From a virus: a DNA stretch of 64,000 bases. Location of the stretch: the IMG/VR virus record IMGVR_UViG_3300047994_000025, positions 1-64,000 of that record; one strand, given 5' to 3'. Below are positions 1-64,000 of the stretch, in pieces. Every line of letters starts with the position of its first letter. Position 1 is the stretch's first letter. Below the pieces are notes generated by a model, which ran no database searches, had not been told where the DNA came from, and worked only from the letters and a program-made list of their open reading frames with translations. Both the position numbers and the translations under genes were made by a program.

Positions 1-801
1 AACGACGTATGCGGTCGCACCGGCGTATGTGCCGCGCGGATTAACACCGGTCAGACCGGTCGCACCACGAGACGCAAGAACCTGCCATGTCGCACTACCG
101 CCGACCACCGGTGCGACGTTCGTGTTATCGACCAAGGCCACATACGACGCGCCGTTGTACGATACCAGATCGTCAATGACGTACGCGGTCACGTTCGACC
201 AAGGGCCGCGATTGTTCAGACCAGCCGGACCGGTGATGTACGCCGGGTTCGTCCAATCACCCGAAGCGTTCGACGCCTTGGAATAGATCGCCGCGCGACC
301 GTCGCCAGTGTCAGCGACAAGAACCGTGTAGCCGGTTGCTTGCGTGTCGTACGCGTCGCGCTCGGCGAGCGTGTCGACCTGAACGTCATAGTTCACACCG
401 TTCACCAGATCGGTCTTGTTCAAGAGACCCATCGAACCCGGAGCGGTGAAATACGGAATTGTGTCGGTCGCGCCAACGAGACCGGCGAACGCATAAAGGT
501 TGCCGGACTGCATTCGTTCAAGAAGTTGACGGGTTGTTTCCTGTACACGACCCTGATCCGCTTGAAAACGGATTTCGTACGGGCCGGTGACCTGTGTCGC
601 ACCCGGCCAATTGTAAGCAAGCGTGATGTGCGTGTCGTCCACCACTTCGGCAATGCGAACACTTTCACCGGACGGCGACCAGAAAAAATCGCCCGGAAGG
701 ATCGTGTTAAGCCACATGGTGCCGGTGCCAACCACGTTCGGCGAACCGTTCGTGCAAACCGCCGTGCCGTCAGTGTAGGTCGATGGGAGAATGACGGACA
801 T
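1..801 (-). CDS. Tail fibre / receptor-binding protein (partial)
   Basis: The gene runs off the left edge; 267 codons are visible from the ATG at 801 with no stop. Residues 22-70 look like the beta-rich attachment domain common at fibre N-termini (GTGTMW, PGDFF and LAYNWPGAT stretches). Residues 198-240 form a carbohydrate-binding-module-like unit (RGPWSNVTAYVIDDLV, then SYVAL), and a second copy starts at residue 255 at the edge, so tandem sugar-binding units are likely. It is the last visible gene of the tail operon, where a host-receptor fibre is expected. The fold assignment rests on motif recognition; the receptor is unknown. Confidence 0.7.
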   Translation of the reverse strand, partial: MSVILPSTYTDGTAVCTNGSPNVVGTGTMWLNTILPGDFFWSPSGESVRIAEVVDDTHITLAYNWPGATQVTGPYEIRFQADQGRVQETTRQLLERMQSGNLYAFAGLVGATDTIPYFTAPGSMGLLNKTDLVNGVNYDVQVDTLAERDAYDTQATGYTVLVADTGDGRAAIYSKASNASGDWTNPAYITGPAGLNNRGPWSNVTAYVIDDLVSYNGASYVALVDNTNVAPVVGGSATWQVLASRGATGLTGVNPRGTYAGATAYVV

Positions 802-804
802 GTG

Positions 805-1026
805 TTAGCTTACCTTTTCCGTGAGTTCGGCTTGAAGATTGGCGATTTCTTCCTTGTCGGCGATTTGGATCGCTTCAAGTTCCTGAACCCGCGCGCGCAG
901 CGCTTCGACTTCCGCCGACGCGTTAACGACAAGCTGTGCAAGCATGGCGCTCCGGTTCTGGTAGAAATTGATTACGGCGTTCGCTTCGCCAATTCGGGTT
1001 GCTTCGGTGACGGTGATTTCGCTCAT
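805..1026 (-). CDS. Small coiled-coil protein, tail operon
   Basis: A 73-residue acidic protein. From about residue 25 to the end it is a continuous heptad-like helix (LVVNASAEVEALRARVQEL and onward), so it is probably a coiled-coil oligomer. It sits three bases upstream of the fibre start and is likely cotranslated with it. A fibre chaperone or trimerisation partner is possible, but there is no family match I can name. Confidence 0.65.
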   Translation of the reverse strand: MSEITVTEATRIGEANAVINFYQNRSAMLAQLVVNASAEVEALRARVQELEAIQIADKEEIANLQAELTEKVS

Positions 1027-1065
1027 GATCCGGCATTCTAGTGACGGATCGCGGGAATGAATAGG

Positions 1066-1434
1066 TCAGCTAAGCACGGCGTTCAGTTCATCGAAAGCAT
1101 ACCACCGAACGGTTCGGGCTTGCGCACTGGTGATACCGAACGTTCCGTTCCCGACGTACTCCGTCGCCCATAGGTTCGGCCATCCCGGACAAGCGTTGTC
1201 GGATGCTCGCATCAACACAAACGGCGGATACGCGTAAGACCGGGTCAGGCCGATCGTGATCGTACCGGCGCCGCCGAATGTGATGATCCCCGACTCCTTC
1301 GGCACCATCGGAGCCATGGTTTCATAAAGCGAAAGCTGCGATGCACTGGCGAACTTCGCGTCGACACTCGACAGGCGCGAAACGCGCAACTTCATGATAC
1401 CCGAATCTTGACCGATGAACACACGCCGTCCCAT
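1066..1434 (-). CDS. Tail-associated protein, paralogue 1 of 3
   Basis: A 122-residue protein. The ATG at 1434 overlaps the upstream stop by one base (TAATG), and its opening MGRRVFIGQDSG resembles MGRHPGINDTG near the start of the next protein, which fixes the start. It shares layout with the two upstream proteins: a short beta N-terminus, a region aligned to LLDS/LFET-type words, and a C-terminal stretch with WATEY and an aromatic end. Its position between the tip protein and the fibre suggests a minor tail or baseplate decoration. Function is unknown. Confidence 0.65.
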   Translation of the reverse strand: MGRRVFIGQDSGIMKLRVSRLSSVDAKFASASQLSLYETMAPMVPKESGIITFGGAGTITIGLTRSYAYPPFVLMRASDNACPGWPNLWATEYVGNGTFGITSAQARTVRWYAFDELNAVLS

Positions 1435-1928
1435 TACGATGTTTCCTGTGGGTTGCGGAAGATGATGTAATAAAAATACATGGTGCCGCTTGTGCCGCGC
1501 GGGCTGACGTTGTGCTGACAACAGATTGTACCAGCATTCGGCATCCACACACCGGAGCATTGTACCGCGTAGTTAGACCCGCGATTTTCCGCGTAGCTGA
1601 TACCGGCATCCGGCCAATAGGACGTATTCACCGGAATGCCGAGACTGTTCCCCGATCCGTAAATGACGTTCCCGTAAAACTGTGGGATGTAGCCGAGATT
1701 AGGAACACCGACCGATGTGTAATAGACCGCTTGACCGGAACTTGTCGGCGAGCCTGATTGAATGTACGACAGTTGTCGGCGACCATGCGTGAGAAGGTCA
1801 AGACCTTTCCAACGACTATCCAAAAGAAACGGAACCGAGACGTCGTCAACACTAACGCCGGGGTGACTGACGAACACACCCGTGTCGTTGATTCCCGGAT
1901 GTCGACCCATGATGATACGCTTGACCAT
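1434..1928 (-). CDS. Tail-associated protein, paralogue 2 of 3
   Basis: A 164-residue protein that starts directly after the stop of paralogue 3 and ends in a one-base overlap with paralogue 1. The N-terminal part reads HPGVSVDDVSVPFLLDSRWKG, like the RPGQDADNPLLVDAG region of paralogue 3. It is rich in Gly, Ser and Tyr, typical of exposed beta tail proteins. Likely minor tail protein; exact role not known. Confidence 0.65.
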   Translation of the reverse strand: MVKRIIMGRHPGINDTGVFVSHPGVSVDDVSVPFLLDSRWKGLDLLTHGRRQLSYIQSGSPTSSGQAVYYTSVGVPNLGYIPQFYGNVIYGSGNSLGIPVNTSYWPDAGISYAENRGSNYAVQCSGVWMPNAGTICCQHNVSPRGTSGTMYFYYIIFRNPQETS

Positions 1929-2381
1929 CTAGCGAACTCCGAACAAGGCGTACTTTTGATACTCCGTCGCCCAATAGTTGTTATTCGGTGTGCGCTGAAC
2001 GCGGTTGATCACGATGCGGTCGTTGTACACTCTCGACCCCGCACCAGCGAACGCCGACGCGCCTTGCGCCGCGTAACCTGTGATGTTCGGGAAGTCGACC
2101 GACGCGCCCCAATAACCGACTACCATCGCAGCCGGTGCAAACGTGTAAGTTCGCTTGAACGGGATAATGATCTGTGACGATTCGGTCGTGATGCATCCAA
2201 GGTTGCTAACCGCCTTGTTTGACGTGTCCCATGATCCGGTTCCGGACTCGAGCAAGTAGCCTGAAAAATTCCAGTTGCTATCGAAGATTTTCCCGGCGTC
2301 GACCAGCAACGGATTATCAGCATCTTGTCCCGGTCGAACAATCAGCAACCGACCCGGAGAAATTTTAAAACGAAGTGACAT
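1929..2381 (-). CDS. Tail-associated protein, paralogue 3 of 3
   Basis: A 150-residue protein starting in a TGATG overlap with the tip-protein stop. It opens MSLRFKISPGRLLIVRPGQD, followed by LLVDAGKIFDSNW, and ends with WATEYQKYALFGVR, a C-terminal pattern shared with paralogue 1 (WATEYVGNG). Small proteins of this kind follow the tip protein in related alphaproteobacterial siphophages. I infer a role at the tail tip; no enzymatic motif is seen. Confidence 0.65.
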   Translation of the reverse strand: MSLRFKISPGRLLIVRPGQDADNPLLVDAGKIFDSNWNFSGYLLESGTGSWDTSNKAVSNLGCITTESSQIIIPFKRTYTFAPAAMVVGYWGASVDFPNITGYAAQGASAFAGAGSRVYNDRIVINRVQRTPNNNYWATEYQKYALFGVR

Positions 2382-5038
2382 CAGTCGTAAATCTCGATTG
2401 TACCCGCATCAATGTCAATGTTCATTTTGCCGCCCGGATTGGTGATCAGACCGGCATTAACCGTTCCGATATTGGCGACGTTCAAGGTAAGTTCGCCCGA
2501 TTGGAAGATCAATGGGTTCGCGCTGGTCGTGCCGTCCGATACCACGAACTGTTCGGCAATGACAAGGACTCGAGTCGGATCGCTTGACGACGTCGGCACG
2601 TCAAGGAACAGGCCGGACGATCGGAACGTACCCGCGCCGCCCGCGCGCGCTTCCATGGCAATACGCGCGGCATAGCCCGAAGGTCCGGCGCTAGCGGTCA
2701 TGCGGAAGTTCGCCGTCGCGACGTTCCCGGCCACGTCAGCCGCCGACAGTGCCGTGATGGCTTGTGACAGTGCGTCACCCTGTGCGTCGATTTCCGCCGA
2801 CAAGGAACTGATCGCGCTTGCGACCGTATCGTTGACATACACTTCAAGTTCTTCAATACGCAACGCCAACGCCGAGTCCGGGCCGGTGGCGACGACAATA
2901 GCGTTCTGATAACTCGCTGTAACGCCCGCTGTCGTGCTTGAAAGCTCGGTGCGGAGTGTTTGCCGATCCGTGTACGAACCGAAGTCCTGATCAATCGTCA
3001 GGCGCGCAATACGCTGTTGTTCAAGGATCGTCTGACGAACCCCGTCACGAATCCACTTCGTGCCGTCGCTGATGAACTTGTTCACGCCGTCAAGAATGCC
3101 CGGAAGATAGACGTCCTTATCGGAAAGGAGAACGTTCGGCGTCGTGACGTCAAGCCATTCCGACCACAGTGTATCGCGATCGGTGAACGGCACCAGAATT
3201 CCGCGCACTTCGTAATCGGTGTTCGGCAAGAACTGACCCGCCAAGATCACAGACGGCGTCGGAACAAGCGCGTTGTATGGAACGGTCCCGTCGAACATGG
3301 GGTCGGTTGCGCCCGCAAGTCGGACCTGAACGCGAACGCTTTCGACGTCGGTCAGTTCACCGGCGAAGAAGACTTCGATCGACGGGCGGCGAGCGTCACC
3401 GTCATTGTCCACCAGAACAGCCGGGAAAACCTGCCAACCCTGCATAGGCTGTGGAGCCGGGAACGACGGGATAAGCGGAATGGTTTCGTATTCCAGCTTG
3501 TCAGTCGCGGGGTTCCAATCGTAATCGTTCGGATCGTTTTCACGGATCGTCACACCCTGAAGGAACGACGACTCGCCGGTGATCTGTTCAAGATCGAACT
3601 TCTTGTCTTCGTACCCATTGTGCACCGATGACCACGACACGACGTCAAGCGGTTCAAGCATCCACGCTTCGGGCGGCAAGTATTGTTGATGGCGACGGAA
3701 CCGGCGACCGTTCAAAAGAGCCGCCAAGCCGATGCGCTGCGCGGTCGTGTTCGTGAGAACGTACGGAAGGCTGACCGACATCGGAAGTTCGCGATTGTCG
3801 TCGGACGCGATCATACCATTATCGCGGCGTTCCGGCGCTTCTTTGTTCGACCACTTTTCAGCCGGTTCGGTGTAGTTCAGGCGTACAATGTTGTACGTTT
3901 CTTCCAAACCGGGGAACGGGTCGTATCCCTGTTCACGTGTGATGACGATGTTTTCGTCGGTGAACGCATAGACCGACGCACCCGGTGCACCAATGCGGAT
4001 TTTGTAAATGCCGCCGACTTCGGCGATCAGTCCCGACGAAGAGCGCAACAGTTCTTCAAGCGTGCGAGCGACTTCGACGTCACATTCGACCATGCCGCCG
4101 CCGTTGAACTGACGTTCACCGTCGACAATGACATCACAAGCATTCATTCCCGCCATCCACGACGAAGCCGGGAGACGGAACGCGGGCCAATTCTGACCGC
4201 CGTAAACCCATTCGTCGCCGTAGTAAATGCCGCGCGCGACGTTGTACGCCTGAACCATGTAGTTGTTCGACGCTTCCCATGTCGCCGGGTTCGACCAACG
4301 GTGCGCGCCGGAGCCGCCGACCGACGAATCCTTGCGGATATCGTACAGACGGATCGATGGGATTTCGATCGTGAGAGACGGGAAGCCACCGGCCCACAGT
4401 CCGTTGTTCTGGTAACGCGCGGTGAACGTGATGTACGCAACACCACGACCGATCATGTCGTATTGCCAAGGGTACGTCGGATGCGTGCCGAACTTGCCGA
4501 TCAGATAGCCGTCAACACCGGTCTGCGTGCCGTCGTGGTAATCGATCCACGCGTAATCAACGCCGTTCTTGCGGTACTCGGCGACCGGCCATCCTTGCGC
4601 CTGTTTCGGCTGGTCGAACATGATCGTGACCTTTTGGTCATTCATCCATACGACCGGGTTCCCCGGAGCAAGCGGGAGCGACGACACCGCGATAACGTCG
4701 ACCGCGAATTCATTCGGCGTCTTGCCGTTCGCCCATGTGCCGCAATAGACACGAAGGCCAGCCGTCGCGTTGCGACCGAGCGGGAAGAACAGCGAGTTAT
4801 CACCGCCGACCTTTAGGTCAAGCGATGTGCCGGGGTCTTTCGCGCCTTCCTGTTTCTTCGTGAACAAGCCTTTGAGCAAGCTTGCGCCGACCGACAAAGC
4901 GATACCGATGACCGCCTTGACAATGAACCCGCCGATCGCCGAAGACGCGAAGGCACCGATCGCAGCCACAACCGGACCGGCTTGCGCCGTCCCTGTGAAG
5001 ATCAGTAGCGCGATCAGGGTCGAAAGTATCAGGTTCAT
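2381..5038 (-). CDS. Tail tip / host-specificity protein (GTA gp15-like position)
   Basis: An 885-residue protein, the largest of the tail tip. Its N-terminus looks like a secretion signal (MNLILSTLIALLIFTGTAQA, then GP), followed by a Gly/Ala-rich hydrophobic stretch to about residue 62. The middle holds beta domains typical of J-like tip proteins (NPVVWMNDQKV, EETYNIVRLNYTEPAEKW), then an Fn3-like segment. The last ~200 residues form a DUF1983-like central fibre with a short helical region (ISSLSAEIDAQGDALSQAI) and a beta end. It contacts the receptor and opens the tail. The gene order around it matches the GTA tip. The signal-like N-terminus is odd for a virion protein. Confidence 0.8.
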   Translation of the reverse strand: MNLILSTLIALLIFTGTAQAGPVVAAIGAFASSAIGGFIVKAVIGIALSVGASLLKGLFTKKQEGAKDPGTSLDLKVGGDNSLFFPLGRNATAGLRVYCGTWANGKTPNEFAVDVIAVSSLPLAPGNPVVWMNDQKVTIMFDQPKQAQGWPVAEYRKNGVDYAWIDYHDGTQTGVDGYLIGKFGTHPTYPWQYDMIGRGVAYITFTARYQNNGLWAGGFPSLTIEIPSIRLYDIRKDSSVGGSGAHRWSNPATWEASNNYMVQAYNVARGIYYGDEWVYGGQNWPAFRLPASSWMAGMNACDVIVDGERQFNGGGMVECDVEVARTLEELLRSSSGLIAEVGGIYKIRIGAPGASVYAFTDENIVITREQGYDPFPGLEETYNIVRLNYTEPAEKWSNKEAPERRDNGMIASDDNRELPMSVSLPYVLTNTTAQRIGLAALLNGRRFRRHQQYLPPEAWMLEPLDVVSWSSVHNGYEDKKFDLEQITGESSFLQGVTIRENDPNDYDWNPATDKLEYETIPLIPSFPAPQPMQGWQVFPAVLVDNDGDARRPSIEVFFAGELTDVESVRVQVRLAGATDPMFDGTVPYNALVPTPSVILAGQFLPNTDYEVRGILVPFTDRDTLWSEWLDVTTPNVLLSDKDVYLPGILDGVNKFISDGTKWIRDGVRQTILEQQRIARLTIDQDFGSYTDRQTLRTELSSTTAGVTASYQNAIVVATGPDSALALRIEELEVYVNDTVASAISSLSAEIDAQGDALSQAITALSAADVAGNVATANFRMTASAGPSGYAARIAMEARAGGAGTFRSSGLFLDVPTSSSDPTRVLVIAEQFVVSDGTTSANPLIFQSGELTLNVANIGTVNAGLITNPGGKMNIDIDAGTIEIYD

Positions 5039-5454
5039 ATTTTAAATACCGCTTCGGCTTCTAACAAGTCGATCGTACCGATTCCATCCGGACGACGGAA
5101 AAAGATGCGGTCGCGGTTCACTATACCAAGCGAATACCCCAATGGCGAGGTATCGCGCACGACGGCGATGTCGCCGGTGAAGCCTGTCGACGGATGCACC
5201 GGTTCGCCAAGGAACGAAGCGACGGCGTCCTTCAGGTTTTCGAACCCGGCTTCTTTCATCTTGCGGATCGCGCCCGCACGCGTCTTGTACGTGCCGATGT
5301 AATCAGCGGCGGGGTTCGGCTTGCCGGTCAAGACTTCAACAACGCCACCGGCCCACGCCGGACCGCAATCCGTCTTACCCCATTCGAACGGGACATACCG
5401 CATGGTGTCGATGAAAGTCACAAACCGTGAGTGCCAATCGGGAAGTCTGGTCAT
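5035..5454 (-). CDS. DUF6950 / NlpC-P60-like tail tip protein
   Basis: A 139-residue protein. The ATG at 5454 makes an ATGA overlap with the preceding stop, preferred over an in-frame ATG six codons upstream. The motif PFEWGKTDCGPAWAGG at about residues 22-37 carries the Cys of the papain-like NlpC/P60 fold as seen in DUF6950, and GDIAVVRD follows near residue 95. It fills the slot of the GTA gp14 peptidase, between the DUF2163 hub and the large tip protein. A role in tip assembly or local cell-wall opening during entry is inferred. Confidence 0.75.
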   Translation of the reverse strand: MTRLPDWHSRFVTFIDTMRYVPFEWGKTDCGPAWAGGVVEVLTGKPNPAADYIGTYKTRAGAIRKMKEAGFENLKDAVASFLGEPVHPSTGFTGDIAVVRDTSPLGYSLGIVNRDRIFFRRPDGIGTIDLLEAEAVFKI

Positions 5455-6068
5455 GACGGGTTGGCTCCCCAATACAGACGCACGTCGCCCATGACATCAA
5501 CGTAACGCAAGAACCGGTCACCGCCGCGACGCATGATCGAAGCATCGGACATTTTCGCCGGGTTGGTGCGCGTCAGTTCGTTCGTGATCGACGTACAGGT
5601 CAGTTCGATCGCACCTTCGCCGCCGACCTTACCACGGCGCGGCTGTGCCTTGTTGACTGTACCCATGAAATGCAACATGGGCGGGTCAGCGTTCAGGTTC
5701 GTCGCCGGGTCGATCACCGATCGGTGAATCTCGATACGCGCGTTGCGCACGTCGTTACCGCGCACCAGTTCGTTCACATGCGCGTCGATGTTGGAAAGCT
5801 GAACACCGATCGTATAGACGTTCAAGCCGACCGACAGCGTGATCGGGTCAACGTTCCGGAGCGCGCCCGCGCCATAGTATCGACGGTTGACCGCAAAGCC
5901 AGTCTGACCGGAAATGACCGGGATAGTCACATCGGGGTCGATGTCGTTATAGAAGCCGAATTCGACCAGACCTGTGACGGTCTGAATCCAGACGTAATCG
6001 CGGAACGACGCGCCGTTTTGCGCGGCATTGCGAAGGACGTTGTATGTATTGGTCGGTAACGATCTCAT
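5451..6068 (-). CDS. DUF2163 tail hub protein (GTA gp13-like)
   Basis: A 205-residue protein resembling the DUF2163 family: beta-rich N-terminus with FYNDIDPDVTIPVISG, a core with SVGLNVYTIGVQLSN, and the typical C-terminal block GAIELTCTSITNELTRTNPA followed by RRGGDRFLRYVD. Members form the hub ring under the tape measure in gene transfer agents and related siphophages. Start and stop make ATGA overlaps with both neighbours, consistent with one tail operon. Confidence 0.8.
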   Translation of the reverse strand: MRSLPTNTYNVLRNAAQNGASFRDYVWIQTVTGLVEFGFYNDIDPDVTIPVISGQTGFAVNRRYYGAGALRNVDPITLSVGLNVYTIGVQLSNIDAHVNELVRGNDVRNARIEIHRSVIDPATNLNADPPMLHFMGTVNKAQPRRGKVGGEGAIELTCTSITNELTRTNPAKMSDASIMRRGGDRFLRYVDVMGDVRLYWGANPS

Positions 6069-6688
6069 AGCTTTTGCACCGCTTCGAACCGGAACCCGGT
6101 TGCTTTCCAGTTGGACGAATCGAACGTTGCGTATTCGATGCTATCCGGCATGAACTGGCATTTCACCTTCGGCTGTTTCAAGATCACCGTCATGTTCGCG
6201 GTGATACCAGCCGGGAGACCGGGGAACACGCGGAACGCCGACGTCACGCCGCCCGAACCGGCTGTCGCCGCCTGACTCACTTCGAAGAACCCGCGTCGAC
6301 CAGCGTAATCGATTTGCATGAAATCGCCCGGTGCAAGCTTATAGCCAGCCGGGAGACCCTTCAAGGTCACAGTGCTGTCGGTTGTCGAAACCGTGTCGAC
6401 CAGTACGTTCGCCGAACCGAGAATGGAGCCGTCCGGATCGTTGCGCGGATACGCGGCGATCGGGTCGTACACTTCGAATGTTTGACCGGGCCGGTTCAGG
6501 TCGTTCATGATTGCGCGGATCGCGCGCCCGTCATCGAACGTCGAAATCGGTGTATCGATTCCGATCTTCCACAGCGGTGTCGCTAGCTCGGCGCGCAAAA
6601 TCTGACCCGACCCGATACCTTCGGTTTCGTCGTTCCGCATGGGGCTGATTGTGATGCTGGTGATTTCGATGACGTCGTTTAAGACCAT
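6065..6688 (-). CDS. Distal tail protein candidate (GTA gp12 position)
   Basis: A 207-residue beta-rich protein directly after the tape measure. It has ITSITISPMRNDETEG at the start and LPAGYKLAPGDFMQIDYAGR in the middle, a pattern I associate with tail proteins of rhizobial siphophages. Position and size fit the distal tail (Dit-like) ring linking tube and hub. No catalytic motif is visible. The assignment is mainly by gene order. Confidence 0.65.
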   Translation of the reverse strand: MVLNDVIEITSITISPMRNDETEGIGSGQILRAELATPLWKIGIDTPISTFDDGRAIRAIMNDLNRPGQTFEVYDPIAAYPRNDPDGSILGSANVLVDTVSTTDSTVTLKGLPAGYKLAPGDFMQIDYAGRRGFFEVSQAATAGSGGVTSAFRVFPGLPAGITANMTVILKQPKVKCQFMPDSIEYATFDSSNWKATGFRFEAVQKL

Positions 6689-6691
6689 GAC

Positions 6692-8986
6692 TTAGCGTAT
6701 CCGTGGGTTCTCTTGCACTCGTTGCATACTTTGCGGTAGCTTGTGAGTGTCATAGTCGTCAAGCCCGTCGATGACCGCGTCGTACGCGATCTTCTTGATC
6801 GTTTCGTCACCGTTAGCCGAAAGATGCTGAACGATAGTCACACCGCCGCGATTGTCGTTTGCAGCGGGCGCGAAAGTCGGGGTCGACGGAACGGCGATGC
6901 GGTTGTTCGGCACGACTTGCGAGCCGCCCGGAACCTTCATCAATTCCGGACCCTTTTCACCAACCATCTTCCAACCGCCCGACGAATACGACGTACCCGA
7001 AGCGTGACCACCGGTGATCCAACTAAACAGACCGCCGAGAATGCCGCCACCGCCGCCCGTGCCGCCCGCGTTCCACAGACCATCGAACAGACCGTCAAGC
7101 GCGGAATCAAGTAGCTTGTCGGCGATCTTTTGCAGTGCGTTCGAAGCGGCGTTCGCGAATGATTCCCACAAGCTCTTGCCTTCGATTAGACCGTCTTTAA
7201 GGTCGGTGAAGAACCCCTTGAACGTATCCTTGCCGAAGTCATACGCGGCCTTCAAATCCTTGGTGCGCTGTTCGGCTTCCGCCATCTGTTCAGCGAGACC
7301 GTGGATTTCCTCTTTCTGTTGCTGCGTAAGCTTGATGTGCGCGTCAGCCGCCTTGTTCAGCATTTCCTGTTCGTAGCGAAGCGCGGCGGCGGCTTGCTCG
7401 GTCATGCCGATCGCTTCAGCTTCAAGGTTTTGCTGTTCGATGAACTGTTTCGAATCCCGGATGATCTTTTCGTACGGGTCTTCTTTTTCCTTCGCGCCCT
7501 TCTTCTTTTTCTTCGACAGGCGTTCGTTCATCGCTTCGACGGAATTCGCTTTCCACGCGTCGTAAAACTCGCCGAGCGGATCGGAATTTTCGATTTCGTC
7601 GTGACGCTTGTTGCGCGCATCCAACTGCGCTTTCATGTCGGCGACGATCTTGTCGGTATTGGCGCGGTCTTCGATCTGGTAGTTCTTCGGGTCGATCATA
7701 CCCAACGCATCTTGCGATGCGTCATAGCCGGGGATTTTCGACAGTACGCCGTTGATCGCCGCCGATAGCTTGTTAATGCCGTCAAGCGCATACGAAATCA
7801 TTCCGTTGATTCCGTCGATCACCATGTTCGTCGCACCAGCGATACCGAGCGCGACGACATTCGGGATTTGCTTGAAGATATATTTCAGGTCGTTGTACAC
7901 ATCGGTGAACGACTTAATGATCAGATTGCCCGTCGCGACCGTTGCGTCAACGATCCAATCCCACACGGGTTTCAGTGTGTCCATGAGCGGCGAGAACGCG
8001 TCGCTGACACCGTCCTTAACGGTCTTCCAAAGACCCGACATGATGTCGCCGAATTCGATCGACTTGTGACCAGCGTCGACAAGTTCGTTCTTCAGCTTGA
8101 AGACCGTTACGGCACCGATCGCAGCGGCGGCAGTCAACAGCGGAAACTTGGTGATCAGACCGAGAATCATCTTGCCAGACTCGCTGAATGCGCGCCCGAT
8201 ACCGCCTTCGTTCGTTCCCCAAATCTGCGCGATCTGTGGTCCTTGCTGAAGAAGGACCATCAGCGGCGGCATGCCGAGTGCGAGCGACTGACCGGTGTCG
8301 AGCAACTGAAACGACAGGTTTCGCTGTTGCCACGCAAGGTTCTTCGTGACACCCGAAGCCTTGTCGACAAGGTCGTTACTCTTGCGCATAGACGATGACG
8401 CGTTCGTGTAGCTGGCGTTAAGCTGATCGACCATCACAGACGCTTGACGCCCGTTGATGATGTTTTGTTGCAGCGCCCGATTAATGTCGCCGAGTTCGGT
8501 TTCGTACTTCACGGATGCGGCGTAAACCGAATCGATCTTCATACGAAGCTGATCGAACGACGACGTCGGAAGCGGCGGAACCTTCAGCTTTTCAAGCTCG
8601 GTGTTCAGCATCGACACTTGCTTTTCAAGCTCGGCAATGCGTGCCGACATAGTCGCCGTGTCAGCCGCTCCGGACGCCGCGAACTGACCCATTGCAGCGA
8701 TCAGCGATTGCGTCATGCGTTCGATCGACTCTTCGGCGATCGACACCGTCGTCAGGGATTTTGCAAGCTGAACAGCGTTGTCGTTTGCCGCGCGCATGGA
8801 AGACTGAAGCTTCGACATTGCGGCAGATGCACCGCCGAACGACATCCGACTTCCGGAGCCGCCCGACAGTGACTTGTTGAAGGATTCGAGTTCGCGGCGG
8901 GCTTGCGCAAGATCATTACGGAGCGGGGTCAAATCCCCGTGCACCGGTACGGTTAGTTCAGCTACCGTTTGACCTTGCGTCGCCAT
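6692..8986 (-). CDS. Tape measure protein
   Basis: A 764-residue protein. The N-terminal ~200 residues are helical and coiled-coil (LTPLRNDLAQARRELESFN, then AELEKQVSMLNTELEKL), followed by hydrophobic segments around residues 280-300 and 370-420, a charged KKKKKGAKEKED stretch, more helix, and a Gly-rich C-terminus with GGILGGLFSWITGGHASG and MVGEKGPELMKVPGGSQ. These C-terminal words are characteristic of tape measures. It sets tail length and is injected with the DNA; the hydrophobic parts may form the membrane channel. It is short, so a tail of about 110-120 nm is expected. It overlaps the chaperone gene by 29 bases. Confidence 0.92.
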   Translation of the reverse strand: MATQGQTVAELTVPVHGDLTPLRNDLAQARRELESFNKSLSGGSGSRMSFGGASAAMSKLQSSMRAANDNAVQLAKSLTTVSIAEESIERMTQSLIAAMGQFAASGAADTATMSARIAELEKQVSMLNTELEKLKVPPLPTSSFDQLRMKIDSVYAASVKYETELGDINRALQQNIINGRQASVMVDQLNASYTNASSSMRKSNDLVDKASGVTKNLAWQQRNLSFQLLDTGQSLALGMPPLMVLLQQGPQIAQIWGTNEGGIGRAFSESGKMILGLITKFPLLTAAAAIGAVTVFKLKNELVDAGHKSIEFGDIMSGLWKTVKDGVSDAFSPLMDTLKPVWDWIVDATVATGNLIIKSFTDVYNDLKYIFKQIPNVVALGIAGATNMVIDGINGMISYALDGINKLSAAINGVLSKIPGYDASQDALGMIDPKNYQIEDRANTDKIVADMKAQLDARNKRHDEIENSDPLGEFYDAWKANSVEAMNERLSKKKKKGAKEKEDPYEKIIRDSKQFIEQQNLEAEAIGMTEQAAAALRYEQEMLNKAADAHIKLTQQQKEEIHGLAEQMAEAEQRTKDLKAAYDFGKDTFKGFFTDLKDGLIEGKSLWESFANAASNALQKIADKLLDSALDGLFDGLWNAGGTGGGGGILGGLFSWITGGHASGTSYSSGGWKMVGEKGPELMKVPGGSQVVPNNRIAVPSTPTFAPAANDNRGGVTIVQHLSANGDETIKKIAYDAVIDGLDDYDTHKLPQSMQRVQENPRIR

Positions 8987-9580
8987 TCTTCTTCCGCCCT
9001 GTTACCGCGTTATGTGTGGCGGCGAAATTACGAATTTCATGCGCCGTCACTTTTTTTCCGGGCTTGTCGTCCGCCGAGCCGAAGACGGCTTTAAGCATTT
9101 CGACTTTACCTTGATGACCTAGAACGATATTGTTCATGTTCATCGTTTCGACTTCTTCTTCGGATAACCCTAGCCATCCAATCCCGATCTTGACTAGCCA
9201 ATCGAGATATTCAGGTAGGGTTAGGCGTTTCCCCCGGCTTCACCGTCCGCGTCGACCGCGTCGGTTTCTTCCTTCGGCGGCTTGCCACCGTTGGCGAGGA
9301 TGTGCACATAACGCACCAGCGGTGCGGCAAGTTCGTTCATGCCACGACGCCAGATGCGATCGTCAAGCCCTGCCTTGCCGGTTTCAGTGAAGCCGACGCC
9401 GAGTTCGATCACTCGCACGAAGGTGTCAAGGTTCAGCGCCATGATTTGCTGAACTGTGGTCATCAAGCCGCCTTCATTGCGCGAAAGAAGCTTCGTGGCC
9501 TTGATCGACGGCTTCAGGACAAGCGTCTTCATTTCGCCGTCAGAACCCGGCAGTGTGATTTCGATTTCTCCGGTACTCAT
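8958..9580 (-). CDS. Tail assembly chaperone, -1 frameshift fusion (G-T type)
   Basis: Expected long product of the tail chaperone gene: 118 codons from 9580 to 9227, then a slip back by one base and 89 codons to the stop at 8958, giving about 207 residues. The added part begins RLTLPEYLDWLVKIGIGWLG and contains EEEVETMNMNNIVLGHQGK, the typical T-domain words next to GTA-gp10-like chaperones. In lambda-like phages the G and GT proteins coat the tape measure and recruit the tube protein; the same is inferred here. The downstream frame has no good independent start before the conserved region. Confidence 0.8.
9221..9580 (-). CDS. Tail assembly chaperone, short form (GTA gp10-like)
   Basis: A 119-residue protein from the ATG at 9580 to the TAA at 9221. 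The beta N-terminus (EIEITLPGSDGEMKTLVLKPS) and the helical core with LNLDTFVRVIELGVGF resemble the GTA-gp10/tail chaperone family. It lies between the tube gene and the tape measure, the usual slot for lambda G. The slippery heptamer lies four codons before its stop. Confidence 0.85.
   Translation of the reverse strand: MSTGEIEITLPGSDGEMKTLVLKPSIKATKLLSRNEGGLMTTVQQIMALNLDTFVRVIELGVGFTETGKAGLDDRIWRRGMNELAAPLVRYVHILANGGKPPKEETDAVDADGEAGGNA
9227..9233 (-). promoter_or_regulatory. Slippery heptamer GGGAAAC for -1 frameshift
   Basis: Read on the minus strand the zero-frame codons are GCC GGG GGA AAC GCC TAA, so G-GGA-AAC fits the X-XXY-YYZ rule exactly. Slipping by -1 joins the chaperone to the open frame that continues to 8958. 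The stop is two codons after the site. No pseudoknot was worked out. Confidence 0.85.
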
Positions 9581-9606
9581 ATGGTAGTTTGCTCCGTTGG
9601 TAGTTG

Positions 9607-10110
9607 TTACGTGGCGGCGTCTTCCACGATTTTCGAATTGACACCGATCGGGAAGGACTGACGAACGACGTTTTCGACGTTGCCGACGTTACGACGCTTC
9701 GACATGACCTTGCCGATAAAATAGAGGATCGTCGGCGTACCGGCTTCCGTGATCTGATCGTTAAGTTCGATCTTGAACGGATAATCAAGGTCCGACGCGA
9801 AGGCGGCGATCATGGCTTGCTGACCTTCGTCTTCCGGATCGGAGCCGGTCTGTACGGTCACAGTACCGCCGTTGAACGTACCCTTGAACTTACGCACGCG
9901 GCGGTTCTTCAGTGCGGTGAACGTGATTTCCGACGCTTCGTCGCCGAACTCGCCAAGGTCTTCGGTCTCGCCGACTTCGACCCAAGCCAGCGCTTCGGCG
10001 GCGGTGATGATGGCCGAGTCGGTCGACGCTTCGTTATTGATCAGCGTCACGAAGGACGGGGTTTGCGGCGCAATGTAAATTGCGGAACCGGCAGCGGTAT
10101 TGACGCCCAT
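9607..10110 (-). CDS. Major tail tube protein
   Basis: A 167-residue beta-rich protein in the standard place between the tail terminator and the tail chaperone. It contains TFTALKNRRVRKFKGTFNGG and GKVMSKRRNVGNVENVVRQS, words typical of siphovirus tube subunits. The ATG at 10110 is chosen because an AAGGA site lies 11 bases upstream and the previous stop ends two bases before it; a TTG three codons earlier is too close to that site. Confidence 0.85.
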   Translation of the reverse strand: MGVNTAAGSAIYIAPQTPSFVTLINNEASTDSAIITAAEALAWVEVGETEDLGEFGDEASEITFTALKNRRVRKFKGTFNGGTVTVQTGSDPEDEGQQAMIAAFASDLDYPFKIELNDQITEAGTPTILYFIGKVMSKRRNVGNVENVVRQSFPIGVNSKIVEDAAT

Positions 10111-10111
10111 G

Positions 10112-10549
10112 TTATTCAATCCTTACAATCAGGGTTGTGGCACGTGCTACGACCGACTCGGAGTCGGTTGGCGCAACAAATGGTCCTGTTACGTTGATAC
10201 TTATCACGTGGTACGGCGTATTGCCTAGCGACCAGCGTTGACGGTGAAACACTTCGCGCAACAGTTCGCCGATGGCTTCGACCCCGCGCGTGTGATCTTC
10301 AGGCGTACCCGGAGCCGCGACACGACCGTACGCGATGATGTCAAGCGTGATGACTCCGCGTTCCTTGTTCAACGCGTCTTCGTTCCCGTACGCGATGTTC
10401 GGAGATACGACAATCATCGGGAATTGCGCATCGGTCGGAACCGGGCGGCGAGTGAACACAGCGGGTTCGTTGTTCCATTGTGACAGATAGTTGGTGATGT
10501 CGGGTTGCGCCAAGATCGCGGCGCGAATAGCGGGTTTCAAATCGGTCAT
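10112..10549 (-). CDS. Tail terminator / completion protein (DUF3168-like)
   Basis: A 145-residue alpha/beta protein. The DUF3168-like features are RRPVPTDAQFPMIVVSP near residue 35-50, a central beta strand ITLDIIAYG, and a C-terminal beta pair. In related phages it forms the ring that ends the tail tube and joins the neck. It overlaps the upstream neck gene by four bases and precedes the tube gene, as expected. Confidence 0.75.
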   Translation of the reverse strand: MTDLKPAIRAAILAQPDITNYLSQWNNEPAVFTRRPVPTDAQFPMIVVSPNIAYGNEDALNKERGVITLDIIAYGRVAAPGTPEDHTRGVEAIGELLREVFHRQRWSLGNTPYHVISINVTGPFVAPTDSESVVARATTLIVRIE

Positions 10550-10983
10550 GTGCGCAATGCCCTTATGATTTCGTTCGCGATACCTTGGCGGATTTCCGGC
10601 GTCACTTCCTGAAGCGCCGGTCGCGCAAATGGGCGCGGTGCCATGTCGTATGTACGACCAAGTGAGTCTTGTCCGACGAAGCCGTGTTCGAGACGTCGAC
10701 CGTAATCGGTCCCTACGTTCACAGTACCGGTCAACGTCGTTGAATCGTACAGCGTCGTGATGTTCCGCACCAAGTTACCGGTGTCGTTCGCCGGGGACTC
10801 GCCGCCCGCCGATGCTTGGTGATACCGGTTCTTTCCACGGTAGTACAGGATACCGGTTTTCGGCGGTTGCATGACACGTTCGATCATGCGTTCGCGAAGA
10901 CGCTCGGTTCCGCTGATCACGCCACGCATGACAGCGCGTTCCAACCCCGCAATGACCGTATCGCCGAACCAACGGAGCGTCAT
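10546..10983 (-). CDS. HK97 gp10-like neck / tail completion protein
   Basis: A 145-residue basic protein. The start at 10983 (MTLRWFGD) makes an ATGA overlap with the preceding gene. An N-terminal helix with many Arg is followed by the family words TGNLVRNITTLYD, VNVGTDYGRRLEHG and PRPFARPALQ, which are typical of HK97-gp10-like neck proteins. It is inferred to act at the head-tail interface. Confidence 0.8.
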   Translation of the reverse strand: MTLRWFGDTVIAGLERAVMRGVISGTERLRERMIERVMQPPKTGILYYRGKNRYHQASAGGESPANDTGNLVRNITTLYDSTTLTGTVNVGTDYGRRLEHGFVGQDSLGRTYDMAPRPFARPALQEVTPEIRQGIANEIIRALRT

Positions 10984-11342
10984 GCGACGTACCCTGACCA
11001 ACGATAGGTCGCGTTCGCCGGATCGACTTCGACTTGCTTTCGAAGCTGGTAGGTCTTTCCCCGGATCGTCACACGGTCATCTTTCGTCGGAACGGTCTTG
11101 ATCGACTGTGCAAGAATGAGGATGGACACATCACCGTCAGGAATGCCCGCTTGGTTGCGGTAAAACGCGGTGAAGTTCTCGGCGAACCCTTCGAACGCGA
11201 ACGTCGTTGTCGTCGGCGCGATCGGATCACCATAAGCGTCAAGCGTGCCGCCCGATGAACGGGTCAGCACGCCTTTCAGAAGCTTGCCTTTAAATCCAGC
11301 GTAAATCGCCTTAGCGATCTGACCTTCAAGAAGACTTGCCAT
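10980..11342 (-). CDS. Head-tail joining (stopper-like) protein
   Basis: A 120-residue beta-rich protein between the HeH-domain protein and the gp10-like neck protein, a slot normally held by the head closure or stopper protein. It has SGGTLDAYGDPI and GFAENFTAFYR, and ends RWSGYVA. ATG 11342 is preferred over a GTG one codon earlier. Assignment is by position and general look. Confidence 0.65.
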   Translation of the reverse strand: MASLLEGQIAKAIYAGFKGKLLKGVLTRSSGGTLDAYGDPIAPTTTTFAFEGFAENFTAFYRNQAGIPDGDVSILILAQSIKTVPTKDDRVTIRGKTYQLRKQVEVDPANATYRWSGYVA

Positions 11343-11835
11343 CACCTAGAGCCTTGTCGATTTCGGTCTGAAGGCGCTTGGCCTTCCATCGACCATCAAC
11401 TTCAATCCCTAGTTCTTTTGCGTCGGCGCGAAGCTTTTCAAGTGCGGCTTCGTCGTCGGTTTCTTCCGTCTCCGGCGCGGGCGGGGTCGGTGTAGCACCG
11501 GGCAAACCGGGAAGGCTTGCAACGGGTGCGACCGGCTCGGCGGGCGCGGGTTCCGGTTCTGCGACAGGTTCCACCGGTTCCGGTTGTGCGACAGGTTCCA
11601 CCGGTTCGGCGAACGGATCGGTCATGAAGTGTGTGACGCCATTCAACAGCGCTTCATAGGTGACCCGATGGACGACATGTCGCATGTCGAAGAGTTGCCG
11701 GAGTCGGCGCGGAGAAACCGCCGACTCCGGTACAGTTTCCCCCGGAGCAAGGGAAACATCGCCCGCCACCAATTCGCGGCGGGCAACTAGATCAGTGCTG
11801 GCGTCGAACGGGAGCGACCAGACACCTTTACGCAT
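11326..11835 (-). CDS. Head-tail connector with Pro-rich linker and HeH-like domain
   Basis: A 169-residue protein with three parts: an N-terminal ~85-residue globular region (RKGVWSLPFDASTDLVA and on), a disordered Pro/Glu/Val/Ala linker with repeats (EPVEPVAQPEPVEPVAEPEP) and an LPGLPG word, and a C-terminal helical domain (LEKLRADAKELGIEVDGRW, then LQTEIDKAL) resembling HeH/SAP DNA-binding domains. The ATG at 11835 overlaps the capsid stop by eight bases. Located right after the capsid gene, it may be a head completion protein that touches DNA. The domain call is inferred. Confidence 0.65.
   Translation of the reverse strand: MRKGVWSLPFDASTDLVARRELVAGDVSLAPGETVPESAVSPRRLRQLFDMRHVVHRVTYEALLNGVTHFMTDPFAEPVEPVAQPEPVEPVAEPEPAPAEPVAPVASLPGLPGATPTPPAPETEETDDEAALEKLRADAKELGIEVDGRWKAKRLQTEIDKALGDGKSS
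11551..11604 (+). repeat. Tandem 27 bp repeat coding the EPVEPVA linker
   Basis: Two adjacent 27-base units (11551-11577 and 11578-11604) differ at one base. They encode the repeated Pro/Glu/Val/Ala linker of the connector protein, so linker length may vary between relatives by unit gain or loss. Confidence 0.8.
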
Positions 11836-12859
11836 CGGCGGCAACCGCGTTGTTGAAGAACACACCGAGCGCAGAACCGATCAGGCGCTGATCCCATGCA
11901 CCTTCGATTTCGATGCGGTCCGATGCAAGGTTTTCCATGCGGAACTTCTTGACACGGAAGCCCTGACGCGATGCGCCAAGCCAGCCATTCCAAGAGAAGG
12001 TCAGACCAGCGGCGGGCATCATCGTGGATGCGACGCGCGGGGTGTAGACCAGCAGTGCACCGGTGCTGAAGATGAAGTCGGTGTCAGCATTCGAGCCGGG
12101 GAGTGCACCGACCGTGTTGCTGTTGATGACCGCTTCAGCGACAAGCACTTCATCGACTTCGAACAGTGCGGCGAGCGCTTGCATGTTCACAAGGGCGGCA
12201 CCGTTCGGCGTCTGACCGTACTTGACGCGGTCAACGATGTCCGGATGATCGATCAGATCGTCGTACGCCTTCTTGCCGAGAACAAGCTTGTTCGGCGAAA
12301 AGCCGGTGCGGGCCGAAACGCGACGCTTCTGTTCGCGAATGTCTTCGATCGGGGTCGAAGCGGCGTTGTCCCACTGAAGGAACTGACCGGCACCCGGTGC
12401 GGAAGCGACGCCGGTGACTTCGGTGTCCCACTTGCCGGTGGTCAGGTACGACTGAACGAAGCCGACTTCCTTGCGGATCATTGCGGCGTTGGTCAGCAGG
12501 TCGGTTGCTTGACTGTCAAGCGAGAAGACGGAGTCGGCGTTGCCGCGCGTCTGGTCGGAAATGTCGTGATGCAGCGCCCAAACACTCGCGAAGTAGTTTT
12601 CGAGCGTCTGAACCATACCGACGCCAGCCGACTCGGTGGCCGGTGCGCGCTGACGCATCAAGTCCTTGTTGAACTGTTCCGGGCTGAAGTTCCAGATCAG
12701 ATCGGACTGCTTCGCGACCGTGACGATCGGAAAGACCTTGTCGGCGATGAAGCGGGTAGCGGATTGCATGTAAGCGACGCTGACGTTCGTCAGTGCAGCC
12801 TTGACATGCACGTCACCGGGCATCGTGATAACACCGGCTTTATGGATAAGTTCACTCAT
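11828..12859 (-). CDS. Major capsid protein
   Basis: A 343-residue protein. It opens with MSELIHKAGVITM and KAALTNVSVAYMQ, and has AGVGMVQTLENYFASVWALHHDI, FSPNKLVLGKKAYDDLIDHP and a C-terminal RIEIEGAWDQRLIG stretch, all words I recognise from major capsid proteins of the HK97 fold encoded next to a DUF2190-like decoration protein. Order is scaffold, decoration, capsid, connector. It forms the shell; no large N-terminal pro-domain is evident, which fits a separate scaffold gene. Confidence 0.9.
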   Translation of the reverse strand: MSELIHKAGVITMPGDVHVKAALTNVSVAYMQSATRFIADKVFPIVTVAKQSDLIWNFSPEQFNKDLMRQRAPATESAGVGMVQTLENYFASVWALHHDISDQTRGNADSVFSLDSQATDLLTNAAMIRKEVGFVQSYLTTGKWDTEVTGVASAPGAGQFLQWDNAASTPIEDIREQKRRVSARTGFSPNKLVLGKKAYDDLIDHPDIVDRVKYGQTPNGAALVNMQALAALFEVDEVLVAEAVINSNTVGALPGSNADTDFIFSTGALLVYTPRVASTMMPAAGLTFSWNGWLGASRQGFRVKKFRMENLASDRIEIEGAWDQRLIGSALGVFFNNAVAADA

Positions 12860-12877
12860 GTTCTGTTTGCCCTTTGT

Positions 12878-13246
12878 TTACGCAGCCGGGAGTTGCAGCT
12901 TTACCGGAACCACGTCGCCAGCGTCGCCGCCGAGAACGAAAGTGCCGAGTGCCTTGGTGCCACCGGTGACAGCGACGCCGTTCGCGCCAGCATGTGCCGC
13001 CTGACCCTTGGTGACAGTTCCGCCGAGAACGACCGGAACGATACCGTCGATGACCACGCGACCAGCCTGACCTTGTTCGAAGTTACCGGTCAGCACGCCG
13101 TAAGCGGCGGCATTTGCACCGGCGAGCGTGACGCCACCGGAACCGAGAACGACGAAACGGTTCGCACCGGGGATAGCCGCATCGGAAGAAGCGTCGAAGT
13201 TGACGATTTCCGAAATTGCCTTTGTGTTTTCTTCAAAGTACGACAT
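12878..13246 (-). CDS. Capsid decoration protein (DUF2190-like)
   Basis: A 122-residue Gly/Ala/Val-rich beta protein with FVVLGSGGVTLAGANAAAYG and VVLGGTVTKGQAAHAGANG, characteristic of head decoration proteins that trimerise on the capsid surface. It sits just upstream of the capsid gene in the same operon. High copy number is expected. Confidence 0.8.
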   Translation of the reverse strand: MSYFEENTKAISEIVNFDASSDAAIPGANRFVVLGSGGVTLAGANAAAYGVLTGNFEQGQAGRVVIDGIVPVVLGGTVTKGQAAHAGANGVAVTGGTKALGTFVLGGDAGDVVPVKLQLPAA

Positions 13247-13260
13247 GTGTCAGTCGCTCC

Positions 13261-14328
13261 TTATTCGTACAGATCGGGGTTGGCGGTCATCACGGCCACC
13301 TTGGCGATTTCGAGCGTCGTGCCGGGGTGTTCCGTCTGGTACGCCTTGGCAAGCTGTTCGATCTTGGTCGACTTGGCGATGTCCTGAACACCGGCAGACG
13401 TGCCACGTTCTTGGAATGCACCGGCCAGACCAGCATTCGCAGCCTTCAGCATCGCGGTAAGCGTGCCGCGCTCGGCTTCCGACATGCCGTCCATCTTCTT
13501 CAGAACAGCGACCTTTTCGGAAGCGGTGCCGGGAAGATTGCCGTAGTCGGTATCGGCGACCTTCGTCAGTTCGACGGTGCGGGCTTCGTCGCGTGCCTTG
13601 GCAAGCTCGGCGCGCTGTTCGACCAACGCTTCGTCTTGCTTCTTCAGCAGTTCGAAGACGCCGGAGCCGACAGACGACTTGTGAATTTCCACACCGGTGA
13701 CCGACTTGAAAACTTCGTCTTCCGTCGAAGCCTTTTCGATCATCTTCTTGCGCTCTTCGTCGGTCGCAGCCTTGAAGTTGTCGGCGGCGGTCTTGTCGGC
13801 CTTCGCCAGATATGCCTTTTCGGCGTCGGAGAACTTGGCGACCGTTTCAGCGTCCGCAAGCTTCTTCGTCAGATCGGCGATTTCCGCCAGTGCCTTCTTG
13901 AGTTCTTCACTCATTGTTTCGTGTTCCTTTGCGATAACTGTGTTGAACAGTTTTTCGATGTCTTCAGGTGTAACACCCGTTTCGGGGGATTGCATAGCGG
14001 CCACGAACTGTGATACCGTTTCCGCTATTTTCGTCTGACGATCTTCGTCGGACAACGACTCGTCGGCGACGATAGACGACACGGACGAATTGAAAGCCGA
14101 CAGAAGCGGCCATACCTGTTCTTGCGCTTCCCACTTGCGCTTGCATTCCTGATCTTCAGCAAGAAACGCGTCGAACGACTGTGCGCCTTCCGTGGTCGAA
14201 AGGTACTTGACGATCGGAATTTCTTCGCTCTTCATGATGGACACAAGCGCGGGGGATTGTGCCGGGATAGTCACACCGCTGATTTCCCGAAGGTTCAGGG
14301 TCTTGACGATCTTTCGTTCCTTGGTCAT
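13261..14328 (-). CDS. Scaffold protein (with possible nested shorter form)
   Basis: A 355-residue acidic, helical protein between the prohead protease and the decoration/capsid genes. Its first ~40 residues (LREISGVTIPAQSPALVSIMK) resemble the end of prohead-protease polypeptides, suggesting cleavage from or descent from a protease-scaffold fusion. The rest is coiled-coil and Lys/Glu/Ala-rich (MSEELKKALAEIADLTKKL, then EKAYLAKADKTAADN). An internal ATG at 13914 has an AAAGGA site about 10 bases upstream and could give a 217-residue scaffold like lambda Nu3. It is inferred to guide capsid assembly and then be degraded. Confidence 0.75.
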   Translation of the reverse strand: MTKERKIVKTLNLREISGVTIPAQSPALVSIMKSEEIPIVKYLSTTEGAQSFDAFLAEDQECKRKWEAQEQVWPLLSAFNSSVSSIVADESLSDEDRQTKIAETVSQFVAAMQSPETGVTPEDIEKLFNTVIAKEHETMSEELKKALAEIADLTKKLADAETVAKFSDAEKAYLAKADKTAADNFKAATDEERKKMIEKASTEDEVFKSVTGVEIHKSSVGSGVFELLKKQDEALVEQRAELAKARDEARTVELTKVADTDYGNLPGTASEKVAVLKKMDGMSEAERGTLTAMLKAANAGLAGAFQERGTSAGVQDIAKSTKIEQLAKAYQTEHPGTTLEIAKVAVMTANPDLYE

Positions 14329-15068
14329 GCGGGTACTAGCTCCCCTGATCCACCGATCGAAAAGCCGCTATATTCGCCAGATCGGAATTTGTTCAACATG
14401 TCACTCTTGGTCGCATCGGGCTTCATCGCGATCATGAGTCCCGTCTGATCAGAACGGAGACCCATCGCCTTTGCGATGTCCGTCGTGACCGGGAACATGA
14501 ACACAACCTTGCCTTTTTCTTCGCCAACATGCATTTCCTTCGCGATCGCGCCGTTTTCGGCGTATTCAGCGACGGCTTTAAGCATCACTTCTTCGGGGAT
14601 GTGATGGCCTTGCGTGTCGAAATAATCTTGTCCGTCGATCTTCGAAATGATCGCCCAACCGAACACCAGACCCAACGAATCATCGACCTTCGTCAGCTTG
14701 ACCTGATTGGTCACCGGCGAGATATCGGCGAAGTGCGCTTCAAGCGTGTCGGCACCGTCAAGCCATTGTGCGGCGGCGCGGTGATGACCGTCCGCAATGT
14801 ACGATTTACCGTTGTGGATCACGACCAGCGGTTTCTTGCCGGTCGAATCAGCACTTGCACGGATCGCATCGACCTTGCCGTTCGACACGCGGTTTTGCAT
14901 CGCGGTCAGCGCGTTCATTGCGAACGGCATGGTCGGCAGCGATTGCGTGTCGGTCAAAGCACCGAAGAAACGCGGTACTTGGTCTTCCCGGAGCGAACCG
15001 AGAACGTTACCGTCATAGTTGAACGGAATAGCCGAATGTTCCGTGTCGATGGGTGTGAGTGTGCGCAT
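14325..15068 (-). CDS. XkdF-like prohead protease with ParB-like N-terminal domain
   Basis: A 247-residue protein. Residues ~120-247 match the XkdF / Peptidase_S78_2 pattern (LGLVFGWAIISKIDGQDYFD, GALAKEMHVG-like AIAKEMHVG, and SGEYSGFSIGG), a putative capsid maturation protease. Residues ~20-115 look like a ParB/sulfiredoxin-type domain (VVIHNGKSYIADGHHRAAA; ADGHHR at 92-97). It leads the capsid operon and overlaps the scaffold by ATGA. The protease role is known for the family in general; the job of the ParB-like part is unknown. Confidence 0.75.
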   Translation of the reverse strand: MRTLTPIDTEHSAIPFNYDGNVLGSLREDQVPRFFGALTDTQSLPTMPFAMNALTAMQNRVSNGKVDAIRASADSTGKKPLVVIHNGKSYIADGHHRAAAQWLDGADTLEAHFADISPVTNQVKLTKVDDSLGLVFGWAIISKIDGQDYFDTQGHHIPEEVMLKAVAEYAENGAIAKEMHVGEEKGKVVFMFPVTTDIAKAMGLRSDQTGLMIAMKPDATKSDMLNKFRSGEYSGFSIGGSGELVPA

Positions 15069-15097
15069 TATTTTTCATTACCATGCGGTTCGGGGGA

Positions 15098-15126
15098 TTG
15101 ACTACGGCGCAACGGGTCGGCTAGTT
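15098..15126 (+). promoter_or_regulatory. Weak promoter candidate for the 15.1-16.3 kb cassette
   Basis: TTGACT at 15098-15103 and CTAGTT at 15121-15126 are 17 bases apart. Directly downstream (15127-15142) is a reverse copy of the TTGACA-N3-GACRAC motif seen at other early units. An ACGGAGAA ribosome site follows before the ATG at 15161. Confidence 0.4.
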
Positions 15127-15160
15127 TGTCGTCACTTGTCAACAAACGGAGAAACGGGCA

Positions 15161-15328
15161 ATGATTTACAACTTCGCATTCATCATCACAGACGGAACCG
15201 TTTTTATCGACGGGTACGGTAAGGAAACGACGGACAAGAAGCGCGCCGAGCGCTATCCGTATCAGTGCGAAGCACAGCGCGCCGCCGCGACGTTCGGCAA
15301 ACAGTACCGCGTTCGGGAGATTGACTAA
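15161..15328 (+). CDS. Small hypothetical protein
   Basis: A 55-residue protein reading MIYNFAFIITDGTVFIDGYG at the start and ending AAATFGKQYRVREID. It follows an ACGGAGAAA ribosome site and ends in a TAATG overlap with the next gene. It is the first gene of a plus-strand cassette placed inside the minus-strand structural module. Function unknown. Confidence 0.65.
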   Translation: MIYNFAFIITDGTVFIDGYGKETTDKKRAERYPYQCEAQRAAATFGKQYRVREID

Positions 15329-15690
15329 TGTTGGAAGTCGGCAAGCAGTACGAACACGCGTTTTCCCGGCGTACCGTTGAAATCGTGTACGCCGGGAAAC
15401 AGATTGCGGTCGGTAAGACAATCGCACCCGGCACCACGGACGCCGACCCTGATGACGAAGTCGTCATTCGTGACGATCAGTACGGAAATTGGGTTCCGTA
15501 CGTTCCGGAAATCGTCAAGTCGATTGTCGTTGACGTCATGATGAATACGGAAAGCGACGATGTATGGTTTTCGACGCGTACATCACCGAATCCGGCTCCG
15601 TGCTATCCGGTTGCGGTCAAACGGTTGATGTCGTTCAGGTTTGACCATTCGAGCAAGACCGGAACAACGTTTACGGAAGTGACGGAATGA
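15328..15690 (+). CDS. Hypothetical protein
   Basis: A 120-residue protein (MLEVGKQYEHAFSRRTVEIV). The opening resembles small beta-barrel proteins that start by describing a GKxY strand, and it is rich in Val and Thr. It is chained to its neighbours by one-base and four-base overlaps. No known domain is recognised. Confidence 0.65.
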   Translation: MLEVGKQYEHAFSRRTVEIVYAGKQIAVGKTIAPGTTDADPDDEVVIRDDQYGNWVPYVPEIVKSIVVDVMMNTESDDVWFSTRTSPNPAPCYPVAVKRLMSFRFDHSSKTGTTFTEVTE

Positions 15691-15770
15691 CGGTCGCGGC
15701 ACAAGTCGCACTCGGCGTGATCATCGCCGTTTGCTGGTGGTTCGCAATTTACAAGGCGCTTAACCCATGA
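15687..15770 (+). CDS. Tiny membrane protein
   Basis: A 27-residue peptide with one hydrophobic helix (AAQVALGVIIAVCWWFAIY) and an ATGA overlap at both ends. The exact fit between neighbours supports translation. It may be an inner-membrane peptide; its role is unknown. Confidence 0.6.
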   Translation: MTVAAQVALGVIIAVCWWFAIYKALNP

Positions 15771-15985
15771 TCGAACGACTCGTGCAACACAGTCGGCACG
15801 TCGCCGACGAAGCAACGGTAACGGCGGATGTCCTGAACGACGCCGCCGACCTACTCAAAGAAGCACAAGAGCATATCCTTTCGGTGTGCCGCGAATACGA
15901 AAAGGTGCTTCGCGCTTACGGCTATTCGGAAAGCACCGACAGCATCCGCGCGGCGCGCGACTTCATCAAGGAAAAGCTGACATGA
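15767..15985 (+). CDS. Small helical hypothetical protein
   Basis: A 72-residue, mainly helical protein (DEATVTADVLNDAADLLKEA, then HILSVCREYEKVL). It is coupled by ATGA to both neighbours. No family is recognised. Confidence 0.6.
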   Translation: MIERLVQHSRHVADEATVTADVLNDAADLLKEAQEHILSVCREYEKVLRAYGYSESTDSIRAARDFIKEKLT

Positions 15986-16299
15986 CGACGTGGCCGGTAA
16001 ACGCACAAGTCGGGCAACGGGTGGTTTGCATCTATCAGCTTCAAGACGAAGCTGTGAAATACATGCCGGAAAAGGGGAAGGTTTACACGATCCGCGAAAT
16101 CGTGCACCGGCAATCAGTATGGGGCGGATTCAAAGTCGGCTTTTTGCTGAAGGAAATCGTCAACCCGGTTCAGCGTACAATCATCAACGATATTGTCGAA
16201 GTCGCATTCATCTATACGGCATTTCGACCGGTCGATGAAACGAAAATCGACGTCTTCCGCAAGATTGCGGCGAACCCGCGCGTGCCGGTCGACGCTTAG
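15982..16299 (+). CDS. Small conserved phage protein, VxVGQxVVC family type
   Basis: A 105-residue protein. Its layout (VNAQVGQRVVCIYQL, KGKVYTIREIV, FLLKEIVNP, then FRPVDETKIDVF and a PVDA end) is one I have seen in many alphaproteobacterial phages, usually as a single-domain protein of unknown role, probably a small beta barrel. The start at 15982 makes an ATGA overlap. Its stop shares four bases with the stop of the convergent head gene. Confidence 0.7.
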   Translation: MTTWPVNAQVGQRVVCIYQLQDEAVKYMPEKGKVYTIREIVHRQSVWGGFKVGFLLKEIVNPVQRTIINDIVEVAFIYTAFRPVDETKIDVFRKIAANPRVPVDA

Positions 16300-17897
16300 A
16301 ACACGATCCGATATGAACAGACGCACCGGCAGCGAACCCGATCTTCTGCCGGTGCGCGAATATCTCCGGGGAACATCAGCTTGTTACCGAGACCCGACGT
16401 GAACAACGTATCGATACCACGAACCGTGTTGTTCGCAGCCGCGCCAAGATAGACGTGTGACGGGCGCGTTCTTCCGTCCTTCGTGGAATTCCATTTCTTT
16501 TCGACGTCACCCGGATCGATATCGGCTAGTTCGATAGTCTGCAACATCGCTTCGTGGTTCGCCGCGCTGGTCGCGGTGGTCGACTCCGTCAGCGCAATCG
16601 TATCGGCGCGGTATTCGATGTACCGTTCGCGGTATCGATCGACCATCTTGTCAATCTGATCTTGCGACAACGGCTTTTCGTCGGCTCGGCGAACGGTCGG
16701 ATCGAAACGACGATCGCGCAACGAACGGTCAAGCGCTTCTTTCGATCCGCTTTGCAGCAATCGGCGATAGTTTTCGACGGCTTCATTCTGTTTCGGCGTC
16801 AGTCCGATCGCATCACGGAACGCGGCGGAAACCTGTTTCGGGTTCTTGCCTTCCGCAAGCGCGCGGGTCACAGCGTCACGAACGGCGTCGCGTTGCTCTT
16901 GCGAGACCTTGCCTTGAATGAATTCGTACGTCAGTTCGTTCGCGGCTTGCGCGGCACGCGGGTTCGTCGGGTCGAAGTTGATACCGACAGACGGGCGCAA
17001 ACCACGTGCCAGCGCTTCAATTGCCTGTGCGTCTTGCTTTGCCTCTTGTGCCGCGCGTGCCGCTTCCCGTGCCGCCTGTGCGGCTTTGTCAGCCTGTGCA
17101 GCGGCTTGTTCGGGCGATGACGTAAGCATCGCTTGCGCGCGGTCGGCGAGCTTCGCAGCATCTTCAGCCGCTTGGATGGCTTTGCGTGATGTATCGGTGA
17201 TCGCGCCGGTCACGTCGCCGGGGATTGAACGGAGCTTCGCCGCCGAATCGAGCGCGGCTTGTATCGACTTCATGGCGCGTTGCGCGGATAGCCGAGCTTC
17301 TTGCGCGTCCCATACCGCTGTTTTCGTCGCGTCCTTCGACAGCTTGACTTGTTCTTCGGTCGCGGTGATTGCGTCAACCGCATTGCGTACCGCGTGTGCG
17401 CTGTTCGTTGCGGACGCTTCAGCGACTCGAGCCGGTTCGGCGACGTTCGTGAATATCACAGGTGCCGTCGAAGGTCGCATGCCTTCAAGCGCGGCGGTGA
17501 AGTCGGCGGTGATGTCCTTACCGACTGTTGCATATCCGGATTGGATCGCTTCGGCGACACGCATCAACGGTGCATCAATCAGGTCAATCGCTTCGCTGAC
17601 ACTGTTGCGCGCGATCAGTACCGTAATGGTGTTCATGAATTCGTCGGATCGCAGCACCCGGACATAGTCAATGAACGCACGCTTGATCTTCACAGCCACA
17701 AGCAACGCCAGCGCGGCGAGCTTGGAATCGCTGATCATCCGCAACGCCGACGTGATCGCGCCACCTTCGACAAGGTCAGCGACCGCACCGATCAGTTCGT
17801 TATCGTCGGATGTTTCCACGAACCGTGTGAACGTCGGTCGGTACTTCTTCGGTACTTTCGTTTCGATCAGGTCCGCTAGGCGGCTTGCATTGCTCAA
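16296..17897 (-). CDS. Minor head protein, MuF / SPP1 gp7-like
   Basis: A 533-residue protein. The C-terminal ~120 residues carry the MuF-type block: YRADTIALTESTTATSAANH, KKWNSTKDGRTRPSHVYL and a Cys end, EDRVRCRCVCSY. The N-terminal ~150 residues are helical (SRLADLIETKVPKKYRPTF), and residues ~230-330 are an Ala/Gln/Lys-rich coiled coil. The TTG at 17897 forms a TTGA overlap with the previous stop and gives the usual MSNASRLADL start; a GTG at 17951 is the alternative. MuF proteins lie inside the head near the portal. The long coiled coil is larger than usual. Confidence 0.85.
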   Translation of the reverse strand: MSNASRLADLIETKVPKKYRPTFTRFVETSDDNELIGAVADLVEGGAITSALRMISDSKLAALALLVAVKIKRAFIDYVRVLRSDEFMNTITVLIARNSVSEAIDLIDAPLMRVAEAIQSGYATVGKDITADFTAALEGMRPSTAPVIFTNVAEPARVAEASATNSAHAVRNAVDAITATEEQVKLSKDATKTAVWDAQEARLSAQRAMKSIQAALDSAAKLRSIPGDVTGAITDTSRKAIQAAEDAAKLADRAQAMLTSSPEQAAAQADKAAQAAREAARAAQEAKQDAQAIEALARGLRPSVGINFDPTNPRAAQAANELTYEFIQGKVSQEQRDAVRDAVTRALAEGKNPKQVSAAFRDAIGLTPKQNEAVENYRRLLQSGSKEALDRSLRDRRFDPTVRRADEKPLSQDQIDKMVDRYRERYIEYRADTIALTESTTATSAANHEAMLQTIELADIDPGDVEKKWNSTKDGRTRPSHVYLGAAANNTVRGIDTLFTSGLGNKLMFPGDIRAPAEDRVRCRCVCSYRIVF

Positions 17898-18478
17898 AGC
17901 GGACCACCGAACCCGAAGCGACCACGTCGACCAACTGTCGCGTCCATACACGTGCCGAACGACGTCGCACCAGCGTTACCCGCCGAGCCGCCGCGCGCGC
18001 AAAGCCAGTCACCCAACACGCTCATGATGTACGAAGGGAACGGAGCGACCGAGCCGTTACCGAACACCGTGAACGACAGGTTGCGGAAGTATTCGATTTC
18101 GACCGACCCGGCCTTCAGTCGCTTGGTTCCACCGTCCGCCGACCCGGCGACATTGCCGATCATCTGGTCAGGAAGTTCAGGGTTCGACGCGATCAGGATC
18201 GATAGAAGGATCGTTGCCATTTCAATCTGTGGAGCGACCGGGATAGTCACACCCGCGATGACGCGCGGCCATTTGAGCGGTTGATCCGGATCGACCTTGT
18301 CACCAATCCAGCACTGTGAATCGATCCACCGGGTAGCGGTGACAACCGCGCGACCCTTGTCGTCTTCAAGCAACGCGTCCCAATCAGCGACGTTCAGCGA
18401 ACCGTTCGCATAATCATCGACCTGTTCGACCGTGGCGTACGTTTCGTATGTCTTGCCGTTGATTGTGACGTTTGGCAT
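17894..18478 (-). CDS. Head-tail adaptor candidate (DnaT-like fold family)
   Basis: A 194-residue protein with ETYATVEQVDDYANGSLNV, an ATRWIDSQCWIGDKV block and LKWPRVIAGVTIP. This pattern matches small head-completion proteins that Pfam lists as DnaT-like, found between portal and MuF or capsid genes. A structural connector role is more likely than DNA replication here, given the neighbours. Confidence 0.7.
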   Translation of the reverse strand: MPNVTINGKTYETYATVEQVDDYANGSLNVADWDALLEDDKGRAVVTATRWIDSQCWIGDKVDPDQPLKWPRVIAGVTIPVAPQIEMATILLSILIASNPELPDQMIGNVAGSADGGTKRLKAGSVEIEYFRNLSFTVFGNGSVAPFPSYIMSVLGDWLCARGGSAGNAGATSFGTCMDATVGRRGRFGFGGPL

Positions 18479-18487
18479 GCATTAAAG

Positions 18488-18513
18488 CCCGCTCATGATG
18501 GATAATGAGCGGG
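18488..18513 (-). terminator. 9 bp hairpin between head genes
   Basis: CCCGCTCAT (18488-18496) and ATGAGCGGG (18505-18513) form a perfect 9 bp stem with an 8-base loop. On the minus strand it is followed by CTTTAAT, only a weak U-run, so partial termination or mRNA processing between the portal unit and the next head genes is as likely as full termination. Confidence 0.5.
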
Positions 18514-18547
18514 ACAATAACAGCAAATTTGCCGAATGACTATGGTG

Positions 18548-18763
18548 TCAGGTAGTCGACATGATTCCAGCGGTCTTCAGCGCAGCAAGCAACGCGTCAT
18601 ATTCCGCTTTTGTCGGGTTCGCACCGGCAGCATTGGCAACAAGTGCCGCCTTCTTGACCGTACCGGCGACGGTGGTCGTCGCGGCGGCGGTTACACTGCG
18701 TCCGTCCGGGGTCTCGAAACCACCGGCTTTGATGACACGCTTGTCGATTTTATTCACGCCCAT
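18548..18763 (-). CDS. Small head-fibre-like protein
   Basis: A 71-residue protein. Its C-terminal part (VKKAALVANAAGANPTKAEY, then DALLAALKTAGIM) resembles the short capsid-binding unit of phage head fibre proteins. It overlaps the portal gene by 14 bases. A capsid surface role is inferred from this likeness and from location. Confidence 0.6.
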   Translation of the reverse strand: MGVNKIDKRVIKAGGFETPDGRSVTAAATTTVAGTVKKAALVANAAGANPTKAEYDALLAALKTAGIMSTT

Positions 18764-20108
18764 TGTTCGGGACTCCTTCGGTTAGGGGAACGTATTCTTC
18801 GGCTTCACTCACGCCGAGCAAGGTGCGAACGTCGTTGATGACAGGATCGGTCGGCGATAGGATCGCACCGGCTGTCGCCATGTCACGAAGTGCGGCGGTG
18901 ATTTCTTCGACGCTCTTGAAGCTGACATCTTCCGGCTGAAGCGAAGGCATAAGGTCTTCGTTCAGACCGTTCATTTTCCACAACGGACCGAAAAAGTCCT
19001 TGTCCATTGCTTCGCCGATATCCTTGGTGCAGGAATTGACGTTCAGGTACAGATTGCGCGACTTGTCTTCCGACAGCGCACGCGATCCGCTATCCTTGCC
19101 AACGAGAAGCCCTTCGACGCCGAGAATCAACGCCATGTCGTACGCTTCACGATTGATCGCTTCGCCGACCGCTTCGATCCCCTGTGAACTTCCCGTCAGA
19201 ATATCCATGTCCCATTTGGGAGCGCTTGACGGTGTCTCGCCGGTGTCGGTCTTGCTCATGTACACAGAACTGTCAAGCAACAGACCGGTGTTCGTGGATT
19301 TGGCACGGAGCGAAACGAATTGTGCCATGCCGTTGATCATCGCGTCGGCTTGCGCGCGTGTGATCTGACCAGCTTCGACGGCGGCTTCGACTTCGGCGCG
19401 CGGCGCGCGGCCCACGGGGATACCCCGGAAGTCACGTTCAAAGCCGGAACCTTCGATGCGCTTATATTCCATGTACCTGTCGGCGGGTTCGGCAAGGTGA
19501 CGCACAAGCCCGAAGCCTTCCGGACTATCCGTCAACGAATCATCGACCAGATAAATCAGCTTCCCGCGCGGGATATAGATCGGCTGGTACGTCAGCGGCG
19601 AGAACTGCACAACGCCCTTGACGTCGCCGTTATTATCGATGTCCCATTGCTGAATCGTATGTTGCGGGCGCGGCGCGACACGCTTGAAACCAAGCTTCCC
19701 GTCCTTGCGCTTCTTCGCCGTCCATTCCTGAAGCCCGAAGCCGTAAAAGCGGAACATCGCCGATCGGCGAATAATCCGGTGCCACGACTGATCCATGTCG
19801 TACATGCATTCTTCGGCGAACTCGGCGAGTGCCTTCGCTTCCGACGAATCGTTCTTCGGTTCGATCTTCCATTCGGGAGACGCGACAAGGTTCAGGAAGT
19901 AGTGAATACCAGCGGCGACGATCGAAACGTTCGCTAGGATATCCGAAGCGGTGATATACTTCTGTTCGCCGATCAGGCGCGGATTGCGCTCTTCCGGGGT
20001 GTTGATATAGCCGCCGACAACCTGAAAACCCGGAACGCCCATGTTCTTCATGGGTTTCACGGGTTCAGGTGCTACACCGACTGATGTGACTCCGGGTAAA
20101 TCTGCCAT
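18750..20108 (-). CDS. Portal protein (DUF935 / Mu gp29-like)
   Basis: A 452-residue protein. Family words include ASDILANVSIVAAGIHYFLN, HRIIRRSAMFRFYGFGLQEW, VAPRPQHTIQQWDID and YIPRGKLIYLVDDSLTDSPE, typical of DUF935-type portals, which form the dodecameric DNA gate of the head. It ends at EEYVPLTEG. The first residues are MADLPGVTSVGVAP, with an LPGV word shared with several other proteins of this phage. Order portal, adaptor, MuF is normal. Confidence 0.88.
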   Translation of the reverse strand: MADLPGVTSVGVAPEPVKPMKNMGVPGFQVVGGYINTPEERNPRLIGEQKYITASDILANVSIVAAGIHYFLNLVASPEWKIEPKNDSSEAKALAEFAEECMYDMDQSWHRIIRRSAMFRFYGFGLQEWTAKKRKDGKLGFKRVAPRPQHTIQQWDIDNNGDVKGVVQFSPLTYQPIYIPRGKLIYLVDDSLTDSPEGFGLVRHLAEPADRYMEYKRIEGSGFERDFRGIPVGRAPRAEVEAAVEAGQITRAQADAMINGMAQFVSLRAKSTNTGLLLDSSVYMSKTDTGETPSSAPKWDMDILTGSSQGIEAVGEAINREAYDMALILGVEGLLVGKDSGSRALSEDKSRNLYLNVNSCTKDIGEAMDKDFFGPLWKMNGLNEDLMPSLQPEDVSFKSVEEITAALRDMATAGAILSPTDPVINDVRTLLGVSEAEEYVPLTEGVPNNGRE

Positions 20109-20142
20109 ACCGTGACACTTATCACAGCGTCACGGGGAATGA

Positions 20143-20334
20143 CTAGGTCATGACGATCCGTCTTCGTTTCAGACCTTCGTCACGGTTCATCGGTTCGCCG
20201 ACATGCCAGAACCCACAATGTCGGCACTTGAACGGAACGCGAACTTCGCGGTCGTGCTTGCGACGGATGTCCTTCGCGTCATATGCCGCGTGGTGAAAGT
20301 TTCGGTACTCTTTCTTTCCATGGCAAGTCGTCAT
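20143..20334 (-). CDS. Small zinc-finger-like protein
   Basis: A 63-residue basic protein with FKCRHCGFWHVG near residues 35-46, likely one zinc-binding knuckle. The preceding helix HHAAYDAKDIRRKHDREVRV is positively charged, so nucleic-acid binding is possible. ATGA-coupled to the upstream gene. I have seen similar short proteins in related phages without a known role. Confidence 0.65.
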   Translation of the reverse strand: MTTCHGKKEYRNFHHAAYDAKDIRRKHDREVRVPFKCRHCGFWHVGEPMNRDEGLKRRRIVMT

Positions 20335-20537
20335 GTTCCGAACCTTATCCTGACCGGGTTCTGTCGCTCGGCGGCGGCTTCGCTGGCAAGCCAGACCAGT
20401 GCGGCGAGCATCGGCGCGTCAATCGCGACGTGCGTGTTCTCGGCGGCAATGTGTGCGATCATGCCCGACATTTCAGTCAAGCCGCCTTGTTCAAGATAAG
20501 CGACGATCGGTGCGATTTCACTCGGCGGTTTCTGCAT
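20331..20537 (-). CDS. Small hypothetical protein
   Basis: A 68-residue protein with a hydrophobic helix (DAPMLAALVWLASEAAAE). It overlaps the upstream gene by 20 bases and the downstream gene by four. Helical; function unknown. Confidence 0.55.
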   Translation of the reverse strand: MQKPPSEIAPIVAYLEQGGLTEMSGMIAHIAAENTHVAIDAPMLAALVWLASEAAAERQNPVRIRFGT

Positions 20538-20730
20538 TGGTCTTCACCTTGACGTTGATTCGGTACAAGACCTTACCACGATTGCGACCGACTTTCATCG
20601 CCTGATCGCACGAAGGATGCGGGAAACCCATCATATGAGACGTGATCATTCCACCGCGATACACGTTGATCACCGCGTCACGAATGTTTCGCTCTTGGTC
20701 GAAGATTGGGAGATTATATCGATCAATCAT
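20518..20730 (-). CDS. Small hypothetical protein
   Basis: A 70-residue protein (MIDRYNLPIFDQERNIRDAV), basic and mixed alpha/beta. It is ATGA-coupled to the next gene upstream. No family is recognised. Confidence 0.6.
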   Translation of the reverse strand: MIDRYNLPIFDQERNIRDAVINVYRGGMITSHMMGFPHPSCDQAMKVGRNRGKVLYRINVKVKTNAETAE

Positions 20731-20954
20731 GGTGCAACCATCCTTGCGAAATCTTCAACGGTTCGGCAGTCCTGAAACGACTCGGCGCACCGGGGGAACG
20801 CATCGTACAGTGCCGTTTCAAGCTGGTCGCGCTCCTTGCCGACCAAACCCCAATCGATCGCCACATCATCAGATCGTTCGACCTTGTGCGCCGGAATGCC
20901 GAAGATGCGTTCGATCAAGTTCGCGATTTTGTCACAGATAGAAAGATGCGTCAT
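20727..20954 (-). CDS. Acyl-carrier-protein-like small protein
   Basis: A 75-residue protein whose pattern resembles a degenerate carrier-protein fold: helix 1 (ICDKIANLIERIFGI), a DWGLVGKERDQLETALYDAF segment where an acyl carrier has its DSLxxVEL helix, and a TVEDFARMV end. The phosphopantetheine Ser is replaced (DWGL), so it may act as a decoy or be unrelated. ATG 20954 has an AGGCGG site at good spacing; a GTG six bases earlier is the alternative. Confidence 0.55.
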   Translation of the reverse strand: MTHLSICDKIANLIERIFGIPAHKVERSDDVAIDWGLVGKERDQLETALYDAFPRCAESFQDCRTVEDFARMVAP

Positions 20955-20956
20955 GA

Positions 20957-21679
20957 TCACACCGCCTTTCGGAATGCGACGACATCGTTAGGTGTAGCGG
21001 TCAAGCTGCGAGACCAATCAATCGCACTGACCACGTATTCACTAAGCCGAGTGCCGTTCCGAAGCTGAACTTCGACAATATCATTCAGTCGCAATTCAGC
21101 CGGATAAGCGCCTTTGCCGTGCCAATCGATCCACGGACGATCCGGTTGCGCCGGTTCAGTAATTTTTCGATACGACACCACTTCGATACCGCGCCGATAC
21201 GCTTTCGAATACGACCAGTCGATGACGTCGACACGTTCTGTCATCGCACCGCCGTTACGGAGTCGCACTTGAACGTAATCCGACATCTTCAGTCCTTCCG
21301 GAACGGAGCCGTTACCGTCCCAATCGATCCAACCGTCATCAACGGCAAACTGATTCGCATCGATCGTCGTACGGGTCTTTCCGTCCGCTGATGTGACGGT
21401 CATTCCGACATCCACACCGCCGACCGAAACCCTGCCTTCTTCATTGATCCGAATAGGCGTCGCGGCCACGGACATTGCTTCGATGTTGCCGAAGTCGGTG
21501 TTTGCGATCAACCAAGGCGAAGACGAATCACCCTGTCGCATCGTTTCGAGTTCTTCAACTACCGCTTGCCGAATTTGCTGTTCGGTCGTTGCGCCCGTGA
21601 CGCCGCGATATAGCTTCAGCGCTTCTTTCGCGCTATCGGCTTCGATCGTGAAGCCTTCCCATGTGATCATGACAGCCAT
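20957..21679 (-). CDS. Protein with two tandem WIDWxGxG repeats
   Basis: A 240-residue protein. After an N-terminal part (ITWEGFTIEADSAKEALKLY), the second half holds two ~65-residue copies: WIDWDGNGSVPEGLKMSDYV and WIDWHGKGAYPAELRLNDIV, each followed by LRNG and an IDWS word. Each copy looks like a small beta domain with an unknown partner. The ATG at 21679 follows a GGAGAAGGG site. It leads the small-gene unit downstream of the portal and has its own divergent promoter. Confidence 0.65.
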   Translation of the reverse strand: MAVMITWEGFTIEADSAKEALKLYRGVTGATTEQQIRQAVVEELETMRQGDSSSPWLIANTDFGNIEAMSVAATPIRINEEGRVSVGGVDVGMTVTSADGKTRTTIDANQFAVDDGWIDWDGNGSVPEGLKMSDYVQVRLRNGGAMTERVDVIDWSYSKAYRRGIEVVSYRKITEPAQPDRPWIDWHGKGAYPAELRLNDIVEVQLRNGTRLSEYVVSAIDWSRSLTATPNDVVAFRKAV

Positions 21680-21709
21680 GCTTATGCCCTTCTCCGTTGA
21701 ACTGACGAA

Positions 21710-21772
21710 ACGATAAATTCGATCGTTGTCAGGTGTCAAGCTGTTGACAAGCGACAACAGCTAAAATAGTTG
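21710..21772. promoter_or_regulatory. Divergent promoter/operator with a large inverted repeat
   Basis: Positions 21725-21758 form GTTGTC-N3-TGTCAA-GCTG-TTGACA-N3-GACAAC, a perfect pair of bipartite arms. The left arm is the -35 of a minus promoter (TTGACA 21739-21734, 18 bases, TATCGT 21715-21710). The right arm gives TTGACA 21744-21749 with a weak TAGTTG 17 bases on. This is the only place where two copies of the early motif face each other. Confidence 0.6.
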
Positions 21773-21800
21773 TACGGCAGTCAAAACGGAGAATCATCGA

Positions 21801-22082
21801 ATGTCTGAACGTCTAAAACAGTTCTATCGCGAATATCTCGCATGGGTCGAAGCCGGTTGCCCGCACAGTGATATATTCGCCACAAACTGGGGTCTGTGCA
21901 CATGCTTGGATGGTTGGTCGGGCGATGACGACGTTCTTCATGAGGAACAGGCATCTTTGTTTCGGTCTGCTGGACTAAGTGTGGCGTACCCGTTTAACGA
22001 AGACATGGTGTGCTACGGCTACGAACACAACAAGACGAAAAATGAAGCCCGTATATCATGGGTACGGGAGCAAGCGGCATGA
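21801..22082 (+). CDS. Conserved small phage protein
   Basis: A 93-residue protein (LKQFYREYLAWVEAGCPHSD, then GLCTCLDGW and GLSVAYPFNE). Proteins with the same FYREYLxWVEAG and AGLxxxYPF words are common in alphaproteobacterial phages; none has a known function to my knowledge. It follows an ACGGAGAA ribosome site. Confidence 0.65.
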   Translation: MSERLKQFYREYLAWVEAGCPHSDIFATNWGLCTCLDGWSGDDDVLHEEQASLFRSAGLSVAYPFNEDMVCYGYEHNKTKNEARISWVREQAA

Positions 22083-22510
22083 CGATCAGACACAACGGCT
22101 TGCGGATCGACCACGCGCGGTTCTACACACCCGAAACGACGAAGTTCGACGGAACGCCGTTGCGCGCTCCCCGCTTCGAAATCATGTTCAAGGAAGACGC
22201 GAACCCTGACCGCCCGGAACTGCCTTGGCGGTCTTCGTCGCGCGACCCGGCGCGCACACGATACGCCGTCTATGCTGCGACAGCCACACCACGCTTGACA
22301 TTCGCCAAACCGGAAGATTACGTGAACCTGATCGCACTTCACAACGTGTTCAAGGTGCGCAACATTCCTCTTGATTTGATGTTCCGTGGCGCGCTGTGCG
22401 ACCTGATCGTCAAGGAATGGGAACGCAACGATGAAACGGTGTTGCAGTTCTCCGAACTGATCTTCGCCGACATGACCACATTCAACATAAACGGAGATTT
22501 ACCAGCATGA
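22079..22510 (+). CDS. Hypothetical protein
   Basis: A 143-residue protein starting in an ATGA overlap at 22079. It has RAPRFEIMFKEDANPDRP and a helical C-terminal half. No known domain; charged and soluble. Confidence 0.6.
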   Translation: MTIRHNGLRIDHARFYTPETTKFDGTPLRAPRFEIMFKEDANPDRPELPWRSSSRDPARTRYAVYAATATPRLTFAKPEDYVNLIALHNVFKVRNIPLDLMFRGALCDLIVKEWERNDETVLQFSELIFADMTTFNINGDLPA

Positions 22511-22737
22511 CAAACATAATCACAGGTCCGGGTTTCTATCGCACTGTCGACGGTCGTCGCGTCGAACTGATCTTACGACCCGGTGGCGACATTGCCGAAG
22601 CACTGAACCTTGAATGCTTTGACGGCACCCGTAACGGACCCCTTAGAGTTCCGGATTCGAAACAGAAATACTTGTTGACCGGCGCGGTGTACAATATGAG
22701 ACCCGGCGAAGAAAACGATCGGATCGTCGGACTATAG
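22507..22737 (+). CDS. Hypothetical protein, stopped by TAG in a palindrome
   Basis: A 76-residue protein (ITGPGFYRTVDGRRVELILR, then LTGAVYNMRPGEENDRIVGL) ending at the TAG of 22735-22737. The stop lies in the middle of a perfect 32 bp palindrome, and the same frame stays open afterwards for 81 codons to 22983, where it is ATGA-coupled to the next gene. The intact gene would encode 158 codons including the TAG. This may be an interrupted gene or a readthrough gene. Confidence 0.6.
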   Translation: MTNIITGPGFYRTVDGRRVELILRPGGDIAEALNLECFDGTRNGPLRVPDSKQKYLLTGAVYNMRPGEENDRIVGL

Positions 22738-22750
22738 TCCGACGATCCGA
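22719..22750. repeat. Perfect 32 bp palindrome with central TAG
   Basis: The arms are TCGGATCGTCGGACTA and its exact reverse complement TAGTCCGACGATCCGA, with no spacer. It forms a 14-16 bp RNA hairpin or DNA cruciform and creates the stop codon of the gene it lies in. Confidence 0.9.
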
Positions 22751-22983
22751 AGGTCGGCGAAACGTGGTACGGTCGTGCGTGCTATGTCCCGTACAAGATC
22801 GAAGCGGTTGCGGCTGGTCACGTGATCGTCAGCAAAGAGCCGAACTATTCAAGCGCAATGGACCTACATTCGTTTCATCTGTCGTATCAACCCGCGCCGC
22901 GTTTTATCGACGGTTGGGTCAATCTGTGGCACGACGGCGACAAGCACTTGGCGACCGTCGAAGTCGAAAGCGTGCCGACATGA
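22738..22983 (+). pseudogene. Downstream half of the split gene (readthrough or remnant)
   Basis: The frame of the previous gene continues for 81 codons after the TAG: DPKVGETWYGRACYVPYKIE, then HLSYQPAPRFIDGWVNLWHD. Its words look coding, and its TGA overlaps the next ATG (ATGA), which suggests that ribosomes do arrive there. There is no good start codon of its own: the first in-frame candidates are a GTG and an ATG well inside. Amber readthrough, reinitiation or recent decay would all explain it. Confidence 0.5.
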
Positions 22984-23153
22984 TCATTCCGCGTTACGAC
23001 CTGATGTCCGATCTTGAGCTTGAAATGTCGCTGATGACGATCAAACTCGCATTGAACACAACGTATGGGAACCCGTTCTTGTGTTACGCGCTCATGTCAC
23101 TTGTTCGACATGAAATGAAAAAGCGGGTTGCGGCGCGCGCCGCGATCGGCTAA
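22980..23153 (+). CDS. Small hypothetical protein
   Basis: A 57-residue helical protein (LMSDLELEMSLMTIKLALN, then SLVRHEMKKRVAARA). It starts in an ATGA overlap with the open frame upstream. Function unknown. Confidence 0.6.
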   Translation: MIIPRYDLMSDLELEMSLMTIKLALNTTYGNPFLCYALMSLVRHEMKKRVAARAAIG

Positions 23154-23156
23154 CAG

Positions 23157-23171
23157 TTGACATCAGACAAC
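23157..23171 (+). promoter_or_regulatory. TTGACA-N3-GACAAC motif upstream of 23188
   Basis: TTGACATCAGACAAC lies just before the ACGGAGAA site of the next gene. No -10 fits at 17-18 bases, so here the motif may serve as an operator rather than a promoter. Confidence 0.4.
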
Positions 23172-23187
23172 AACGGAGAACCTATCA

Positions 23188-23439
23188 ATGATCATTCGTC
23201 TTCGCCGCTACGTGAAGCGCATCACCTATCCGGACGGCGACATCAGCAAGCCGGAAGTCACCAACGAACTTGTCTTGGATAAAGGCTTGCGTGTTCAGAC
23301 CGTGCCGCGCGTCGGCGAGTACGTCGGATATCGCCGATACGAAAACGGTAAACTGTTCATGGTGAAGCACGTCGGTCATACGATTGATCAGGCGCGACCC
23401 GGCGACACCGATCATGACATCGTTGTGGAGATTGACTAA
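23188..23439 (+). CDS. Hypothetical protein
   Basis: An 83-residue protein (RRYVKRITYPDGDISKPEV), rich in beta-forming residues and with even charge. It has an ACGGAGAA ribosome site and directly abuts the next gene. No family is recognised. Confidence 0.65.
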   Translation: MIIRLRRYVKRITYPDGDISKPEVTNELVLDKGLRVQTVPRVGEYVGYRRYENGKLFMVKHVGHTIDQARPGDTDHDIVVEID

Positions 23440-23739
23440 ATGACACAGCCGATCAAACCGAGCGACGTCGCCGCACAACGACGAACGATCATCCCCGAAG
23501 GTGTGATCAAGGTTTTTAACCACCTGATCGCCGAGAATTACGCGGGCGGTGAATCGATGGTCAAGCAAGAAGCCGTGATTGAATGCCTTGTTCGCGGCGG
23601 CTTTAACCGATCGCAAATCTTCGATAAAGGGTGGTTGAACGTCGAAGAACTCTTTCGTGCGTCGGGTTGGGAAGTCGAATATCACAAGTCGGATTATACC
23701 GACACATACGATTCATATTTCGTGTTCAGGGGAGCGTGA
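23440..23739 (+). CDS. Hypothetical protein, helical
   Basis: A 99-residue protein: IIPEGVIKVFNHLIAENY, EAVIECLVRGGFNRSQIFDK and a FRASGWEVEYHKSDY end. The helical first half could be a winged-helix-like unit. Start is immediately after the previous stop. Confidence 0.65.
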   Translation: MTQPIKPSDVAAQRRTIIPEGVIKVFNHLIAENYAGGESMVKQEAVIECLVRGGFNRSQIFDKGWLNVEELFRASGWEVEYHKSDYTDTYDSYFVFRGA

Positions 23740-23742
23740 CAC

Positions 23743-23940
23743 ATGGCTGATTTCTGCCAACAGTGCACCATGACGACGTTCGGACCAGAAACCCGTGATC
23801 TTGCCGGTCTGTCGACACCTGAAGACACCGTGAAAGGTCTGTACGCCGTCGTGCTGTGTGAAGGGTGCGGCCCGACACTGGTCGACCATGAAGGCAAGTG
23901 CATGTGCGAGGATTGCTTAGAAGGACATGGGAAACAATGA
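23743..23940 (+). CDS. Cys-rich zinc-binding protein
   Basis: A 65-residue protein with four Cys pairs or near pairs: FCQQCTM, LCEGCGP, and CMCEDCLEG. At least one, perhaps two, zinc sites are likely. I have seen this CQQCxxxxFG pattern in other phage small proteins. Role unknown; possibly a host-factor binder. Confidence 0.65.
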   Translation: MADFCQQCTMTTFGPETRDLAGLSTPEDTVKGLYAVVLCEGCGPTLVDHEGKCMCEDCLEGHGKQ

Positions 23941-24185
23941 GCAAACTAACCAAGAAACTCGAATGGCGCGAAGTCGAAGAAGGCTGGTACGCTGTCAATC
24001 GCGGCGACGAACAACTGTATTCGCCCGTTCCACCGTACGAAGTGCGGATTACGTCACGCGGCGAAGTTCGCGTTCGTGGTTTTGCTTCACTGAACCGCTT
24101 CGAAACATTCGACGGCTCGGTCGAACAGGCAAAGGCGGCTTGCCATGATCATTTCGAAAGGCTGGTGACTGAATGGCTAGTCTGA
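23937..24185 (+). CDS. Hypothetical protein
   Basis: An 82-residue protein (MSKLTKKLEWREVEEGWYAV) with a C-terminal helix VEQAKAACHDHFERLV. It starts in an ATGA overlap and overlaps the next gene by 13 bases. No family is recognised. Confidence 0.6.
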   Translation: MSKLTKKLEWREVEEGWYAVNRGDEQLYSPVPPYEVRITSRGEVRVRGFASLNRFETFDGSVEQAKAACHDHFERLVTEWLV

Positions 24186-24361
24186 AGATCATTCAAATCG
24201 CCGTCGAACTTGAAGACGAATCGATCGCTGTCGTATCGCTCCCGCAAGAGCGCATGAACATGCTGATCGGCTTCATTGAAGCGTTGTCGGAAGGTCCGAT
24301 CAAGCTGGTCAAGCTCCCCGGAATGAAGCGCGTGCCGCTCGCTGAAGCGGTGACAGAATGA
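24173..24361 (+). CDS. Small hypothetical protein
   Basis: A 62-residue protein (IIQIAVELEDESIAVVSLPQ). It carries an LPGM word near its end and is ATGA-coupled to the next gene. Function unknown. Confidence 0.55.
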   Translation: MASLKIIQIAVELEDESIAVVSLPQERMNMLIGFIEALSEGPIKLVKLPGMKRVPLAEAVTE

Positions 24362-24450
24362 CCGCTCGAGTCGTACTGTTGATCACCCTGACCACTGTCA
24401 CAACATCGCTTGTGACAAGCTTTTTCCTCTTTGCACTGGTGGCACGATGA
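24358..24450 (+). CDS. Tiny membrane protein
   Basis: A 30-residue peptide that is almost wholly a membrane helix (VVLLITLTTVTTSLVTSFFL). It fits between its neighbours with ATGA overlaps on both sides. A terminator-like hairpin lies inside its codons, so its translation could control readthrough. Confidence 0.55.
   Translation: MTARVVLLITLTTVTTSLVTSFFLFALVAR
24396..24425 (+). terminator. Intragenic terminator or attenuator candidate
   Basis: TGTCACAA (24396-24403) and TTGTGACA (24410-24417) make an 8 bp stem with a 6-base loop, followed by AGCTTTTT. It lies within the tiny membrane-protein gene, so ribosomes could prevent its formation. Confidence 0.45.
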
Positions 24451-24635
24451 AACAGAAATACGAATTGACCGAAGCCGACATCAAGCGAGCTATCGCGCTG
24501 TATATTATGACCGAAAACCCCAAAGTGACGAACGTCGAATATTCGAAGGTGTATCTTTCCGCATCGGCGAATATCGATGATCGATACGGCACGTCATACG
24601 GCCACACAATCAGCGCAACGGTGGATGTGCAGTGA
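24447..24635 (+). CDS. Small hypothetical protein
   Basis: A 62-residue protein (YELTEADIKRAIALYIMTEN, then NVEYSKVYLSASANID). An alpha/beta mix. ATGA overlap with the gene before it. No family. Confidence 0.55.
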   Translation: MKQKYELTEADIKRAIALYIMTENPKVTNVEYSKVYLSASANIDDRYGTSYGHTISATVDVQ

Positions 24636-24937
24636 TGAACATTCGAGCGCAAGCGGTGAACATAACGGCGACTATCGCCGGGTTGTACAAGGAACTTGGT
24701 CAGCTTCAAGAGACCTGTACGCACGAAACGAGTGCGTACAGTCCGAAAGGCAGTTCGGGCGGATGGGACCGGGATAGTTATTACTGGTACGAATGCCATT
24801 GTTACGACTGCCGCAAGTCGTGGACGGTCGACCAGAGTGTCGGCAAAGCACCGTGCAAGCTGAAGGTCGAACGGGTTGACTATTTGGCGAACCCGGAGAA
24901 AATCGCACTGTTGATCAAAGTGGAAGAATGTCGATGA
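24635..24937 (+). CDS. Zinc-ribbon-like protein
   Basis: A 100-residue protein. The N-terminal helix is followed by C-T-H and HCYDCRKSW motifs (YYWYECHCYDCRKSW), suggesting a zinc site made from ETCTHE and CHCYDC. The ATG at 24635 is used in a TGATG overlap. Possibly nucleic-acid binding; role unknown. Confidence 0.6.
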   Translation: MNIRAQAVNITATIAGLYKELGQLQETCTHETSAYSPKGSSGGWDRDSYYWYECHCYDCRKSWTVDQSVGKAPCKLKVERVDYLANPEKIALLIKVEECR

Positions 24938-25065
24938 AAGAGCTATGCGAAGGCGAAGCGCTGTTGATTATCACCCTTCGTATTGCGATCGAACTCGGCA
25001 TGTACTTTTCGTATCAGGGTGAAATCTGGTACGATCCATACGAACTAGCTTATTGGGGAGCCTGA
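24934..25065 (+). CDS. Very small hypothetical protein
   Basis: A 43-residue acidic protein (LCEGEALLIITLRIAIELGM). ATGA overlap with the gene before it. Function unknown. Confidence 0.5.
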   Translation: MKELCEGEALLIITLRIAIELGMYFSYQGEIWYDPYELAYWGA

Positions 25066-25070
25066 TCACG

Positions 25071-25232
25071 ATGCTAGACGAAGTTCCGAATTGGCGAGCC
25101 GGTCACTACGTTCGTTTCGAAGATATTGAATTCATGGTGACCGATATCCGGTACAACGACGAATATAACCGGTTCGAATACCGACATGGTCCGCGCTGGT
25201 ATAATCAAAAGCACTTGGTGTTCGTGCGTTAA
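25071..25232 (+). CDS. Small hypothetical protein
   Basis: A 53-residue Tyr/Arg-rich protein (VPNWRAGHYVRFEDIEFMVT), likely a small beta domain. It is the last gene of the plus-strand cassette, and its TAA shares four bases with the stop of terL. Confidence 0.55.
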   Translation: MLDEVPNWRAGHYVRFEDIEFMVTDIRYNDEYNRFEYRHGPRWYNQKHLVFVR

Positions 25233-26707
25233 CCCGCCATCGGAACAGCCACAGGCGCGGCGAGCGCGTAAATCTTTTCGGGCGTTTCGACAAAGACGCG
25301 GTGCGCGTTCGACACCGCGTCGACTTGGTCTTTCCACTTACCACCGGGGAACATGCACAGTTCGTCAATGAAGGCGTCGTTCCAATCCGCGACCAGAATG
25401 TCGACGTTCCCGGCTTCACACTGTGCGGCGAACGGCAAGGCGCGCTCTTCCTTGTCGCCCATTTCCTTCTTAGCCTTGATGTTGAAACCGTCCATATGTT
25501 GGATGATGTCTTTCGCCTGATACTTGCCGCCCGCGCCGGGGTCTTGCGGGATGAAGATTTCAACGTTCCCGTATTGGTTCTTATCCGACGTGCCTTGCGC
25601 CTTCATATTCGTGCGCACCGTGTGTGACTCTTCTTGAAACCGCGTAACGTGCGCGACGATGTACCGACCGCCCGCCATCTTGCCGAGCAACACACCGCAC
25701 GTGTAAGCCGCGTTCGCATCCTTCGTCGCCGCCAAGTCCCACCAGCGAACCCAACGCACGTTTTTCGGTAGTTCGTTGACGAAGCAACCGTCGAACCACG
25801 AACGTTTGAACATGCCACCGTCGCGCGGTACTGGTCGTTGCTGAAGCTGACCGGCTGTCGCATACGCACCAAGGATACGTTCAAGAGCATCGACCGCACG
25901 TTCGCTGTAACGCTCCGGGAAGAGCAATTCACCGTCGACCGTTCGCCAGTCGAGCGGATCAGGACGTTCGGCGTCGAAGCGCATCGGCAAGATCACACAC
26001 CGATAACCAAACCGATCGGGTTCCGCCAAGATGATACCGGACGGATCGACTTCGTTCAGTCGTTGCATGATCATGATGATCGCCGACTCGTCGTTGTTGA
26101 TACGAGTCGGAAGCGTTTCACGGAAAATACGTGCGGCTTCGGTCAGGTGCGCCGGACTGTTCGCGTGTTCAGCCGATAGCGGGTCGTCAATGATGACGAA
26201 GTCGGAACGTCGACCGGTCAGCGAACCGAACGGCATTGCCTGACGAAAGCCGCGATGTTCGTTTTCAAAGATCGTCTTCGCGTTCTGGTCGGCGGCGAGC
26301 TTCAGCGGCCACCGTTCCTGATACCATTCGCTTTCCACGATGATACGCATTTTACGCGCGTCGCGGATCGCCAAGCCTTGTTCGTGCGCCGCGCCGGTGA
26401 ACGACTTCGACGGGTTGATCGTCCATACCCATGCCGGGAACATGACCGACGTAAGAATCGACTTCATCGTTCCGGGCGGAACGTTCATCAGCAATCGTGG
26501 TTGAAAGCCCGGTTCGAACAAGACACGTTCAAGCTCGCCGCACATCACGTCAAGGACATGACCCCATACAAGCTTTGTCGACGGTTCGATGATCGGCCAT
26601 GCGCGCTTGACGAATTCGGTTAAGCTTATGCATTCGCGCCGATCACGTTCGATCCGGACACGCTTCAACTCCCCGGCGATGTCGTTCGGTATCGCGAATT
26701 GCAGCAT
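25229..26707 (-). CDS. terL: Terminase large subunit
   Basis: A 492-residue packaging motor. The ATPase part has a Walker-A-like VPPGTMKS at 76-83 (with Met before the Lys, as in several phage terminases) and Walker B FVIIDDP at 170-176. The nuclease part has WWDLAATKD (D324, D330), DPGAGGKYQ (D389) and WKDQVDAVS (D460, D463) as RNase-H-fold acidic residues. It drives DNA into the head through the portal. It stands alone between two plus-strand cassettes, about 1.9 kb from terS, an uncommon split. Confidence 0.92.
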   Translation of the reverse strand: MLQFAIPNDIAGELKRVRIERDRRECISLTEFVKRAWPIIEPSTKLVWGHVLDVMCGELERVLFEPGFQPRLLMNVPPGTMKSILTSVMFPAWVWTINPSKSFTGAAHEQGLAIRDARKMRIIVESEWYQERWPLKLAADQNAKTIFENEHRGFRQAMPFGSLTGRRSDFVIIDDPLSAEHANSPAHLTEAARIFRETLPTRINNDESAIIMIMQRLNEVDPSGIILAEPDRFGYRCVILPMRFDAERPDPLDWRTVDGELLFPERYSERAVDALERILGAYATAGQLQQRPVPRDGGMFKRSWFDGCFVNELPKNVRWVRWWDLAATKDANAAYTCGVLLGKMAGGRYIVAHVTRFQEESHTVRTNMKAQGTSDKNQYGNVEIFIPQDPGAGGKYQAKDIIQHMDGFNIKAKKEMGDKEERALPFAAQCEAGNVDILVADWNDAFIDELCMFPGGKWKDQVDAVSNAHRVFVETPEKIYALAAPVAVPMAG

Positions 26708-26716
26708 TTCGAATGA

Positions 26717-26745
26717 TAAATACGCGGTGGATGTCGAATTGTCAA
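26717..26745 (-). promoter_or_regulatory. Promoter for terL
   Basis: On the minus strand TTGACA (26745-26740), 17 bases, TATTTA (26722-26717). The start of terL is only ten bases past the -10, so either its message is almost leaderless or the true start codon is further inside; no ribosome site precedes the ATG at 26707. Confidence 0.5.
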
Positions 26746-26755
26746 AGAAGGGGTG

Positions 26756-26785
26756 TTGACAGGCGACAACGGAACGACATATAAA
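26756..26785 (+). promoter_or_regulatory. Early-type promoter
   Basis: TTGACA (26756-26761), 18 bases that include GACAAC, then TATAAA (26780-26785), followed by CGGTCATC and an ACGGAGAA ribosome site. A clear member of the recurring promoter-leader family. Confidence 0.8.
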
Positions 26786-26813
26786 CGGTCATCAACCACG
26801 GAGAATCAAGGCA

Positions 26814-27035
26814 ATGAAGAAGTCTGAAACACGCGAAGCCGCCCGCCTTGCACTTGTACGTTTTGTGCATCTCGGCAAAGAGGAACGCGACACAGCCGAT
26901 TATTCAACCGTTGTTTATCGTAACGAATGCCAGATCATCGTTACGTTCGTCAGCCCCACTAAGCGTAATCCGGATCGTCTGACGCAGCACGTTTACAGCA
27001 TTGATTGCAAGTTCCAGTACGCAACATCATTCTAA
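26814..27035 (+). CDS. Small hypothetical protein, early unit leader
   Basis: A 73-residue basic protein (KKSETREAARLALVRFVHLG, then ECQIIVTFVSPTKRNPDR). First gene behind a strong early-type promoter, so it may act early against host functions; this is inference. No family. Confidence 0.65.
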   Translation: MKKSETREAARLALVRFVHLGKEERDTADYSTVVYRNECQIIVTFVSPTKRNPDRLTQHVYSIDCKFQYATSF

Positions 27036-27045
27036 GGTGACCAGC

Positions 27046-27243
27046 ATGTTCCGACAGATACACCCCGTCAGCGGGGAAACGATCAGGGAAGGCGTGACGG
27101 CTGACGATATCATTCGCCACTGTGTATTTGCGAACGACCGCACGCTTCCGTCAATCGTCGCACGGATCGTCATCGAAATCGAAGCCGGTCGAATGACGGG
27201 TCAGATCGAATGCGACGACGGCACCGTATGGGCGAAGGATTAG
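27046..27243 (+). CDS. Small hypothetical protein
   Basis: A 65-residue protein (MFRQIHPVSGETIREGVTAD), with IARIVIEIEAGRM-like helix after it. An AAGGTGA site precedes the ATG at 27046. Function unknown. Confidence 0.6.
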   Translation: MFRQIHPVSGETIREGVTADDIIRHCVFANDRTLPSIVARIVIEIEAGRMTGQIECDDGTVWAKD

Positions 27244-27318
27244 TCACTTGGTAAACGCCCGTCACGGCGCGGCGCTTATCCGGTCACTGATGGCCGATAA
27301 CGAAAGGGAAAAACATAC

Positions 27319-27720
27319 ATGCGTAAAACTGCAATGATCGCGCTTTCCATGGCGCTTCTGATGTCCGGTTCTGCTATGGCCGCGCCGTCTTGCACACTGG
27401 TCACGTGGGTCGACACGGGTTGCACCGTGGACAACGGCGGGTTCGGATCGACCGACTCGAACGGGCTTCAGATCGGCGATGTATCGGCACCAGCCGCGCC
27501 GAGTGCACCAAGCGTCGAACCGTCCGCACCATCGGAAGAGCCGAGCGTTGACCCGACCCCCGGCGACGACGAACCTTCGGAGCCTTCCGACCCGACTCCG
27601 GGCGATGATGACGGTGACGACGGCGACACGGGCGGTTCGGTTCCCTCGACGCCGATCGGTCCGGCACACCCGACCCATCCGTCGCATCCGACGCACCCGA
27701 CGCATCCGGGCCGCAAGTAA
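27319..27720 (+). CDS. Exported low-complexity protein with His-Pro repeats
   Basis: A 133-residue protein. Residues 1-22 are a textbook signal peptide (KTAMIALSMALLMSGSAMA, cut before AP). A short Cys pair region (SCTLVTW, TGCTVD) follows, then a disordered Pro/Ser/Glu/Asp stretch with the PTPGDDE unit twice, and a C-terminal run of HPTHPSHPTHPTHP. The mature protein should be periplasmic, acidic, and able to bind metal through its His repeats. No family is known to me. It has a clean ribosome site (AAAGGGAAAAA). Confidence 0.7.
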   Translation: MRKTAMIALSMALLMSGSAMAAPSCTLVTWVDTGCTVDNGGFGSTDSNGLQIGDVSAPAAPSAPSVEPSAPSEEPSVDPTPGDDEPSEPSDPTPGDDDGDDGDTGGSVPSTPIGPAHPTHPSHPTHPTHPGRK

Positions 27721-27729
27721 CAACAGATA

Positions 27730-27747
27730 GGGGCGCGAATGCCCCTT
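27730..27747 (+). terminator. Hairpin after the exported protein gene
   Basis: GGGGC (27730-27734), loop GCGAAT, GCCCC (27741-27745), then TTC. The core GGGCGCGAATGCCC is identical to the hairpin at 48872-48885, pointing to a shared terminator type. Confidence 0.5.
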
Positions 27748-27770
27748 CAATCTTTCACAGGTGACGGACC

Positions 27771-28157
27771 ATGAAACCTTTTATCATCGCACCAGCCGTC
27801 CGACTGACACATCCCGAAGCACTCGTGCACCGACAAGAGCTTGTTCCGCAAACGCTGAACCAACAGTACGGTTCTATGTATCGCGTCGACCTGAAGCTTG
27901 ACCCGGACACATTCGCGAAGGTGACAAAGTCGCTGTTCGCCGAACGTCAAAAGATCGGTCGTGCGCTCCGTCCGCGTAACAATCGGATCAGCATCAAGAA
28001 CTTCGACGGCTCGGCGGGGTACGAAGTGTACGACGAAAAGATCGGCAACCGCGTGCGATACGTGACGAAGCTTTACAGTCATGGGATGTTCATCACGCGA
28101 CTGGTCAGCAAGCGTAGGAAGCTCGCAATCGCAAAAGGTCAGGATTGGCTCATATGA
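27771..28157 (+). CDS. Hypothetical protein
   Basis: A 128-residue basic protein (PQTLNQQYGSMYRVDLKLD, then FAERQKIGRALRPRNNRISI-type Arg-rich core). It could bind nucleic acid, but no motif is diagnostic. ATGA-coupled to the next gene. Confidence 0.6.
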   Translation: MKPFIIAPAVRLTHPEALVHRQELVPQTLNQQYGSMYRVDLKLDPDTFAKVTKSLFAERQKIGRALRPRNNRISIKNFDGSAGYEVYDEKIGNRVRYVTKLYSHGMFITRLVSKRRKLAIAKGQDWLI

Positions 28158-28348
28158 CCGAAGGTTTCGTATCACACCCTACATCGGGTGAAACTGATGT
28201 CGCGATCCTGAAGGCGCATAACGACAAAATGGCGCGGGCGTTGCTCATGGTCCTTGAAGACTGGTGGCCGCTGGTACACGATCGGACATCGCGCTTCACT
28301 GTCGCAGCGCAAGGCGATATCGTTCGGAAGGCGTTGAACAATGAATGA
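28154..28348 (+). CDS. Small hypothetical protein
   Basis: A 64-residue helical protein (VAILKAHNDKMARALLMVLE, then DWWPLVHDRT). Starts in an ATGA overlap at 28154. Function unknown. Confidence 0.6.
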   Translation: MTEGFVSHPTSGETDVAILKAHNDKMARALLMVLEDWWPLVHDRTSRFTVAAQGDIVRKALNNE

Positions 28349-28403
28349 CGCCGAGCGCGCCGAGATTGTCCGAAAGTCGATAGTTGATCACTTGACCCGC
28401 TAA
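28341..28403 (+). CDS. Possible 20-residue peptide
   Basis: The ATG at 28341 overlaps the end of the previous gene and encodes MNDAERAEIVRKSIVDHLTR. Its TAA shares four bases with the convergent stop at 28400, the same arrangement seen at other convergent gene pairs, which is the main reason to believe it. Confidence 0.35.
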   Translation: MNDAERAEIVRKSIVDHLTR

Positions 28404-28585
28404 ACGGCGCAATACTCCCCGTCACCCTGCAAATTCATCCACGTGTGAAGGTCCGTCATATCGTACGGACCTTCTTCATTGAAAGCGTCCCACAAAGCGC
28501 GCAATTCGTCCCGGCTCATATGCTGAAAAAGACGCTTCAATCGTTCTTCTTCGCAAGCACGACGTATGATGTCACCTAAAACCAT
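28400..28585 (-). CDS. Small hypothetical protein
   Basis: A 61-residue acidic helical protein (VLGDIIRRACEEERLKRLFQ, then SRDELRALWDAFNEEG). Downstream of terS on the same strand. No family. Confidence 0.6.
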   Translation of the reverse strand: MVLGDIIRRACEEERLKRLFQHMSRDELRALWDAFNEEGPYDMTDLHTWMNLQGDGEYCAV

Positions 28586-28621
28586 GCTTCAAACCCATAC
28601 AGATCGTCACAGGCGCGTTTT

Positions 28622-29287
28622 CTAACCTTCGGCGGGCTTAGACGCCATCGCGATCAAGAACGCTTCGTATGCGCTCAATTGTTCAGGCGTCATATTTGCG
28701 ATGTCCGGCCCGGTCGTTTCGATCTTGCCGCTGTGGTCGACCTTCTCCGTGATCAAGCCGAGCATCTTCGCCATGTCCATCATGACGGCGCGCTTGTCGT
28801 GTAGCTTGATCTTCACGCCTTCCTTGGTGTTCCCGATTTCCATGACGCTGTACGACGCGTTGCGCGTCAGGTCGTCGGACGGGATAAGCTGAACACCCGC
28901 CGAGACGATCAATGCGCCGTCCTTGGCGCGTCTTTCGCTGGTCTCCGGACCCCATTCCGCAACGTCGCGCATGTCGGTGTCCACCATGCGACGCATGCGT
29001 TCTAGCAACCAATCCCGATCGACTTCCGAACGATCGAACAGTTCTTGCTTGGCGAACCTGATCCGACGTTTGATCTTCGGACGCTGCAACAACGCATAGC
29101 CGATCTGGCTAGCTCCGGTTTCCGAATAACCCGCTTCACGTGCCGCCTTGGTGGCTGACCAGTGCACGACGTACCGTTGAACGAACAGTTCTTGCTTTGC
29201 GGTCAATCCTTCGTCGTTCTCGACTTCCGGTTCAGGTGCGCCGACCCCCGGAAGGTTCGTCACCGTCACACCCGGCAGATTCGCCAT
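28622..29287 (-). CDS. terS: Terminase small subunit
   Basis: A 221-residue protein. After a disordered N-terminus with two LPGV words (MANLPGVTVTNLPGVGAP), residues ~25-80 form the Terminase_2-type helix-turn-helix region: LTAKQELFVQRYVVHWSATK, EAGYSETGASQIGYALLQRP. A helical part follows, then an oligomerisation region near HDKRAVMMDMAKMLGLI. It recognises the packaging site and feeds DNA to TerL. Confidence 0.88.
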   Translation of the reverse strand: MANLPGVTVTNLPGVGAPEPEVENDEGLTAKQELFVQRYVVHWSATKAAREAGYSETGASQIGYALLQRPKIKRRIRFAKQELFDRSEVDRDWLLERMRRMVDTDMRDVAEWGPETSERRAKDGALIVSAGVQLIPSDDLTRNASYSVMEIGNTKEGVKIKLHDKRAVMMDMAKMLGLITEKVDHSGKIETTGPDIANMTPEQLSAYEAFLIAMASKPAEG

Positions 29288-29322
29288 TTTACATACTCCA
29301 ACCCGTTTTCTGTATTTCCCTA

Positions 29323-29351
29323 TACATAATCACAAACCAAGGAATTGACAA
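29323..29351 (-). promoter_or_regulatory. Promoter for terS
   Basis: On the minus strand TTGTCA (29351-29346), 17 bases, TATGTA (29328-29323), about 35 bases before the terS ATG. The -35 overlaps a plus-strand TTGACA. Confidence 0.5.
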
Positions 29352-29483
29352 CGGCGTCACGAGACGTCTTAGGAATCGCGACTTTTCAAAGTTCGTGACA
29401 TCGTTGTTTTTGCAAGCTTTTCGATCCAAAAACACAGTCTGAATTAACTTGATGACACAAACTTTTACTCCCCTACTACATAA

Positions 29484-29525
29484 TATGTACATACGATTCA
29501 TATTATTAAATACTATATGTACATA
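29484..29525. repeat. Paired TATGTACATA palindromes
   Basis: Two 10 bp perfect palindromes, at 29484-29493 and 29516-29525, lie exactly 32 bp apart, about three helical turns, which would place bound dimers on the same face of the DNA. The same TGTACATA word recurs inside the next gene (near 29763 and 30010). Confidence 0.7.
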
Positions 29526-29676
29526 TTTCTTACCTACTGAATATAAATAACTTAGTATAGAGTCATGGAGAAGAAAAAGATCAATGATTTCAACAATGTC
29601 ACGAACTTTCCTTTCGTGACGCAACGTGTCATGTCGTGACGCCTATTGACAATCACGTAAAGGGACGGTTAGAACC

Positions 29677-30090
29677 TTGAATATGATTAAGAATTTGACA
29701 ACCGGTGCAACTTACACAGACGCCACGGAAGCCGCCAGAGCCCTTGGAGTCACGAAAAGACATGTACATAATTGTCTGAACGGCTATTACGTACACATTA
29801 ATGGGAACCGTTTACGCACGATGAAGCCCCCTATAAAATCAAAAATTTGTACACGTCCCGATTTGGCGAAACCTGTTCGGTGTATCGATAACGGCAGAAC
29901 GTACACATCCCAAGCGAGCGCGGCACGTGGTGCAAGGGTTCCTGAAGAAGTGATGTCGCGTCATCTGAACCGGATCGGTCATCGTTTGATCAACGGTATG
30001 ATGTACGAATATGTACATAAGCGCGATCGTCCGGAGCCACCGACGCCGAAGGGCTTGGAGCGCTGCAATACGCGAGACCTTTTCAGATGA
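29677..30090 (+). CDS. DNA-binding protein with two NUMOD-like HTH repeats
   Basis: A 137-residue basic protein. Two ~45-residue repeats (GATYTDATEAARALGVTKRH and GRTYTSQASAARGARVPEEV) each have the NUMOD1-like pattern of a beta strand, a helix-turn-helix and a C-terminal Gly strand. Such units normally sit beside homing-endonuclease domains, but no nuclease is fused here. It ends TRDLFR. The TTG at 29677 is better spaced from AAGGGA than the ATG two codons later. It may bind the repeats just upstream. Confidence 0.65.
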   Translation: MNMIKNLTTGATYTDATEAARALGVTKRHVHNCLNGYYVHINGNRLRTMKPPIKSKICTRPDLAKPVRCIDNGRTYTSQASAARGARVPEEVMSRHLNRIGHRLINGMMYEYVHKRDRPEPPTPKGLERCNTRDLFR

Positions 30091-30449
30091 GTAAGGCGCT
30101 AAGGCTGAATGAAGGCGGGAAGATTTTCCGATCGGCGGCAGCTTGTGCCGCATGGCTCGGGGTCACGCGCTCGGCTGTAACGAACCATTTGAAGGGACGC
30201 GCACCGACCGTCAAGGGCTTCACGATTTCATATATACAGTCGGTGCCGCATAGATTCCCCCCGGCTACACATCCGCCGAAACGGATCATCTTCGGCGACG
30301 ACGGGCGGTTCTATCTGACATATTCGGAAGTGGCGCGGGCGAACGGTATAACCCCGGCGAAGGCTCGGTCTATCATTCTGTCACAGCCTGACGGCGTGTT
30401 CCGCATGCCGAAGCCTAAGAAGGCATACACCGGCGATCTGTTCTCTTAA
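30087..30449 (+). CDS. Paralogue with two NUMOD-like HTH repeats
   Basis: A 120-residue basic protein related to the previous one, ATGA-coupled to it. Repeats are GKIFRSAAACAAWLGVTRSA and GRFYLTYSEVARANGITPAK. It ends YTGDLFS, again a DLF end. Likely DNA-binding; may act as a pair with its neighbour. Confidence 0.65.
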   Translation: MSKALRLNEGGKIFRSAAACAAWLGVTRSAVTNHLKGRAPTVKGFTISYIQSVPHRFPPATHPPKRIIFGDDGRFYLTYSEVARANGITPAKARSIILSQPDGVFRMPKPKKAYTGDLFS

Positions 30450-30457
30450 CATGAAGC

Positions 30458-30488
30458 GGCCCGGACGCTGTGTGCGGACGTCCGGGCC
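30458..30488 (+). terminator. Strong hairpin between convergent units
   Basis: GGCCCGGAC (30458-30466) pairs perfectly with GTCCGGGCC (30480-30488), a 13-base loop between. Only TT follows, so it is at best a poor intrinsic terminator; it lies between plus gene 30087-30449 and the minus gene ending at 30518 and could act in both directions. Confidence 0.5.
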
Positions 30489-30517
30489 TTCGGCGATCCC
30501 ACGGGGTGGTTTGCGGG

Positions 30518-30766
30518 TCAGCCGAGTCTGAATATCTCGCACATACGATTAACCGATACACGTTCGTACATGGCGAGTGGTGCGCCGGTCACATGGTCGC
30601 GGAACGATACATTGAACAAGCCGTCACGAACACTTGTGATCTTCACAACCGCATTGGAAAGACGGAACAACAAACCATCGTCTTCCGCACACAGATCGGA
30701 CGCATCAACGGCGGACACGAAACGCCCGCCGCCTAGCTGGTAGAGAATGACATTAGCGACATTCAT
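30518..30766 (-). CDS. Small hypothetical protein
   Basis: An 82-residue beta-rich protein (NVILYQLGGGRFVSAVDASD, then VKITSVRDGLFNVSF). It has its own near-consensus promoter and an AGGGGAGA ribosome site. A 33-codon open frame overlaps its ATG from upstream, but that stretch holds the promoter, so I discount it. Confidence 0.65.
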   Translation of the reverse strand: MNVANVILYQLGGGRFVSAVDASDLCAEDDGLLFRLSNAVVKITSVRDGLFNVSFRDHVTGAPLAMYERVSVNRMCEIFRLG

Positions 30767-30795
30767 TCGGATGTCTCCCCTTGCCGAACCCGGCG

Positions 30796-30825
30796 ATTAT
30801 AAGCCGTTCCGCATATAGGAGTCAA
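30796..30825 (-). promoter_or_regulatory. Near-consensus promoter for 30518-30766
   Basis: On the minus strand TTGACT (30825-30820), 18 bases, TATAAT (30801-30796), 30 bases before the ATG. The -10 is a perfect sigma70 match. Confidence 0.75.
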
Positions 30826-30860
30826 GAATTTTTCGAGAAGGTCGGCTAACTCCTTGTCAG

Positions 30861-31103
30861 TCAAGTCAATGGTTCCTTTCCGTTCCTAAGCGCCCGCTGA
30901 CCCTTTAACGGTCTCATGACCGGATCGATTCCTTTCATGCGCGCCAATCTTTTCAAGACCCTACATGCCTTCGGGTGGTCGACGTAATGATGCTTACCGT
31001 TTTTCCCGATGATGTATGCGTTACGACCCCCGCGTTCGTCGCGAAGATCGATTCGAAGGCCGAGCGTTGAAGCCAGTTGCAAGGGTGACCATTCGTCAAA
31101 CAC
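30861..31103 (-). CDS. Small basic hypothetical protein
   Basis: An 80-residue Arg/Lys-rich protein (LQLASTLGLRIDLRDERGGR, then VLKRLARMKGIDPVM). The GTG at 31103 follows GGGGAAG at good spacing and overlaps the previous stop by eight bases; an ATG at 31139 would overlap by 44 and has no site. Possibly nucleic-acid binding. Confidence 0.55.
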   Translation of the reverse strand: MFDEWSPLQLASTLGLRIDLRDERGGRNAYIIGKNGKHHYVDHPKACRVLKRLARMKGIDPVMRPLKGQRALRNGKEPLT

Positions 31104-31332
31104 GGATGAACTTCCCCGGTGCGTAGCAAAACATTTCATGTGCCTGATTGACGAAGCCGCCAAGCTGACCAGCCGAGTTTGTGAGAAGGATAGACGCGGC
31201 GGCGATCTGCGAACGCTCTTCGTGTGCCGAGCCATCAACGGTGCATACGCGGAAACCGCGACCGTTAAGAGCCTTCACACGAACCTTGATACCGTGGGCG
31301 GCAAAGGCGTTCTTGATTTCGTTGCTGGTCAT
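31096..31332 (-). CDS. Small hypothetical protein
   Basis: A 78-residue protein (TSNEIKNAFAAHGIKVRVKA), with a compact alpha/beta look. It is the first gene of a minus-strand unit with an early-type promoter and ACGGAGA ribosome site. No family known. Confidence 0.65.
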   Translation of the reverse strand: MTSNEIKNAFAAHGIKVRVKALNGRGFRVCTVDGSAHEERSQIAAASILLTNSAGQLGGFVNQAHEMFCYAPGKFIRV

Positions 31333-31362
31333 GTCCGTAAAATCTCCGTTTCAATGACTACG

Positions 31363-31392
31363 TTTATAAGCTGTTTCGGTGCGGATCGTCAA
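31363..31392 (-). promoter_or_regulatory. Early-type promoter, minus strand
   Basis: TTGACG (31392-31387), 18 bases, TATAAA (31368-31363), followed by CGTAGTCATTG and ACGGAGA. Same layout as the plus-strand early promoters. Confidence 0.75.
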
Positions 31393-31419
31393 GCGAAAAT
31401 CCGCACCGGGTTCAACGTT

Positions 31420-32259
31420 TTATTCGTTCCTGTAAAGCGCCGATTCGTCCCAACCGCGAAGCATGAAGTCGTCTTTCGCGCGTGCCGCCTTGACGGGCGT
31501 CTTGCTGCAAAACTTGTCCCACATGTTCGCGAACAGGCTGTACGTCTTGAAGTCGGCGCGGCGGATACCCTTCGCCCGTTCCTTGATCAGCATTTCACGG
31601 AGCGCGTGCGCCGCATCGCCCTTGTAATCGGGAACCCCCGTCTTGAAGACTTGCACGAACGCATTGGCTCGGTCCGCTTCGTTCTGAAGCGTCGCGCCGA
31701 CGTAGTGAATTGCCGCTAGGATTGCCGGTCGCGCTGGTGACGAATTCAGCGTCAAGGTTGCGCTTTCGATAATGCCCGGATGAAGCTCCATCAGGTGCAC
31801 GTATTCCGCCGCCGTAGGTGTTGCCGCAAGGTCTTGCTTTGCGAAGATCACAAGGTTACGGATCGCCGCCGAAACGGCCTTGCCGCCTTGCACACCGTAC
31901 GTCATGGTCAGCGTGTCGCCGATGTTTCTCGGTCTGCCGCGATCAATGGTTAACTGATCTTCCCGGTCGACGCCGGTGATCAGAACCGTTTGAAACGTCA
32001 CGTCGGCAATGACACACGCCGTCAGGCGGTGCTGACCGTCCTTCAACTCCCCGTCGACACCGATTCGGATCGCGTCACCATTCAAGCGCCACTTGCCTTG
32101 TTGCATGTCACGCACCATCGCGGCGACCGCATTCTTTGAAATGGTTCTGTTTTTTGGATTGGCGGAAAGAAGACGTGTGGCCCACTCCGGAGTCATGGTT
32201 ACGATTGTAACATTTCGTGATTCTTCAACCGGCAGTTCTTTTTTTGCTACGTTTTTCAT
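31420..32259 (-). CDS. ParB/sulfiredoxin-fold-like protein
   Basis: A 279-residue protein. Residues ~17-100 resemble the ParB N-terminal / Srx fold, with DGELKDGQHRLTAC (DGQHR at 74-78), where ParB proteins bind nucleotide. The rest is helical (IRNLVIFAKQDLAATPTAAE and on) and may be a DNA- or partner-binding part. Similar stand-alone proteins occur in many phages with no proven role; CTP or NTP binding is inferred only. Confidence 0.7.
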   Translation of the reverse strand: MKNVAKKELPVEESRNVTIVTMTPEWATRLLSANPKNRTISKNAVAAMVRDMQQGKWRLNGDAIRIGVDGELKDGQHRLTACVIADVTFQTVLITGVDREDQLTIDRGRPRNIGDTLTMTYGVQGGKAVSAAIRNLVIFAKQDLAATPTAAEYVHLMELHPGIIESATLTLNSSPARPAILAAIHYVGATLQNEADRANAFVQVFKTGVPDYKGDAAHALREMLIKERAKGIRRADFKTYSLFANMWDKFCSKTPVKAARAKDDFMLRGWDESALYRNE

Positions 32260-32312
32260 GTGGATAACCCCTTGATCTGTCGGAATTGACAGTAAGCAAC
32301 AAATTATAGTGC

Positions 32313-32341
32313 TTGACTAAAATTTCAAGGGAAAATATTAG
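32313..32341 (+). promoter_or_regulatory. Promoter for the 32.4-34.2 kb unit
   Basis: TTGACT (32313-32318), 17 bases, TATTAG (32336-32341), 35 bases before the ATG at 32376. On the other strand a TATAAT (32309-32304) may serve the ParB-like gene. Confidence 0.55.
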
Positions 32342-32375
32342 CCGCTTCGGTTATGGTTTATGAAAGGGCTTGAAC

Positions 32376-32576
32376 ATGACTCCATGGTCTAACGAAATTC
32401 CCGGCAAGCATCCCCTGAAACTTACGTCGAAAGTACGGGTTCAATACCGCGACGGTAGTATCAGCCAGCATCTTTCAACGGTGCGCGATCACCACGGAAT
32501 CGGCGACGAAAGTAGTAATTGGTTCAGCGCCGGAGAACCTGAAGACATCGTCGCATATGAGGAAATCGCCGCATGA
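32376..32576 (+). CDS. Small hypothetical protein
   Basis: A 66-residue protein (LKLTSKVRVQYRDGSISQHL, then NWFSAGEPEDIVAYEEI). ATG 32376 has AAAGGG seven bases upstream, preferred over a TTG two codons before. It resembles small phage proteins that pair a VRVxYRDG strand with a C-terminal YxE end. Function unknown. Confidence 0.6.
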   Translation: MTPWSNEIPGKHPLKLTSKVRVQYRDGSISQHLSTVRDHHGIGDESSNWFSAGEPEDIVAYEEIAA

Positions 32577-32971
32577 GTCAGCACTGTCGCGCGAACCCCT
32601 GTTGCGGTGACATACCGTGTTCAGGTATTCCAATTCCACAACACGCATCTGGATTGACTTTTCATAATCCGCCCGGTGTTAGGTTTGACGATAAGAACCG
32701 CGCAATCGTTGGTGTCGTGGTTGACGATCCCGCCGTTATCGGTGAAATGAACGGCGTTAAGTTTTACGACCCGTGGCACGTCCGGAACGAATTCCCGTCG
32801 TGCAAATGCGACGCCAGCGGCACGCATCAAGTCACGGTCGTTCGTGAAGTCACCACGACGTACAAGTTCTATGTCGCGCCGGGTCAAGACCCACACGAAG
32901 CGTTCGATAATTACGTCAAGGCGATGGGCGTGCAACGGATCATCAGGAAATCGGAGCCGCGTAAAGCATGA
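32573..32971 (+). CDS. Hypothetical protein with Cys-rich N-terminus
   Basis: A 132-residue protein. The start has CRANPCCGDIPCSG, a possible metal site, followed by a beta region and CKCDASGTHQ in the middle. ATGA-coupled on both sides. No family. Confidence 0.6.
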   Translation: MSQHCRANPCCGDIPCSGIPIPQHASGLTFHNPPGVRFDDKNRAIVGVVVDDPAVIGEMNGVKFYDPWHVRNEFPSCKCDASGTHQVTVVREVTTTYKFYVAPGQDPHEAFDNYVKAMGVQRIIRKSEPRKA

Positions 32972-33183
32972 ACAACGTCGTAACGCCGTTCGGTAATCCG
33001 CTGGTGCACCGAGTATCGGCAGCAACGAACAAGATGGAATTGGCACGCTGTGCCAAGGACGCGAACCCCGGAAACATCACGTACGCGTTTGATTACCACC
33101 GGGCGAAACAAGAACGTGAAGCGGCAATCCTAGCGCTCCGCGCAACCTTCAAACTAGTATGGGTAAACCCCGATGTTAAGTAA
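32968..33183 (+). CDS. Small hypothetical protein
   Basis: A 71-residue protein (LARCAKDANPGNITYAFDYH, then KQEREAAILALRATFKL). Helical second half. ATGA overlap at its start. Function unknown. Confidence 0.6.
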   Translation: MNNVVTPFGNPLVHRVSAATNKMELARCAKDANPGNITYAFDYHRAKQEREAAILALRATFKLVWVNPDVK

Positions 33184-33421
33184 GAACGAAGCGGAATGCC
33201 TGACCGCGTGGTCGAACACCGTCGAAGAGTGGGACGTCTTGTCGTTCAAGCTCATCGGCGAACAGTGCACGCTTGATAAGACGCTGATCCGTCGAACCGT
33301 ACGCGCATTGGCGCGTAAGGGATACACCGTCTTCGTGCGCGGATGCATGAACGACGAAGGAATGGTATGCGGTAGCGGATACGCGTTGACCGCCAAGGGA
33401 AGACAACATGTCACAGGCTAA
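33173..33421 (+). CDS. Winged-helix-like DNA-binding protein
   Basis: An 82-residue protein with the order of a winged helix: EAECLTAWSNTVEEWDVLSF, then LDKTLIRRTVRALARKGYTV (recognition helix) and GSGYALTAKGRQHV (wing). It probably regulates transcription in this gene set. It overlaps the next gene by 14 bases. Confidence 0.6.
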   Translation: MLSKNEAECLTAWSNTVEEWDVLSFKLIGEQCTLDKTLIRRTVRALARKGYTVFVRGCMNDEGMVCGSGYALTAKGRQHVTG

Positions 33422-33815
33422 CATTCTAAACATTCTCAAAGACCCGTACGTTCAGCAACATGGTATCACCATTGATGAACTGTGCGATCGTCTCTATCGC
33501 GATGACCCGCAAGGCGGACCGTCGCATCCGCACGACTCGGCACGCGTGATGATCAGCCGCTTGAAGAGCAAGGGTTACAAGATCACAAACCAGTTCATCG
33601 GGCGCGGCAACAAAGCGGCGTACCGTTTGAGTATCGGCAAGGAAGCGCTGACACTCGGTTTGCGTTATGCGCGTGAAGCGCACCGTCTAGCCGGAATGAC
33701 GCTCGGTCACCTGTCGCAACAGCTTGACCCGACACAGATGGAAGAAGCGAAAACCCGGTACGCCGAAATCGCCGAGCATATTCGCATCATCGAAACGGAG
33801 ATTAACGCCGTATGA
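33408..33815 (+). CDS. Winged-helix-like protein with helical tail
   Basis: A 135-residue protein. Residues 1-80 look like a winged helix (HGITIDELCDRLYRDDPQGG, ARVMISRLKSKGYKI, AAYRLS), close to bacterial OmpR-type C-terminal forms. The last 40 residues are a coiled coil (TQMEEAKTRYAEIAEHIRII). A transcription regulator is inferred. Confidence 0.65.
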   Translation: MSQANILNILKDPYVQQHGITIDELCDRLYRDDPQGGPSHPHDSARVMISRLKSKGYKITNQFIGRGNKAAYRLSIGKEALTLGLRYAREAHRLAGMTLGHLSQQLDPTQMEEAKTRYAEIAEHIRIIETEINAV

Positions 33816-34176
33816 CCGAGTACACCGACGCAGAATTCCGAAGGTTCGATCGCCTCACACGGGAAACCGGAAGCCGCGATCAGGTCGTTACGATGATGTT
33901 GACGCGGTCATTACAAACCCGCCTTGGTCGCGTCCGATCCTTCATGCGATGATCGTTCACTTTGTCGAGACGGCGCACGAATGCTGGCTTCTCTTCGATT
34001 CGAACTGGTGGAACACGCAACAATCTGTACCGTTCGCGAAGTGGTGTACGGACATCGTTCCGATCGGGCGCGTCAGGTGGATCGACGGCACGAAGAACGA
34101 CGGCAAAGACGATTGTTCATGGTATCGGTTCAGCGCCGACTCGAGCGGTCAAACTATTATTCATCCACGGTGTTGA
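33812..34176 (+). pseudogene. Broken methyltransferase joined to another gene's start
   Basis: An ATGA-coupled start at 33812 reads MTEYTDAEFRRFDRLTRE, the opening of an unrelated small phage protein I recognise, but this frame stops at 33952. From about 33886 another frame encodes DVDAVITNPPWSRPILHAM, WLLFDSNWWNTQQ and VRWIDGTKNDGKDDCSWYRF, the C-terminal half of an adenine-type methyltransferase (NPPW motif IV) up to 34176. The SAM-binding half is missing. A deletion that fused two genes out of frame is the simplest reading. Confidence 0.7.
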
Positions 34177-34202
34177 CACCCGACGACGAAACAGCTTATG
34201 AC
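34173..34202 (+). promoter_or_regulatory. Early-type promoter
   Basis: TTGACA (34173-34178) with GACGAC three bases on, 18 bases to TATGAC (34197-34202), then AAACGGAGAA before the ATG at 34231. The -10 is weaker than in the other members. Confidence 0.55.
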
Positions 34203-34230
34203 CATTGCCAGTGAAACGGAGAATCACACA

Positions 34231-34398
34231 ATGCTTGAACGGTTTGACGAACTCGCCAGTTTGGCGCGTATTTACGTTGAAGACGGCGCACCGCTAACAG
34301 CGGCGAAAAAGTTGAAACAACTTGCTGAAGAACTTGAAGAGTTCGACCGGCAGAAAACCGCAACACTGAAGAAAATTCGACGTCGCCGGGGGTCTTGA
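34231..34398 (+). CDS. Small coiled-coil protein
   Basis: A 55-residue helical protein (LTAAKKLKQLAEELEEFDRQ) ending in a basic KKIRRRRGS tail. Likely a small coiled coil that may touch nucleic acid. ACGGAGAA ribosome site. Confidence 0.6.
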   Translation: MLERFDELASLARIYVEDGAPLTAAKKLKQLAEELEEFDRQKTATLKKIRRRRGS

Positions 34399-34400
34399 CA

Positions 34401-34613
34401 ATGGCACGGAGACACATAGTCGGGTTGGATGACTTCAGAAGTCACACCCTTGACGGAACGTTGGCGGGCGATAGCCGCGCCGGTAAGCGTCTTGATGTCG
34501 AATATTTCGTCGCGAATATGACGGCTCGATATCACCTTCACATCGCGGGCGAACAGCTTCAGACCTTCGATTCGTTCGAAGACGCGATCACCGCTTATAA
34601 TGAGGTAGGATGA
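34401..34613 (+). CDS. Small hypothetical protein
   Basis: A 70-residue protein (VEYFVANMTARYHLHIAGEQ, then TFDSFEDAITAYNEVG), an alpha/beta layout. ATG 34401 is preferred to a TTG two codons earlier. Function unknown. Confidence 0.55.
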   Translation: MARRHIVGLDDFRSHTLDGTLAGDSRAGKRLDVEYFVANMTARYHLHIAGEQLQTFDSFEDAITAYNEVG

Positions 34614-34849
34614 TGATCAAACAGCTTAATTGGTCGGAAGATTGCGACGGTGATTTCACCGCATCAAGCGTATTCGGTGCGTATGGTGTGTTTCGCGGTG
34701 GTCATCGTACGCACAACATGTACACGCCTTCGGCAAATAATCCGAAAGTCTTTGATGCCGGGAAACTACGGGGTTGGTTCTGCTATGCGATCCACCGTGG
34801 CGCTTTCATCATGTGCCAGCCGACCAAGTGGCGGGAGATTCCGGAATGA
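34610..34849 (+). CDS. Small hypothetical protein
   Basis: A 79-residue aromatic-rich protein (GAYGVFRGGHRTHNMYTPSA, then RGWFCYAIHRGAFIM). ATGA-coupled on both sides. No family. Confidence 0.55.
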   Translation: MMIKQLNWSEDCDGDFTASSVFGAYGVFRGGHRTHNMYTPSANNPKVFDAGKLRGWFCYAIHRGAFIMCQPTKWREIPE

Positions 34850-35244
34850 CCGATTCATGTCATCCTTCCCATGTTACGCGCGCTAGTGACGCTAGTACGT
34901 TTGATGAAGTTTGCACCAATTGTGGCGCGACAGACATCGCCGGTGGCGGGTGGGGTAAACTCGCAGAACCGTGCGTACTTGCTTCACGTCACAATGATTC
35001 AACCGGCGAATGCGAAAGCGTTGATGTCGAACCGACAAAAGTCGCACAGCTTCGCGAAAAAATAAGCAACCGCCCGACTGTCACAATGTCGGCGGTCAAG
35101 GTGCTGGCAATCCGTGACGCGCTGATCGCCGAAGACTATGAAGAAGCGTATCACCAGCTTTACGGCGCGGTCGATCCGACATTCACCAAACTTGAACCAT
35201 GGGCTGAACTCGAAAGGATTCGTGATGAAATACGAAGGACGTGA
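34846..35244 (+). CDS. Zinc-finger-like N-terminus protein
   Basis: A 132-residue protein. The first half has VCTNCGATDIAGGGWGKLAEPC, a likely zinc site with CTNC and a distant Cys. The second half is helical (VKVLAIRDALIAEDYEEAYH). The start at 34846 makes an ATGA overlap. Role unknown. Confidence 0.6.
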   Translation: MTDSCHPSHVTRASDASTFDEVCTNCGATDIAGGGWGKLAEPCVLASRHNDSTGECESVDVEPTKVAQLREKISNRPTVTMSAVKVLAIRDALIAEDYEEAYHQLYGAVDPTFTKLEPWAELERIRDEIRRT

Positions 35245-35395
35245 CCCATACGGGAAGAAGATCGTCGGCACTCTTCACAAGGAGTGGTCAAACGGTATCA
35301 CCATCGAATACGAAAACGGTGTTCGGGAGTTCATCAACAAGGAACGGGTGATTGGTCCCGTTGTCGAACAGTATTCGGGGGATTTGTTCAAATGA
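35225..35395 (+). CDS. Small protein with terminal DLF tag
   Basis: A 56-residue beta-rich protein (YEGRDPYGKKIVGTLHKEWS, then ENGVREFINKERVIG). It ends EQYSGDLFK, a DLF end like the two HTH-repeat proteins. AAGGA precedes the ATG at good spacing. Confidence 0.6.
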   Translation: MKYEGRDPYGKKIVGTLHKEWSNGITIEYENGVREFINKERVIGPVVEQYSGDLFK

Positions 35396-35760
35396 GCGAA
35401 CGCATTATCGGCGTAGCGGTGCGCCTTGACGGCGAAGTCTACCCACTTCTAGCGCCTGCTAGGCACGGTCAGGCTATCCGCCTGATCACTGCTTGCATGC
35501 CCGATGACCCTGACGCCGGGTTGAAGGCCGAACAGGGTTTCGTCACGGATCGCGCCCGGTTCGTGACGCGCGAAGAAGCGCGAGAACTGGTCAAGTCGTT
35601 CATGAAAGAAACCAGCATGTGGAGCAGTGTCATGAGTAGCTACGTGACTCGAATGTCCGTGGTGCGGAAAACGTACCCGCGCGCCGAGAACCACGGGGAA
35701 CCGGATAACCCGGAGCCGTCACGCCATCCGACCGAACTGTTCAGCGAGGATTTGTGGTAA
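35392..35760 (+). CDS. Hypothetical protein with GATase-like start
   Basis: A 122-residue protein (IIGVAVRLDGEVYPLLAPAR, then TREEARELVKSFMKETSM). The opening looks like a small beta domain; a helical middle and a disordered C-terminus ending FSEDLW follow. Related phages carry similar proteins, usually unnamed. ATGA-coupled to the gene before it. Confidence 0.6.
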   Translation: MSERIIGVAVRLDGEVYPLLAPARHGQAIRLITACMPDDPDAGLKAEQGFVTDRARFVTREEARELVKSFMKETSMWSSVMSSYVTRMSVVRKTYPRAENHGEPDNPEPSRHPTELFSEDLW

Positions 35761-35761
35761 C

Positions 35762-36196
35762 GTGACCGGTCCGCAACTTTTCAGGTGTGACCGCTGTTGT
35801 CGCCCGTACGCCCGCAAAGACTTCGCTTGTCCGACATGTCCTGATCCGATCAAGGAGCTTGTCGCCGAACGCTACGTCGGCGCGGAACACTTGACGACGC
35901 GGGAACTGATCGAACTGCGTCGTTCCGTGTGTATCGAACTGTACGAAAAGCATCACCTGTATTACTCGCACATTGCGAAGTACATGAACAGCGACCCGTC
36001 GACCGTCAAGTACCTGATCAATTCGAAGCCGAAGAAAGGCTATCCGATACTTGAAGTTTTAACGGAGCCGATGCGAACGAAACAGGTCGCGAAAGCGATC
36101 GGTTCAGCCGAAGAATGGACGCGTTTGAAGCTTCACGAATTGCTTGATTTACGTCGTGTTAAGCGTCGTGCCGATGGCCTATGGACAAGGGTTTAA
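35762..36196 (+). CDS. Zinc-ribbon plus DnaA-like HTH protein
   Basis: A 144-residue protein starting at GTG 35762. Residues 8-27 have FRCDRCCRPYARKDFACPTC, a four-Cys ribbon. Residues ~45-85 resemble a DnaA domain IV-type or RNA-polymerase-sigma-like helix-turn-helix (HLYYSHIAKYMNSDPSTVKY). The C-terminal third may be a winged helix. DNA binding is likely; regulation or origin binding is a guess. Confidence 0.65.
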   Translation: MTGPQLFRCDRCCRPYARKDFACPTCPDPIKELVAERYVGAEHLTTRELIELRRSVCIELYEKHHLYYSHIAKYMNSDPSTVKYLINSKPKKGYPILEVLTEPMRTKQVAKAIGSAEEWTRLKLHELLDLRRVKRRADGLWTRV

Positions 36197-36210
36197 AAAC
36201 AGCATATAAA
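36182..36210 (+). promoter_or_regulatory. Early-type promoter
   Basis: TGGACA (36182-36187), 17 bases, TATAAA (36205-36210), then CGACTCACTC and ACGGGAG before the ATG at 36238. The -35 lies inside the end of the upstream gene. Confidence 0.6.
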
Positions 36211-36237
36211 CGACTCACTCAAACGGGAGTGATTGCA

Positions 36238-36309
36238 ATGCTGTTGATTACCGCTGTAACTATCGTTGCGATCGTTTTCGTTATCGCAACACCAAGAAAG
36301 GGATTCTAA
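36238..36309 (+). CDS. Tiny membrane peptide
   Basis: A 23-residue peptide, one hydrophobic helix (LLITAVTIVAIVFVIA) and a basic end. First start codon after the promoter and in a TAATG overlap with the next gene, which supports its translation. Confidence 0.5.
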   Translation: MLLITAVTIVAIVFVIATPRKGF

Positions 36310-36653
36310 TGTTCAAGGAGAACATGACGGAAGAGCGTCACAAGCGCTTTGTCGAAGTCGTTATGCGCAACGGTGAATGGGAAGGTTACGCGATCCGTGA
36401 CTTTCACGTCACGTCCGAACCTGACGGCACGGTGACGGTCGTTTGGAGCGGCGACAAGCTGGCACGCACGCCGGAAGAACACGAAGCGCTGACGATGCAA
36501 CTTCAGTTCGCGCTGAACGGCTACCGGAAGCGTTTGAAGGAATGGCGTGAACAGTCGGAACGTTGCGACGAATACGCGCAAACGTACCTTGAATGCATCA
36601 ACGACACCAAGCTTCAGGCGCGTCGCATGGGGGTGACTCTTGATAACGCTTAA
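36309..36653 (+). CDS. Hypothetical helical protein
   Basis: A 114-residue acidic protein: beta N-terminal half (YAIRDFHVTSEPDGTVTVVW) and helical C-terminal half (ALNGYRKRLKEWREQSERC). It overlaps the helicase stub by 14 bases. Function unknown. Confidence 0.6.
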   Translation: MFKENMTEERHKRFVEVVMRNGEWEGYAIRDFHVTSEPDGTVTVVWSGDKLARTPEEHEALTMQLQFALNGYRKRLKEWREQSERCDEYAQTYLECINDTKLQARRMGVTLDNA

Positions 36654-36969
36654 TCCAGAACAACGCGAAGCCGTCCCGTTCCTTCGTGCGGAACTCGCCA
36701 AGGGTGGCGAAATGACGTTCAACGCGCCGACCGGAGCCGGGAAGACGATCGTTCTTCTTGAAGCGATCCGGGACATTCCGCGCGTCGCGTACATATCGCG
36801 GAACCCGACCATGCATCGACAGACCGGGGAACTTGCAAAACAGATGGGTGTCACGAACCTGACGCACGTCGACCCGCGAACCGGGATGATCGGTTACTTC
36901 GAAGTCGTGATCGCGTGCGAGTCGGTTCGCGACGTCAAGATCAATCATCATTGCGTGGTGCGGCTGTGA
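36640..36969 (+). CDS. Helicase-type Walker A protein, possibly a truncated SF2 helicase
   Basis: A 109-residue protein that begins NPEQREAVPFLRAELAKGG and carries MTFNAPTGAGKT (Walker A, 29-36), AYISRNPTMHRQTGEL (motif Ia) and GYFEVVIACE near the end. This is the first part of a superfamily 2 RecA domain; the DEAD box and the second domain are absent, and the frame closes in a GTGA overlap. It may be a remnant or a small modulator of the full helicase at 41939-43651. The start is a TTG. Confidence 0.6.
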   Translation: MITLNPEQREAVPFLRAELAKGGEMTFNAPTGAGKTIVLLEAIRDIPRVAYISRNPTMHRQTGELAKQMGVTNLTHVDPRTGMIGYFEVVIACESVRDVKINHHCVVRL

Positions 36970-37097
36970 ACGACATGATAACCCTTCGTCGTATTCTCAT
37001 TCTTGCGTGCGCGCTGTGCCTGATCGGCGACCTTGTGCTTTTGCACAACGAACTGAAGGCGCAAGGAAAAGCATTCGTTGAACGGAGTCGGGTATGA
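36966..37097 (+). CDS. Small membrane protein
   Basis: A 43-residue protein with one membrane helix (RILILACALCLIGDLVLLH) and a basic C-terminus. The GTG at 36966 overlaps the previous TGA; an ATG three codons on is possible. It is ATGA-coupled to the next gene. Confidence 0.55.
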   Translation: MNDMITLRRILILACALCLIGDLVLLHNELKAQGKAFVERSRV

Positions 37098-37297
37098 CAT
37101 ACGCGCGACTGATGATCGAAGCCGACGCGGCGGATCGGTGCAAACGTTGGCAAGAAGCCGCCGATATGTACACGAAGGCGTTGCACGTTCTATTGTTCAA
37201 TGCGATGTTGCCGGTGACCGACGAACAGGTTCGTCATGTTCAGCACAAGCGCTTTATGTGCTTCATGCGGGTTCGATCCGCGACCAGTCGGCGTTAA
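37094..37297 (+). CDS. Small TPR-like helical protein
   Basis: A 67-residue protein with one TPR-like helical pair (ADRCKRWQEAADMYTKALHV). Such single repeats often bind peptides. It ends inside the convergent minus gene at 37263. Confidence 0.55.
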   Translation: MTYARLMIEADAADRCKRWQEAADMYTKALHVLLFNAMLPVTDEQVRHVQHKRFMCFMRVRSATSRR

Positions 37298-37559
37298 GTC
37301 TCGCATGCATCATACGTGCCGCTCTTAGCGTTTCAAAGAGCGCTTCTTGCCGTACGCCTTCGTCATTGTCCCATCGGACGCGCCATCGCTTCCCACGTGG
37401 CACGTAGGGCCGGGAAAGTATCTCCTTGACGGCGCTTTCGTCCATCCCGAAGCGTTCCGCGATCAGACACGTTTCGACGTGATAGACGCGTGATAATTGA
37501 TGAATTTTTTCGACGTCGCGCGGGGTGCACCGCTCTTCGTCACGTTGTGTTTTCGCCAA
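37263..37559 (-). CDS. Small HTH-like protein
   Basis: A 98-residue protein: a helix-turn-helix-like region (YHVETCLIAERFGMDESAVK) is followed by a basic half (GKRWRVRWDNDEGVRQEAL). The start is a TTG at 37559 preceded by ACGGAGA, the phage's usual ribosome site. It runs opposite to its neighbours and overlaps the previous gene end by 35 bases. Confidence 0.55.
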   Translation of the reverse strand: MAKTQRDEERCTPRDVEKIHQLSRVYHVETCLIAERFGMDESAVKEILSRPYVPRGKRWRVRWDNDEGVRQEALFETLRAARMMHARLNADWSRIEPA

Positions 37560-37620
37560 GCGTTTAAGTCTCCGTTTGGCCGCTTTTATCGCACTTCGTT
37601 GATTATTTCAACGGGTACTG

Positions 37621-37649
37621 TTGACACGTGTTCCGAAACGACTTATAAA
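37621..37649 (+). promoter_or_regulatory. Early-type promoter
   Basis: TTGACA (37621-37626), 17 bases, TATAAA (37644-37649), then CGGGTCATC and ACGGAGAA. One of the clearest members of the family. Confidence 0.8.
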
Positions 37650-37676
37650 CGGGTCATCGCAACGGAGAACACGAAC

Positions 37677-38015
37677 ATGAACAAGGTACGCCGCAACGAA
37701 CTGAACACCCTTCATGACCGGATAACTGAACTGAAGTCGAAGATCGAAGAAACGCTTCGTAACGCGGCTGAAGAAATGAGTAACATCCGGGATGACCTGA
37801 ACGCGGTTCGTGACGACGAAGACGAAGCGTTCAACAATCTTTCCGAAGGTTTTCAGAATTCGGAGCGCGGCGAAACGATGCAAGAGGCGATCAATCAGAT
37901 GGACGAAGCAAGTGTGACACTTGACCGTTTGTCAGACGAAATCGACTTCGAAAATATCGAACGTCAGCTTGACGAAGCGTTTGAAGCTATTGAAAACGCC
38001 AAGGGTGAAGCCTGA
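37677..38015 (+). CDS. Acidic coiled-coil protein
   Basis: A 112-residue, highly acidic helical protein (LHDRITELKSKIEETLRNAA, then QLDEAFEAIENAKGEA). The heptad pattern runs nearly end to end. It may mimic DNA or bind a partner as a coiled coil. First gene after a strong early-type promoter. Confidence 0.65.
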   Translation: MNKVRRNELNTLHDRITELKSKIEETLRNAAEEMSNIRDDLNAVRDDEDEAFNNLSEGFQNSERGETMQEAINQMDEASVTLDRLSDEIDFENIERQLDEAFEAIENAKGEA

Positions 38016-38047
38016 TCAACCACCACAACCCACGGAGAACAACGGAC

Positions 38048-38257
38048 ATGATCAACATCAAGCTCAAAGCGCACACTAGCACAGCGCCGACCACTACTGA
38101 CGGCGTCTATCTGACCGACACAGGCGGCGACATCGTCGCGACCTTCGTATCGCTGGCAACGTTCTACATCGTCACGGGCTTCAGAACCGTCGAAGCGTAC
38201 AACGCGCATCAGGACCAACAGCCGACCAAGTTTCTTGTATGGGAAAGGAAGCACTGA
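38048..38257 (+). CDS. Small hypothetical protein
   Basis: A 69-residue Thr-rich beta protein (KAHTSTAPTTTDGVYLTDTG). It follows an ACGGAGAA site. No family. Confidence 0.55.
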   Translation: MINIKLKAHTSTAPTTTDGVYLTDTGGDIVATFVSLATFYIVTGFRTVEAYNAHQDQQPTKFLVWERKH

Positions 38258-38259
38258 CG

Positions 38260-38493
38260 ATGTCGAAGATCACAGACGCCAACGACTTCGCCGACATGAA
38301 GGCACTTCGGAAGGTTGCACGAAACAAGCTGATCGAAGAGATTGAAGGCGGCGGGATGGACGAAGGTCGCGTCTTCCTTCATCTGGTCGACGGTTACGAA
38401 TTCACCGGTCACGGCACGACGTGTTTAAGCGTTGGTGACGCCGCCGAAATCGAATATGCGCTGTCGCTGATCGTCAAACAGGTGAAGAAATGA
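38260..38493 (+). CDS. Small hypothetical protein
   Basis: A 77-residue acidic protein (DMKALRKVARNKLIEEIEGG, then FLHLVDGYEFTGHGTTC). The ATG at 38260 is two bases after the previous stop. Function unknown. Confidence 0.55.
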   Translation: MSKITDANDFADMKALRKVARNKLIEEIEGGGMDEGRVFLHLVDGYEFTGHGTTCLSVGDAAEIEYALSLIVKQVKK

Positions 38494-38801
38494 CCGAGAC
38501 GATCGACATCACGCCGACTTGGAAGGGCATTTTACCGGTTCTTACTCTGGCGTTAGAACTCGGTTCCGACAAAGGCAGGGACTCGGCAAGGCAAGAACTT
38601 GCGCGAATGGCTGAAGCGGCTGATCGTTTCAGCGAAACAACTAAGGTCCGGGAAATGTTGGCGACAATGACCGGTCTCGTGAAGCTGAAGTACGGTAATT
38701 TAGACCCGGAAATATGGAAACTCATAACGGACGCTGAAGCGATTACCGGCAATCATTGCGAGCGCGTACCCGACGAAATTCCATTGAACAATATGGTCTA
38801 A
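38490..38801 (+). CDS. Hypothetical helical protein
   Basis: A 103-residue helical protein (GILPVLTLALELGSDKGRDS, then AEAADRFSETTKVREML). ATGA overlap at its start; its TAA shares four bases with the stop of the convergent primase gene. Confidence 0.6.
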   Translation: MTETIDITPTWKGILPVLTLALELGSDKGRDSARQELARMAEAADRFSETTKVREMLATMTGLVKLKYGNLDPEIWKLITDAEAITGNHCERVPDEIPLNNMV

Positions 38802-41215
38802 TTCGCAAAACCCTGTGCCATCAAGTAAGCCGCTGTCGATGTATCAACGCCAGCGGCTTTCAATTCGCGTTTGATCCACAGTACCGGGCGTGTACCGGCT
38901 TCGGCCATGATCATCTGCGAAGAGCGTCCGATTTCCACATAACCGAGCGTTTCGAGCGCGGCACGGCGGCGGGAACGGTTTGTACGAAGGCGCTTCGATT
39001 CTTCAAGCTGTGTGAGTGCTACCGACGAAATCCAGCCGTTCAGGAAGCCTTGACGTCCTTCGCCGATCGCTTCAAGCACTTCGTGTTCATAGTTACCCAT
39101 CGACGCGCCGATCGCTTCATGAGTGCTTGACGTCTCCGGTGCACGGGCGCGCGCCGCGCCTGATCCGCATGGGTTATAATCCGGATGCAATTCACGGGTT
39201 TGAAGGTAGTGGGTCAGATACGCGAAGCCGCCGCCGCGAAGCCATTCCCACATGTCAGGGAAGTATCCGCCCGGAAAATCCCGATGCACGTCTTCGGCGG
39301 TCTGTTGCGCGGTGAAGAACGGCGCATAACGGCGCTGATTGGCGTCGATCGGAAGCGAGTTCTTGAAGTTGGAAAGGATGATCCAGTTCGACTTATTCGG
39401 GCGCATCGACTTCTTGCCGCCCTTTGCCTGCATTTCGATTTCGTCGGCGGTCAGCCACGTTTTCAGATTGTTTTCGACTTCGTACCGGCCTTCAAGCGTC
39501 AGTTCTTCGACCACGATCAGCAACCGGTTTTCAAGCCAGTCGTTGAACTTGTTCGCCAAGTCATCGCTGAACGGTTCGTGTGTGTACATCACGCCGACCG
39601 CGCGCTTCATGAACGCCGCGATCATCGACTTGCCGTTACCCGGTGCACCCTGAATGAACGGAGCCCATTGGAACTTTTCGCCGGGGTTTTGCACGACCGC
39701 CGCAAGATACGTCCAAATGATTTCGCGGTCTCGGTCGTTCGGGAACAGCTTTTCGAAGTGCCGGAGCATCGGCGAGACGTCGCCGGGTTCAGATCGAACG
39801 TTCGGATCGGGCCGGTACACATTGACCTTGCGGTTCTCGATATGACCGAACGGAAGCTTCGGTTCAAACATCGTCGCTTCGACCTTCGGGAACTGGTGCG
39901 CGCGGTTCTCGGTGAACGCTTCGAATGCGTTCTTCGACGGACCTGTACCGTCTGCCGACATGATGAAAACGTGACCGCCGTATGTGGCTTTGAATTGCTC
40001 CGGCTTCAAGAACGTTCCGTTCGCGGTCAGCACTTGGTGAAGCGTTGACACATACACACAGCCGCGAAACTTTTCGATCTGGTCTTGTATCAAGAGCATT
40101 TCTTGCGGCACGCCGAGAACTTCGCCGTCTTGTGCGACTGCGACCGTTCCAACGCCGGGGAGACCGGGAACACCCGGCAGTGTCGCGGCGGGCGCGGCTG
40201 GCAAGCGAGCTTCGCGCACGACGTTGTAAATCGCGGTACAGTTCTTGACGGCTTTCCCGATCGTCAGCGCGCGATACGATTCGCGTTCGTATTTGTCCGG
40301 GCGATAGAGACCAGACATGCGGAACAGGCGATCCATGCGTTTGCCGTCCGCGCCGGTGAAGAACGCCAAGTGTGCGAGCAACGCCATGTCGGCGGCGGAA
40401 TGATCGCCCGCATAGAACTTGTTCAGCATTTCCGCGTCGCCGCGCCATAGATCGCTGATAGACGCCTTGTTGCCGAACATCGTCGCCAAGCCGCCACGGC
40501 TGGCAAGCATCAGCTTGATAAGTTCCTGATCGTCAGCCGGTCCCGTATATCCTTCACGTGGGCCGTCCGGAAGCTCTTCGGCGTGATTGATGGCTTCGGA
40601 CGCCGGGAACGCGCTGACAAGCGACTGTGGCGCGTACGTGGCACCATTGAACGGAAGGATCAGCGTTGATTCGACAGGCACGCGACCAAGACCGCGTTTC
40701 TTCGCGTCCGGGTAATTGATCGTACCGGGCAACCGAAGCAAGCGGTCGATATTCCAGCAATGATCGGCGTTGAAGCGGTCGCAGATTCCACGGTTGATCT
40801 GTTCGATCGTCGCGATATCCGTCGACTCGGTAAGCCACCACAGCGCTTGAAGCCCGTTGCCGCTATCGATGACCACAGACGGCGCACCGCGCGCGATCAG
40901 GTCGTTATACGCGGCTTGCTTGTCCCACGTGGCGACGCCCTTCGGCGGATCGATGTCGACGTGTGCGACTCGAGTCCCGACGATATTCGATTTGTTCGGC
41001 TTCTTGTTCAGTCCCGGCGTGACAAGGTTCACCGTGAAGTACGTGTTACGACCCTTCGCGTTCTCGGTCCTGACCCACGCCGTCGCACCTTCCCAATCCG
41101 CGCCGAAGAACCGACCGCTGACCGCGTGTTCGGTGTCGAACGCATCCGGAGTGATCGCGCACACGTGGATGTTCTGTGATGGCGCTAGATAGTCGCGAAG
41201 GAATATTTCAAGCAT
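38798..41215 (-). CDS. Primase-helicase fusion (DUF5906-type helicase)
   Basis: An 805-residue replication protein. Residues 1-330 look like an archaeo-eukaryotic-type primase: VAHVDIDPP gives the acidic pair D87/D89, and VVIDSGNGLQALWWL and LRLPGTINYPDAKKRGLGR follow. A disordered linker near residue 345 carries LPGVPGLPGVG. The helicase part has Walker A FIQGAPGNGKS (about 522-529), LLIVVEELTLEGRYEVE as Walker B region and WIILSNFKNSLPI, then a C-terminal winged-helix-like region. It should unwind the fork and make primers, with the phage polymerase and SSB encoded on the other strand. Confidence 0.85.
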   Translation of the reverse strand: MLEIFLRDYLAPSQNIHVCAITPDAFDTEHAVSGRFFGADWEGATAWVRTENAKGRNTYFTVNLVTPGLNKKPNKSNIVGTRVAHVDIDPPKGVATWDKQAAYNDLIARGAPSVVIDSGNGLQALWWLTESTDIATIEQINRGICDRFNADHCWNIDRLLRLPGTINYPDAKKRGLGRVPVESTLILPFNGATYAPQSLVSAFPASEAINHAEELPDGPREGYTGPADDQELIKLMLASRGGLATMFGNKASISDLWRGDAEMLNKFYAGDHSAADMALLAHLAFFTGADGKRMDRLFRMSGLYRPDKYERESYRALTIGKAVKNCTAIYNVVREARLPAAPAATLPGVPGLPGVGTVAVAQDGEVLGVPQEMLLIQDQIEKFRGCVYVSTLHQVLTANGTFLKPEQFKATYGGHVFIMSADGTGPSKNAFEAFTENRAHQFPKVEATMFEPKLPFGHIENRKVNVYRPDPNVRSEPGDVSPMLRHFEKLFPNDRDREIIWTYLAAVVQNPGEKFQWAPFIQGAPGNGKSMIAAFMKRAVGVMYTHEPFSDDLANKFNDWLENRLLIVVEELTLEGRYEVENNLKTWLTADEIEMQAKGGKKSMRPNKSNWIILSNFKNSLPIDANQRRYAPFFTAQQTAEDVHRDFPGGYFPDMWEWLRGGGFAYLTHYLQTRELHPDYNPCGSGAARARAPETSSTHEAIGASMGNYEHEVLEAIGEGRQGFLNGWISSVALTQLEESKRLRTNRSRRRAALETLGYVEIGRSSQMIMAEAGTRPVLWIKRELKAAGVDTSTAAYLMAQGFAN

Positions 41216-41728
41216 TTACACACGATTCTTGTATTCGGCGATATAGCGCCGGTAATCATCCGGGGATGTCGCGAAGCCAGCGATTGCGCCGAGACTAGCC
41301 ATGTGGGTTAGGCACGTCAACTGCGCGCGTTCGCGTTCGTTCGACGGGCGGTTCAGATCGCGCGGGTTCCACGATGCGTGTTTGACTTCGATGAACGTCG
41401 CGATACCGACAGTTCGACCGACATGACGCGGTTCGATGACCATCTTCGTGACGCCGATCAAGTCCGGGCTTCGCCAGTCTTTCCACCATGACGCTGAATC
41501 GTTGCCGAGACCGTAGCGAACCGGGCGTGTTTCAGTTTCCGCAACCCCGGCGTTGTTACGACCGAGCCACCCGCCTTCGTACGGGGACGCAAGACGAATA
41601 AGGGACTGAATACGACCTTCCGACGAATCGTCTTCTTCGGCGACGCGCTCCGGCGTGACGTGTGACAGGAAATCGGCAACCGCTTCTTGCGGAATATTCC
41701 ACCGCGCCGCCCATTCGTGGAACAACAT
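41216..41728 (-). CDS. VRR-NUC-like nuclease
   Basis: A 170-residue protein. SEGRIQSLIRLASPYEGGWL, GRNNAGVA, SPDLIGVTKMVI and IATFIEVKHASW fit the VRR-NUC order: Glu of the first helix, GxxxRNNxG, then SPDLI and the catalytic E-x-K (EVK). It may cut branched DNA during replication or packaging. It lies directly before the primase on the same strand. Confidence 0.75.
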   Translation of the reverse strand: MLFHEWAARWNIPQEAVADFLSHVTPERVAEEDDSSEGRIQSLIRLASPYEGGWLGRNNAGVAETETRPVRYGLGNDSASWWKDWRSPDLIGVTKMVIEPRHVGRTVGIATFIEVKHASWNPRDLNRPSNERERAQLTCLTHMASLGAIAGFATSPDDYRRYIAEYKNRV

Positions 41729-41730
41729 CG

Positions 41731-41904
41731 TCAGATACCCGTTAGTTTCGCGGAAACAAGCGCGATGAACATGAACCCAAACGCAAGATAGAGACGAATC
41801 AAGCCGCCGAAAACGGTACGGCTTCGGATGATACCAATCAGAAAAAAGGCTGCAACGATCGCGCTGAAAACCGTCAGCACGGAGCCGATGACTGTTGTGA
41901 CCAT
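41731..41904 (-). CDS. Small membrane protein
   Basis: A 57-residue protein with two membrane helices (TVIGSVLTVFSAIVAAFFLI and LIRLYLAFGFMFIALV). It has an ACGGAGAA ribosome site and ends two bases before the nuclease start. Possible membrane effector; role unknown. Confidence 0.6.
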   Translation of the reverse strand: MVTTVIGSVLTVFSAIVAAFFLIGIIRSRTVFGGLIRLYLAFGFMFIALVSAKLTGI

Positions 41905-41938
41905 GTAAGGGGTTCTCCGTTGTGTTGCGTTTGATACG

Positions 41939-43651
41939 TCAGGCGGCGACGGGTGTCAACCGCCGTTGCGTGTGTTCCCTGATCTTGCTTTCGAGTGCTT
42001 CGACTTCCGGTCTGGAATCAATGATTTGCGCGCTCATGACGTCAACACCAAACATCAGGTAAAACCGGCGATAGAGTTCCGAATCGCTTTCACGATGAAC
42101 GTCACGACCGACGCCCGCCCAAATCGATATCGCGTCGGCAAGCCGGGTGTGTGCTTCCAATAGTTCGCGGCGACGTTTCTTGACCGAATTGACCACCACT
42201 TCGGACGCACCGAGCGGAACCGCCGCTTCGACGTTTCGAAGCTTGTTGAATTGACCGTGAAGTCGTGCCATGAACTCCGGGCTGAATTCCGTAAGATCAC
42301 CGTCGACAAACTCCGGCCCGCTGCGACCCACGGGTTCCGGCTTATGGTCACAATGCGGGCATTTCGATTTGACGCGTTCGTACGGCTGTTTGCAGTTCTT
42401 GCAATTGGTCAGCGGAATATCGTCTTCCTTTTCCCGCGTCTTCTTGCCCTTCTCTTCACTAAGCAAGTACCAGCGCTTCGGGCTGGCTGGCATCTTGTGA
42501 ATCATCCAATTGTTCACGTGATCAATGACAACACCCTTCGGCTTCTTACCCGCCGCCATGGACGCAAGTCGACCTTCACGCGTCATCAGATCGAAGCCGG
42601 GAGCGTAAACCGGGCGGATCATGCGGCCCGCTTGCTGTCGGAACTTGCCGAGTGACATTGTCGGTCGACCCATCGACACGACTTCAACGCCGGGGATGTC
42701 AAGACCTTCGTCAAACAGGTCGACGTTCACAAGCTGCAACAACCGACCTTCGGCGAACTTGTCCATCAATCCGGCGCGCACCGAATCAGGTGTCTTGCCG
42801 GAGATTGCCGCCGCTGGTACACCGGCGCGATTGAACGCTTCAGCCGTCGCGATAGCGGTGTCGACGTCGACCACGAACGTGATACCGGCGAGACCCGCCA
42901 CGTTATCAAGGTAGGTCTGAACGATGTCGCCGACGATCTTTGATTCGTGCGATTTCTTGCGAACCGCGTCGTTCTTCCATTCGCCAGTCGATTCGCTGAT
43001 GTCGGCTTGTTCCATGACGATCGACGGCTTTTCGGCGATATACCGATAGTCGGACAAGAATCCTTCTTCGATCATCCAAGCCGGTGTCGGACCTTCGACC
43101 ATTTCATGAAACACACCGCCTTGCGAAAACGCCAGCGATCGACGGTCACAACGGAGCGGCGTCGCGGTCGCACCGAGACCCCACGCGTTCGACATCGCCT
43201 TCGGGATTTCACCGAACTGATTGTTCGAAAGGAAATGGTGCGCTTCGTCGCCGATCCACAGGCGAACCGACGCGATCCATTGCTTCAGTTCTTCGAAGCG
43301 TTTGACAAGCGTCTGAATACTGACGACGCCGACCGGGCTTTGCTGATGAACGAACGACTGACCGAACCGCTTGACGTGGCGCGAAACGCACAGTGCGACC
43401 GTCGACTTCGATCCGACGACACGGTGATAGATACCGAGCAATGCGAGCGATTCGGACAACTGCGCGACAAGCTCGGCGCGGTGCACTGACAAGCACGTCG
43501 GAACAGCCATGTCTTTGATGATCGACGCGACGGTGATCGTCTTGCCTGATCCGGTCGGTAGAACCGCTAGAACGTTCTTGTTCCCGCCGTTCCATGCATC
43601 ATAGATTTTCTGTTTTACGTCGATCTGATACGAACGGAGATTCACCGTCAT
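41939..43651 (-). CDS. DEAH-box helicase with zinc ribbon
   Basis: A 570-residue superfamily 2 helicase. Q-like LRSYQID, Walker A LPTGSGKT (31-38), DEAH box IGDEAHHF (133-140), LGATATPLR (motif III) and a second RecA domain with QQAGRMIRPV (motif VI). A zinc ribbon CKNCKQPYERVKSKCPHC lies near residue 420. Such phage helicases act in replication, recombination or repair. It is the partner of the primase block. A truncated relative of its first domain lies at 36640-36969. Confidence 0.88.
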   Translation of the reverse strand: MTVNLRSYQIDVKQKIYDAWNGGNKNVLAVLPTGSGKTITVASIIKDMAVPTCLSVHRAELVAQLSESLALLGIYHRVVGSKSTVALCVSRHVKRFGQSFVHQQSPVGVVSIQTLVKRFEELKQWIASVRLWIGDEAHHFLSNNQFGEIPKAMSNAWGLGATATPLRCDRRSLAFSQGGVFHEMVEGPTPAWMIEEGFLSDYRYIAEKPSIVMEQADISESTGEWKNDAVRKKSHESKIVGDIVQTYLDNVAGLAGITFVVDVDTAIATAEAFNRAGVPAAAISGKTPDSVRAGLMDKFAEGRLLQLVNVDLFDEGLDIPGVEVVSMGRPTMSLGKFRQQAGRMIRPVYAPGFDLMTREGRLASMAAGKKPKGVVIDHVNNWMIHKMPASPKRWYLLSEEKGKKTREKEDDIPLTNCKNCKQPYERVKSKCPHCDHKPEPVGRSGPEFVDGDLTEFSPEFMARLHGQFNKLRNVEAAVPLGASEVVVNSVKKRRRELLEAHTRLADAISIWAGVGRDVHRESDSELYRRFYLMFGVDVMSAQIIDSRPEVEALESKIREHTQRRLTPVAA

Positions 43652-43653
43652 CG

Positions 43654-44565
43654 TTATGCCGCCTGTCGTACGCTTTGATCTAATGCGATCTGTTTGAAAA
43701 GGTGTGCAATCACTTCAACCGTCCACCCATTACCGAGCATCTTGTATCGTTGTGACTTCGGCGCAAAACCCGTGTAATTTTCGGGAACAGTCTGAAGTCT
43801 TTCGCATTCCAAGGGGGTCATTGCCCGCCATGTCGTAACACCGTTTTTCTGCGTTATAACGGCAGTGCCACCAGAACCACAAGGATTACCGGCATTCCAA
43901 GCGCCAAGACATGCTGATTTTTCGTCAAGGTCTCGAAGATTTATGGACAATCTTTCGCGCGATAGTTTACCCTTTGATCCGCCAAAAAATTCGTCGTTCT
44001 TTTCAACCTTGTGTCTTGAAATATCCTTGACGTTGCCTTCAATGATGTCACGGATTGTCAGCTTTTTATCAATCCATTCATGAACCGGGAAATTCGTCCA
44101 ATACAATCGTAATCGGTTTTGAGCACTAAAATCCGAACTGTTGATCAGTATTGGTTTTACACCGAGAAACCCCGAAATGACGTCTTGCCAGTCCTGTTTC
44201 ATGTTGACGTTTTCAAGTAAGAAATAACGCGGTTTGAGTTCTCGCATTAGTCGGACGAACTCAAAAAATAGCTTTGATCGCGGGTCTTCAAAATTCAAAC
44301 CTTGTCCGGCTGTGGAAAACCCTTGACACGGTGAACCACCCATCAAGAGCGATATTTGCGGCAAGCGATCGACATTGACTTTTGTCACGTCACCAAGCTG
44401 TACCGTACGTGGGAAATTTTGCTGCGTTACGGCAATTGCATGCTTGTCGATTTCCGACGCAAAGTAACGACCGTATTTCACGCCCGCGCGGTTCAACGCC
44501 AGTTGGCCGCAAGACATTCCATCGAAAAGCGAAGGCTTTTCGGAATAACGTGTGGATTTGTCCAT
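43654..44565 (-). CDS. C5-cytosine DNA methyltransferase
   Basis: A 303-residue enzyme. Motif I-like LFDGMSCGQLALNRAG, motif IV GGSPCQGFS with catalytic Cys at 80, motif VI FLLENV (116-120), and motifs IX-X near LQTVPENYTG and KMLGNGWTVEV are all present. It should methylate cytosine in the phage DNA to escape host restriction. Its base composition is visibly more AT-rich than its neighbours, so recent gain is likely. Its codons 4-8 contain one copy of the repeat found at both ends of the adjacent small-gene cassette. Confidence 0.88.
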   Translation of the reverse strand: MDKSTRYSEKPSLFDGMSCGQLALNRAGVKYGRYFASEIDKHAIAVTQQNFPRTVQLGDVTKVNVDRLPQISLLMGGSPCQGFSTAGQGLNFEDPRSKLFFEFVRLMRELKPRYFLLENVNMKQDWQDVISGFLGVKPILINSSDFSAQNRLRLYWTNFPVHEWIDKKLTIRDIIEGNVKDISRHKVEKNDEFFGGSKGKLSRERLSINLRDLDEKSACLGAWNAGNPCGSGGTAVITQKNGVTTWRAMTPLECERLQTVPENYTGFAPKSQRYKMLGNGWTVEVIAHLFKQIALDQSVRQAA

Positions 44566-44583
44566 GATATGTGCTATCCTGTT

Positions 44584-44998
44584 TTCGGATTAACGTGTGG
44601 ATTGGAGAGCCTCGATGACCCTGAAGCCAGTGAGAGAAACCGTCGCCCGGATGGTTGACCCGTATTCCTTCATGCCCGACAACAGCGGAGACGATTTGAT
44701 CGGTGAGATGGTTCGGAACGGTCGAGATGATGCGCTTCGCAAGGCAGACCGCATCATCTCCGCAGTTCTCTCTGCGGACACGATGACCCTTCAAGAGCCT
44801 AAGCGTCCTAACCTCGATGCCAGCAATATGAAGTTCGGCAACTGCCATCAGTGCGGCGTTCGCGACAATCTCGGAATGACTGAAGATAACGCCCTTATCT
44901 GCGGGTCGTGCGCTGATGCCAATCACTTGGCTGACTGGATTGACTACGCTCGGGCGCTGCGTGGAATTATCTGTTCCGACTCCACACGTTAATCCGAA
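44584..44998. mobile_element. Small cassette bounded by 18 bp perfect inverted repeats
   Basis: TTCGGATTAACGTGTGGA at 44584-44601 and its exact complement at 44981-44998 flank one gene. A third copy (22 of 24 bases over 44537-44560) lies 45 bp to the left in the methyltransferase start. No clear target duplication is visible. It may be a MITE-like element, a moron moved by recombination, or a set of operator sites around the methyltransferase. Confidence 0.6.
44615..44992 (+). CDS. Zinc-ribbon protein in inverted-repeat cassette
   Basis: A 125-residue protein: helical N-terminal part (RETVARMVDPYSFMPDNSGD) and a C-terminal zinc ribbon CHQCGVRDNLGMTEDNALIC followed by GSCAD. Its codon use differs from the phage average. 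A GGAGAG site precedes the ATG at 44615. It is divergent from the methyltransferase and could regulate it; this is inference. It overlaps both ends of the repeats. Confidence 0.65.
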   Translation: MTLKPVRETVARMVDPYSFMPDNSGDDLIGEMVRNGRDDALRKADRIISAVLSADTMTLQEPKRPNLDASNMKFGNCHQCGVRDNLGMTEDNALICGSCADANHLADWIDYARALRGIICSDSTR

Positions 44999-45044
44999 CG
45001 CGGAAGCGAAAGCACGTTAAAACCGCCGCCGAACAAATCACCCG

Positions 45045-45239
45045 TCATCGTGAAGCGTACCTTTTTAGAACTGCAATCAATGTGTTCAATTCGTTGACGG
45101 TGAACAGCGCGTACGGCTGATTCTGGTGATAGGTGTTCAGTCGCACCGTCACGACGTCGCCTTTTCGGGAAACGCCGAGATTACCTATGATTTCGACCTT
45201 TGTCGATTTCGGAACCCCGGCGAACAGATCACCCGACAT
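45045..45239 (-). CDS. Small hypothetical protein with SGDLF start
   Basis: A 64-residue beta-rich protein starting MSGDLFAGVPKSTKVEII, then KGDVVTVRLNTYHQN. It follows the dCMP deaminase with an 11-base overlap. The DLF word is at its N-terminus rather than its end. Confidence 0.6.
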   Translation of the reverse strand: MSGDLFAGVPKSTKVEIIGNLGVSRKGDVVTVRLNTYHQNQPYALFTVNELNTLIAVLKRYASR

Positions 45240-45660
45240 AACGGATCATTACCCCGGCTTCATCCGCCATTGTGTTCGCGGCGGTGAACTCTTCCTTCGG
45301 CATGGATGTTTCGCCCGGACCGACGACAACGCACGTGATACCGGCTTGAATGATCGACTTCATACAGCCGGAGCAAGGCGAATGCGTTGTGAAGATCGTA
45401 CAGCCGAGCAACGACACTCCGTTACGTGCGGCGAAGGCGATTGCGTTTTGCTCGGCGTGGCTGGCGAACAGATACTTCGCCGGTCGTTCCCGACGTTCCG
45501 GAAGATCACGAACACCGCGCGGCGGACCGTTGAAGCCCGTCGACCTGATTTCGTTCGTACCGGTGCCAGCGATCACCGCGCCGACCTGTGTCGAGTCTTT
45601 TGACATTGTCGCGGCATGTTCCGCGAAACCCATAAGATACTTGTCCCACTTGTCGCTCAT
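45229..45660 (-). CDS. dCMP / cytidine deaminase
   Basis: A 143-residue enzyme. Zinc ligands are in FASHAEQNAI (H68, with catalytic E70) and SPCSGCM (C96, C99). This is the dCMP-deaminase layout; the product dUMP feeds dTMP synthesis. The ATG at 45660 makes an ATGA overlap with the upstream membrane protein. It fits the nucleotide module with the dNMP kinase and the MazG-like protein. Confidence 0.88.
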   Translation of the reverse strand: MSDKWDKYLMGFAEHAATMSKDSTQVGAVIAGTGTNEIRSTGFNGPPRGVRDLPERRERPAKYLFASHAEQNAIAFAARNGVSLLGCTIFTTHSPCSGCMKSIIQAGITCVVVGPGETSMPKEEFTAANTMADEAGVMIRYVG

Positions 45661-45833
45661 TTCCGACCCCAACTTAAGGCGGCATTGAACACGAAGCCTT
45701 GTGCCGACGCGACCACGAAACCGAAGAAATAGGAAGACCAGTCAACCGGCCCGCTGTACCACGTCCGCGCGATCGGATAGACCGCCGCGCACAACGCAAA
45801 TCCAATAATCCAACGTCCTACTGTGTTCATCAT
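45657..45833 (-). CDS. Small membrane protein
   Basis: A 58-residue protein with two hydrophobic helices (GRWIIGFALCAAVYPIA and SYFFGFVVASAQGFVF). Both ends make ATGA overlaps (with the exonuclease before it and the deaminase after it). Function unknown. Confidence 0.6.
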   Translation of the reverse strand: MMNTVGRWIIGFALCAAVYPIARTWYSGPVDWSSYFFGFVVASAQGFVFNAALSWGRK

Positions 45834-46381
45834 GCGGACACCGGACGGGAAAGCTTCGCCTTGGCGGCTGCAACAACCTTTGCTTGGTGGATTGCGTCAT
45901 CAAGGGCGTAGTGTTTGACACCGACGAATTCGACCGTCTTTTGATCGAATTCGGAAATATCGATCAAAGTTCGAAGGCAGCGCGGCGCGCGGAAGTGCCA
46001 TGGCAAGTTCCCCTTGTTGCACGCGTAATAAGCCGCTTCGGTTAACCCGACGTCGAACTGTGGCGGCTTCGCCCATAGCTGTTTCACTTCGTACGCGCCG
46101 CGATACCATTCGGTAAACGAATCGAGCGCTTCAGGAAGTGGACGGCGATCGTTCATCAGGAAGTGTCGGGCTTTGAGGAATTCCGGATCGGTCGCCCATA
46201 GACGACGCGTTGTTTCGTCTATGCACAAGCCATGATCAAGCGATGACCACAGGTCGATGTTCACATAGAACCGATCGACAATCACGCCGTCGTTGGGGTC
46301 GAAAGCACATGCGCCGATTGACAATACGACCGCGCCGGGGTGCTTTCCAAGTGTTTCGATATCAATTGATACGTCAACCAT
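45830..46381 (-). CDS. 3'-5' exonuclease (DEDD family, Rv2179c-like)
   Basis: A 183-residue enzyme. VSIDIETLG near residue 4-12 gives the first D-x-E; QFDVGLTEAAYY carries the second Asp; and VKHYALDDAIHQAKVV gives the last H-x-x-x-D in a DEDDh pattern. It matches the small exoribonuclease VIII-like phage family. It leads this minus-strand operon behind an ACGGAGAA site at 46394-46387. The substrate (DNA or RNA) is not certain. Confidence 0.8.
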   Translation of the reverse strand: MVDVSIDIETLGKHPGAVVLSIGACAFDPNDGVIVDRFYVNIDLWSSLDHGLCIDETTRRLWATDPEFLKARHFLMNDRRPLPEALDSFTEWYRGAYEVKQLWAKPPQFDVGLTEAAYYACNKGNLPWHFRAPRCLRTLIDISEFDQKTVEFVGVKHYALDDAIHQAKVVAAAKAKLSRPVSA

Positions 46382-46455
46382 GCTAAAGGTTCTCCGTTCA
46401 TTAGCGGGTGTCAAATCGCATGGATTAACGATCTATGTCAAATGCAAAATACCTG

Positions 46456-46485
46456 TTGACAGGTGACGCCGTTCAAGCATACAAG
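46456..46485 (+). promoter_or_regulatory. Early-type promoter
   Basis: TTGACA (46456-46461) with GACGCC three bases later, 18 bases to TACAAG (46480-46485), then ACACGGAGAA before the ATG at 46521. Two minus-strand TTGACA words (46441-46436 and 46414-46409) face it, so the site is divergent. Confidence 0.55.
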
Positions 46486-46520
46486 CCAAACCGTCAACGG
46501 CAACACGGAGAAAATTGCAC

Positions 46521-47279
46521 ATGGCAAATCGGAAATTCACAGTGACGTTTGATGTCGCTGACGATGAATTCGAAAACTTCATGACCCGTCTTTCGGGCGG
46601 CAAGATTTTCGAAGGGGAAATTCCCCGCAATCTCACACTGAACACCGGCGAAGGTGACGAAGGCGACGGCCCGGTTAACACCGGATCGGTCGACAAGTTC
46701 GGCGTAACTTGGGATGCTCGATTCCACGGCGTCGCCAAGAATACGAACAAGGATGGTTCGTGGAAGCGCACCAAGGGTCTGTCGGACGCCGTCAAGGCTG
46801 AAGCCGACGCTTACGAAGCCGCACAGAAGGCGGCGTTTACCGGCAATGTGACCGGACCGGCTGTCACGGAACCCACTCCGGCACCTGTCGCCGCGCCTGT
46901 AACTGCCGCACCTGTGGCCGAACCCGCTCCGGTCGCCGCACCTGTCGGAATGCCCGGACTGCCGGTCGCAGCGCCCGCCGCTCTTCCGCTTCCCGTCGCT
47001 CCGGTAGCGAAGCCGCCGATCAGCTATGAAGAAGTCGTCGCGCTCTTCGGTCAGGCGTCCGCGAAAGACCCGTCGATCGCCGCGAACTTCGCACAGCTTT
47101 ACGCGGAATGCGGTATCAGCGATCCGAACGCGCTGACCACCGACGAAACTCTTCGTCGCAAGCTCGCCGACCGGCTTGAAGCCGTAATCGCGGCGGCTAT
47201 CCGACTTTCGGGGTTGGAACCTCAGTCGAACAGACCTGCTCTCAAATCGCACTCCAAGGTTGACAGGTTGACCCCATGA
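46521..47279 (+). CDS. Disordered-linker protein, C-terminus altered by an insertion
   Basis: A 252-residue protein. Residues 1-100 form a globular part (KFTVTFDVADDEFENFMTRL, then FGVTWDARFHG) reminiscent of phage ssDNA-binding partners; residues ~115-175 are a Pro/Ala linker with MPGLPVAAP; residues ~175-230 are helical (YEEVVALFGQASAKDPSIA). The native end was ADRLEAVIAA plus stop: that stop now lies at 48860-48862 behind a 1.66 kb insert, and the present gene reads into 27 foreign codons ending LKSHSKVDRLTP. Confidence 0.75.
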   Translation: MANRKFTVTFDVADDEFENFMTRLSGGKIFEGEIPRNLTLNTGEGDEGDGPVNTGSVDKFGVTWDARFHGVAKNTNKDGSWKRTKGLSDAVKAEADAYEAAQKAAFTGNVTGPAVTEPTPAPVAAPVTAAPVAEPAPVAAPVGMPGLPVAAPAALPLPVAPVAKPPISYEEVVALFGQASAKDPSIAANFAQLYAECGISDPNALTTDETLRRKLADRLEAVIAAAIRLSGLEPQSNRPALKSHSKVDRLTP

Positions 47280-47542
47280 CCAATCGTCGTGTTCATAATC
47301 TTATCGTAGTCTGGATCGTTCAGCCTGATGCTGAAGTCGTAGATATCGATCAAGCGCTTGGTGCCGTACTTCAGCAGCGCCTTGGCTCGGAGCGTCTCCA
47401 GATCGTAGCCACGACCGCCGCACTGCTCGACGACCGGATCGGTGATGATCGTGTCGACGTACAACTTCCCGTCCAGCTCTTCGGTCTCCATGGCCAGGTA
47501 GCCATCCAGCCGCAGCAGATCAAACCCAACAATTCCCCGCAT
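47222..47542 (-). CDS. Hypothetical protein in methyltransferase island
   Basis: A 106-residue balanced, alpha/beta protein (MRGIVGFDLLRLDGYLAMET, then DLETLRAKALLKYGTKRL). It is divergent from the methyltransferase and overlaps the end of the disrupted gene. ATG 47542 has GGGGA five bases upstream; in-frame ATG 47569 and TTG 47593 are alternatives. It could be a controller or partner of the methyltransferase; no motif shows this. Confidence 0.5.
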   Translation of the reverse strand: MRGIVGFDLLRLDGYLAMETEELDGKLYVDTIITDPVVEQCGGRGYDLETLRAKALLKYGTKRLIDIYDFSIRLNDPDYDKIMNTTIGHGVNLSTLECDLRAGLFD

Positions 47543-47607
47543 GCCCGTCCCCGCTTTCGGCGCGGACATTACCGGGACCGGGTTACCAGTCAACTAAGGG
47601 TCGCGGC

Positions 47608-48753
47608 ATGACGGCTTACTACAACGAGATCGATCCGTACGCCGCTCAGTGGCTTCGCAACCTCATAAGCAAAAACCTCATCGCTCCGGGCGATGTCGAT
47701 GAAAGGAGCATCGTGGATGTCCATCCCGACGACCTCAAAGGGTACAGTCAGTGCCACTTTTTCGCAGGCATCGGAGGCTGGAGCCTCGGGGCACGGCTCG
47801 CAGGATGGCCAGACGATCGACCTCTTTGGACTGGTTCCTGCCCGTGCCAGCCGTTCTCAGCGGCAGGAAAAGGCGAAGGGAAAGCAGACAAGCGTCACCT
47901 CTGGCCAGTCTTCTTCAACCTCATCCGTGCCCAGCGGCCCCATGTCGTCATGGGAGAACAGGTTGCGGCTGCGGTTGGAAAGGATTGGCTCGACGGAGTG
48001 CATTCTGACCTGGAAAGCATCGACTACGCCTGCGGGGCTGCCGTTGTCCCGGCTTGTGCCGTCGACGCGCCCCACAGAAGAGATCGCCTCTGGTTTGTGG
48101 CCCACCCCGACCCTGCCGAACGGCGGGAGATCGATAGCCTGCGCGGACGAATGGCGCGGCAATACCCCGTACCACAAAGGCAGGAAGCTTCAGGTGGACC
48201 TTTCCCAGACGGTAAGGATGGTCAAGGGCATAGCCCTGTGGCCAACGCCGAACAGCCAGATCAGTGGGGATACCCCAGAGACGCACGAAGCGCGGCAAGC
48301 CAGGGTGGTGGCAAAGCATGGGCGCAGGATGGGGACACCATTGGTCGTGCATGCGATGCACGCGGAATCGGGAACCACGATAGCGGCTCTATGGGCGACA
48401 CCAAAAGCGTCGGACGGGAAGGGCAACATCTACCTACCAGAACCAGATTGCAGGCGGGTGGAGCTTCGGAAGCAGGTCGGCGGAATAGCACTTCATGGTC
48501 AGGAGCAGAGTTCATCGTCGGAGCGGACGGAAAAGCCCGGCGCATTGAACCCGGCATTCGTCTCCTGGCTCATGGGGTTCCCGCCAGAGTGGGAAGATTG
48601 CGCGCCTACGGAAACGCCATCGTCCCGCAAGTCGCGGCAGAAGTGATCGGCGCATTTATGGAGACACACAGCCCGTCCGCCCGATCCGCTCCGAGCTTTG
48701 ATCCACTACTCGGATCGGGCGGACTACCGTTGGAGCAAGGGAATGAGCAATGA
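47608..48753 (+). CDS. C5-cytosine DNA methyltransferase (Dcm-like) in island
   Basis: A 381-residue enzyme. N-terminal YYNEIDPYAAQWLRNLI, motif I HFFAGIGGWSLG (50-61), motif IV TGSCPCQPFS with Cys at 80, motif VI-like VVMGEQVA, motif VIII-like VDAPHRRDRLWFVA, and a C-terminal GRLRAYGNAIVPQVAAEVIG (motifs IX/X). The middle target-recognition region is Gly/Asp-rich and unstructured-looking, as expected if it is constrained by the second gene read in another frame. It should protect phage DNA from restriction. Confidence 0.88.
   Translation: MTAYYNEIDPYAAQWLRNLISKNLIAPGDVDERSIVDVHPDDLKGYSQCHFFAGIGGWSLGARLAGWPDDRPLWTGSCPCQPFSAAGKGEGKADKRHLWPVFFNLIRAQRPHVVMGEQVAAAVGKDWLDGVHSDLESIDYACGAAVVPACAVDAPHRRDRLWFVAHPDPAERREIDSLRGRMARQYPVPQRQEASGGPFPDGKDGQGHSPVANAEQPDQWGYPRDARSAASQGGGKAWAQDGDTIGRACDARGIGNHDSGSMGDTKSVGREGQHLPTRTRLQAGGASEAGRRNSTSWSGAEFIVGADGKARRIEPGIRLLAHGVPARVGRLRAYGNAIVPQVAAEVIGAFMETHSPSARSAPSFDPLLGSGGLPLEQGNEQ
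47717..48646 (+). CDS. Overlapping gene inside the methyltransferase (+1 frame), WPTP-repeat protein
   Basis: A 309-codon open frame lies wholly inside the methyltransferase gene. Its ATG at 47717 has a perfect AAAGGAG eight bases upstream, better than most starts here. The product has NRLRLRLERIGSTECILTWK, three spaced tryptophan words (LWPTPT 127, LWPTPN 174, LWATPK 225) and an end with NPAFVSWLMGFPPEWEDCAP and SSRKSRQK. I recall the same words in many proteins annotated beside Dcm-like enzymes, so conservation of this frame seems likely. Function unknown; a partner of the methyltransferase is a reasonable guess. Confidence 0.65.
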   Translation: MSIPTTSKGTVSATFSQASEAGASGHGSQDGQTIDLFGLVPARASRSQRQEKAKGKQTSVTSGQSSSTSSVPSGPMSSWENRLRLRLERIGSTECILTWKASTTPAGLPLSRLVPSTRPTEEIASGLWPTPTLPNGGRSIACADEWRGNTPYHKGRKLQVDLSQTVRMVKGIALWPTPNSQISGDTPETHEARQARVVAKHGRRMGTPLVVHAMHAESGTTIAALWATPKASDGKGNIYLPEPDCRRVELRKQVGGIALHGQEQSSSSERTEKPGALNPAFVSWLMGFPPEWEDCAPTETPSSRKSRQK

Positions 48754-48862
48754 TCGTATCAACCTCGGAAGACGAAAGCAGGAGGGGACCCCCGAATGTC
48801 AGATCAACCTCAGAAATCGGAAAGCCCCCGCCGACCGGCTTGAAGCCGTAATCGCGGCTTAA
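48743..48862 (+). CDS. Short frame ending in the displaced C-terminus
   Basis: A 39-codon frame begins at the ATG 48743 at the methyltransferase end and runs through the right repeat, ending ADRLEAVIAA, the original end of the split gene. It is probably a by-product of the insertion rather than a working gene. Confidence 0.3.
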   Translation: MSNDRINLGRRKQEGTPECQINLRNRKAPADRLEAVIAA

Positions 48863-48869
48863 CACCGTC

Positions 48870-48889
48870 GACGGGCGCGAATGCCCGTC
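48870..48889 (+). terminator. Hairpin terminator of the split gene
   Basis: GACGGGC (48870-48876), loop GCGAAT, GCCCGTC (48883-48889), just after the displaced stop codon. The inner 14 bases match the hairpin at 27731-27744. No U-run follows, so it may work as an RNA end rather than a strong terminator. Confidence 0.5.
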
Positions 48890-48895
48890 AAACAT

Positions 48896-48971
48896 TGGGG
48901 AGTCGCCAAGCGGTAAGGCACCGGCTTTTGGGTCCGGCATTTCATAGGTTCGAATCCTATCTCCCCAACCA
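48896..48971 (+). tRNA. tRNA-Gln (TTG anticodon)
   Basis: A full cloverleaf: acceptor TGGGGAG pairs with CTCCCCA, D arm GCCAAGCGGTAAGGC, anticodon loop TTTTGGG with TTG at 48928-48930, T arm ATAGGTTCGAATCCTAT, discriminator A and encoded CCA (48969-48971). It decodes CAA, which phage genes use often. The last pair of the anticodon stem is C-T (48925/48933), a mismatch absent from typical tRNA-Gln. Confidence 0.93.
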
Positions 48972-48993
48972 CTTCTTTTTCACCGGGTAAAAC

Positions 48994-50082
48994 ATGACGT
49001 ATAATCTTCGACCGTCAGCGTCCGGTATATGGACGAAGTGCGCCGCAAATCCGCGCATTGCACAGAATGCAAAGACGATACCCGGCAGCACCGACGCCGC
49101 ACGCGAAGGAACATGCGCGGCATGGGTCGCGGAATGTGTTCTTAAAGGCGGGTCGACGTGCGCCGACATGGTCGGTAAAGTGCACGAAAACGGTTGGGTC
49201 GTGGACTCCGAAATGGCGTATCACGTTCAAGGATACGTCGACATGGTGCGGTCGCGCGGTGGCACGATCAACGCCGAAATGTTCGTGCGTCTGACCGAGA
49301 CGATCGCCGGTACGTATGACTCTTCGACGGTGTCGAGTGACGCCGAAACACTCTTCGGTGATGACCTGAAATACGGGTTCAAGATTGTCGACGTGTGGGA
49401 ATGCACACAGTTGATTATCTATCTGTACGCCGAGTATATCCGGCTCGGTTGTCCGCCGTCGATCAAGAAAGTCACAATGGGGATTTACCAGCCGCGCGCG
49501 TTCCATCCAGAAGGCATTCACCGCACGTGGACGATATCAATTCAAGAACTGTACGAACGCGCCGCCAAGATCGCCGAGCAAGGCGAAGCGTGCCAAGACC
49601 CGAACGCCGTCGCGACTGCCGGAGCGCATTGCGAACACTGCAAAGGTCGGCTGGAATGCTTGACATTGTCGGCAAATCTTGGTGCGATGTACGAACGAAT
49701 CGAGCGTGCCGAAAGCGGTCCGATGACGTCCGAACAGTTGGCGGAAGAAGCGAACTTCTTAGTCACCCTTGAGTCGATGCTGAAGGCGCGCAAGACGGCT
49801 GTTGAAGCCGAGCTTGAAACGCGACTTGACAACGATGAATACATCCGTGGATGGGGTAAGAAAGACCGTTTCGGCAATCGCGTTTTTACGGTTGACCCTG
49901 TCACGGTTCATCTGTTAACAGGTGTCAACCCGTTTGAAACGGTGACGATCACACCGGCGAAGTTGGAGCAAGCCGGAGCGAACAAGAACATCGTCAAGAG
50001 CATCACCCGCCAACCGAAAATCGGTTCGGCGTTGAAACAAACCACAGACAAAGATTTCGGGAGAATGTTACGTGACCGTTAA
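48994..50082 (+). CDS. DUF2800-like PD-(D/E)XK nuclease
   Basis: A 362-residue protein. LRPSASGIWTKCAANPRIAQ is the family opening, AREGTCAAWVAECVL the His/Glu helix region, and DLKYGFKIVDVWECTQLIIY the D...K core with the usual QLxxY helix. A CEHCKGRLEC cluster near residue 215 resembles the iron-sulphur Cys of Cas4/AddB-type nucleases. Phage members act in recombination beside an SSB, which follows here with a P-loop ATPase between. The GTG of the next gene overlaps its end. Confidence 0.8.
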   Translation: MTYNLRPSASGIWTKCAANPRIAQNAKTIPGSTDAAREGTCAAWVAECVLKGGSTCADMVGKVHENGWVVDSEMAYHVQGYVDMVRSRGGTINAEMFVRLTETIAGTYDSSTVSSDAETLFGDDLKYGFKIVDVWECTQLIIYLYAEYIRLGCPPSIKKVTMGIYQPRAFHPEGIHRTWTISIQELYERAAKIAEQGEACQDPNAVATAGAHCEHCKGRLECLTLSANLGAMYERIERAESGPMTSEQLAEEANFLVTLESMLKARKTAVEAELETRLDNDEYIRGWGKKDRFGNRVFTVDPVTVHLLTGVNPFETVTITPAKLEQAGANKNIVKSITRQPKIGSALKQTTDKDFGRMLRDR

Positions 50083-50512
50083 AGAATGGATCGACGCCGT
50101 CATTCGCGGCGAACGCGTAAACGTCGGGCTTGTACTTGTTGGTCCGCGCGGATCGGGCAAGACCGTGGCAATCGAATTACTGAAGTGCATCGTTCCGGGT
50201 TACGGCGTCGCTACGTTTAAAACGTCATACGCGACACGTGACGTCGCGCGATCAGCTAGCGAAAATGACATAATCGTTTTCGACGGTATGATCAGTATGC
50301 ACGACGTCGAAGTCGCCAAGGCTTACGTCGCTGAAAAGCAAGTCGAAGTCGTTCAGATCGGCAAGACCAACGAAATTCGCGACATCAAGGCGAACGTCAT
50401 CGGAACCGCCGAGTTCTTCCCGGTCAATTTGATGGGTGAAGACGGACGTCGTTTTATCACCGTCACACCGATTGCGTTCATTGCGCAACTGATTCCGTAC
50501 CTTGCACGCTAA
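50072..50512 (+). CDS. P-loop ATPase
   Basis: A 146-residue protein, starting GTG. Walker A is VLVGPRGSGKT (21-31), and NDIIVFDGMIS near residue 65 is a Walker-B-like strand. It is too short for a full helicase; it could be a loader or a small NTPase of the recombination set. Similar sized ATPases beside a DUF2800 nuclease are not ones I can name. Confidence 0.7.
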   Translation: MTVKEWIDAVIRGERVNVGLVLVGPRGSGKTVAIELLKCIVPGYGVATFKTSYATRDVARSASENDIIVFDGMISMHDVEVAKAYVAEKQVEVVQIGKTNEIRDIKANVIGTAEFFPVNLMGEDGRRFITVTPIAFIAQLIPYLAR

Positions 50513-50526
50513 CCGGAGAACATCGC

Positions 50527-50787
50527 GTGAAGAAAATTATCACCCTTGCGCTTGTCGCTGTCGCACTGTCAGCTTGTGAAGAAGGTAGTTACTTCAACGG
50601 CGACACCGTTCAACTTCGTTCCGACAAAGTCGGTCGACTCGAAGCGGTCGGCAACGACCTTCGTGTATATGAGTTCACCCCTCAAACCGATAAGACGATG
50701 CAATGCGTTTTCGTCTCCGGGGAGAAAAAGGGCGGTCTGCAATGCTGGAAAAAGTTCGGCTATGCAGGTGTTACACCAACGCGCTAA
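50527..50787 (+). CDS. Small lipoprotein
   Basis: An 86-residue protein with a lipoprotein signal: KKIITLALVAVALSAC, lipobox LSAC with Cys 17. The mature part is ~70 residues and has two more Cys (MQCVFVSG, LQCWKKFG) that could form a disulphide. Starts at GTG behind GGAGAACATC. Phage lipoproteins made early can block superinfection; that role is only inferred. Confidence 0.7.
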   Translation: MKKIITLALVAVALSACEEGSYFNGDTVQLRSDKVGRLEAVGNDLRVYEFTPQTDKTMQCVFVSGEKKGGLQCWKKFGYAGVTPTR

Positions 50788-50842
50788 CGCGAGACGCGCG
50801 CACGGTTCTTTCATCCACTCGCAACTAGGAGACTAAAAGCAC

Positions 50843-51742
50843 ATGGCGCAAGACGCTATTCACCTTCTTACCCCGATCGGTCGACTCGTTCGCGGTTCCC
50901 TGACCGAGCGTCAGAAGACGGACTATGACGGAAACCCTTACGAAGAAGGCAAGGGTCCGTTTGAACTCGGCTTCGCCGTTCGCAAGGACGACCCCGGCAT
51001 CAACGACTTGCTCGGCAAGATTTACCAGCACGCGCACGCGGGCTATGGTGCGAATCCGACCATTCAACAGCGCATGCTTGCCGAATACCAGTCCGGCTTT
51101 GCCATGGGTACGTTCCGGTTCAAGATTCGCGACGGGGACAAGCCGAACCAAGAAGGTCGTGTCAACGAAAACACGGTCGGGCATTGGGTGTTCAACCTGT
51201 CGTCGTACATCGCGTTCAAGGCGACTTATGTCACCGGCTACGGTCTGCCGAAGTTCAAGAACGCTTCGGGTGTCGACATTGAACCGATGACGGAAATTCA
51301 GCCTTCGCTGATCAAGATCGGCGATTACTGCCACATCAATATCGGTGTGAAGACCAACGACAAGACCGACCACACGGCGGGTCTGTACATGAACGTGAAC
51401 GCCGTCATTCTCGGCGCGTACGGTAACGCCATCACGGGCGGCATCGACCTTGCCACCGCGACGGCTGGTCTTGTCATCGGTGCACTTCCGGTCGGTGCGA
51501 GCGTCGCGCCTGTGTCCGGTGGCGGCGCACCCGCCGCGCTCCCAAACCCGACAGGCGGTGCGCCCGTTGCGGCGGCTCCCGTGATGGCGGCTCCCGCACC
51601 TGTGCAGGCAGCACCGGGCTTACCGGCTCCGGCGACTGCATCCCCTTCTAACGTCGCACCGCACACGCAGTTCTTGCAAGGTCCGGGCGCGGTTGGCGGC
51701 GGTGCGCCTGTCGGTCTCCCGATCCCCGGTCAGACCGCGTAA
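50843..51742 (+). CDS. Single-stranded DNA-binding protein (Enc34 / DUF2815-like)
   Basis: A 299-residue protein. Residues 1-200 match the Enc34-type OB fold: TPIGRLVRGSLTERQKTDYD, GKGPFELGFAVRKDDPGIN and KIGDYCHINIGVKTND. The last ~100 residues are a Pro/Ala/Gly disordered tail with APGLPAPAT and GLPIPGQTA at the end, lacking the acidic tip of bacterial SSB. It coats single strands during replication and recombination. A hairpin follows the gene. Confidence 0.88.
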   Translation: MAQDAIHLLTPIGRLVRGSLTERQKTDYDGNPYEEGKGPFELGFAVRKDDPGINDLLGKIYQHAHAGYGANPTIQQRMLAEYQSGFAMGTFRFKIRDGDKPNQEGRVNENTVGHWVFNLSSYIAFKATYVTGYGLPKFKNASGVDIEPMTEIQPSLIKIGDYCHINIGVKTNDKTDHTAGLYMNVNAVILGAYGNAITGGIDLATATAGLVIGALPVGASVAPVSGGGAPAALPNPTGGAPVAAAPVMAAPAPVQAAPGLPAPATASPSNVAPHTQFLQGPGAVGGGAPVGLPIPGQTA

Positions 51743-51751
51743 CGAAGCAAC

Positions 51752-51779
51752 GGGACGGTTTAACAGCCGTCCCACTTTC
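51752..51779 (+). terminator. Hairpin after SSB gene
   Basis: GGGACGG (51752-51758) and CCGTCCC (51767-51773) form a 7 bp stem with an 8-base loop, followed by ACTTTC. A partial terminator that would raise SSB over downstream genes is plausible. Confidence 0.55.
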
Positions 51780-51795
51780 AACGGAGAAAATCGGA

Positions 51796-52371
51796 ATGCG
51801 TGATTTCAATGCGTTGGCGGCGGACATCCATCGTCGTAATCACAAGTGGTGGCACACCGAAGACGGCGTTCGTCTTGAACGCGAAGCCGGTGAACTGTTC
51901 ATGCTTGCCGTATCGGAAGTCGCCGAAGGCATGGAAGGCGTTCGCAAGTCGAAGCCCGGTGCACCGCTGATGGACGACAAACTTCCGCACCGTGAAATGA
52001 TCGAAGTCGAACTTGCCGACACGGTGATTCGCTTGCTCGATTCGTCGGTCGGAATGAATATCGGTATCGATACGAGTCTGATTGAACTTCGCGACCCTGT
52101 CGAAACGAACCGTGCGGCGGCGTTGCTCGGCATTGTGGCTTTCATTGTCGATCTGAACGAATGCTTCGCGATCGGCGGACAATCGCCGCTTGACGGTCGT
52201 CAGGAAGACGCACGCAACGCGATCAGCATGGCAATTGGCATCTGCTATGACTACGCGGCGCAATACGGTCACGACCTTGACGGCGCGATTGACGAAAAGC
52301 TAGCCTATAACGACAATCGGGCTGACCATTCGTACGAAGCGCGCAAGGCGGCGGGCGGAAAGGCGTTCTGA
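51796..52371 (+). CDS. MazG-like NTP pyrophosphohydrolase
   Basis: A 191-residue protein. ELFMLAVSEVAEGMEGVRK gives the E-x-x-E helix of all-alpha pyrophosphatases, and EMIEVELADTVIRLLDSSVG the second (E-x-x-D). It likely clears unwanted nucleotides such as dUTP, dCTP or alarmones. Fits the nucleotide module. The longer C-terminus is repeat-like to the first half. Confidence 0.8.
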   Translation: MRDFNALAADIHRRNHKWWHTEDGVRLEREAGELFMLAVSEVAEGMEGVRKSKPGAPLMDDKLPHREMIEVELADTVIRLLDSSVGMNIGIDTSLIELRDPVETNRAAALLGIVAFIVDLNECFAIGGQSPLDGRQEDARNAISMAIGICYDYAAQYGHDLDGAIDEKLAYNDNRADHSYEARKAAGGKAF

Positions 52372-52505
52372 TGTCGGTCACCACGTGGGAACTGACACCT
52401 TGGTATCTCCGAATCTTCGGGTGGCCGGAGTACCGTCGCTTGCGTGGCGACACATGGGAATATTACGATGAAGAAAAGCACGGGCGCGGACTATGGGTGA
52501 AGTGA
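52371..52505 (+). CDS. Very small hypothetical protein
   Basis: A 44-residue Trp/Tyr/Arg-rich protein (TTWELTPWYLRIFGWPEYRR). It starts in a TGATG overlap and overlaps the next gene by 13 bases. Function unknown. Confidence 0.5.
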   Translation: MSVTTWELTPWYLRIFGWPEYRRLRGDTWEYYDEEKHGRGLWVK

Positions 52506-53050
52506 TCCGCGTCGGCGACACCGTGAAGATCATCACACCGGAAAGGTTTATCCGGTGTGGCTACCCATTCGATCAGGTCAAGGCGACTGACGATCTGATG
52601 ACCTACTATCGCGACGAAATCGACGCGCTGATCGAAAAGGTCGATCCTAACCCGAAGTATCGCAATTACATTCCGGAAGGCGACTATCGCGCGCTGTGTG
52701 GTCGTATCGCACGGATCGTCGCACAGCGCCAAGGGTTCGGCGGCAAGGAACGCACGCTTCATACCGAGCGTGACGAAACGCTGACCGGGCTTCGCTGCGA
52801 AGTTCGGGCGCGTAAAGTACACAAGACCGGGACGTATTTCCCGGCGACGGGCGGTCGTTCGTACAGTGTCGATTACGGGTACGACGATTACTTCGAACCG
52901 GGCGGCTTGTCGGACGAAAAGACACACGTCATTTTGACGCTTCAGCCGTTGTGGCATTATGACGACTACGGATGCGCGACGAACTATAACCCCGACGTGG
53001 TCACGCCGATCATGATCGAACGAATTCATGTAGAGAAAGAACAGCCATGA
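52493..53050 (+). CDS. Hypothetical protein
   Basis: A 185-residue protein (VIRVGDTVKIITPERFIRCG), beta-rich with several Tyr and Asp (SVDYGYDDYFEPGG). The opening suggests a small barrel. A 9 bp hairpin (52534-52559) lies in its early codons and may affect translation. No family. Confidence 0.6.
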   Translation: MGEVIRVGDTVKIITPERFIRCGYPFDQVKATDDLMTYYRDEIDALIEKVDPNPKYRNYIPEGDYRALCGRIARIVAQRQGFGGKERTLHTERDETLTGLRCEVRARKVHKTGTYFPATGGRSYSVDYGYDDYFEPGGLSDEKTHVILTLQPLWHYDDYGCATNYNPDVVTPIMIERIHVEKEQP

Positions 53051-53268
53051 ACGAACAGAACCAAGCCGCGAAATTCTTCCGCGAAATGACGCGCCGCAAA
53101 TTCGGATGGCAGTCCGTCGCCGACGTGCTGATACTCATGGTGTCGTCATATCTGATGTCGATCGCGCCGGGTAATCAGGAAGCACAGCTTTCCGGCCTTG
53201 CCGCGTTTACCAAGGAAATCGAACGTCGCTTGAAGGTCGTGGGTCTGACCAACGAAACGGTGAACTGA
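53047..53268 (+). CDS. Small helical hypothetical protein
   Basis: A 73-residue protein (AAKFFREMTRRKFGWQSVAD, then VLILMVSSYLMSIA), with one hydrophobic helix that could reach a membrane. ATGA overlap at the start. Function unknown. Confidence 0.55.
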   Translation: MNEQNQAAKFFREMTRRKFGWQSVADVLILMVSSYLMSIAPGNQEAQLSGLAAFTKEIERRLKVVGLTNETVN

Positions 53269-53555
53269 TGCTTCCCGGCGTCAACCCGCCCATTAACCCG
53301 CTGGCTTTCCCGTTGCCGAAGCCAGCGGCACCCACCGTGCGACACAACACGTGTTACGGGGAACCGCCGACCGACGAACATATCTTCGGTGATGAACACG
53401 GGCGCTTGCATACAGCGGAACAAGTGATTCGAGCGGAAGAAAATCGAGCGCATTGCACAATCGGCCCGTTGCCTTTTATACTGTTGCGCAAAAACGTTAT
53501 AACTGCCGAAGAATTTCTTGAAGCGGTTCAAGCACAAGGCTTCTATCTTGTCTGA
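53268..53555 (+). CDS. Hypothetical protein with LPGV start
   Basis: A 95-residue protein starting MLPGVNPPINPLAFPLPKP, a Pro-rich N-terminus with the LPGV word common in this phage, then a compact C-terminal part (HTAEQVIRAEENRAHCTIGP). Starts in a TGATG overlap. Function unknown. Confidence 0.6.
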   Translation: MLPGVNPPINPLAFPLPKPAAPTVRHNTCYGEPPTDEHIFGDEHGRLHTAEQVIRAEENRAHCTIGPLPFILLRKNVITAEEFLEAVQAQGFYLV

Positions 53556-53811
53556 CGAAAAACCAGTCGTCTTGAACATTGATCTTGTCGGAATTTCACA
53601 TGGCGGTTCGGTTTACATCGGTCGTTCGACAAAATACGGAAATCCTTACAAGATCGGCAAAGACGGTGACCGCGATGAAGTCTGCGAACTCTTCGAACGA
53701 AACGTGTTACCTACGTTAGACGTTTCGGAATTACGCGGGAAGAATTTGATTTGTCATTGCGCCCCTAAGCGTTGTCACGGCGACTCGATACTGGTGAAAG
53801 CGAACAAATAG
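53548..53811 (+). CDS. DUF4326 family protein
   Basis: An 87-residue protein matching DUF4326: VYIGRSTKYGNPYKIGKDG, RDEVCELFERNVLP, LRGKNLICHCAPKRCHGDS. Strongly conserved Arg, His and Cys suggest binding of a small ligand or metal, but no activity is proven to my knowledge. The TTG at 53548 has AAGG at eight bases and overlaps the previous stop. Confidence 0.8.
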   Translation: MSDEKPVVLNIDLVGISHGGSVYIGRSTKYGNPYKIGKDGDRDEVCELFERNVLPTLDVSELRGKNLICHCAPKRCHGDSILVKANK

Positions 53812-53812
53812 T

Positions 53813-55846
53813 ATGTCTGACGAAAGAACACTGCCGTACCCGCAAGACGTCGCGTATGACTTGGAAATTTACCCGACCACGTTCACTTGCATTCTAGTTC
53901 ACATCGAAACCGGGCGGCGGTGGATTTACGAAATTTCCGATCGGATAAACCAATCCGCCGAGCTATACGCGATGATTTACCACATGCGCGCTTGTAAAAT
54001 GCGCATGGTCGGTTTCAACAACGTCGGGTTCGACTACCCGGTACTTCATGAGTTCATGCGGATTTTCGCAAGTCAAGGTATCGTTTACGCGCACCAGCTT
54101 TACGCAAAATCGTCTTCGATCATCCACAGTGAAAGCCGCTTCGGCTCCGTCATTTGGCCGCGCGACCGGTTCGTTCCGCAACTTGACCTTTACCTGATCC
54201 ATCACTTCGACAACCCGGCGAAAACGACCAGTCTGAAGGCGCTGGAAATCAACATGCGATCGTACACTGTCGAAGACCTTCCGTACGATCCGCTGTACGC
54301 CCTTCAAGACTTCCAAATTCCGAAGCTGATCAAGTACAACGCGCACGACGTTGACGAGACCATCAAGTTCTATATGTACAGCCTGAAGGCTATCGAAACG
54401 CGAATGTCGCTGGTCGATAAGCTCGGCGAAGACGTGATCAATTACAACGACACGAAGATCGGCAAAGAGTTCTTTATCGCCGAGCTTGAAAAGGCTGTTC
54501 CGGGGATTTGCTTCGATCGGTCGACCCGTAAGAAGGTGCCACGCCAGACGCCACGCCCGCACGGCATCAAGCTCGCCGATGTGATCTTCCCGTACGTTCA
54601 GTTTCAACACCCGGAATTGCAGCGTGTGCTTACCTACCTGAAGACGGTGACGATCACCAACACGAAGTCGTCGGAAGAACTCAAAGACCTTCATGCGATC
54701 ATCAACGGGTTCCGGTTTGACTTCGGCACGGGTGGTATTCACGGATCGGTCGAAAAGCGAATCATCCGGTCGTCGGACACACACATCATCGTTGACGCCG
54801 ACGTCGCGTCCTTCTATCCGAACCTTGCGATCAAGAACGGCGTGTTCCCGGCGCACCTGTCGGCGGTGTTCTGCGAAGTCTATGCACAGCTTTACGAAAC
54901 GCGTCAGAAATACCCGAAGAAGTCCGCGACGAACCTTCTGTACAAGCTGGCACTGAACGGCGTGTACGGCGACAGCAACAACGTTTACGGGCCGTTCCTT
55001 GACCCGCAATACACGATGACAATCACCGTCAACGGTCAGTTGCTTCTGTGCATGTGCGCCGAACTGATCATTGCCGAGTGCGACGCTGAAATGATCCAAG
55101 CAAATACCGATGGCTTCACGGTTCGCATCCCCCGTGACAAGCGCGCCCGGTACGATGAAATTTGCCAATGGTGGCAAGACCTGACCAAGTTGACGCTTGA
55201 ATTCGTGGACTATGAATCGATGTTCATCCGCGACGTGAATTCATATATCGCGAAGTCAACGAAGGGTAAGATCAAGCGCGTCGGCGCGTACCAGTACGTC
55301 ACGCCGGTCGATCAGGAAGCCTTTGCGGCGACACCGGAACGCGGTTGGCACCAAGACCACAGCGCCATGATTGTACCGAAGGCGGCGGAAGCGCACATGC
55401 TGACCGGCGTCGACATCGAACAGTATATTCGCGCGCACACCGACGCGTTTGATTTCATGATGCGCGTCAAGGTTCCGCGTTCATCAAAGCTGTTACTTGT
55501 CGATCAGGTGAACACGGTCACCGAGACCCGCGAAACTGAAACGGTGAACGGGTATGTGATCACCGAAGACGTCGAAGTACCTGTCGAACGGCAAGTGCAG
55601 AACATTTGCCGGTACTACGTGGCGCACACGAACGACAAGCTTGTGAAGGTCATGCCACCGACCCCGAAGGCACCGGAGAAGGAACGCCGGATCGGTGTCG
55701 AAGCCGCATGGAACGTCAAGATTTGCAACACCCTTGACGAATGGGACTGGTGGAACGTCGATTACCGCTACTATGTCGAAGAGGCGAAGAAGCTGGTATT
55801 GACAGATGACACCAAACGCATCTATTACGACCTATTCGCAGCGTAA
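53813..55846 (+). CDS. Family B-like DNA polymerase
   Basis: A 677-residue replicative polymerase. The 3'-5' exonuclease starts with AYDLEIYP (D16, E18) and has MVGFNNVGFDYPVL and NAHDVDETIKFY as motifs II and III. The polymerase part has VDADVASFYPNL (motif A, D330), KLALNGVYGDSNN (motif B, K378) and QANTDGFTV (motif C, N431-T-D433), where the first Asp of the usual DTD is Asn. Its size is modest for family B. It ends YYDLFAA, a DLF end. It works with the primase-helicase and SSB of this genome. Confidence 0.88.
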   Translation: MSDERTLPYPQDVAYDLEIYPTTFTCILVHIETGRRWIYEISDRINQSAELYAMIYHMRACKMRMVGFNNVGFDYPVLHEFMRIFASQGIVYAHQLYAKSSSIIHSESRFGSVIWPRDRFVPQLDLYLIHHFDNPAKTTSLKALEINMRSYTVEDLPYDPLYALQDFQIPKLIKYNAHDVDETIKFYMYSLKAIETRMSLVDKLGEDVINYNDTKIGKEFFIAELEKAVPGICFDRSTRKKVPRQTPRPHGIKLADVIFPYVQFQHPELQRVLTYLKTVTITNTKSSEELKDLHAIINGFRFDFGTGGIHGSVEKRIIRSSDTHIIVDADVASFYPNLAIKNGVFPAHLSAVFCEVYAQLYETRQKYPKKSATNLLYKLALNGVYGDSNNVYGPFLDPQYTMTITVNGQLLLCMCAELIIAECDAEMIQANTDGFTVRIPRDKRARYDEICQWWQDLTKLTLEFVDYESMFIRDVNSYIAKSTKGKIKRVGAYQYVTPVDQEAFAATPERGWHQDHSAMIVPKAAEAHMLTGVDIEQYIRAHTDAFDFMMRVKVPRSSKLLLVDQVNTVTETRETETVNGYVITEDVEVPVERQVQNICRYYVAHTNDKLVKVMPPTPKAPEKERRIGVEAAWNVKICNTLDEWDWWNVDYRYYVEEAKKLVLTDDTKRIYYDLFAA

Positions 55847-55860
55847 CGGAGAAATGAATT

Positions 55861-56367
55861 TTGGGTTTGCCGGGTGTTTCAGTCAAGACTTGCGCACAGT
55901 GCGGGGTTTCGAAACCACTCGGTGAATACTATAAACAGGGCGAAAACAGACGTCGTGCCGTTTGTGTAAATTGCTACGCTTCCCGTAATCAAATTATGAG
56001 AAGAAAGCACATATCGAAACGGATTTCTTACGACAGATCGCGCGGGAGTGGTTGGGAAAGAAACGGGCGCGACAAGTGGGAACTTTCGGAGCGCGACAAA
56101 CATGACAAGTACCTGAAGCGAACTTATGGTATTTCGATTGAAGAATTTGAAGCGATGTTCGAAGCACAGGGTAAGGTTTGTGCGATCTGTCGGGACAACT
56201 GTAATAGAAGCACATCGGAAAGGCTTTGCGTTGATCACGACCATGTTACTGGCGAAATTCGCGGATTGCTTTGTTTCCAATGTAACGTCGGGTTAGGTAA
56301 GTTCAGGGACGACAGTCAGTTACTTGAACAAGCATCTGATTATCTTAAACGGAGTAGAACGAAATGA
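55861..56367 (+). CDS. HNH endonuclease VII-like
   Basis: A 168-residue protein. An N-terminal zinc knuckle (CAQCGVSKPLGEYY, CVNCY) and a basic region lead to the endonuclease VII core: CAICRDNC, LCVDHDHVTGEIRGLLC, FQCNVGLGKF and LLEQASDYL. Catalytic His are in the DHDH motif. Such enzymes resolve branched DNA or act as homing nucleases. The start is a TTG behind ACGGAGAA; the AT-richer composition suggests gain. It begins MGLPGVSV. Confidence 0.85.
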   Translation: MGLPGVSVKTCAQCGVSKPLGEYYKQGENRRRAVCVNCYASRNQIMRRKHISKRISYDRSRGSGWERNGRDKWELSERDKHDKYLKRTYGISIEEFEAMFEAQGKVCAICRDNCNRSTSERLCVDHDHVTGEIRGLLCFQCNVGLGKFRDDSQLLEQASDYLKRSRTK

Positions 56368-56720
56368 GAATATACCTAGCAGGGCCGATGAGCGGTATCC
56401 CGCTTTTCAATTTTCCCGCCTTCCACAAAGCCGCCGCCGAGCTTCGCGCCGGTGGTCATGAGGTATTCAACCCGGCTGAAGCGGATATCGAACGTTCGGG
56501 TGTCGATCCGTCTGTTCTGAACCCGGAAGGTGATCCGAACGGATCGACGTCCACAATCCCCGGCCTTTCGCGCCGTGAATGCCTTGCCGCCGATATGCAA
56601 TGGATCGCCACGCACGCCGAAGCAATCGCCCTTCTTCCGGGTTGGATGAATTCAAGCGGCGCACGGGCGGAACTGGCACTTGCCGACGCACTCGGTCTGA
56701 CGGTGATCCGCCTTGGTTGA
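56364..56720 (+). CDS. DUF4406 nucleoside deoxyribosyltransferase-like
   Basis: A 118-residue protein: IYLAGPMSGIPLFNFPAF, AGGHEVFNPAEAD, ADMQWIATHAEAIALLPGWM and GARAELALADALGL, the classic DUF4406 layout related to nucleoside 2-deoxyribosyltransferases. It may handle modified nucleosides or signals. ATGA-coupled to the nuclease. Confidence 0.8.
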   Translation: MRIYLAGPMSGIPLFNFPAFHKAAAELRAGGHEVFNPAEADIERSGVDPSVLNPEGDPNGSTSTIPGLSRRECLAADMQWIATHAEAIALLPGWMNSSGARAELALADALGLTVIRLG

Positions 56721-56919
56721 ATACATCCACAGTGTCGGGAAAATGAAGCTTGATCTTCTGGCAATGATGCTGTCGAAGGGATGGCCCACGAACGCCTGTG
56801 TCGAACTCGCAAACGACTGCGTGAACGAAGGCAAGGTAAACACGTTTTGGCGCGGGAAGATGGGCGACGAAGCCGCCGACGCGCTTGACAACGATCTGAA
56901 AAGGATGACGAAACAATGA
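56713..56919 (+). CDS. Small hypothetical protein
   Basis: A 68-residue helical protein ([20 protein letters not shown]). The start is uncertain: TTG 56713 overlaps the previous gene by eight bases, while ATG 56743 would give 58 residues; neither has a strong ribosome site. ATGA-coupled to the next gene. Confidence 0.55.
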
Positions 56920-57242
56920 CGCACACAAGCGACGGTCAGGCACGACCGAACAGCGGTAGCGCGGCGCTATCTGACGGTGAACTGTCGGCGGCGAAGGAAC
57001 TAAACGATATCGTGGAACGTATCGAGCGACTCGAAGAAGAGAAGCGCACGATCGCCGACGACATCAAGGACGTTTACGGCGAAGCGAAGGGTCGCGGGTA
57101 CGACACCAAGGCCATTAAAACGCTGGTCAGGGAACGAAAGAAAGACGAAAACGAACGACTCGAAGAAGAGTCAGTTCTGGATACGTATCGTTCCGCGCTT
57201 GAACGCCTGAAGGCCGGTCACCTTCCGGGTACGTCGCAATGA
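56916..57242 (+). CDS. GapR-like DNA-binding protein (DUF2312)
   Basis: A 108-residue helical protein. [40 protein letters not shown] and [16 protein letters not shown] match DUF2312/GapR, an alphaproteobacterial protein that clamps overtwisted DNA in front of forks. This supports an alphaproteobacterial host. It ends GHLPGTSQ. Confidence 0.88.
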
Positions 57243-57538
57243 GTGTGCGCGTTTACACTCTTCTGACGGATGATCAGAAGTCGCGGCTTTCCGAACTCGC
57301 CGGTCTCGTTGATCGTTCCATGTCGTACCTGATCGCGCGCGCCATTGACGAACACGTCGCCAGCGCCACACCGTCTAACAAGACGAAGGACGACGCGCCG
57401 AACAAGTTGTTCACGCGAACGACTGTTTCGGCGGCTGTGAACGTCAAGGAACGCGCCACGCTTACCGAATGCCACGATTGGCAGATCGTCAACGCCTGTG
57501 TCGAAAGGTATCTTCAAGATGCGCTTGATCACGTTTAA
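57239..57538 (+). CDS. Ribbon-helix-helix-like regulator
   Basis: A 99-residue protein with [20 protein letters not shown] and [15 protein letters not shown], a CopG/RHH-type layout repeated in a weaker second copy ([33 protein letters not shown]). It may regulate transcription as a dimer or pseudo-dimer. ATGA-coupled to the GapR-like gene. Confidence 0.65.
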
Positions 57539-58064
57539 CGGCCCGATGCAATGCGGGAAGTCGTGGGTCGTTAAGAACCTTGTTCGCCGGTTCCCCGATG
57601 TGAACTTCATCCCGGTTTCGTTTCAGGATACGTTGGCGAAGGCCACGCAAACGCTACTCGGCGTCGAACACGTTCCGTACGAAGAGTTCAAGAAGACGCA
57701 GTATTACGGGCGGACCGGGCGTCAACACATGATCGACGTGGCGACTGAAAAGCGTCGCCACGATCCGTACTTCTTCAGTCGAGTGATGGCGGACCGCATG
57801 CGCGCGCACCCGATCATTGCCCGGAAGAAACTGTTCGTAGCCGACTCGAACGGTTTCCCGGACGAACTCGAATTCATGCGTGTTCAGATGGATATCGATC
57901 TTCTTACTTGTTCGATCGAACCACCTGATGCGCCGGAGCGCGGTTGTCAGTATCCCGGCGATTCACGCTTCAATCTTGCGCACATGTGCACGATCATTGC
58001 GAAGGATTCAACGTTGATGCTTGACGCCGTTTCGAGCGCAATTATGCGTCGCAACTGGCATTGA
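57519..58064 (+). CDS. Deoxynucleoside monophosphate kinase
   Basis: A 181-residue P-loop kinase. Walker A is [13 protein letters not shown] (GPMQCGKS at 8-15). TEKRRHDPYFFSRVMADRM is the nucleotide-binding helix seen in T4-type dNMP kinases. It makes dNDPs from dNMPs and fits the nucleotide module. The ATG at 57519 overlaps the previous gene by 20 bases and has AAAGG upstream. Confidence 0.8.
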   Translation: MRLITFNGPMQCGKSWVVKNLVRRFPDVNFIPVSFQDTLAKATQTLLGVEHVPYEEFKKTQYYGRTGRQHMIDVATEKRRHDPYFFSRVMADRMRAHPIIARKKLFVADSNGFPDELEFMRVQMDIDLLTCSIEPPDAPERGCQYPGDSRFNLAHMCTIIAKDSTLMLDAVSSAIMRRNWH

Positions 58065-58088
58065 CAGCACCGCGAATCGTGCTAGTCT
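58061..58088 (+). promoter_or_regulatory. Promoter of the RNA gene candidate
   Basis: TTGACA (58061-58066), 16 bases, TAGTCT (58083-58088). It overlaps the end of the kinase gene, and no protein gene starts for nearly 400 bases after it. Confidence 0.6.
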
Positions 58089-58094
58089 TTGCGT

Positions 58095-58395
58095 ATTGAG
58101 ACGGAACGGATCGGCGCTAAAGGTCGGTTTTAAGGTTCCGGGTCAACTACGGTGATTGAAAGATCAACTGTGACAACGGAGAAACGTCATGTAGATCGCA
58201 ACGCGGGGCGCGTCGGGACCGGAAACGGACCACCTACCTTGAAACCCTACGTATTTGACTGAAATGGAAGCGTGAAATCCCACGCGGTAAGAAGGTGTCC
58301 GACCCGTTAACCGGGTGTCATGAGCGACCTTTCAAAGACGGATTGCGATAGTCCTTACCAAACCCCGGACGGGTAATGCGTTCCGGGGTTTTTCT
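58095..58395 (+). ncRNA. Structured noncoding RNA candidate, about 300 nt
   Basis: Bounded by a promoter and a strong terminator. Stems that I can draw: CGGAAC/GTTCCG (58102-58107 with 58135-58140); ACGC/GCGT (58201-58213); CCG-GAAA-CGG with a GNRA loop (58219-58228); a long helix CGGA-c-CACCT-tac-CTT with AAG-a-AGGTG-TCCG (about 58226-58241 with 58290-58301); inside it GCGTG/CACGC (58269-58284); and ACCCG/CGGGT (58302-58316). An ACGGAGAA ribosome site followed by ATG-TAG lies at 58176-58194. It matches no RNA family I can name. It could bind ribosomes, act as an antisense or sponge RNA, or be a group of leader elements. Confidence 0.6.
58361..58395 (+). terminator. Strong intrinsic terminator
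   Basis: AACCCCGGA (58361-58369) pairs with TCCGGGGTT (58382-58390), followed by TTTCTTTG. It closes the RNA gene candidate and stands just before the next early-type promoter. Confidence 0.85.
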
Positions 58396-58398
58396 TTG

Positions 58399-58427
58399 TT
58401 GACAGGTGACAACGAACGACATATAAA
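58399..58427 (+). promoter_or_regulatory. Early-type promoter
   Basis: TTGACA (58399-58404), GACAAC three bases on, 17 bases to TATAAA (58422-58427), then CGGGTCATC and ACACGGAG before the ATG at 58456. The -35 touches the terminator U-run. Confidence 0.82.
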
Positions 58428-58455
58428 CGGGTCATCGAAACACGGAGTGACTCGC

Positions 58456-59304
58456 ATGGCATACGTTCCACACCTTTTCATCGGCGTCGGCAAAGATTAT
58501 CATTTCTTCACGCTCCGTGAAACGTACCTTCACACGACGTACATTCCCGGCCCGAACGGCAACGCTGTGATGAACGGCGTGTATCAGGGAACGGCACAGA
58601 CCGAAGAACGGTCTTTCCATCATTTCAACCTGTCGCAAGACCCTGACGAAGCGTACGCAAAGGCAGTTGAAGCCGCCGCGAACTTCGGTCTGAAGCTGAA
58701 TTGCACGCGCGAAGAACTGACGGAACAATTGCTTGATATCCAGCGCGCCACGGCTGAACAGCTTGCACAGCGCGAAGCGGCTCGGCTGGCACAGCAAGAA
58801 TTCTGGAAACAGGAACGTGAAGCGCTTCTTGCCGAGAAGATCGCGAAGACGAACACGGGCATCTTTGCATTCGGTCGTTACACCGACAAGCCGTTCGCCG
58901 ACGCCGATCCGACGTATCTCGGTTGGTTGGTCGACCAGCGCTTCGACTTCGAAGAAGGTTCGTTGCCGCGTGTGACCGCCGACGCAATCCTTCGTCTTGC
59001 CGCCGATCTGTTGCCGGTGAAGCCTGACGCGAACAAGACGGTCGGCAAGGTCGGCGAGCGCATCGACGTCACCGTCACAGTGTCCCGCGTGTTCGGTTTC
59101 TGGCGTGACTCGTATTCCGGGTACGGTCAGGAACGCGTGTACATCACGACAATGGTCACAGACGATCGCGCTTGCGTCGTTGTCAAGTCTGGTGCATTTT
59201 GCCCTGAAGTCGGCGCGATGTTCAAGCTTCGCGGCACCGTCAAGGAACATTCGGAATACAAGGGTCAAATGCAGACCATTCTTCAACGCGTAAAGGTAAT
59301 CTAA
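58456..59304 (+). CDS. DUF3820-like plus OB-fold protein
   Basis: A 282-residue protein. Residues 1-85 are a domain of unknown type; a helical, charged middle (LAQREAARLAQQEFWKQERE) follows. FGRYTDKPFADADPTYLGWL is the DUF3820 word set found near exonucleases. Residues ~205-282 look like an OB fold (GERIDVTVTVSRVFGF, FKLRGTVKEHSEYKGQ), so single-strand or RNA binding is likely. It leads its own unit behind a strong promoter. Confidence 0.7.
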   Translation: MAYVPHLFIGVGKDYHFFTLRETYLHTTYIPGPNGNAVMNGVYQGTAQTEERSFHHFNLSQDPDEAYAKAVEAAANFGLKLNCTREELTEQLLDIQRATAEQLAQREAARLAQQEFWKQEREALLAEKIAKTNTGIFAFGRYTDKPFADADPTYLGWLVDQRFDFEEGSLPRVTADAILRLAADLLPVKPDANKTVGKVGERIDVTVTVSRVFGFWRDSYSGYGQERVYITTMVTDDRACVVVKSGAFCPEVGAMFKLRGTVKEHSEYKGQMQTILQRVKVI

Positions 59305-59553
59305 ATGACACGCAATCTTGCAATTGAAATGTTCGTCCACCAGCAACGTAAATCGCTGTTCATGGCGTACGTGCTGTGGTTCTTCGGCATGCATCGGTTC
59401 TACCTGTTCGGGTTTTGGCGCGGGCTGATCCACATCGCCTTGTGTTGGGTGCTGATCGGGTTGATCATTCATGCGTTCGACTTCTTCACCATGTCTTGGT
59501 TGATCGACAGCCGCGACAAGAAGCTTCGCAACAGCCTGAAGGCGGTCGCGTGA
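59305..59553 (+). CDS. TM2-domain membrane protein
   Basis: An 82-residue protein with the TM2 layout: AYVLWFFGMHRFYLFGFWRG then LIHIALCWVLIGLIIHAFDF, two membrane helices with a basic loop. TM2 proteins are widespread; in phages they may affect the host envelope. It abuts the previous stop and is in a TGATG overlap with the next gene. Confidence 0.8.
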   Translation: MTRNLAIEMFVHQQRKSLFMAYVLWFFGMHRFYLFGFWRGLIHIALCWVLIGLIIHAFDFFTMSWLIDSRDKKLRNSLKAVA

Positions 59554-59780
59554 TGTTTTACGTAGGTCGCGATAACCTTCGCATGGCAGGGTTCAAGATT
59601 TTCATCGGCGTCGTTAGGCGATCCAAGGTGAACCCCGGCGAGCATAAACACAGGCTTTGCATTTCGTTGCACGCCAGTTTCAAGTTCGGTATTGTCCTGA
59701 CGGTCTATACATACCCAGCGTGGCGCGACGTGCGATCCGTGGTCGAAGAATACGAACGAACAATGGATTGGAACCTATGA
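59553..59780 (+). CDS. Small hypothetical protein
   Basis: A 75-residue basic protein (NLRMAGFKIFIGVVRRSKVN, then FGIVLTVYTYPAWRDV). TGATG overlap at the start. Function unknown. Confidence 0.6.
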   Translation: MFYVGRDNLRMAGFKIFIGVVRRSKVNPGEHKHRLCISLHASFKFGIVLTVYTYPAWRDVRSVVEEYERTMDWNL

Positions 59781-59977
59781 ACTACGGCGATCAGTTCATG
59801 ACGTGTCCCATGTGCGGCGGTCTCGCCGAGTCGGATTGTGTCGACGTCGGGGTCGGGCTTTACATCGCCGGGAACTACCATTGCGGTAAATGCGATTGGG
59901 ATATCGACGGGCCGGTTCAGCCGGAACTAAAAATGGACGAAAGACCGTTCGCACCGGTGGAGTCGTACGATGATTAG
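59777..59977 (+). CDS. Small zinc-ribbon protein
   Basis: A 66-residue acidic protein with FMTCPMCGGLAESDCV and YHCGKCDWDIDG, four Cys in a CPMC/CGKC ribbon. A zinc-bound adaptor is likely. ATGA overlap at the start (59777). Confidence 0.65.
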   Translation: MNYGDQFMTCPMCGGLAESDCVDVGVGLYIAGNYHCGKCDWDIDGPVQPELKMDERPFAPVESYDD

Positions 59978-60131
59978 ATATGTCGTGCTAGACGTCGACA
60001 ACGACAAGCCTGTGTCGGTTTGGGCGTATCGTGATCAGGCAGAACGGAGCGCGCTTGCATATGAACAACGAACAGGTTTCCAAACCCGAATCATCACCGA
60101 GCGTCACACACTTCGTCGGGTTCCGTGGTGA
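59970..60131 (+). CDS. Small hypothetical protein
   Basis: A 53-residue protein (IRYVVLDVDNDKPVSVWAYR, then ALAYEQRTGFQTRII). Related words occur in small phage proteins. Its last 71 bases overlap the next gene in another frame, so either its end or the next start may differ in reality. Confidence 0.5.
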   Translation: MIRYVVLDVDNDKPVSVWAYRDQAERSALAYEQRTGFQTRIITERHTLRRVPW

Positions 60132-60297
60132 AGAATATTGGTCGGCTGTGCGGGTGTGGGGTCTGCCTCACTACGTGCACCGGGGATGGGATTTGCGGGC
60201 GCAACGGGAAATAGCCGAAGGTGACATCGTCGTGTTTGCGTTCGGCGAGCATGATCAGGAACCGCGCGTGAAGAGTTTCAACGATCTGAACGAATGA
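60061..60297 (+). CDS. Small hypothetical protein
   Basis: A 78-residue protein (THFVGFRGEEYWSAVRVWGL, then RGWDLRAQREIAEGDIVVFA). It looks like a compact alpha/beta unit. The start is an ATG in the overlap with the previous frame. Function unknown. Confidence 0.6.
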   Translation: MNNEQVSKPESSPSVTHFVGFRGEEYWSAVRVWGLPHYVHRGWDLRAQREIAEGDIVVFAFGEHDQEPRVKSFNDLNE

Positions 60298-60300
60298 CGC

Positions 60301-60329
60301 TTGACGGCCAAGTCTAAACAGCTTATAAC
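60301..60329 (+). promoter_or_regulatory. Early-type promoter
   Basis: TTGACG (60301-60306), 17 bases, TATAAC (60324-60329), then CGTTGCATC and AACGGAGAA before the ATG at 60360. Confidence 0.7.
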
Positions 60330-60359
60330 CGTTGCATCAAACCAACGGAGAACAGACCG

Positions 60360-60620
60360 ATGACCGTCGACATTGAAAAGATCGCTTACGAAATGGCCCG
60401 TCTTATGGCTGGTGCCAATGATGACGATTGCGGCAACTTCGCACATTTCTTCCCTAATGAAGTTTACGACGATGAAGGAAACGGCCCGATCTGGAATGCG
60501 ATCTGTGATCGCGCAACCGAGCTTGTTCCGACGATCGTCGTCACCCGCGAAGAGCGTATCGCATGGGCGAAAGCGGACCGTGAATTCAACGCCTGTGAAC
60601 GCGCGGAAGGGCGCTATTAA
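60360..60620 (+). CDS. Small acidic hypothetical protein
   Basis: An 86-residue acidic protein (EKIAYEMARLMAGANDDDCG, then NAICDRATELVPTIVV). Last plus-strand gene of the window, convergent with the phosphoesterase and sharing four bases at their stops. Function unknown. Confidence 0.6.
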   Translation: MTVDIEKIAYEMARLMAGANDDDCGNFAHFFPNEVYDDEGNGPIWNAICDRATELVPTIVVTREERIAWAKADREFNACERAEGRY

Positions 60621-61840
60621 CCGCGCTGAACCATTTCAGGTGACAGTGTCATTCGTGACACTTCGCCGAACTCCCGGTGATATACGATCGCCTTGGCGTC
60701 ACGCTTCGACAACCACCCGCCGCCCGCTGCGTACGAATCAGACGGCGCAAGCGTGCGGTGGCGTTCGATCTTCATCAGGTTCGAATCCTTCGCTTCGTCG
60801 TTGTGCAAATGCCCGACGTGACCGTACGAATGCGGGCAACGACCGAAGATTTCCCGGAACATCCCGGCGAATACCGCGTCAACGTTGTTCACCTGTCGGC
60901 GGTGTCCGTGGTGATAGAACAGCGCCGTCTTGCCGAATTCGAAGACGTAGTATTCAGCCGGAGACGTGTCGACAAACACACGCGGTTCGTCTTCGTACAG
61001 CGCGGCGAGACTTTCACGAAGCCAGCCGGACGAATACGGGTCATGGTTCGCCTTCGCCATGACGATATGCACATGCTGATGTTTTTCGAGAAGCATCCCG
61101 ATCACTCGGCGAATGGTGCGAATGATCACACGGATCATCTTTTGCGGGCGACTGTCGCCGTCGACAATGTGCTTGTGCGCTGGTGTGACGGTTTCCATAC
61201 TGTCGTAATGCGCAAGGTCACCGATCTGCGCGAAAACCGCTGTGTGCGCCGCTGGCGACATCGCAATCGCGGCACTGAACCAATCGGTCAGAAGCTTTTC
61301 GGCGATCTGCAAATCATAATCGGCGTCTTTCGTTTCTTCCGCCCATGCGAGCATACCGAAATGAAGGTCCGTCACGGTGTACTGAACGCAAAGCTGATCG
61401 TTGACGAAGCTCGGCGCGGCAATCGCCGGTACGCGCGGGATACTCGATTTGAATTCGTCAAGACCATCACGCCACGCTTGCGCGACCGGGTCTTCGACTC
61501 GAGTCTTGACCCACTTGATAATTTCCCGCCCATCTTCGCTCACCAGCGCCGACACGCCCTTGACGACATGTCCTTCGGGAACAATAAAGCCGTCGCCGCG
61601 TTCTGGCTTCTGTTGAATGAATTTACCGTTCGGACCGCTGGTCACCTGTGCGACGCGGAACCCCGGCATGACAGGTTCGAAGCCGAGCATCCCACGTTCG
61701 GCGCACTTCTTCAGACGCCCTTGCATCGACTGCCGGGTGATACCGAGCGCGTTCGCGGCATGTGTGACATTCTTGTTCGCGTCGTTGAACGCGGTGACGG
61801 TTTCGACCAACTGTTCGTCGGTCAGTCTTGCATTGCTCAT
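60617..61840 (-). CDS. Calcineurin-like phosphoesterase with N-terminal HTH
   Basis: A 407-residue protein. Residues 1-60 form a helix-turn-helix (VTAFNDANKNVTHAANALGI, SMQGRLKKCAERGM). The metallophosphoesterase core follows: YTVTDLHFGM (D-x-H), QIGDLAHYD (GDxxHYD), AKANHDPYSS (NHD), FYHHGHRRQ and GHVGHLHND (GHxH). It resembles phage or SbcD-type nucleases that act on DNA. It sits downstream of the lysis genes on the same strand. DNA nicking or branching activity is inferred. Confidence 0.82.
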   Translation of the reverse strand: MSNARLTDEQLVETVTAFNDANKNVTHAANALGITRQSMQGRLKKCAERGMLGFEPVMPGFRVAQVTSGPNGKFIQQKPERGDGFIVPEGHVVKGVSALVSEDGREIIKWVKTRVEDPVAQAWRDGLDEFKSSIPRVPAIAAPSFVNDQLCVQYTVTDLHFGMLAWAEETKDADYDLQIAEKLLTDWFSAAIAMSPAAHTAVFAQIGDLAHYDSMETVTPAHKHIVDGDSRPQKMIRVIIRTIRRVIGMLLEKHQHVHIVMAKANHDPYSSGWLRESLAALYEDEPRVFVDTSPAEYYVFEFGKTALFYHHGHRRQVNNVDAVFAGMFREIFGRCPHSYGHVGHLHNDEAKDSNLMKIERHRTLAPSDSYAAGGGWLSKRDAKAIVYHREFGEVSRMTLSPEMVQRG

Positions 61841-62049
61841 GTTGATTGCCCCAACCACTTGTCACGTAATTTTTTCGGGAGAACCATCGATCGAACATAA
61901 CAGTTGTTCGCGTCAAAGATCGCGACGAATACGTTCGAAGCGCCTTCGGTTTCGACGGTTGATGTCGTCTCGGTAACGGTGCGAATGTACGCCAGATTGT
62001 TCTTTTCAAGCAACCGGATCACATCGGCGTCATTCACACATGCGTTCAT
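61837..62049 (-). CDS. Small hypothetical protein
   Basis: A 70-residue protein (NDADVIRLLEKNNLAYIRTV, then EGASNVFVAIFDANNCYVR). ATGA overlaps at both ends; the start at 62049 is chosen on that basis. Function unknown. Confidence 0.6.
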   Translation of the reverse strand: MNACVNDADVIRLLEKNNLAYIRTVTETTSTVETEGASNVFVAIFDANNCYVRSMVLPKKLRDKWLGQST

Positions 62050-62477
62050 TCGGAGACCGTAAATTCGATCGGCGGCGAGTTCACGACGATTGGCCATCCG
62101 ACTTTATGCAGGAAGTTGCAATAATAGTTCAATGTCACTTCGTACCACGCGCGACCGATAGCGGCGTTTTCGGGAACGGTGATTGATCGTTGATAGGTCT
62201 CCCGGCCTGCCAAGAGCTTCATACCGACCGTATAAGACGGGATGGCGTGCTTTATACCTTCCGCATCAATGACCCATCGTTTCGCGACGGTCGGGCAAAT
62301 GCGGGTTCGGAACACTTGGAATTCCACATCCAAGTTCCCGCCGCGCTTGACGGTCGGCTGAATGGCCCGTGCGCCTTCGTACGTGATCGGTGGCGTTCTG
62401 TCGATCGCCATCATTGTGAAAGAGAAGCTTCCGAAAGAAGCCATGATGCACACGACAACCGCAAGAACTGTTCTCAT
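62046..62477 (-). CDS. Membrane-anchored or secreted beta protein
   Basis: A 143-residue protein with a hydrophobic N-terminus (TVLAVVVCIMASFGSFSFTM) followed by a beta domain (GGNLDVEFQVFRTRICPTVA, then AWYEVTLNYYCNFLH). Three Cys in the outer part could pair. It lies in the lysis cassette and may be periplasmic. Exact role unknown. Confidence 0.65.
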   Translation of the reverse strand: MRTVLAVVVCIMASFGSFSFTMMAIDRTPPITYEGARAIQPTVKRGGNLDVEFQVFRTRICPTVAKRWVIDAEGIKHAIPSYTVGMKLLAGRETYQRSITVPENAAIGRAWYEVTLNYYCNFLHKVGWPIVVNSPPIEFTVSE

Positions 62478-62827
62478 TTCGGCCCACCTGTGAGAAACAA
62501 AGCTTTGAACGCAGCCGCCGCACTGGCACCCGCAATCACAGCACCCATCAACCACATGCCAAAACGCCCGAAGCGCTTCATCGTTCGAAGATTTTCAAGA
62601 CTTTCGTTGATAATCTTCAAGTCTTCCATCGTGAAACGTTTCACGACGAATTCAAGCTTTTCGCGCTCCGTGGCGTCAAGGTTCGCCAGCATTTCCAGAT
62701 TGGGAATTTCGGTGTCACGAACGCCCGCCAAGAAAAGGCGCATGGTCTCGCTAAGGTCTGGCAATCTGTGCGGAAGAGAAGGGTTCGATTCCATATCGCC
62801 ATACTGTCGGTGCAAAGAAACGTTCAT
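62474..62827 (-). CDS. C-terminal-anchored membrane protein (holin candidate)
   Basis: A 117-residue protein. The first ~85 residues are soluble and helical (LEMLANLDATEREKLEFVVK); a single membrane helix FGMWLMGAVIAGASAAAAFK lies near the end. Position right after the spanins suggests lysis. With one helix it is an unusual holin, so other membrane roles are possible. ATG 62827 has AAGG at eight bases. Confidence 0.6.
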   Translation of the reverse strand: MNVSLHRQYGDMESNPSLPHRLPDLSETMRLFLAGVRDTEIPNLEMLANLDATEREKLEFVVKRFTMEDLKIINESLENLRTMKRFGRFGMWLMGAVIAGASAAAAFKALFLTGGPK

Positions 62828-62844
62828 GCACGTGACCTTATCGG

Positions 62845-63186
62845 TCACCGTGGGGATTGAATACCCCGTGCGGCTTCGTCCTGTCGCTTGTCGTACCATT
62901 GGGCGCACCAGATGATACGGGCGTTCGCCTGTTCCCATACGACCTGATGTCGGTATTCGGTCCACCGCCACTTTTCGCCGAGCTTCGGGATTACCTTCGG
63001 GATTTCTTCGCGGCAGTACGCGGGCCAATCGGGAAGGTTCACCGGCGTTTCGATGACGGCACGTTGCGCGGCGGACGTCGCGACGGTCTTAACGTCCGTT
63101 GTTGTGCAGCCAATCAAGATCGGACTGGCTAACAGTAGCGCCGTCATCGCTGGAATCAGCTGCGACCGTTTGATCATATCGTTCAT
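62845..63186 (-). CDS. Outer-membrane spanin (o-spanin) lipoprotein
   Basis: A 113-residue protein with a lipoprotein signal (LIPAMTALLLASPILIGC; lipobox ILIGC, Cys at 27). It starts inside the i-spanin gene, overlapping by 98 bases in another frame, the usual Rz/Rz1 arrangement. It should fuse inner and outer membranes with the i-spanin at lysis. The mature part is longer than typical Rz1. Confidence 0.78.
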   Translation of the reverse strand: MNDMIKRSQLIPAMTALLLASPILIGCTTTDVKTVATSAAQRAVIETPVNLPDWPAYCREEIPKVIPKLGEKWRWTEYRHQVVWEQANARIIWCAQWYDKRQDEAARGIQSPR

Positions 63187-63511
63187 TGCTTTCAATCCTC
63201 TTGAGCTTGTCGACCTGTGCTTGTTCGACGGCTTCTTGTGCGGCCTTGCGGTTCCGTTCGGCTTCGACACGGAACTTCTCGGCTTTCGCTTCAGCCACGG
63301 CGAGCAACCCGGCGTCGACCATGTTCTTCGTGGCGATCTTGACTTGTTCGTCGGCGTATGTGTGTTTCCACCCGGCGAACTCCCCGATGATAGGGATACT
63401 GGTCATGTAGGGGATGCGTGCAAGGCCGGGAATGCCTTCATAGCAGAACAGCATTACAAACGCGCCTAGCGCACCGTACGCGGCGGCTTTAATGCATTCG
63501 AACGGGTTCAT
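63089..63511 (-). CDS. Inner-membrane spanin (i-spanin, Rz-like)
   Basis: A 140-residue protein: N-terminal membrane helix (AAAYGALGAFVMLFCYEGI), then a long coiled coil (AVAEAKAEKFRVEAERNRKA, then AVEQAQVDKLKRIESNE). This is the i-spanin layout. The o-spanin is nested at its end. Anchored in the inner membrane with the coil across the periplasm. Confidence 0.8.
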   Translation of the reverse strand: MNPFECIKAAAYGALGAFVMLFCYEGIPGLARIPYMTSIPIIGEFAGWKHTYADEQVKIATKNMVDAGLLAVAEAKAEKFRVEAERNRKAAQEAVEQAQVDKLKRIESNERYDQTVAADSSDDGATVSQSDLDWLHNNGR

Positions 63512-63659
63512 CGCAATACCTCACATGATCGTTGACGATCGCCAGCGCGTCTTTCTTCAGGATGTCGCTAAGTTCAGGATACGGCTTGCACCCGCGCCCG
63601 GTGTTCGCACATGCCGAGACGATGAACGCGACCATGAAAATCACAAGCCGGTTACGCAT
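63489..63659 (-). CDS. Small lipoprotein in lysis cassette
   Basis: A 56-residue protein with lipoprotein signal NRLVIFMVAFIVSAC (Cys 17) and a short mature part with three more Cys or His-rich ends (GCKPYPELSDILKKDALAIV, VRYCDEPVRMH). It overlaps the endolysin end by 19 bases and the i-spanin start by 23. A second lipoprotein beside the o-spanin; it may assist or regulate lysis. Confidence 0.65.
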   Translation of the reverse strand: MRNRLVIFMVAFIVSACANTGRGCKPYPELSDILKKDALAIVNDHVRYCDEPVRMH

Positions 63660-64000
63660 AGTTCAGCTTCTCCGATTCGAGTCTTGTCGCCCATTTCGCG
63701 ACGGTTGACCAATCCGATATAGACCTGACCGCCCGCCTTGTTGAATGCCGTCGCGGCGATGCAACTTTGCTGATACTTGCCTTCGCGACCGAGACGCGCG
63801 GCGGTCGAATTGCAGGTCGCGCCCGTGCCGATGTTCCACGCAAGCGAATCCATCATCGCACGCCACGACAGCGGCTTCTTGTCGAAGTACGGAATGCACT
63901 TGACCAGCGCCGGACGATATACGGTTTCCATCTTGACCGTTACACGGCGATTACAGCCTTCGTCGGTTTCCACCATTCCCGGCTTGACGTCGGTCGTGTC
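63641..64000 (-). CDS. Endolysin, GH24 lysozyme-like (partial)
   Basis: The C-terminal 119 codons of a lysozyme that continues past the right edge. Family words: DTTDVKPGM, SWRAMMDSLAWNIGTG, YQQSCIAATAFNKAGGQVY and LVNRREMGDKTRIGEAELC, as in phage GH24 endolysins of alphaproteobacterial phages. The catalytic Glu should lie outside the window. It cuts peptidoglycan in the cell wall at the end of infection. Confidence 0.85.
   Translation of the reverse strand, partial: DTTDVKPGMVETDEGCNRRVTVKMETVYRPALVKCIPYFDKKPLSWRAMMDSLAWNIGTGATCNSTAARLGREGKYQQSCIAATAFNKAGGQVYIGLVNRREMGDKTRIGEAELCVTGL

What the first reader, a model, noticed from the sequence alone, without database searches (positions are those of the whole stretch)
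47717..48646. 309-codon gene with a strong ribosome site nested in the methyltransferase
A +1 frame stays open for 309 codons wholly inside a Dcm-like gene and starts at an ATG eight bases after a perfect AAAGGAG. Its product has ordered, spaced WPTP/WATP words and a defined end (SWLMGFPPEW), not random sequence. I recall such WPTP proteins beside similar enzymes in other genomes, which would make this a conserved dual-coding locus with an unknown partner protein.
Basis: partly seen in the sequence, partly recalled or inferred. Interest (0 to 1): 0.72.

Follow-up and report, generated by a model that had tools for sequence, protein, structure and literature searches.

The report
Phage methyltransferase encoded in two frames
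One stretch of this virus's DNA is read in two frames at once to make two conserved proteins, which most likely fit together as the catalytic half and the DNA-recognising half of one cytosine methyltransferase; the arrangement is widespread in phages, but annotations usually list only one of the two genes.

Summary
Frame A (47608-48753) is a C5-cytosine methyltransferase. Frame B (47717-48646, +1) is open for 309 codons and starts 8 nt after AAAGGAG. In this genome alone the open frame is only mildly unusual (1.5-4% by synonymous shuffling), so relatives decide. Among relatives found with frame A only, 72 of 79 informative loci have no stop in +1, against about 12 stops in +2. Changes silent in A but altering B are suppressed (SN/SS 0.41; ordinary flanking genes 0.91). 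B's ribosome site and start codon co-vary and are conserved through A's codon choice. So B is a real gene.

Best explanation: A is a catalytic subunit (motifs I-VIII and X) with a disordered 110-residue linker where the recognition domain should be. B supplies that missing piece: the WPTP region plus a motif-IX-like end (LNPAFVSWLMGFPPEW). Two natural relatives carry the catalytic motifs, WPTP region, IX-like segment and motif X in one chain; four others split as I-VIII plus TRD-IX-X. The nearest precedents are M.EcoHK31I and M.AquI. B is already known as PHROG 1008 and sporadically annotated ('Mte8-like', 'internal gene'). Heterodimer assembly, activity and expression of B are inferred, not shown.

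The parts
47608..48753 (+). Frame A: phage-type C5-cytosine DNA methyltransferase, catalytic (alpha) chain, 381 aa
   Evidence: PF00145 E 6e-18 over residues 75-190; phrog_363 E 3e-82; AF2 model matches M.HhaI Z 14.7 over 197 residues
47717..48646 (+). Frame B: nested +1 gene, 309 aa, proposed recognition-domain plus motif-IX (beta) chain
   Evidence: phrog_1008 E 3e-36 over residues 5-301; 191 phage records by tblastn; purifying selection
47702..47708 (+). Shine-Dalgarno AAAGGAG of frame B, 8 nt before its ATG, inside A's VDERSIV codons
   Evidence: sequence; NGG/AGG Arg codon and GGAG enriched at this site in relatives
47758..47781 (+). A: motif I (FFAGIGGW, AdoMet binding)
   Evidence: near-invariant columns in alignment A2
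47842..47850 (+). A: motif IV PCQ with catalytic Cys80
   Evidence: invariant P79 C80 Q81; aligned to HhaI
47953..47964 (+). A: motif VI GEQV
   Evidence: invariant G116 E117 Q118
48067..48087 (+). A: motif VIII APHRRDR
   Evidence: invariant P155 H156 R158 R160
48148..48480 (+). A residues 181-291: linker predicted disordered, where a C5-MTase should have its recognition domain
   Evidence: AF2 pLDDT below 50 throughout; this half evolves with frame-B codon periodicity
48610..48636 (+). A: motif X GNAIVPQVA
   Evidence: G335 N336 invariant
47945..48064 (+). B residues 77-116: helix plus beta-hairpin (SSWENRLRLRLERIGSTECILTWKAS..GLPLSRLVPS)
   Evidence: the longer of two confidently predicted parts of B; selection also in the 5' half of the overlap
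48098..48526 (+). B: WPTP/WPTP/WATP region, proposed target-recognition region
   Evidence: homologous region sits in the same chain as the catalytic motifs in L279 and L273
48545..48592 (+). B: motif-IX-like segment LNPAFVSWLMGFPPEW
   Evidence: L277 P279 W284 L285 M286 G287 P289 W292 invariant or nearly so; same position, just before motif X, in single-chain relatives
47165..47194 (+). Left copy of an exact 30-bp direct repeat flanking the methyltransferase module
   Evidence: only two copies in the window
48829..48858 (+). Right copy of the 30-bp direct repeat

Best explanation
The locus makes two proteins from one DNA stretch. Frame A gives the catalytic chain of a C5-cytosine methyltransferase (motifs I-VIII, then a disordered linker, then motif X). 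Ribosomes also start inside it at a conserved Shine-Dalgarno plus ATG and read the +1 frame, giving B. B carries a helix-hairpin, the WPTP recognition region and a motif-IX-like segment. A and B assemble into one heterodimeric methyltransferase, each probably inactive alone, that marks the phage DNA at a sequence chosen mainly by B, probably to shield it from host restriction. Shown computationally: both frames are conserved protein-coding genes; A lacks a predicted folded recognition domain; B's WPTP and IX-like parts occur fused to the catalytic motifs in relatives. Inferred: expression of B, physical assembly, dependence of activity on B, and the anti-restriction role.
For: (1) In loci chosen only by frame A, 72 of 79 informative ones have no +1 stop over about 280 codons; the other 7 have one each, while +2 averages about 12 and antisense frames 5-8. 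Relatives of the window's other, single-chain C5-MTase average 23 +1 stops, none open (mostly lower GC). (2) Overlap-aware counts in 37 pairs: SN/SS 0.41 in the overlap, against 0.91 in 36 flanking control genes and 1.1 in A before B starts; NN/NS 0.57 (0.48-0.66) against 0.80 (0.74-0.86). In the 3' half A-codon position 1 (B's third) varies more than position 3 (0.236 vs 0.183; controls 0.098 vs 0.293). The SN/SS effect stays in A-selected pairs alone (0.49, 0.56). (3) Start site: GGAG in 42/80 against 19/134 R-S contexts (p 3e-9); Asp GAT, which makes the ATG, 57:10 against 373:576 elsewhere (p 1e-13); GGAG and ATG co-occur (40 both, 21 neither, 17 and 2 single). (4) AF2: A folded at 1-180 and 301-354, with 181-291 disordered. 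(5) One-chain relatives: L279, PF00145 at 4-165, B family at 200-310 (hhalign 95.4%, E 2e-8), then motif X; L273 likewise. Split relatives L257, L271, L274, L276 have I-VIII apart from TRD-IX-X. (6) Precedent: M.EcoHK31I (motif IX on the small chain) and M.AquI (PMC3404938).
Against: No expression, complex or activity data. The AF2 model of B is poor (mean pLDDT 56, pTM 0.25), and neither its fold nor its profile matches a solved structure, so the TRD role rests on the one-chain relatives and position. No Pfam C5-MTase match was seen in B. Frame A keeps a conserved DGKxRxVEPGxxxLAHGVPARV stretch that HMMER aligned, without significance, to HhaI's motif IX, so A may not fully lack IX. Selection in the 3' half is weaker in A-selected, more divergent pairs (NN/NS 0.83). 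Only two distinct contigs are one-chain, both metagenomic.
Confidence: 0.83

Rival explanations
1. Frame B is not a gene: a long +1 frame left open by A's amino acids and codon bias.
For: In this one genome an open +1 frame has a 1.5-4% chance given A; GC-rich genes often have long open second frames.
Against: 72 of 79 A-selected relatives stop-free in +1 against about 12 stops in +2; selection on B in both halves; ribosome site and start codon kept through A's codon choice; 26-72% B protein identity preserved over whole length.
Confidence: 0.02
2. B is a real but separate protein, such as an anti-restriction factor or a regulator, that merely shares the DNA with a self-sufficient methyltransferase A.
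For: No C5-MTase domain is recognised in B by Pfam; A retains a conserved stretch weakly similar to motif IX; overlapping genes need not be functionally linked.
Against: A has no folded recognition domain; B's WPTP and IX-like parts are fused in frame between VIII and X in L279 and L273; no B without an A was found among the loci examined.
Confidence: 0.1
3. The main product is a fusion made by ribosomal frameshifting from A into B after motif VIII (I-VIII plus TRD-IX), rather than a separate B from internal initiation.
For: A few loci have A's I-VIII and B's C-terminal part in one ORF (L056, L188), and two one-chain forms exist.
Against: The Shine-Dalgarno plus ATG of B is specifically conserved; B's N-terminal half, which such a fusion would not contain, is also under selection (SN/SS 0.48).
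Confidence: 0.05

Closest known systems
M.EcoHK31I (two-polypeptide C5-MTase, YGGCCR)
   Same: Large chain with motifs I-VIII and X, small chain with motif IX (PMC3404938). From memory, not checked here, its small-chain gene also lies inside the large-chain gene in another frame.
   Different: Described as keeping the recognition domain in the large chain; here that region of A is predicted disordered and follows B's frame. It belongs to a bacterial restriction-modification system; this is a phage gene with no restriction enzyme seen beside it.
M.AquI (two-polypeptide C5-MTase, CYCGRG)
   Same: I-VIII on one chain, distal variable region and IX on the other (PMC3404938). Relatives L257, L271, L274 and L276 have this split with overlapping frames.
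   Different: In M.AquI motif X is on the small chain; in the window it is on the large chain.
PHROG 1008 / PHROG 363 ('DNA methyltransferase')
   Same: The window's B and A belong to these families (E 3e-36 and 3e-82). 'Mte8-like protein' of Kagunavirus K1ind2 and 'g50 Internal gene' of Paenibacillus phage Rani are annotated examples of B.
   Different: The families are annotated separately; the library entries do not say that one is nested in the other or what B does.
Single-chain C5-MTases (M.HhaI; window 43654-44565)
   Same: Same catalytic domain and motif order once A and B are combined.
   Different: All motifs in one frame; the second frame is full of stops (16 in the window's own copy).

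Membership tests
C5-cytosine DNA methyltransferase (PF00145) | Motifs I, IV (PCQ), VI, VIII, X in the expected order | tested here: met
   All present and near-invariant in frame A
C5-cytosine DNA methyltransferase (PF00145) | Folded recognition domain and motif IX in the same chain | tested here: inconclusive
   No folded domain predicted at A 181-291; a degenerate IX-like stretch in A aligned without significance
M.EcoHK31I-type two-chain C5-MTase | I-VIII and X on the large chain | tested here: met
   Frame A
M.EcoHK31I-type two-chain C5-MTase | Motif IX on the small chain | tested here: inconclusive
   B ends in a IX-like segment at the position of IX in one-chain relatives, but no significant profile match to a known motif IX
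M.EcoHK31I-type two-chain C5-MTase | Recognition domain on the large chain | tested here: inconclusive
   A's candidate region is predicted disordered and evolves mainly with B's codons; this points away from the feature without settling it
M.EcoHK31I-type two-chain C5-MTase | Both chains required for methylation | not testable with these tools
   Needs expression and an activity assay
M.AquI-type two-chain C5-MTase | IX and X together on the small chain | tested here: not met
   Window: X is in frame A. Met in relatives L257, L271, L274, L276
PHROG 1008 | Profile match over most of the protein | tested here: met
   E 3e-36, B residues 5-301 on profile 9-287 of 329

The most novel reading that the evidence does not exclude
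A whole class of phage C5-methyltransferases, in phages of at least four bacterial phyla and usually annotated as single proteins, are obligate two-chain enzymes whose catalytic half and recognition half are written in two frames of the same DNA, so that changing the recognised sequence must pass through the other half's linker.
Probability: 0.6. Interest if true: 0.75.

Novelty: new variant of a known kind. Interest (0 to 1): 0.62.

Why it matters
Long same-strand overlaps with both frames under selection are rare and hard to prove. Here about 300 codons are shared, the case is supported by several independent tests, and the arrangement recurs across a large family. Databases list such enzymes as one protein, so cloning the annotated frame with a recoded sequence would silently remove the partner and could yield a dead enzyme. 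The family also offers natural nested, split and one-chain forms of the same enzyme, which makes the origin of an overlapping gene and the split of catalysis from specificity directly testable.

Tried and rejected
Spurious-ORF explanation: tested with synonymous shuffles, unbiased relatives, a control methyltransferase family and overlap-aware selection, and rejected. Selection bias: the first 73 loci were found with B itself, so a second set was drawn with A only. Counting correction: the script reported 73 of 80 stop-free loci, but L091 had no measurable region; the right figure is 72 of 79, and several of these loci are near-duplicates. Stand-alone B: none found among the loci examined; apparent cases resolved into split, one-chain or frameshifted forms. 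The regex classification left 82 loci unclassified, so it is used only for examples. B against solved structures by profile and by fold gave nothing, not evidence either way given the poor model. M.EcoHK31I's own sequence and its 1995 paper were not available, so homology to it was not tested. Full-text searches found no paper describing this nested pair in phages; subscription papers are not held. A profile scan of genomes with the whole B alignment failed for lack of a conserved block.

Full report
Observation. Frame A, 47608-48753, encodes 381 aa; frame B, 47717-48646, is +1 to it, 309 aa, wholly inside. AAAGGAG at 47702-47708 lies 8 nt before the ATG. A matches PF00145 (E 6e-18) and phrog_363 (E 3e-82); B matches phrog_1008 (E 3e-36). 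Phage tblastn of B finds 191 records. The window is part of a 67,359-base virus record.

Is it more than chance? In this genome alone, only modestly: 1.5% of own-codon synonymous shuffles and 4.3% of draws from window codon usage leave +1 stop-free. Relatives decide. From 80 viral loci found with A alone, 79 could be measured: 72 have no +1 stop over about 280 codons and 7 have one, mostly in the last few codons; +2 averages about 12 stops and antisense frames 5-8 (corrected for one unmeasurable locus). Seventy-nine relatives of the window's other C5-methyltransferase (43654-44565, minus strand), a one-chain enzyme, average 23 stops in +1 with none open, although their GC is lower; three at or above 50% GC have 10-13.

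Selection. In 37 independent pairs, each nucleotide change was classed by its effect in both frames. Changes silent in A but altering B are suppressed relative to changes silent in both (SN/SS 0.41), whereas 36 flanking genes treated with a mock +1 frame give 0.91, and A before B begins gives 1.1. NN/NS for B is 0.57 (0.48-0.66) against 0.80 (0.74-0.86) in controls. In the 3' half, A-codon position 1, which is B's third position, varies more than A's third (0.236 against 0.183; controls 0.098 and 0.293): that half evolves to B's rhythm. Using only A-selected, more divergent pairs, SN/SS remains 0.49 and 0.56.

Translation start. In 80 diverse relatives (B under 60% identical) A keeps VDxRSI at this place. 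Its Arg codon is AGG in 25 of 80 against 9% elsewhere in A. GGAG occurs in 42 of 80 against 19 of 134 other Arg-Ser contexts. The Asp codon that makes the ATG is GAT in 57 of 67 against 373 of 949. GGAG and ATG are present together in 40, absent together in 21, and single in 19. The start of B is thus held in A's codon choice.

What A lacks. AF2 folds A at 1-180 and 301-354 and leaves 181-291 disordered. The model matches M.HhaI (Z 14.7, 197 of 327 residues), and the sequence profile aligns only over the catalytic domain. The span between motifs VIII and X, where other C5-methyltransferases carry the recognition domain, has no predicted fold.

What B is. Its profile is invariant or nearly so at TWK, WPTP and LNPxxxxWLMGxPxxW. 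The last resembles motif IX of HhaI (HPRECARVMGYPDSY) in residues and order; this is a motif-level reading, with no significant profile match. The AF2 model is confident only at 77-116 and around 280-290.

Natural fusions. In Firmicutes-type relatives, L279 carries, in one 420-aa ORF, the PF00145 catalytic part (protein residues 4-165), a B-family stretch (200-310, hhalign probability 95.4%, E 2e-8) and motif X; L273 does the same. L257, L271, L274 and L276 instead have I-VIII in one ORF and TRD-IX-X in the overlapping one. L257's long chain matches the B profile at 99.7%. So B's WPTP region and IX-like end are parts of the methyltransferase, seen nested, split and joined.

Breadth. The nested form occurs in phages of Pseudomonadota, Paenibacillus, Lacticaseibacillus, Mycobacterium and cyanobacteria and in 27 of 398 sampled genomes of one bacterial phylum by phrog_1008 matches, not all full length. 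The records seen in detail mostly annotate one frame; K1ind2 and Paenibacillus phage Rani annotate both. RefSeq E. coli prophage copies list only the cytosine methyltransferase.

Mechanism. Most likely a heterodimer: A methylates, B recognises and closes the small domain, in the manner of M.EcoHK31I and M.AquI (PMC3404938). Conservation of both genes, the missing domain in A and the fusions are shown; expression, assembly, activity and anti-restriction role are inferred. A's conserved DGKxRxVEPGxxxLAHGVPARV, weakly alignable to motif IX, is the main loose end.

Known or new. Two-chain C5-methyltransferases are known, B is a known phage protein family, and a few records show the overlap. I found no paper on the phage pair in the open-access library. 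The variant differs from the described M.EcoHK31I in where the recognition domain appears to lie.

Noticed in passing
window 47165-47194 and 48829-48858: An exact 30-bp direct repeat flanks a 1.66-kb module holding the A/B gene and a small minus-strand ORF (47222-47593). The right copy is followed at once by a stop, as if the module had entered the 3' end of the gene at 46515-47279.
   Followed up: partly
window 48896-48971: tRNA-Gln (TTG) gene directly downstream of the right repeat.
   Followed up: no
window 43654-44565 (minus strand): A second, one-chain C5-methyltransferase in the same virus, used here as the control family.
   Followed up: partly
L168 3001-5496 (EBPR siphovirus 2, gp44): An intein-like insertion sits right before the catalytic Cys of frame A. 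The B frame is cut off from its usual start and appears to restart at an ATG inside the insertion.
   Followed up: partly
L060, L070, L071, L073 (Klebsiella-type prophages): The same kind of frame change between motif VIII and the variable region moves both frames at once, leaving three ORFs. It could be a decayed allele, phase variation or shared sequencing error.
   Followed up: no
L279 and L273: Although the recognition part is joined to the catalytic chain, the N-terminal half of B persists as a separate overlapping ORF of 173 and 164 codons (stop to stop), hinting at a role of its own.
   Followed up: no
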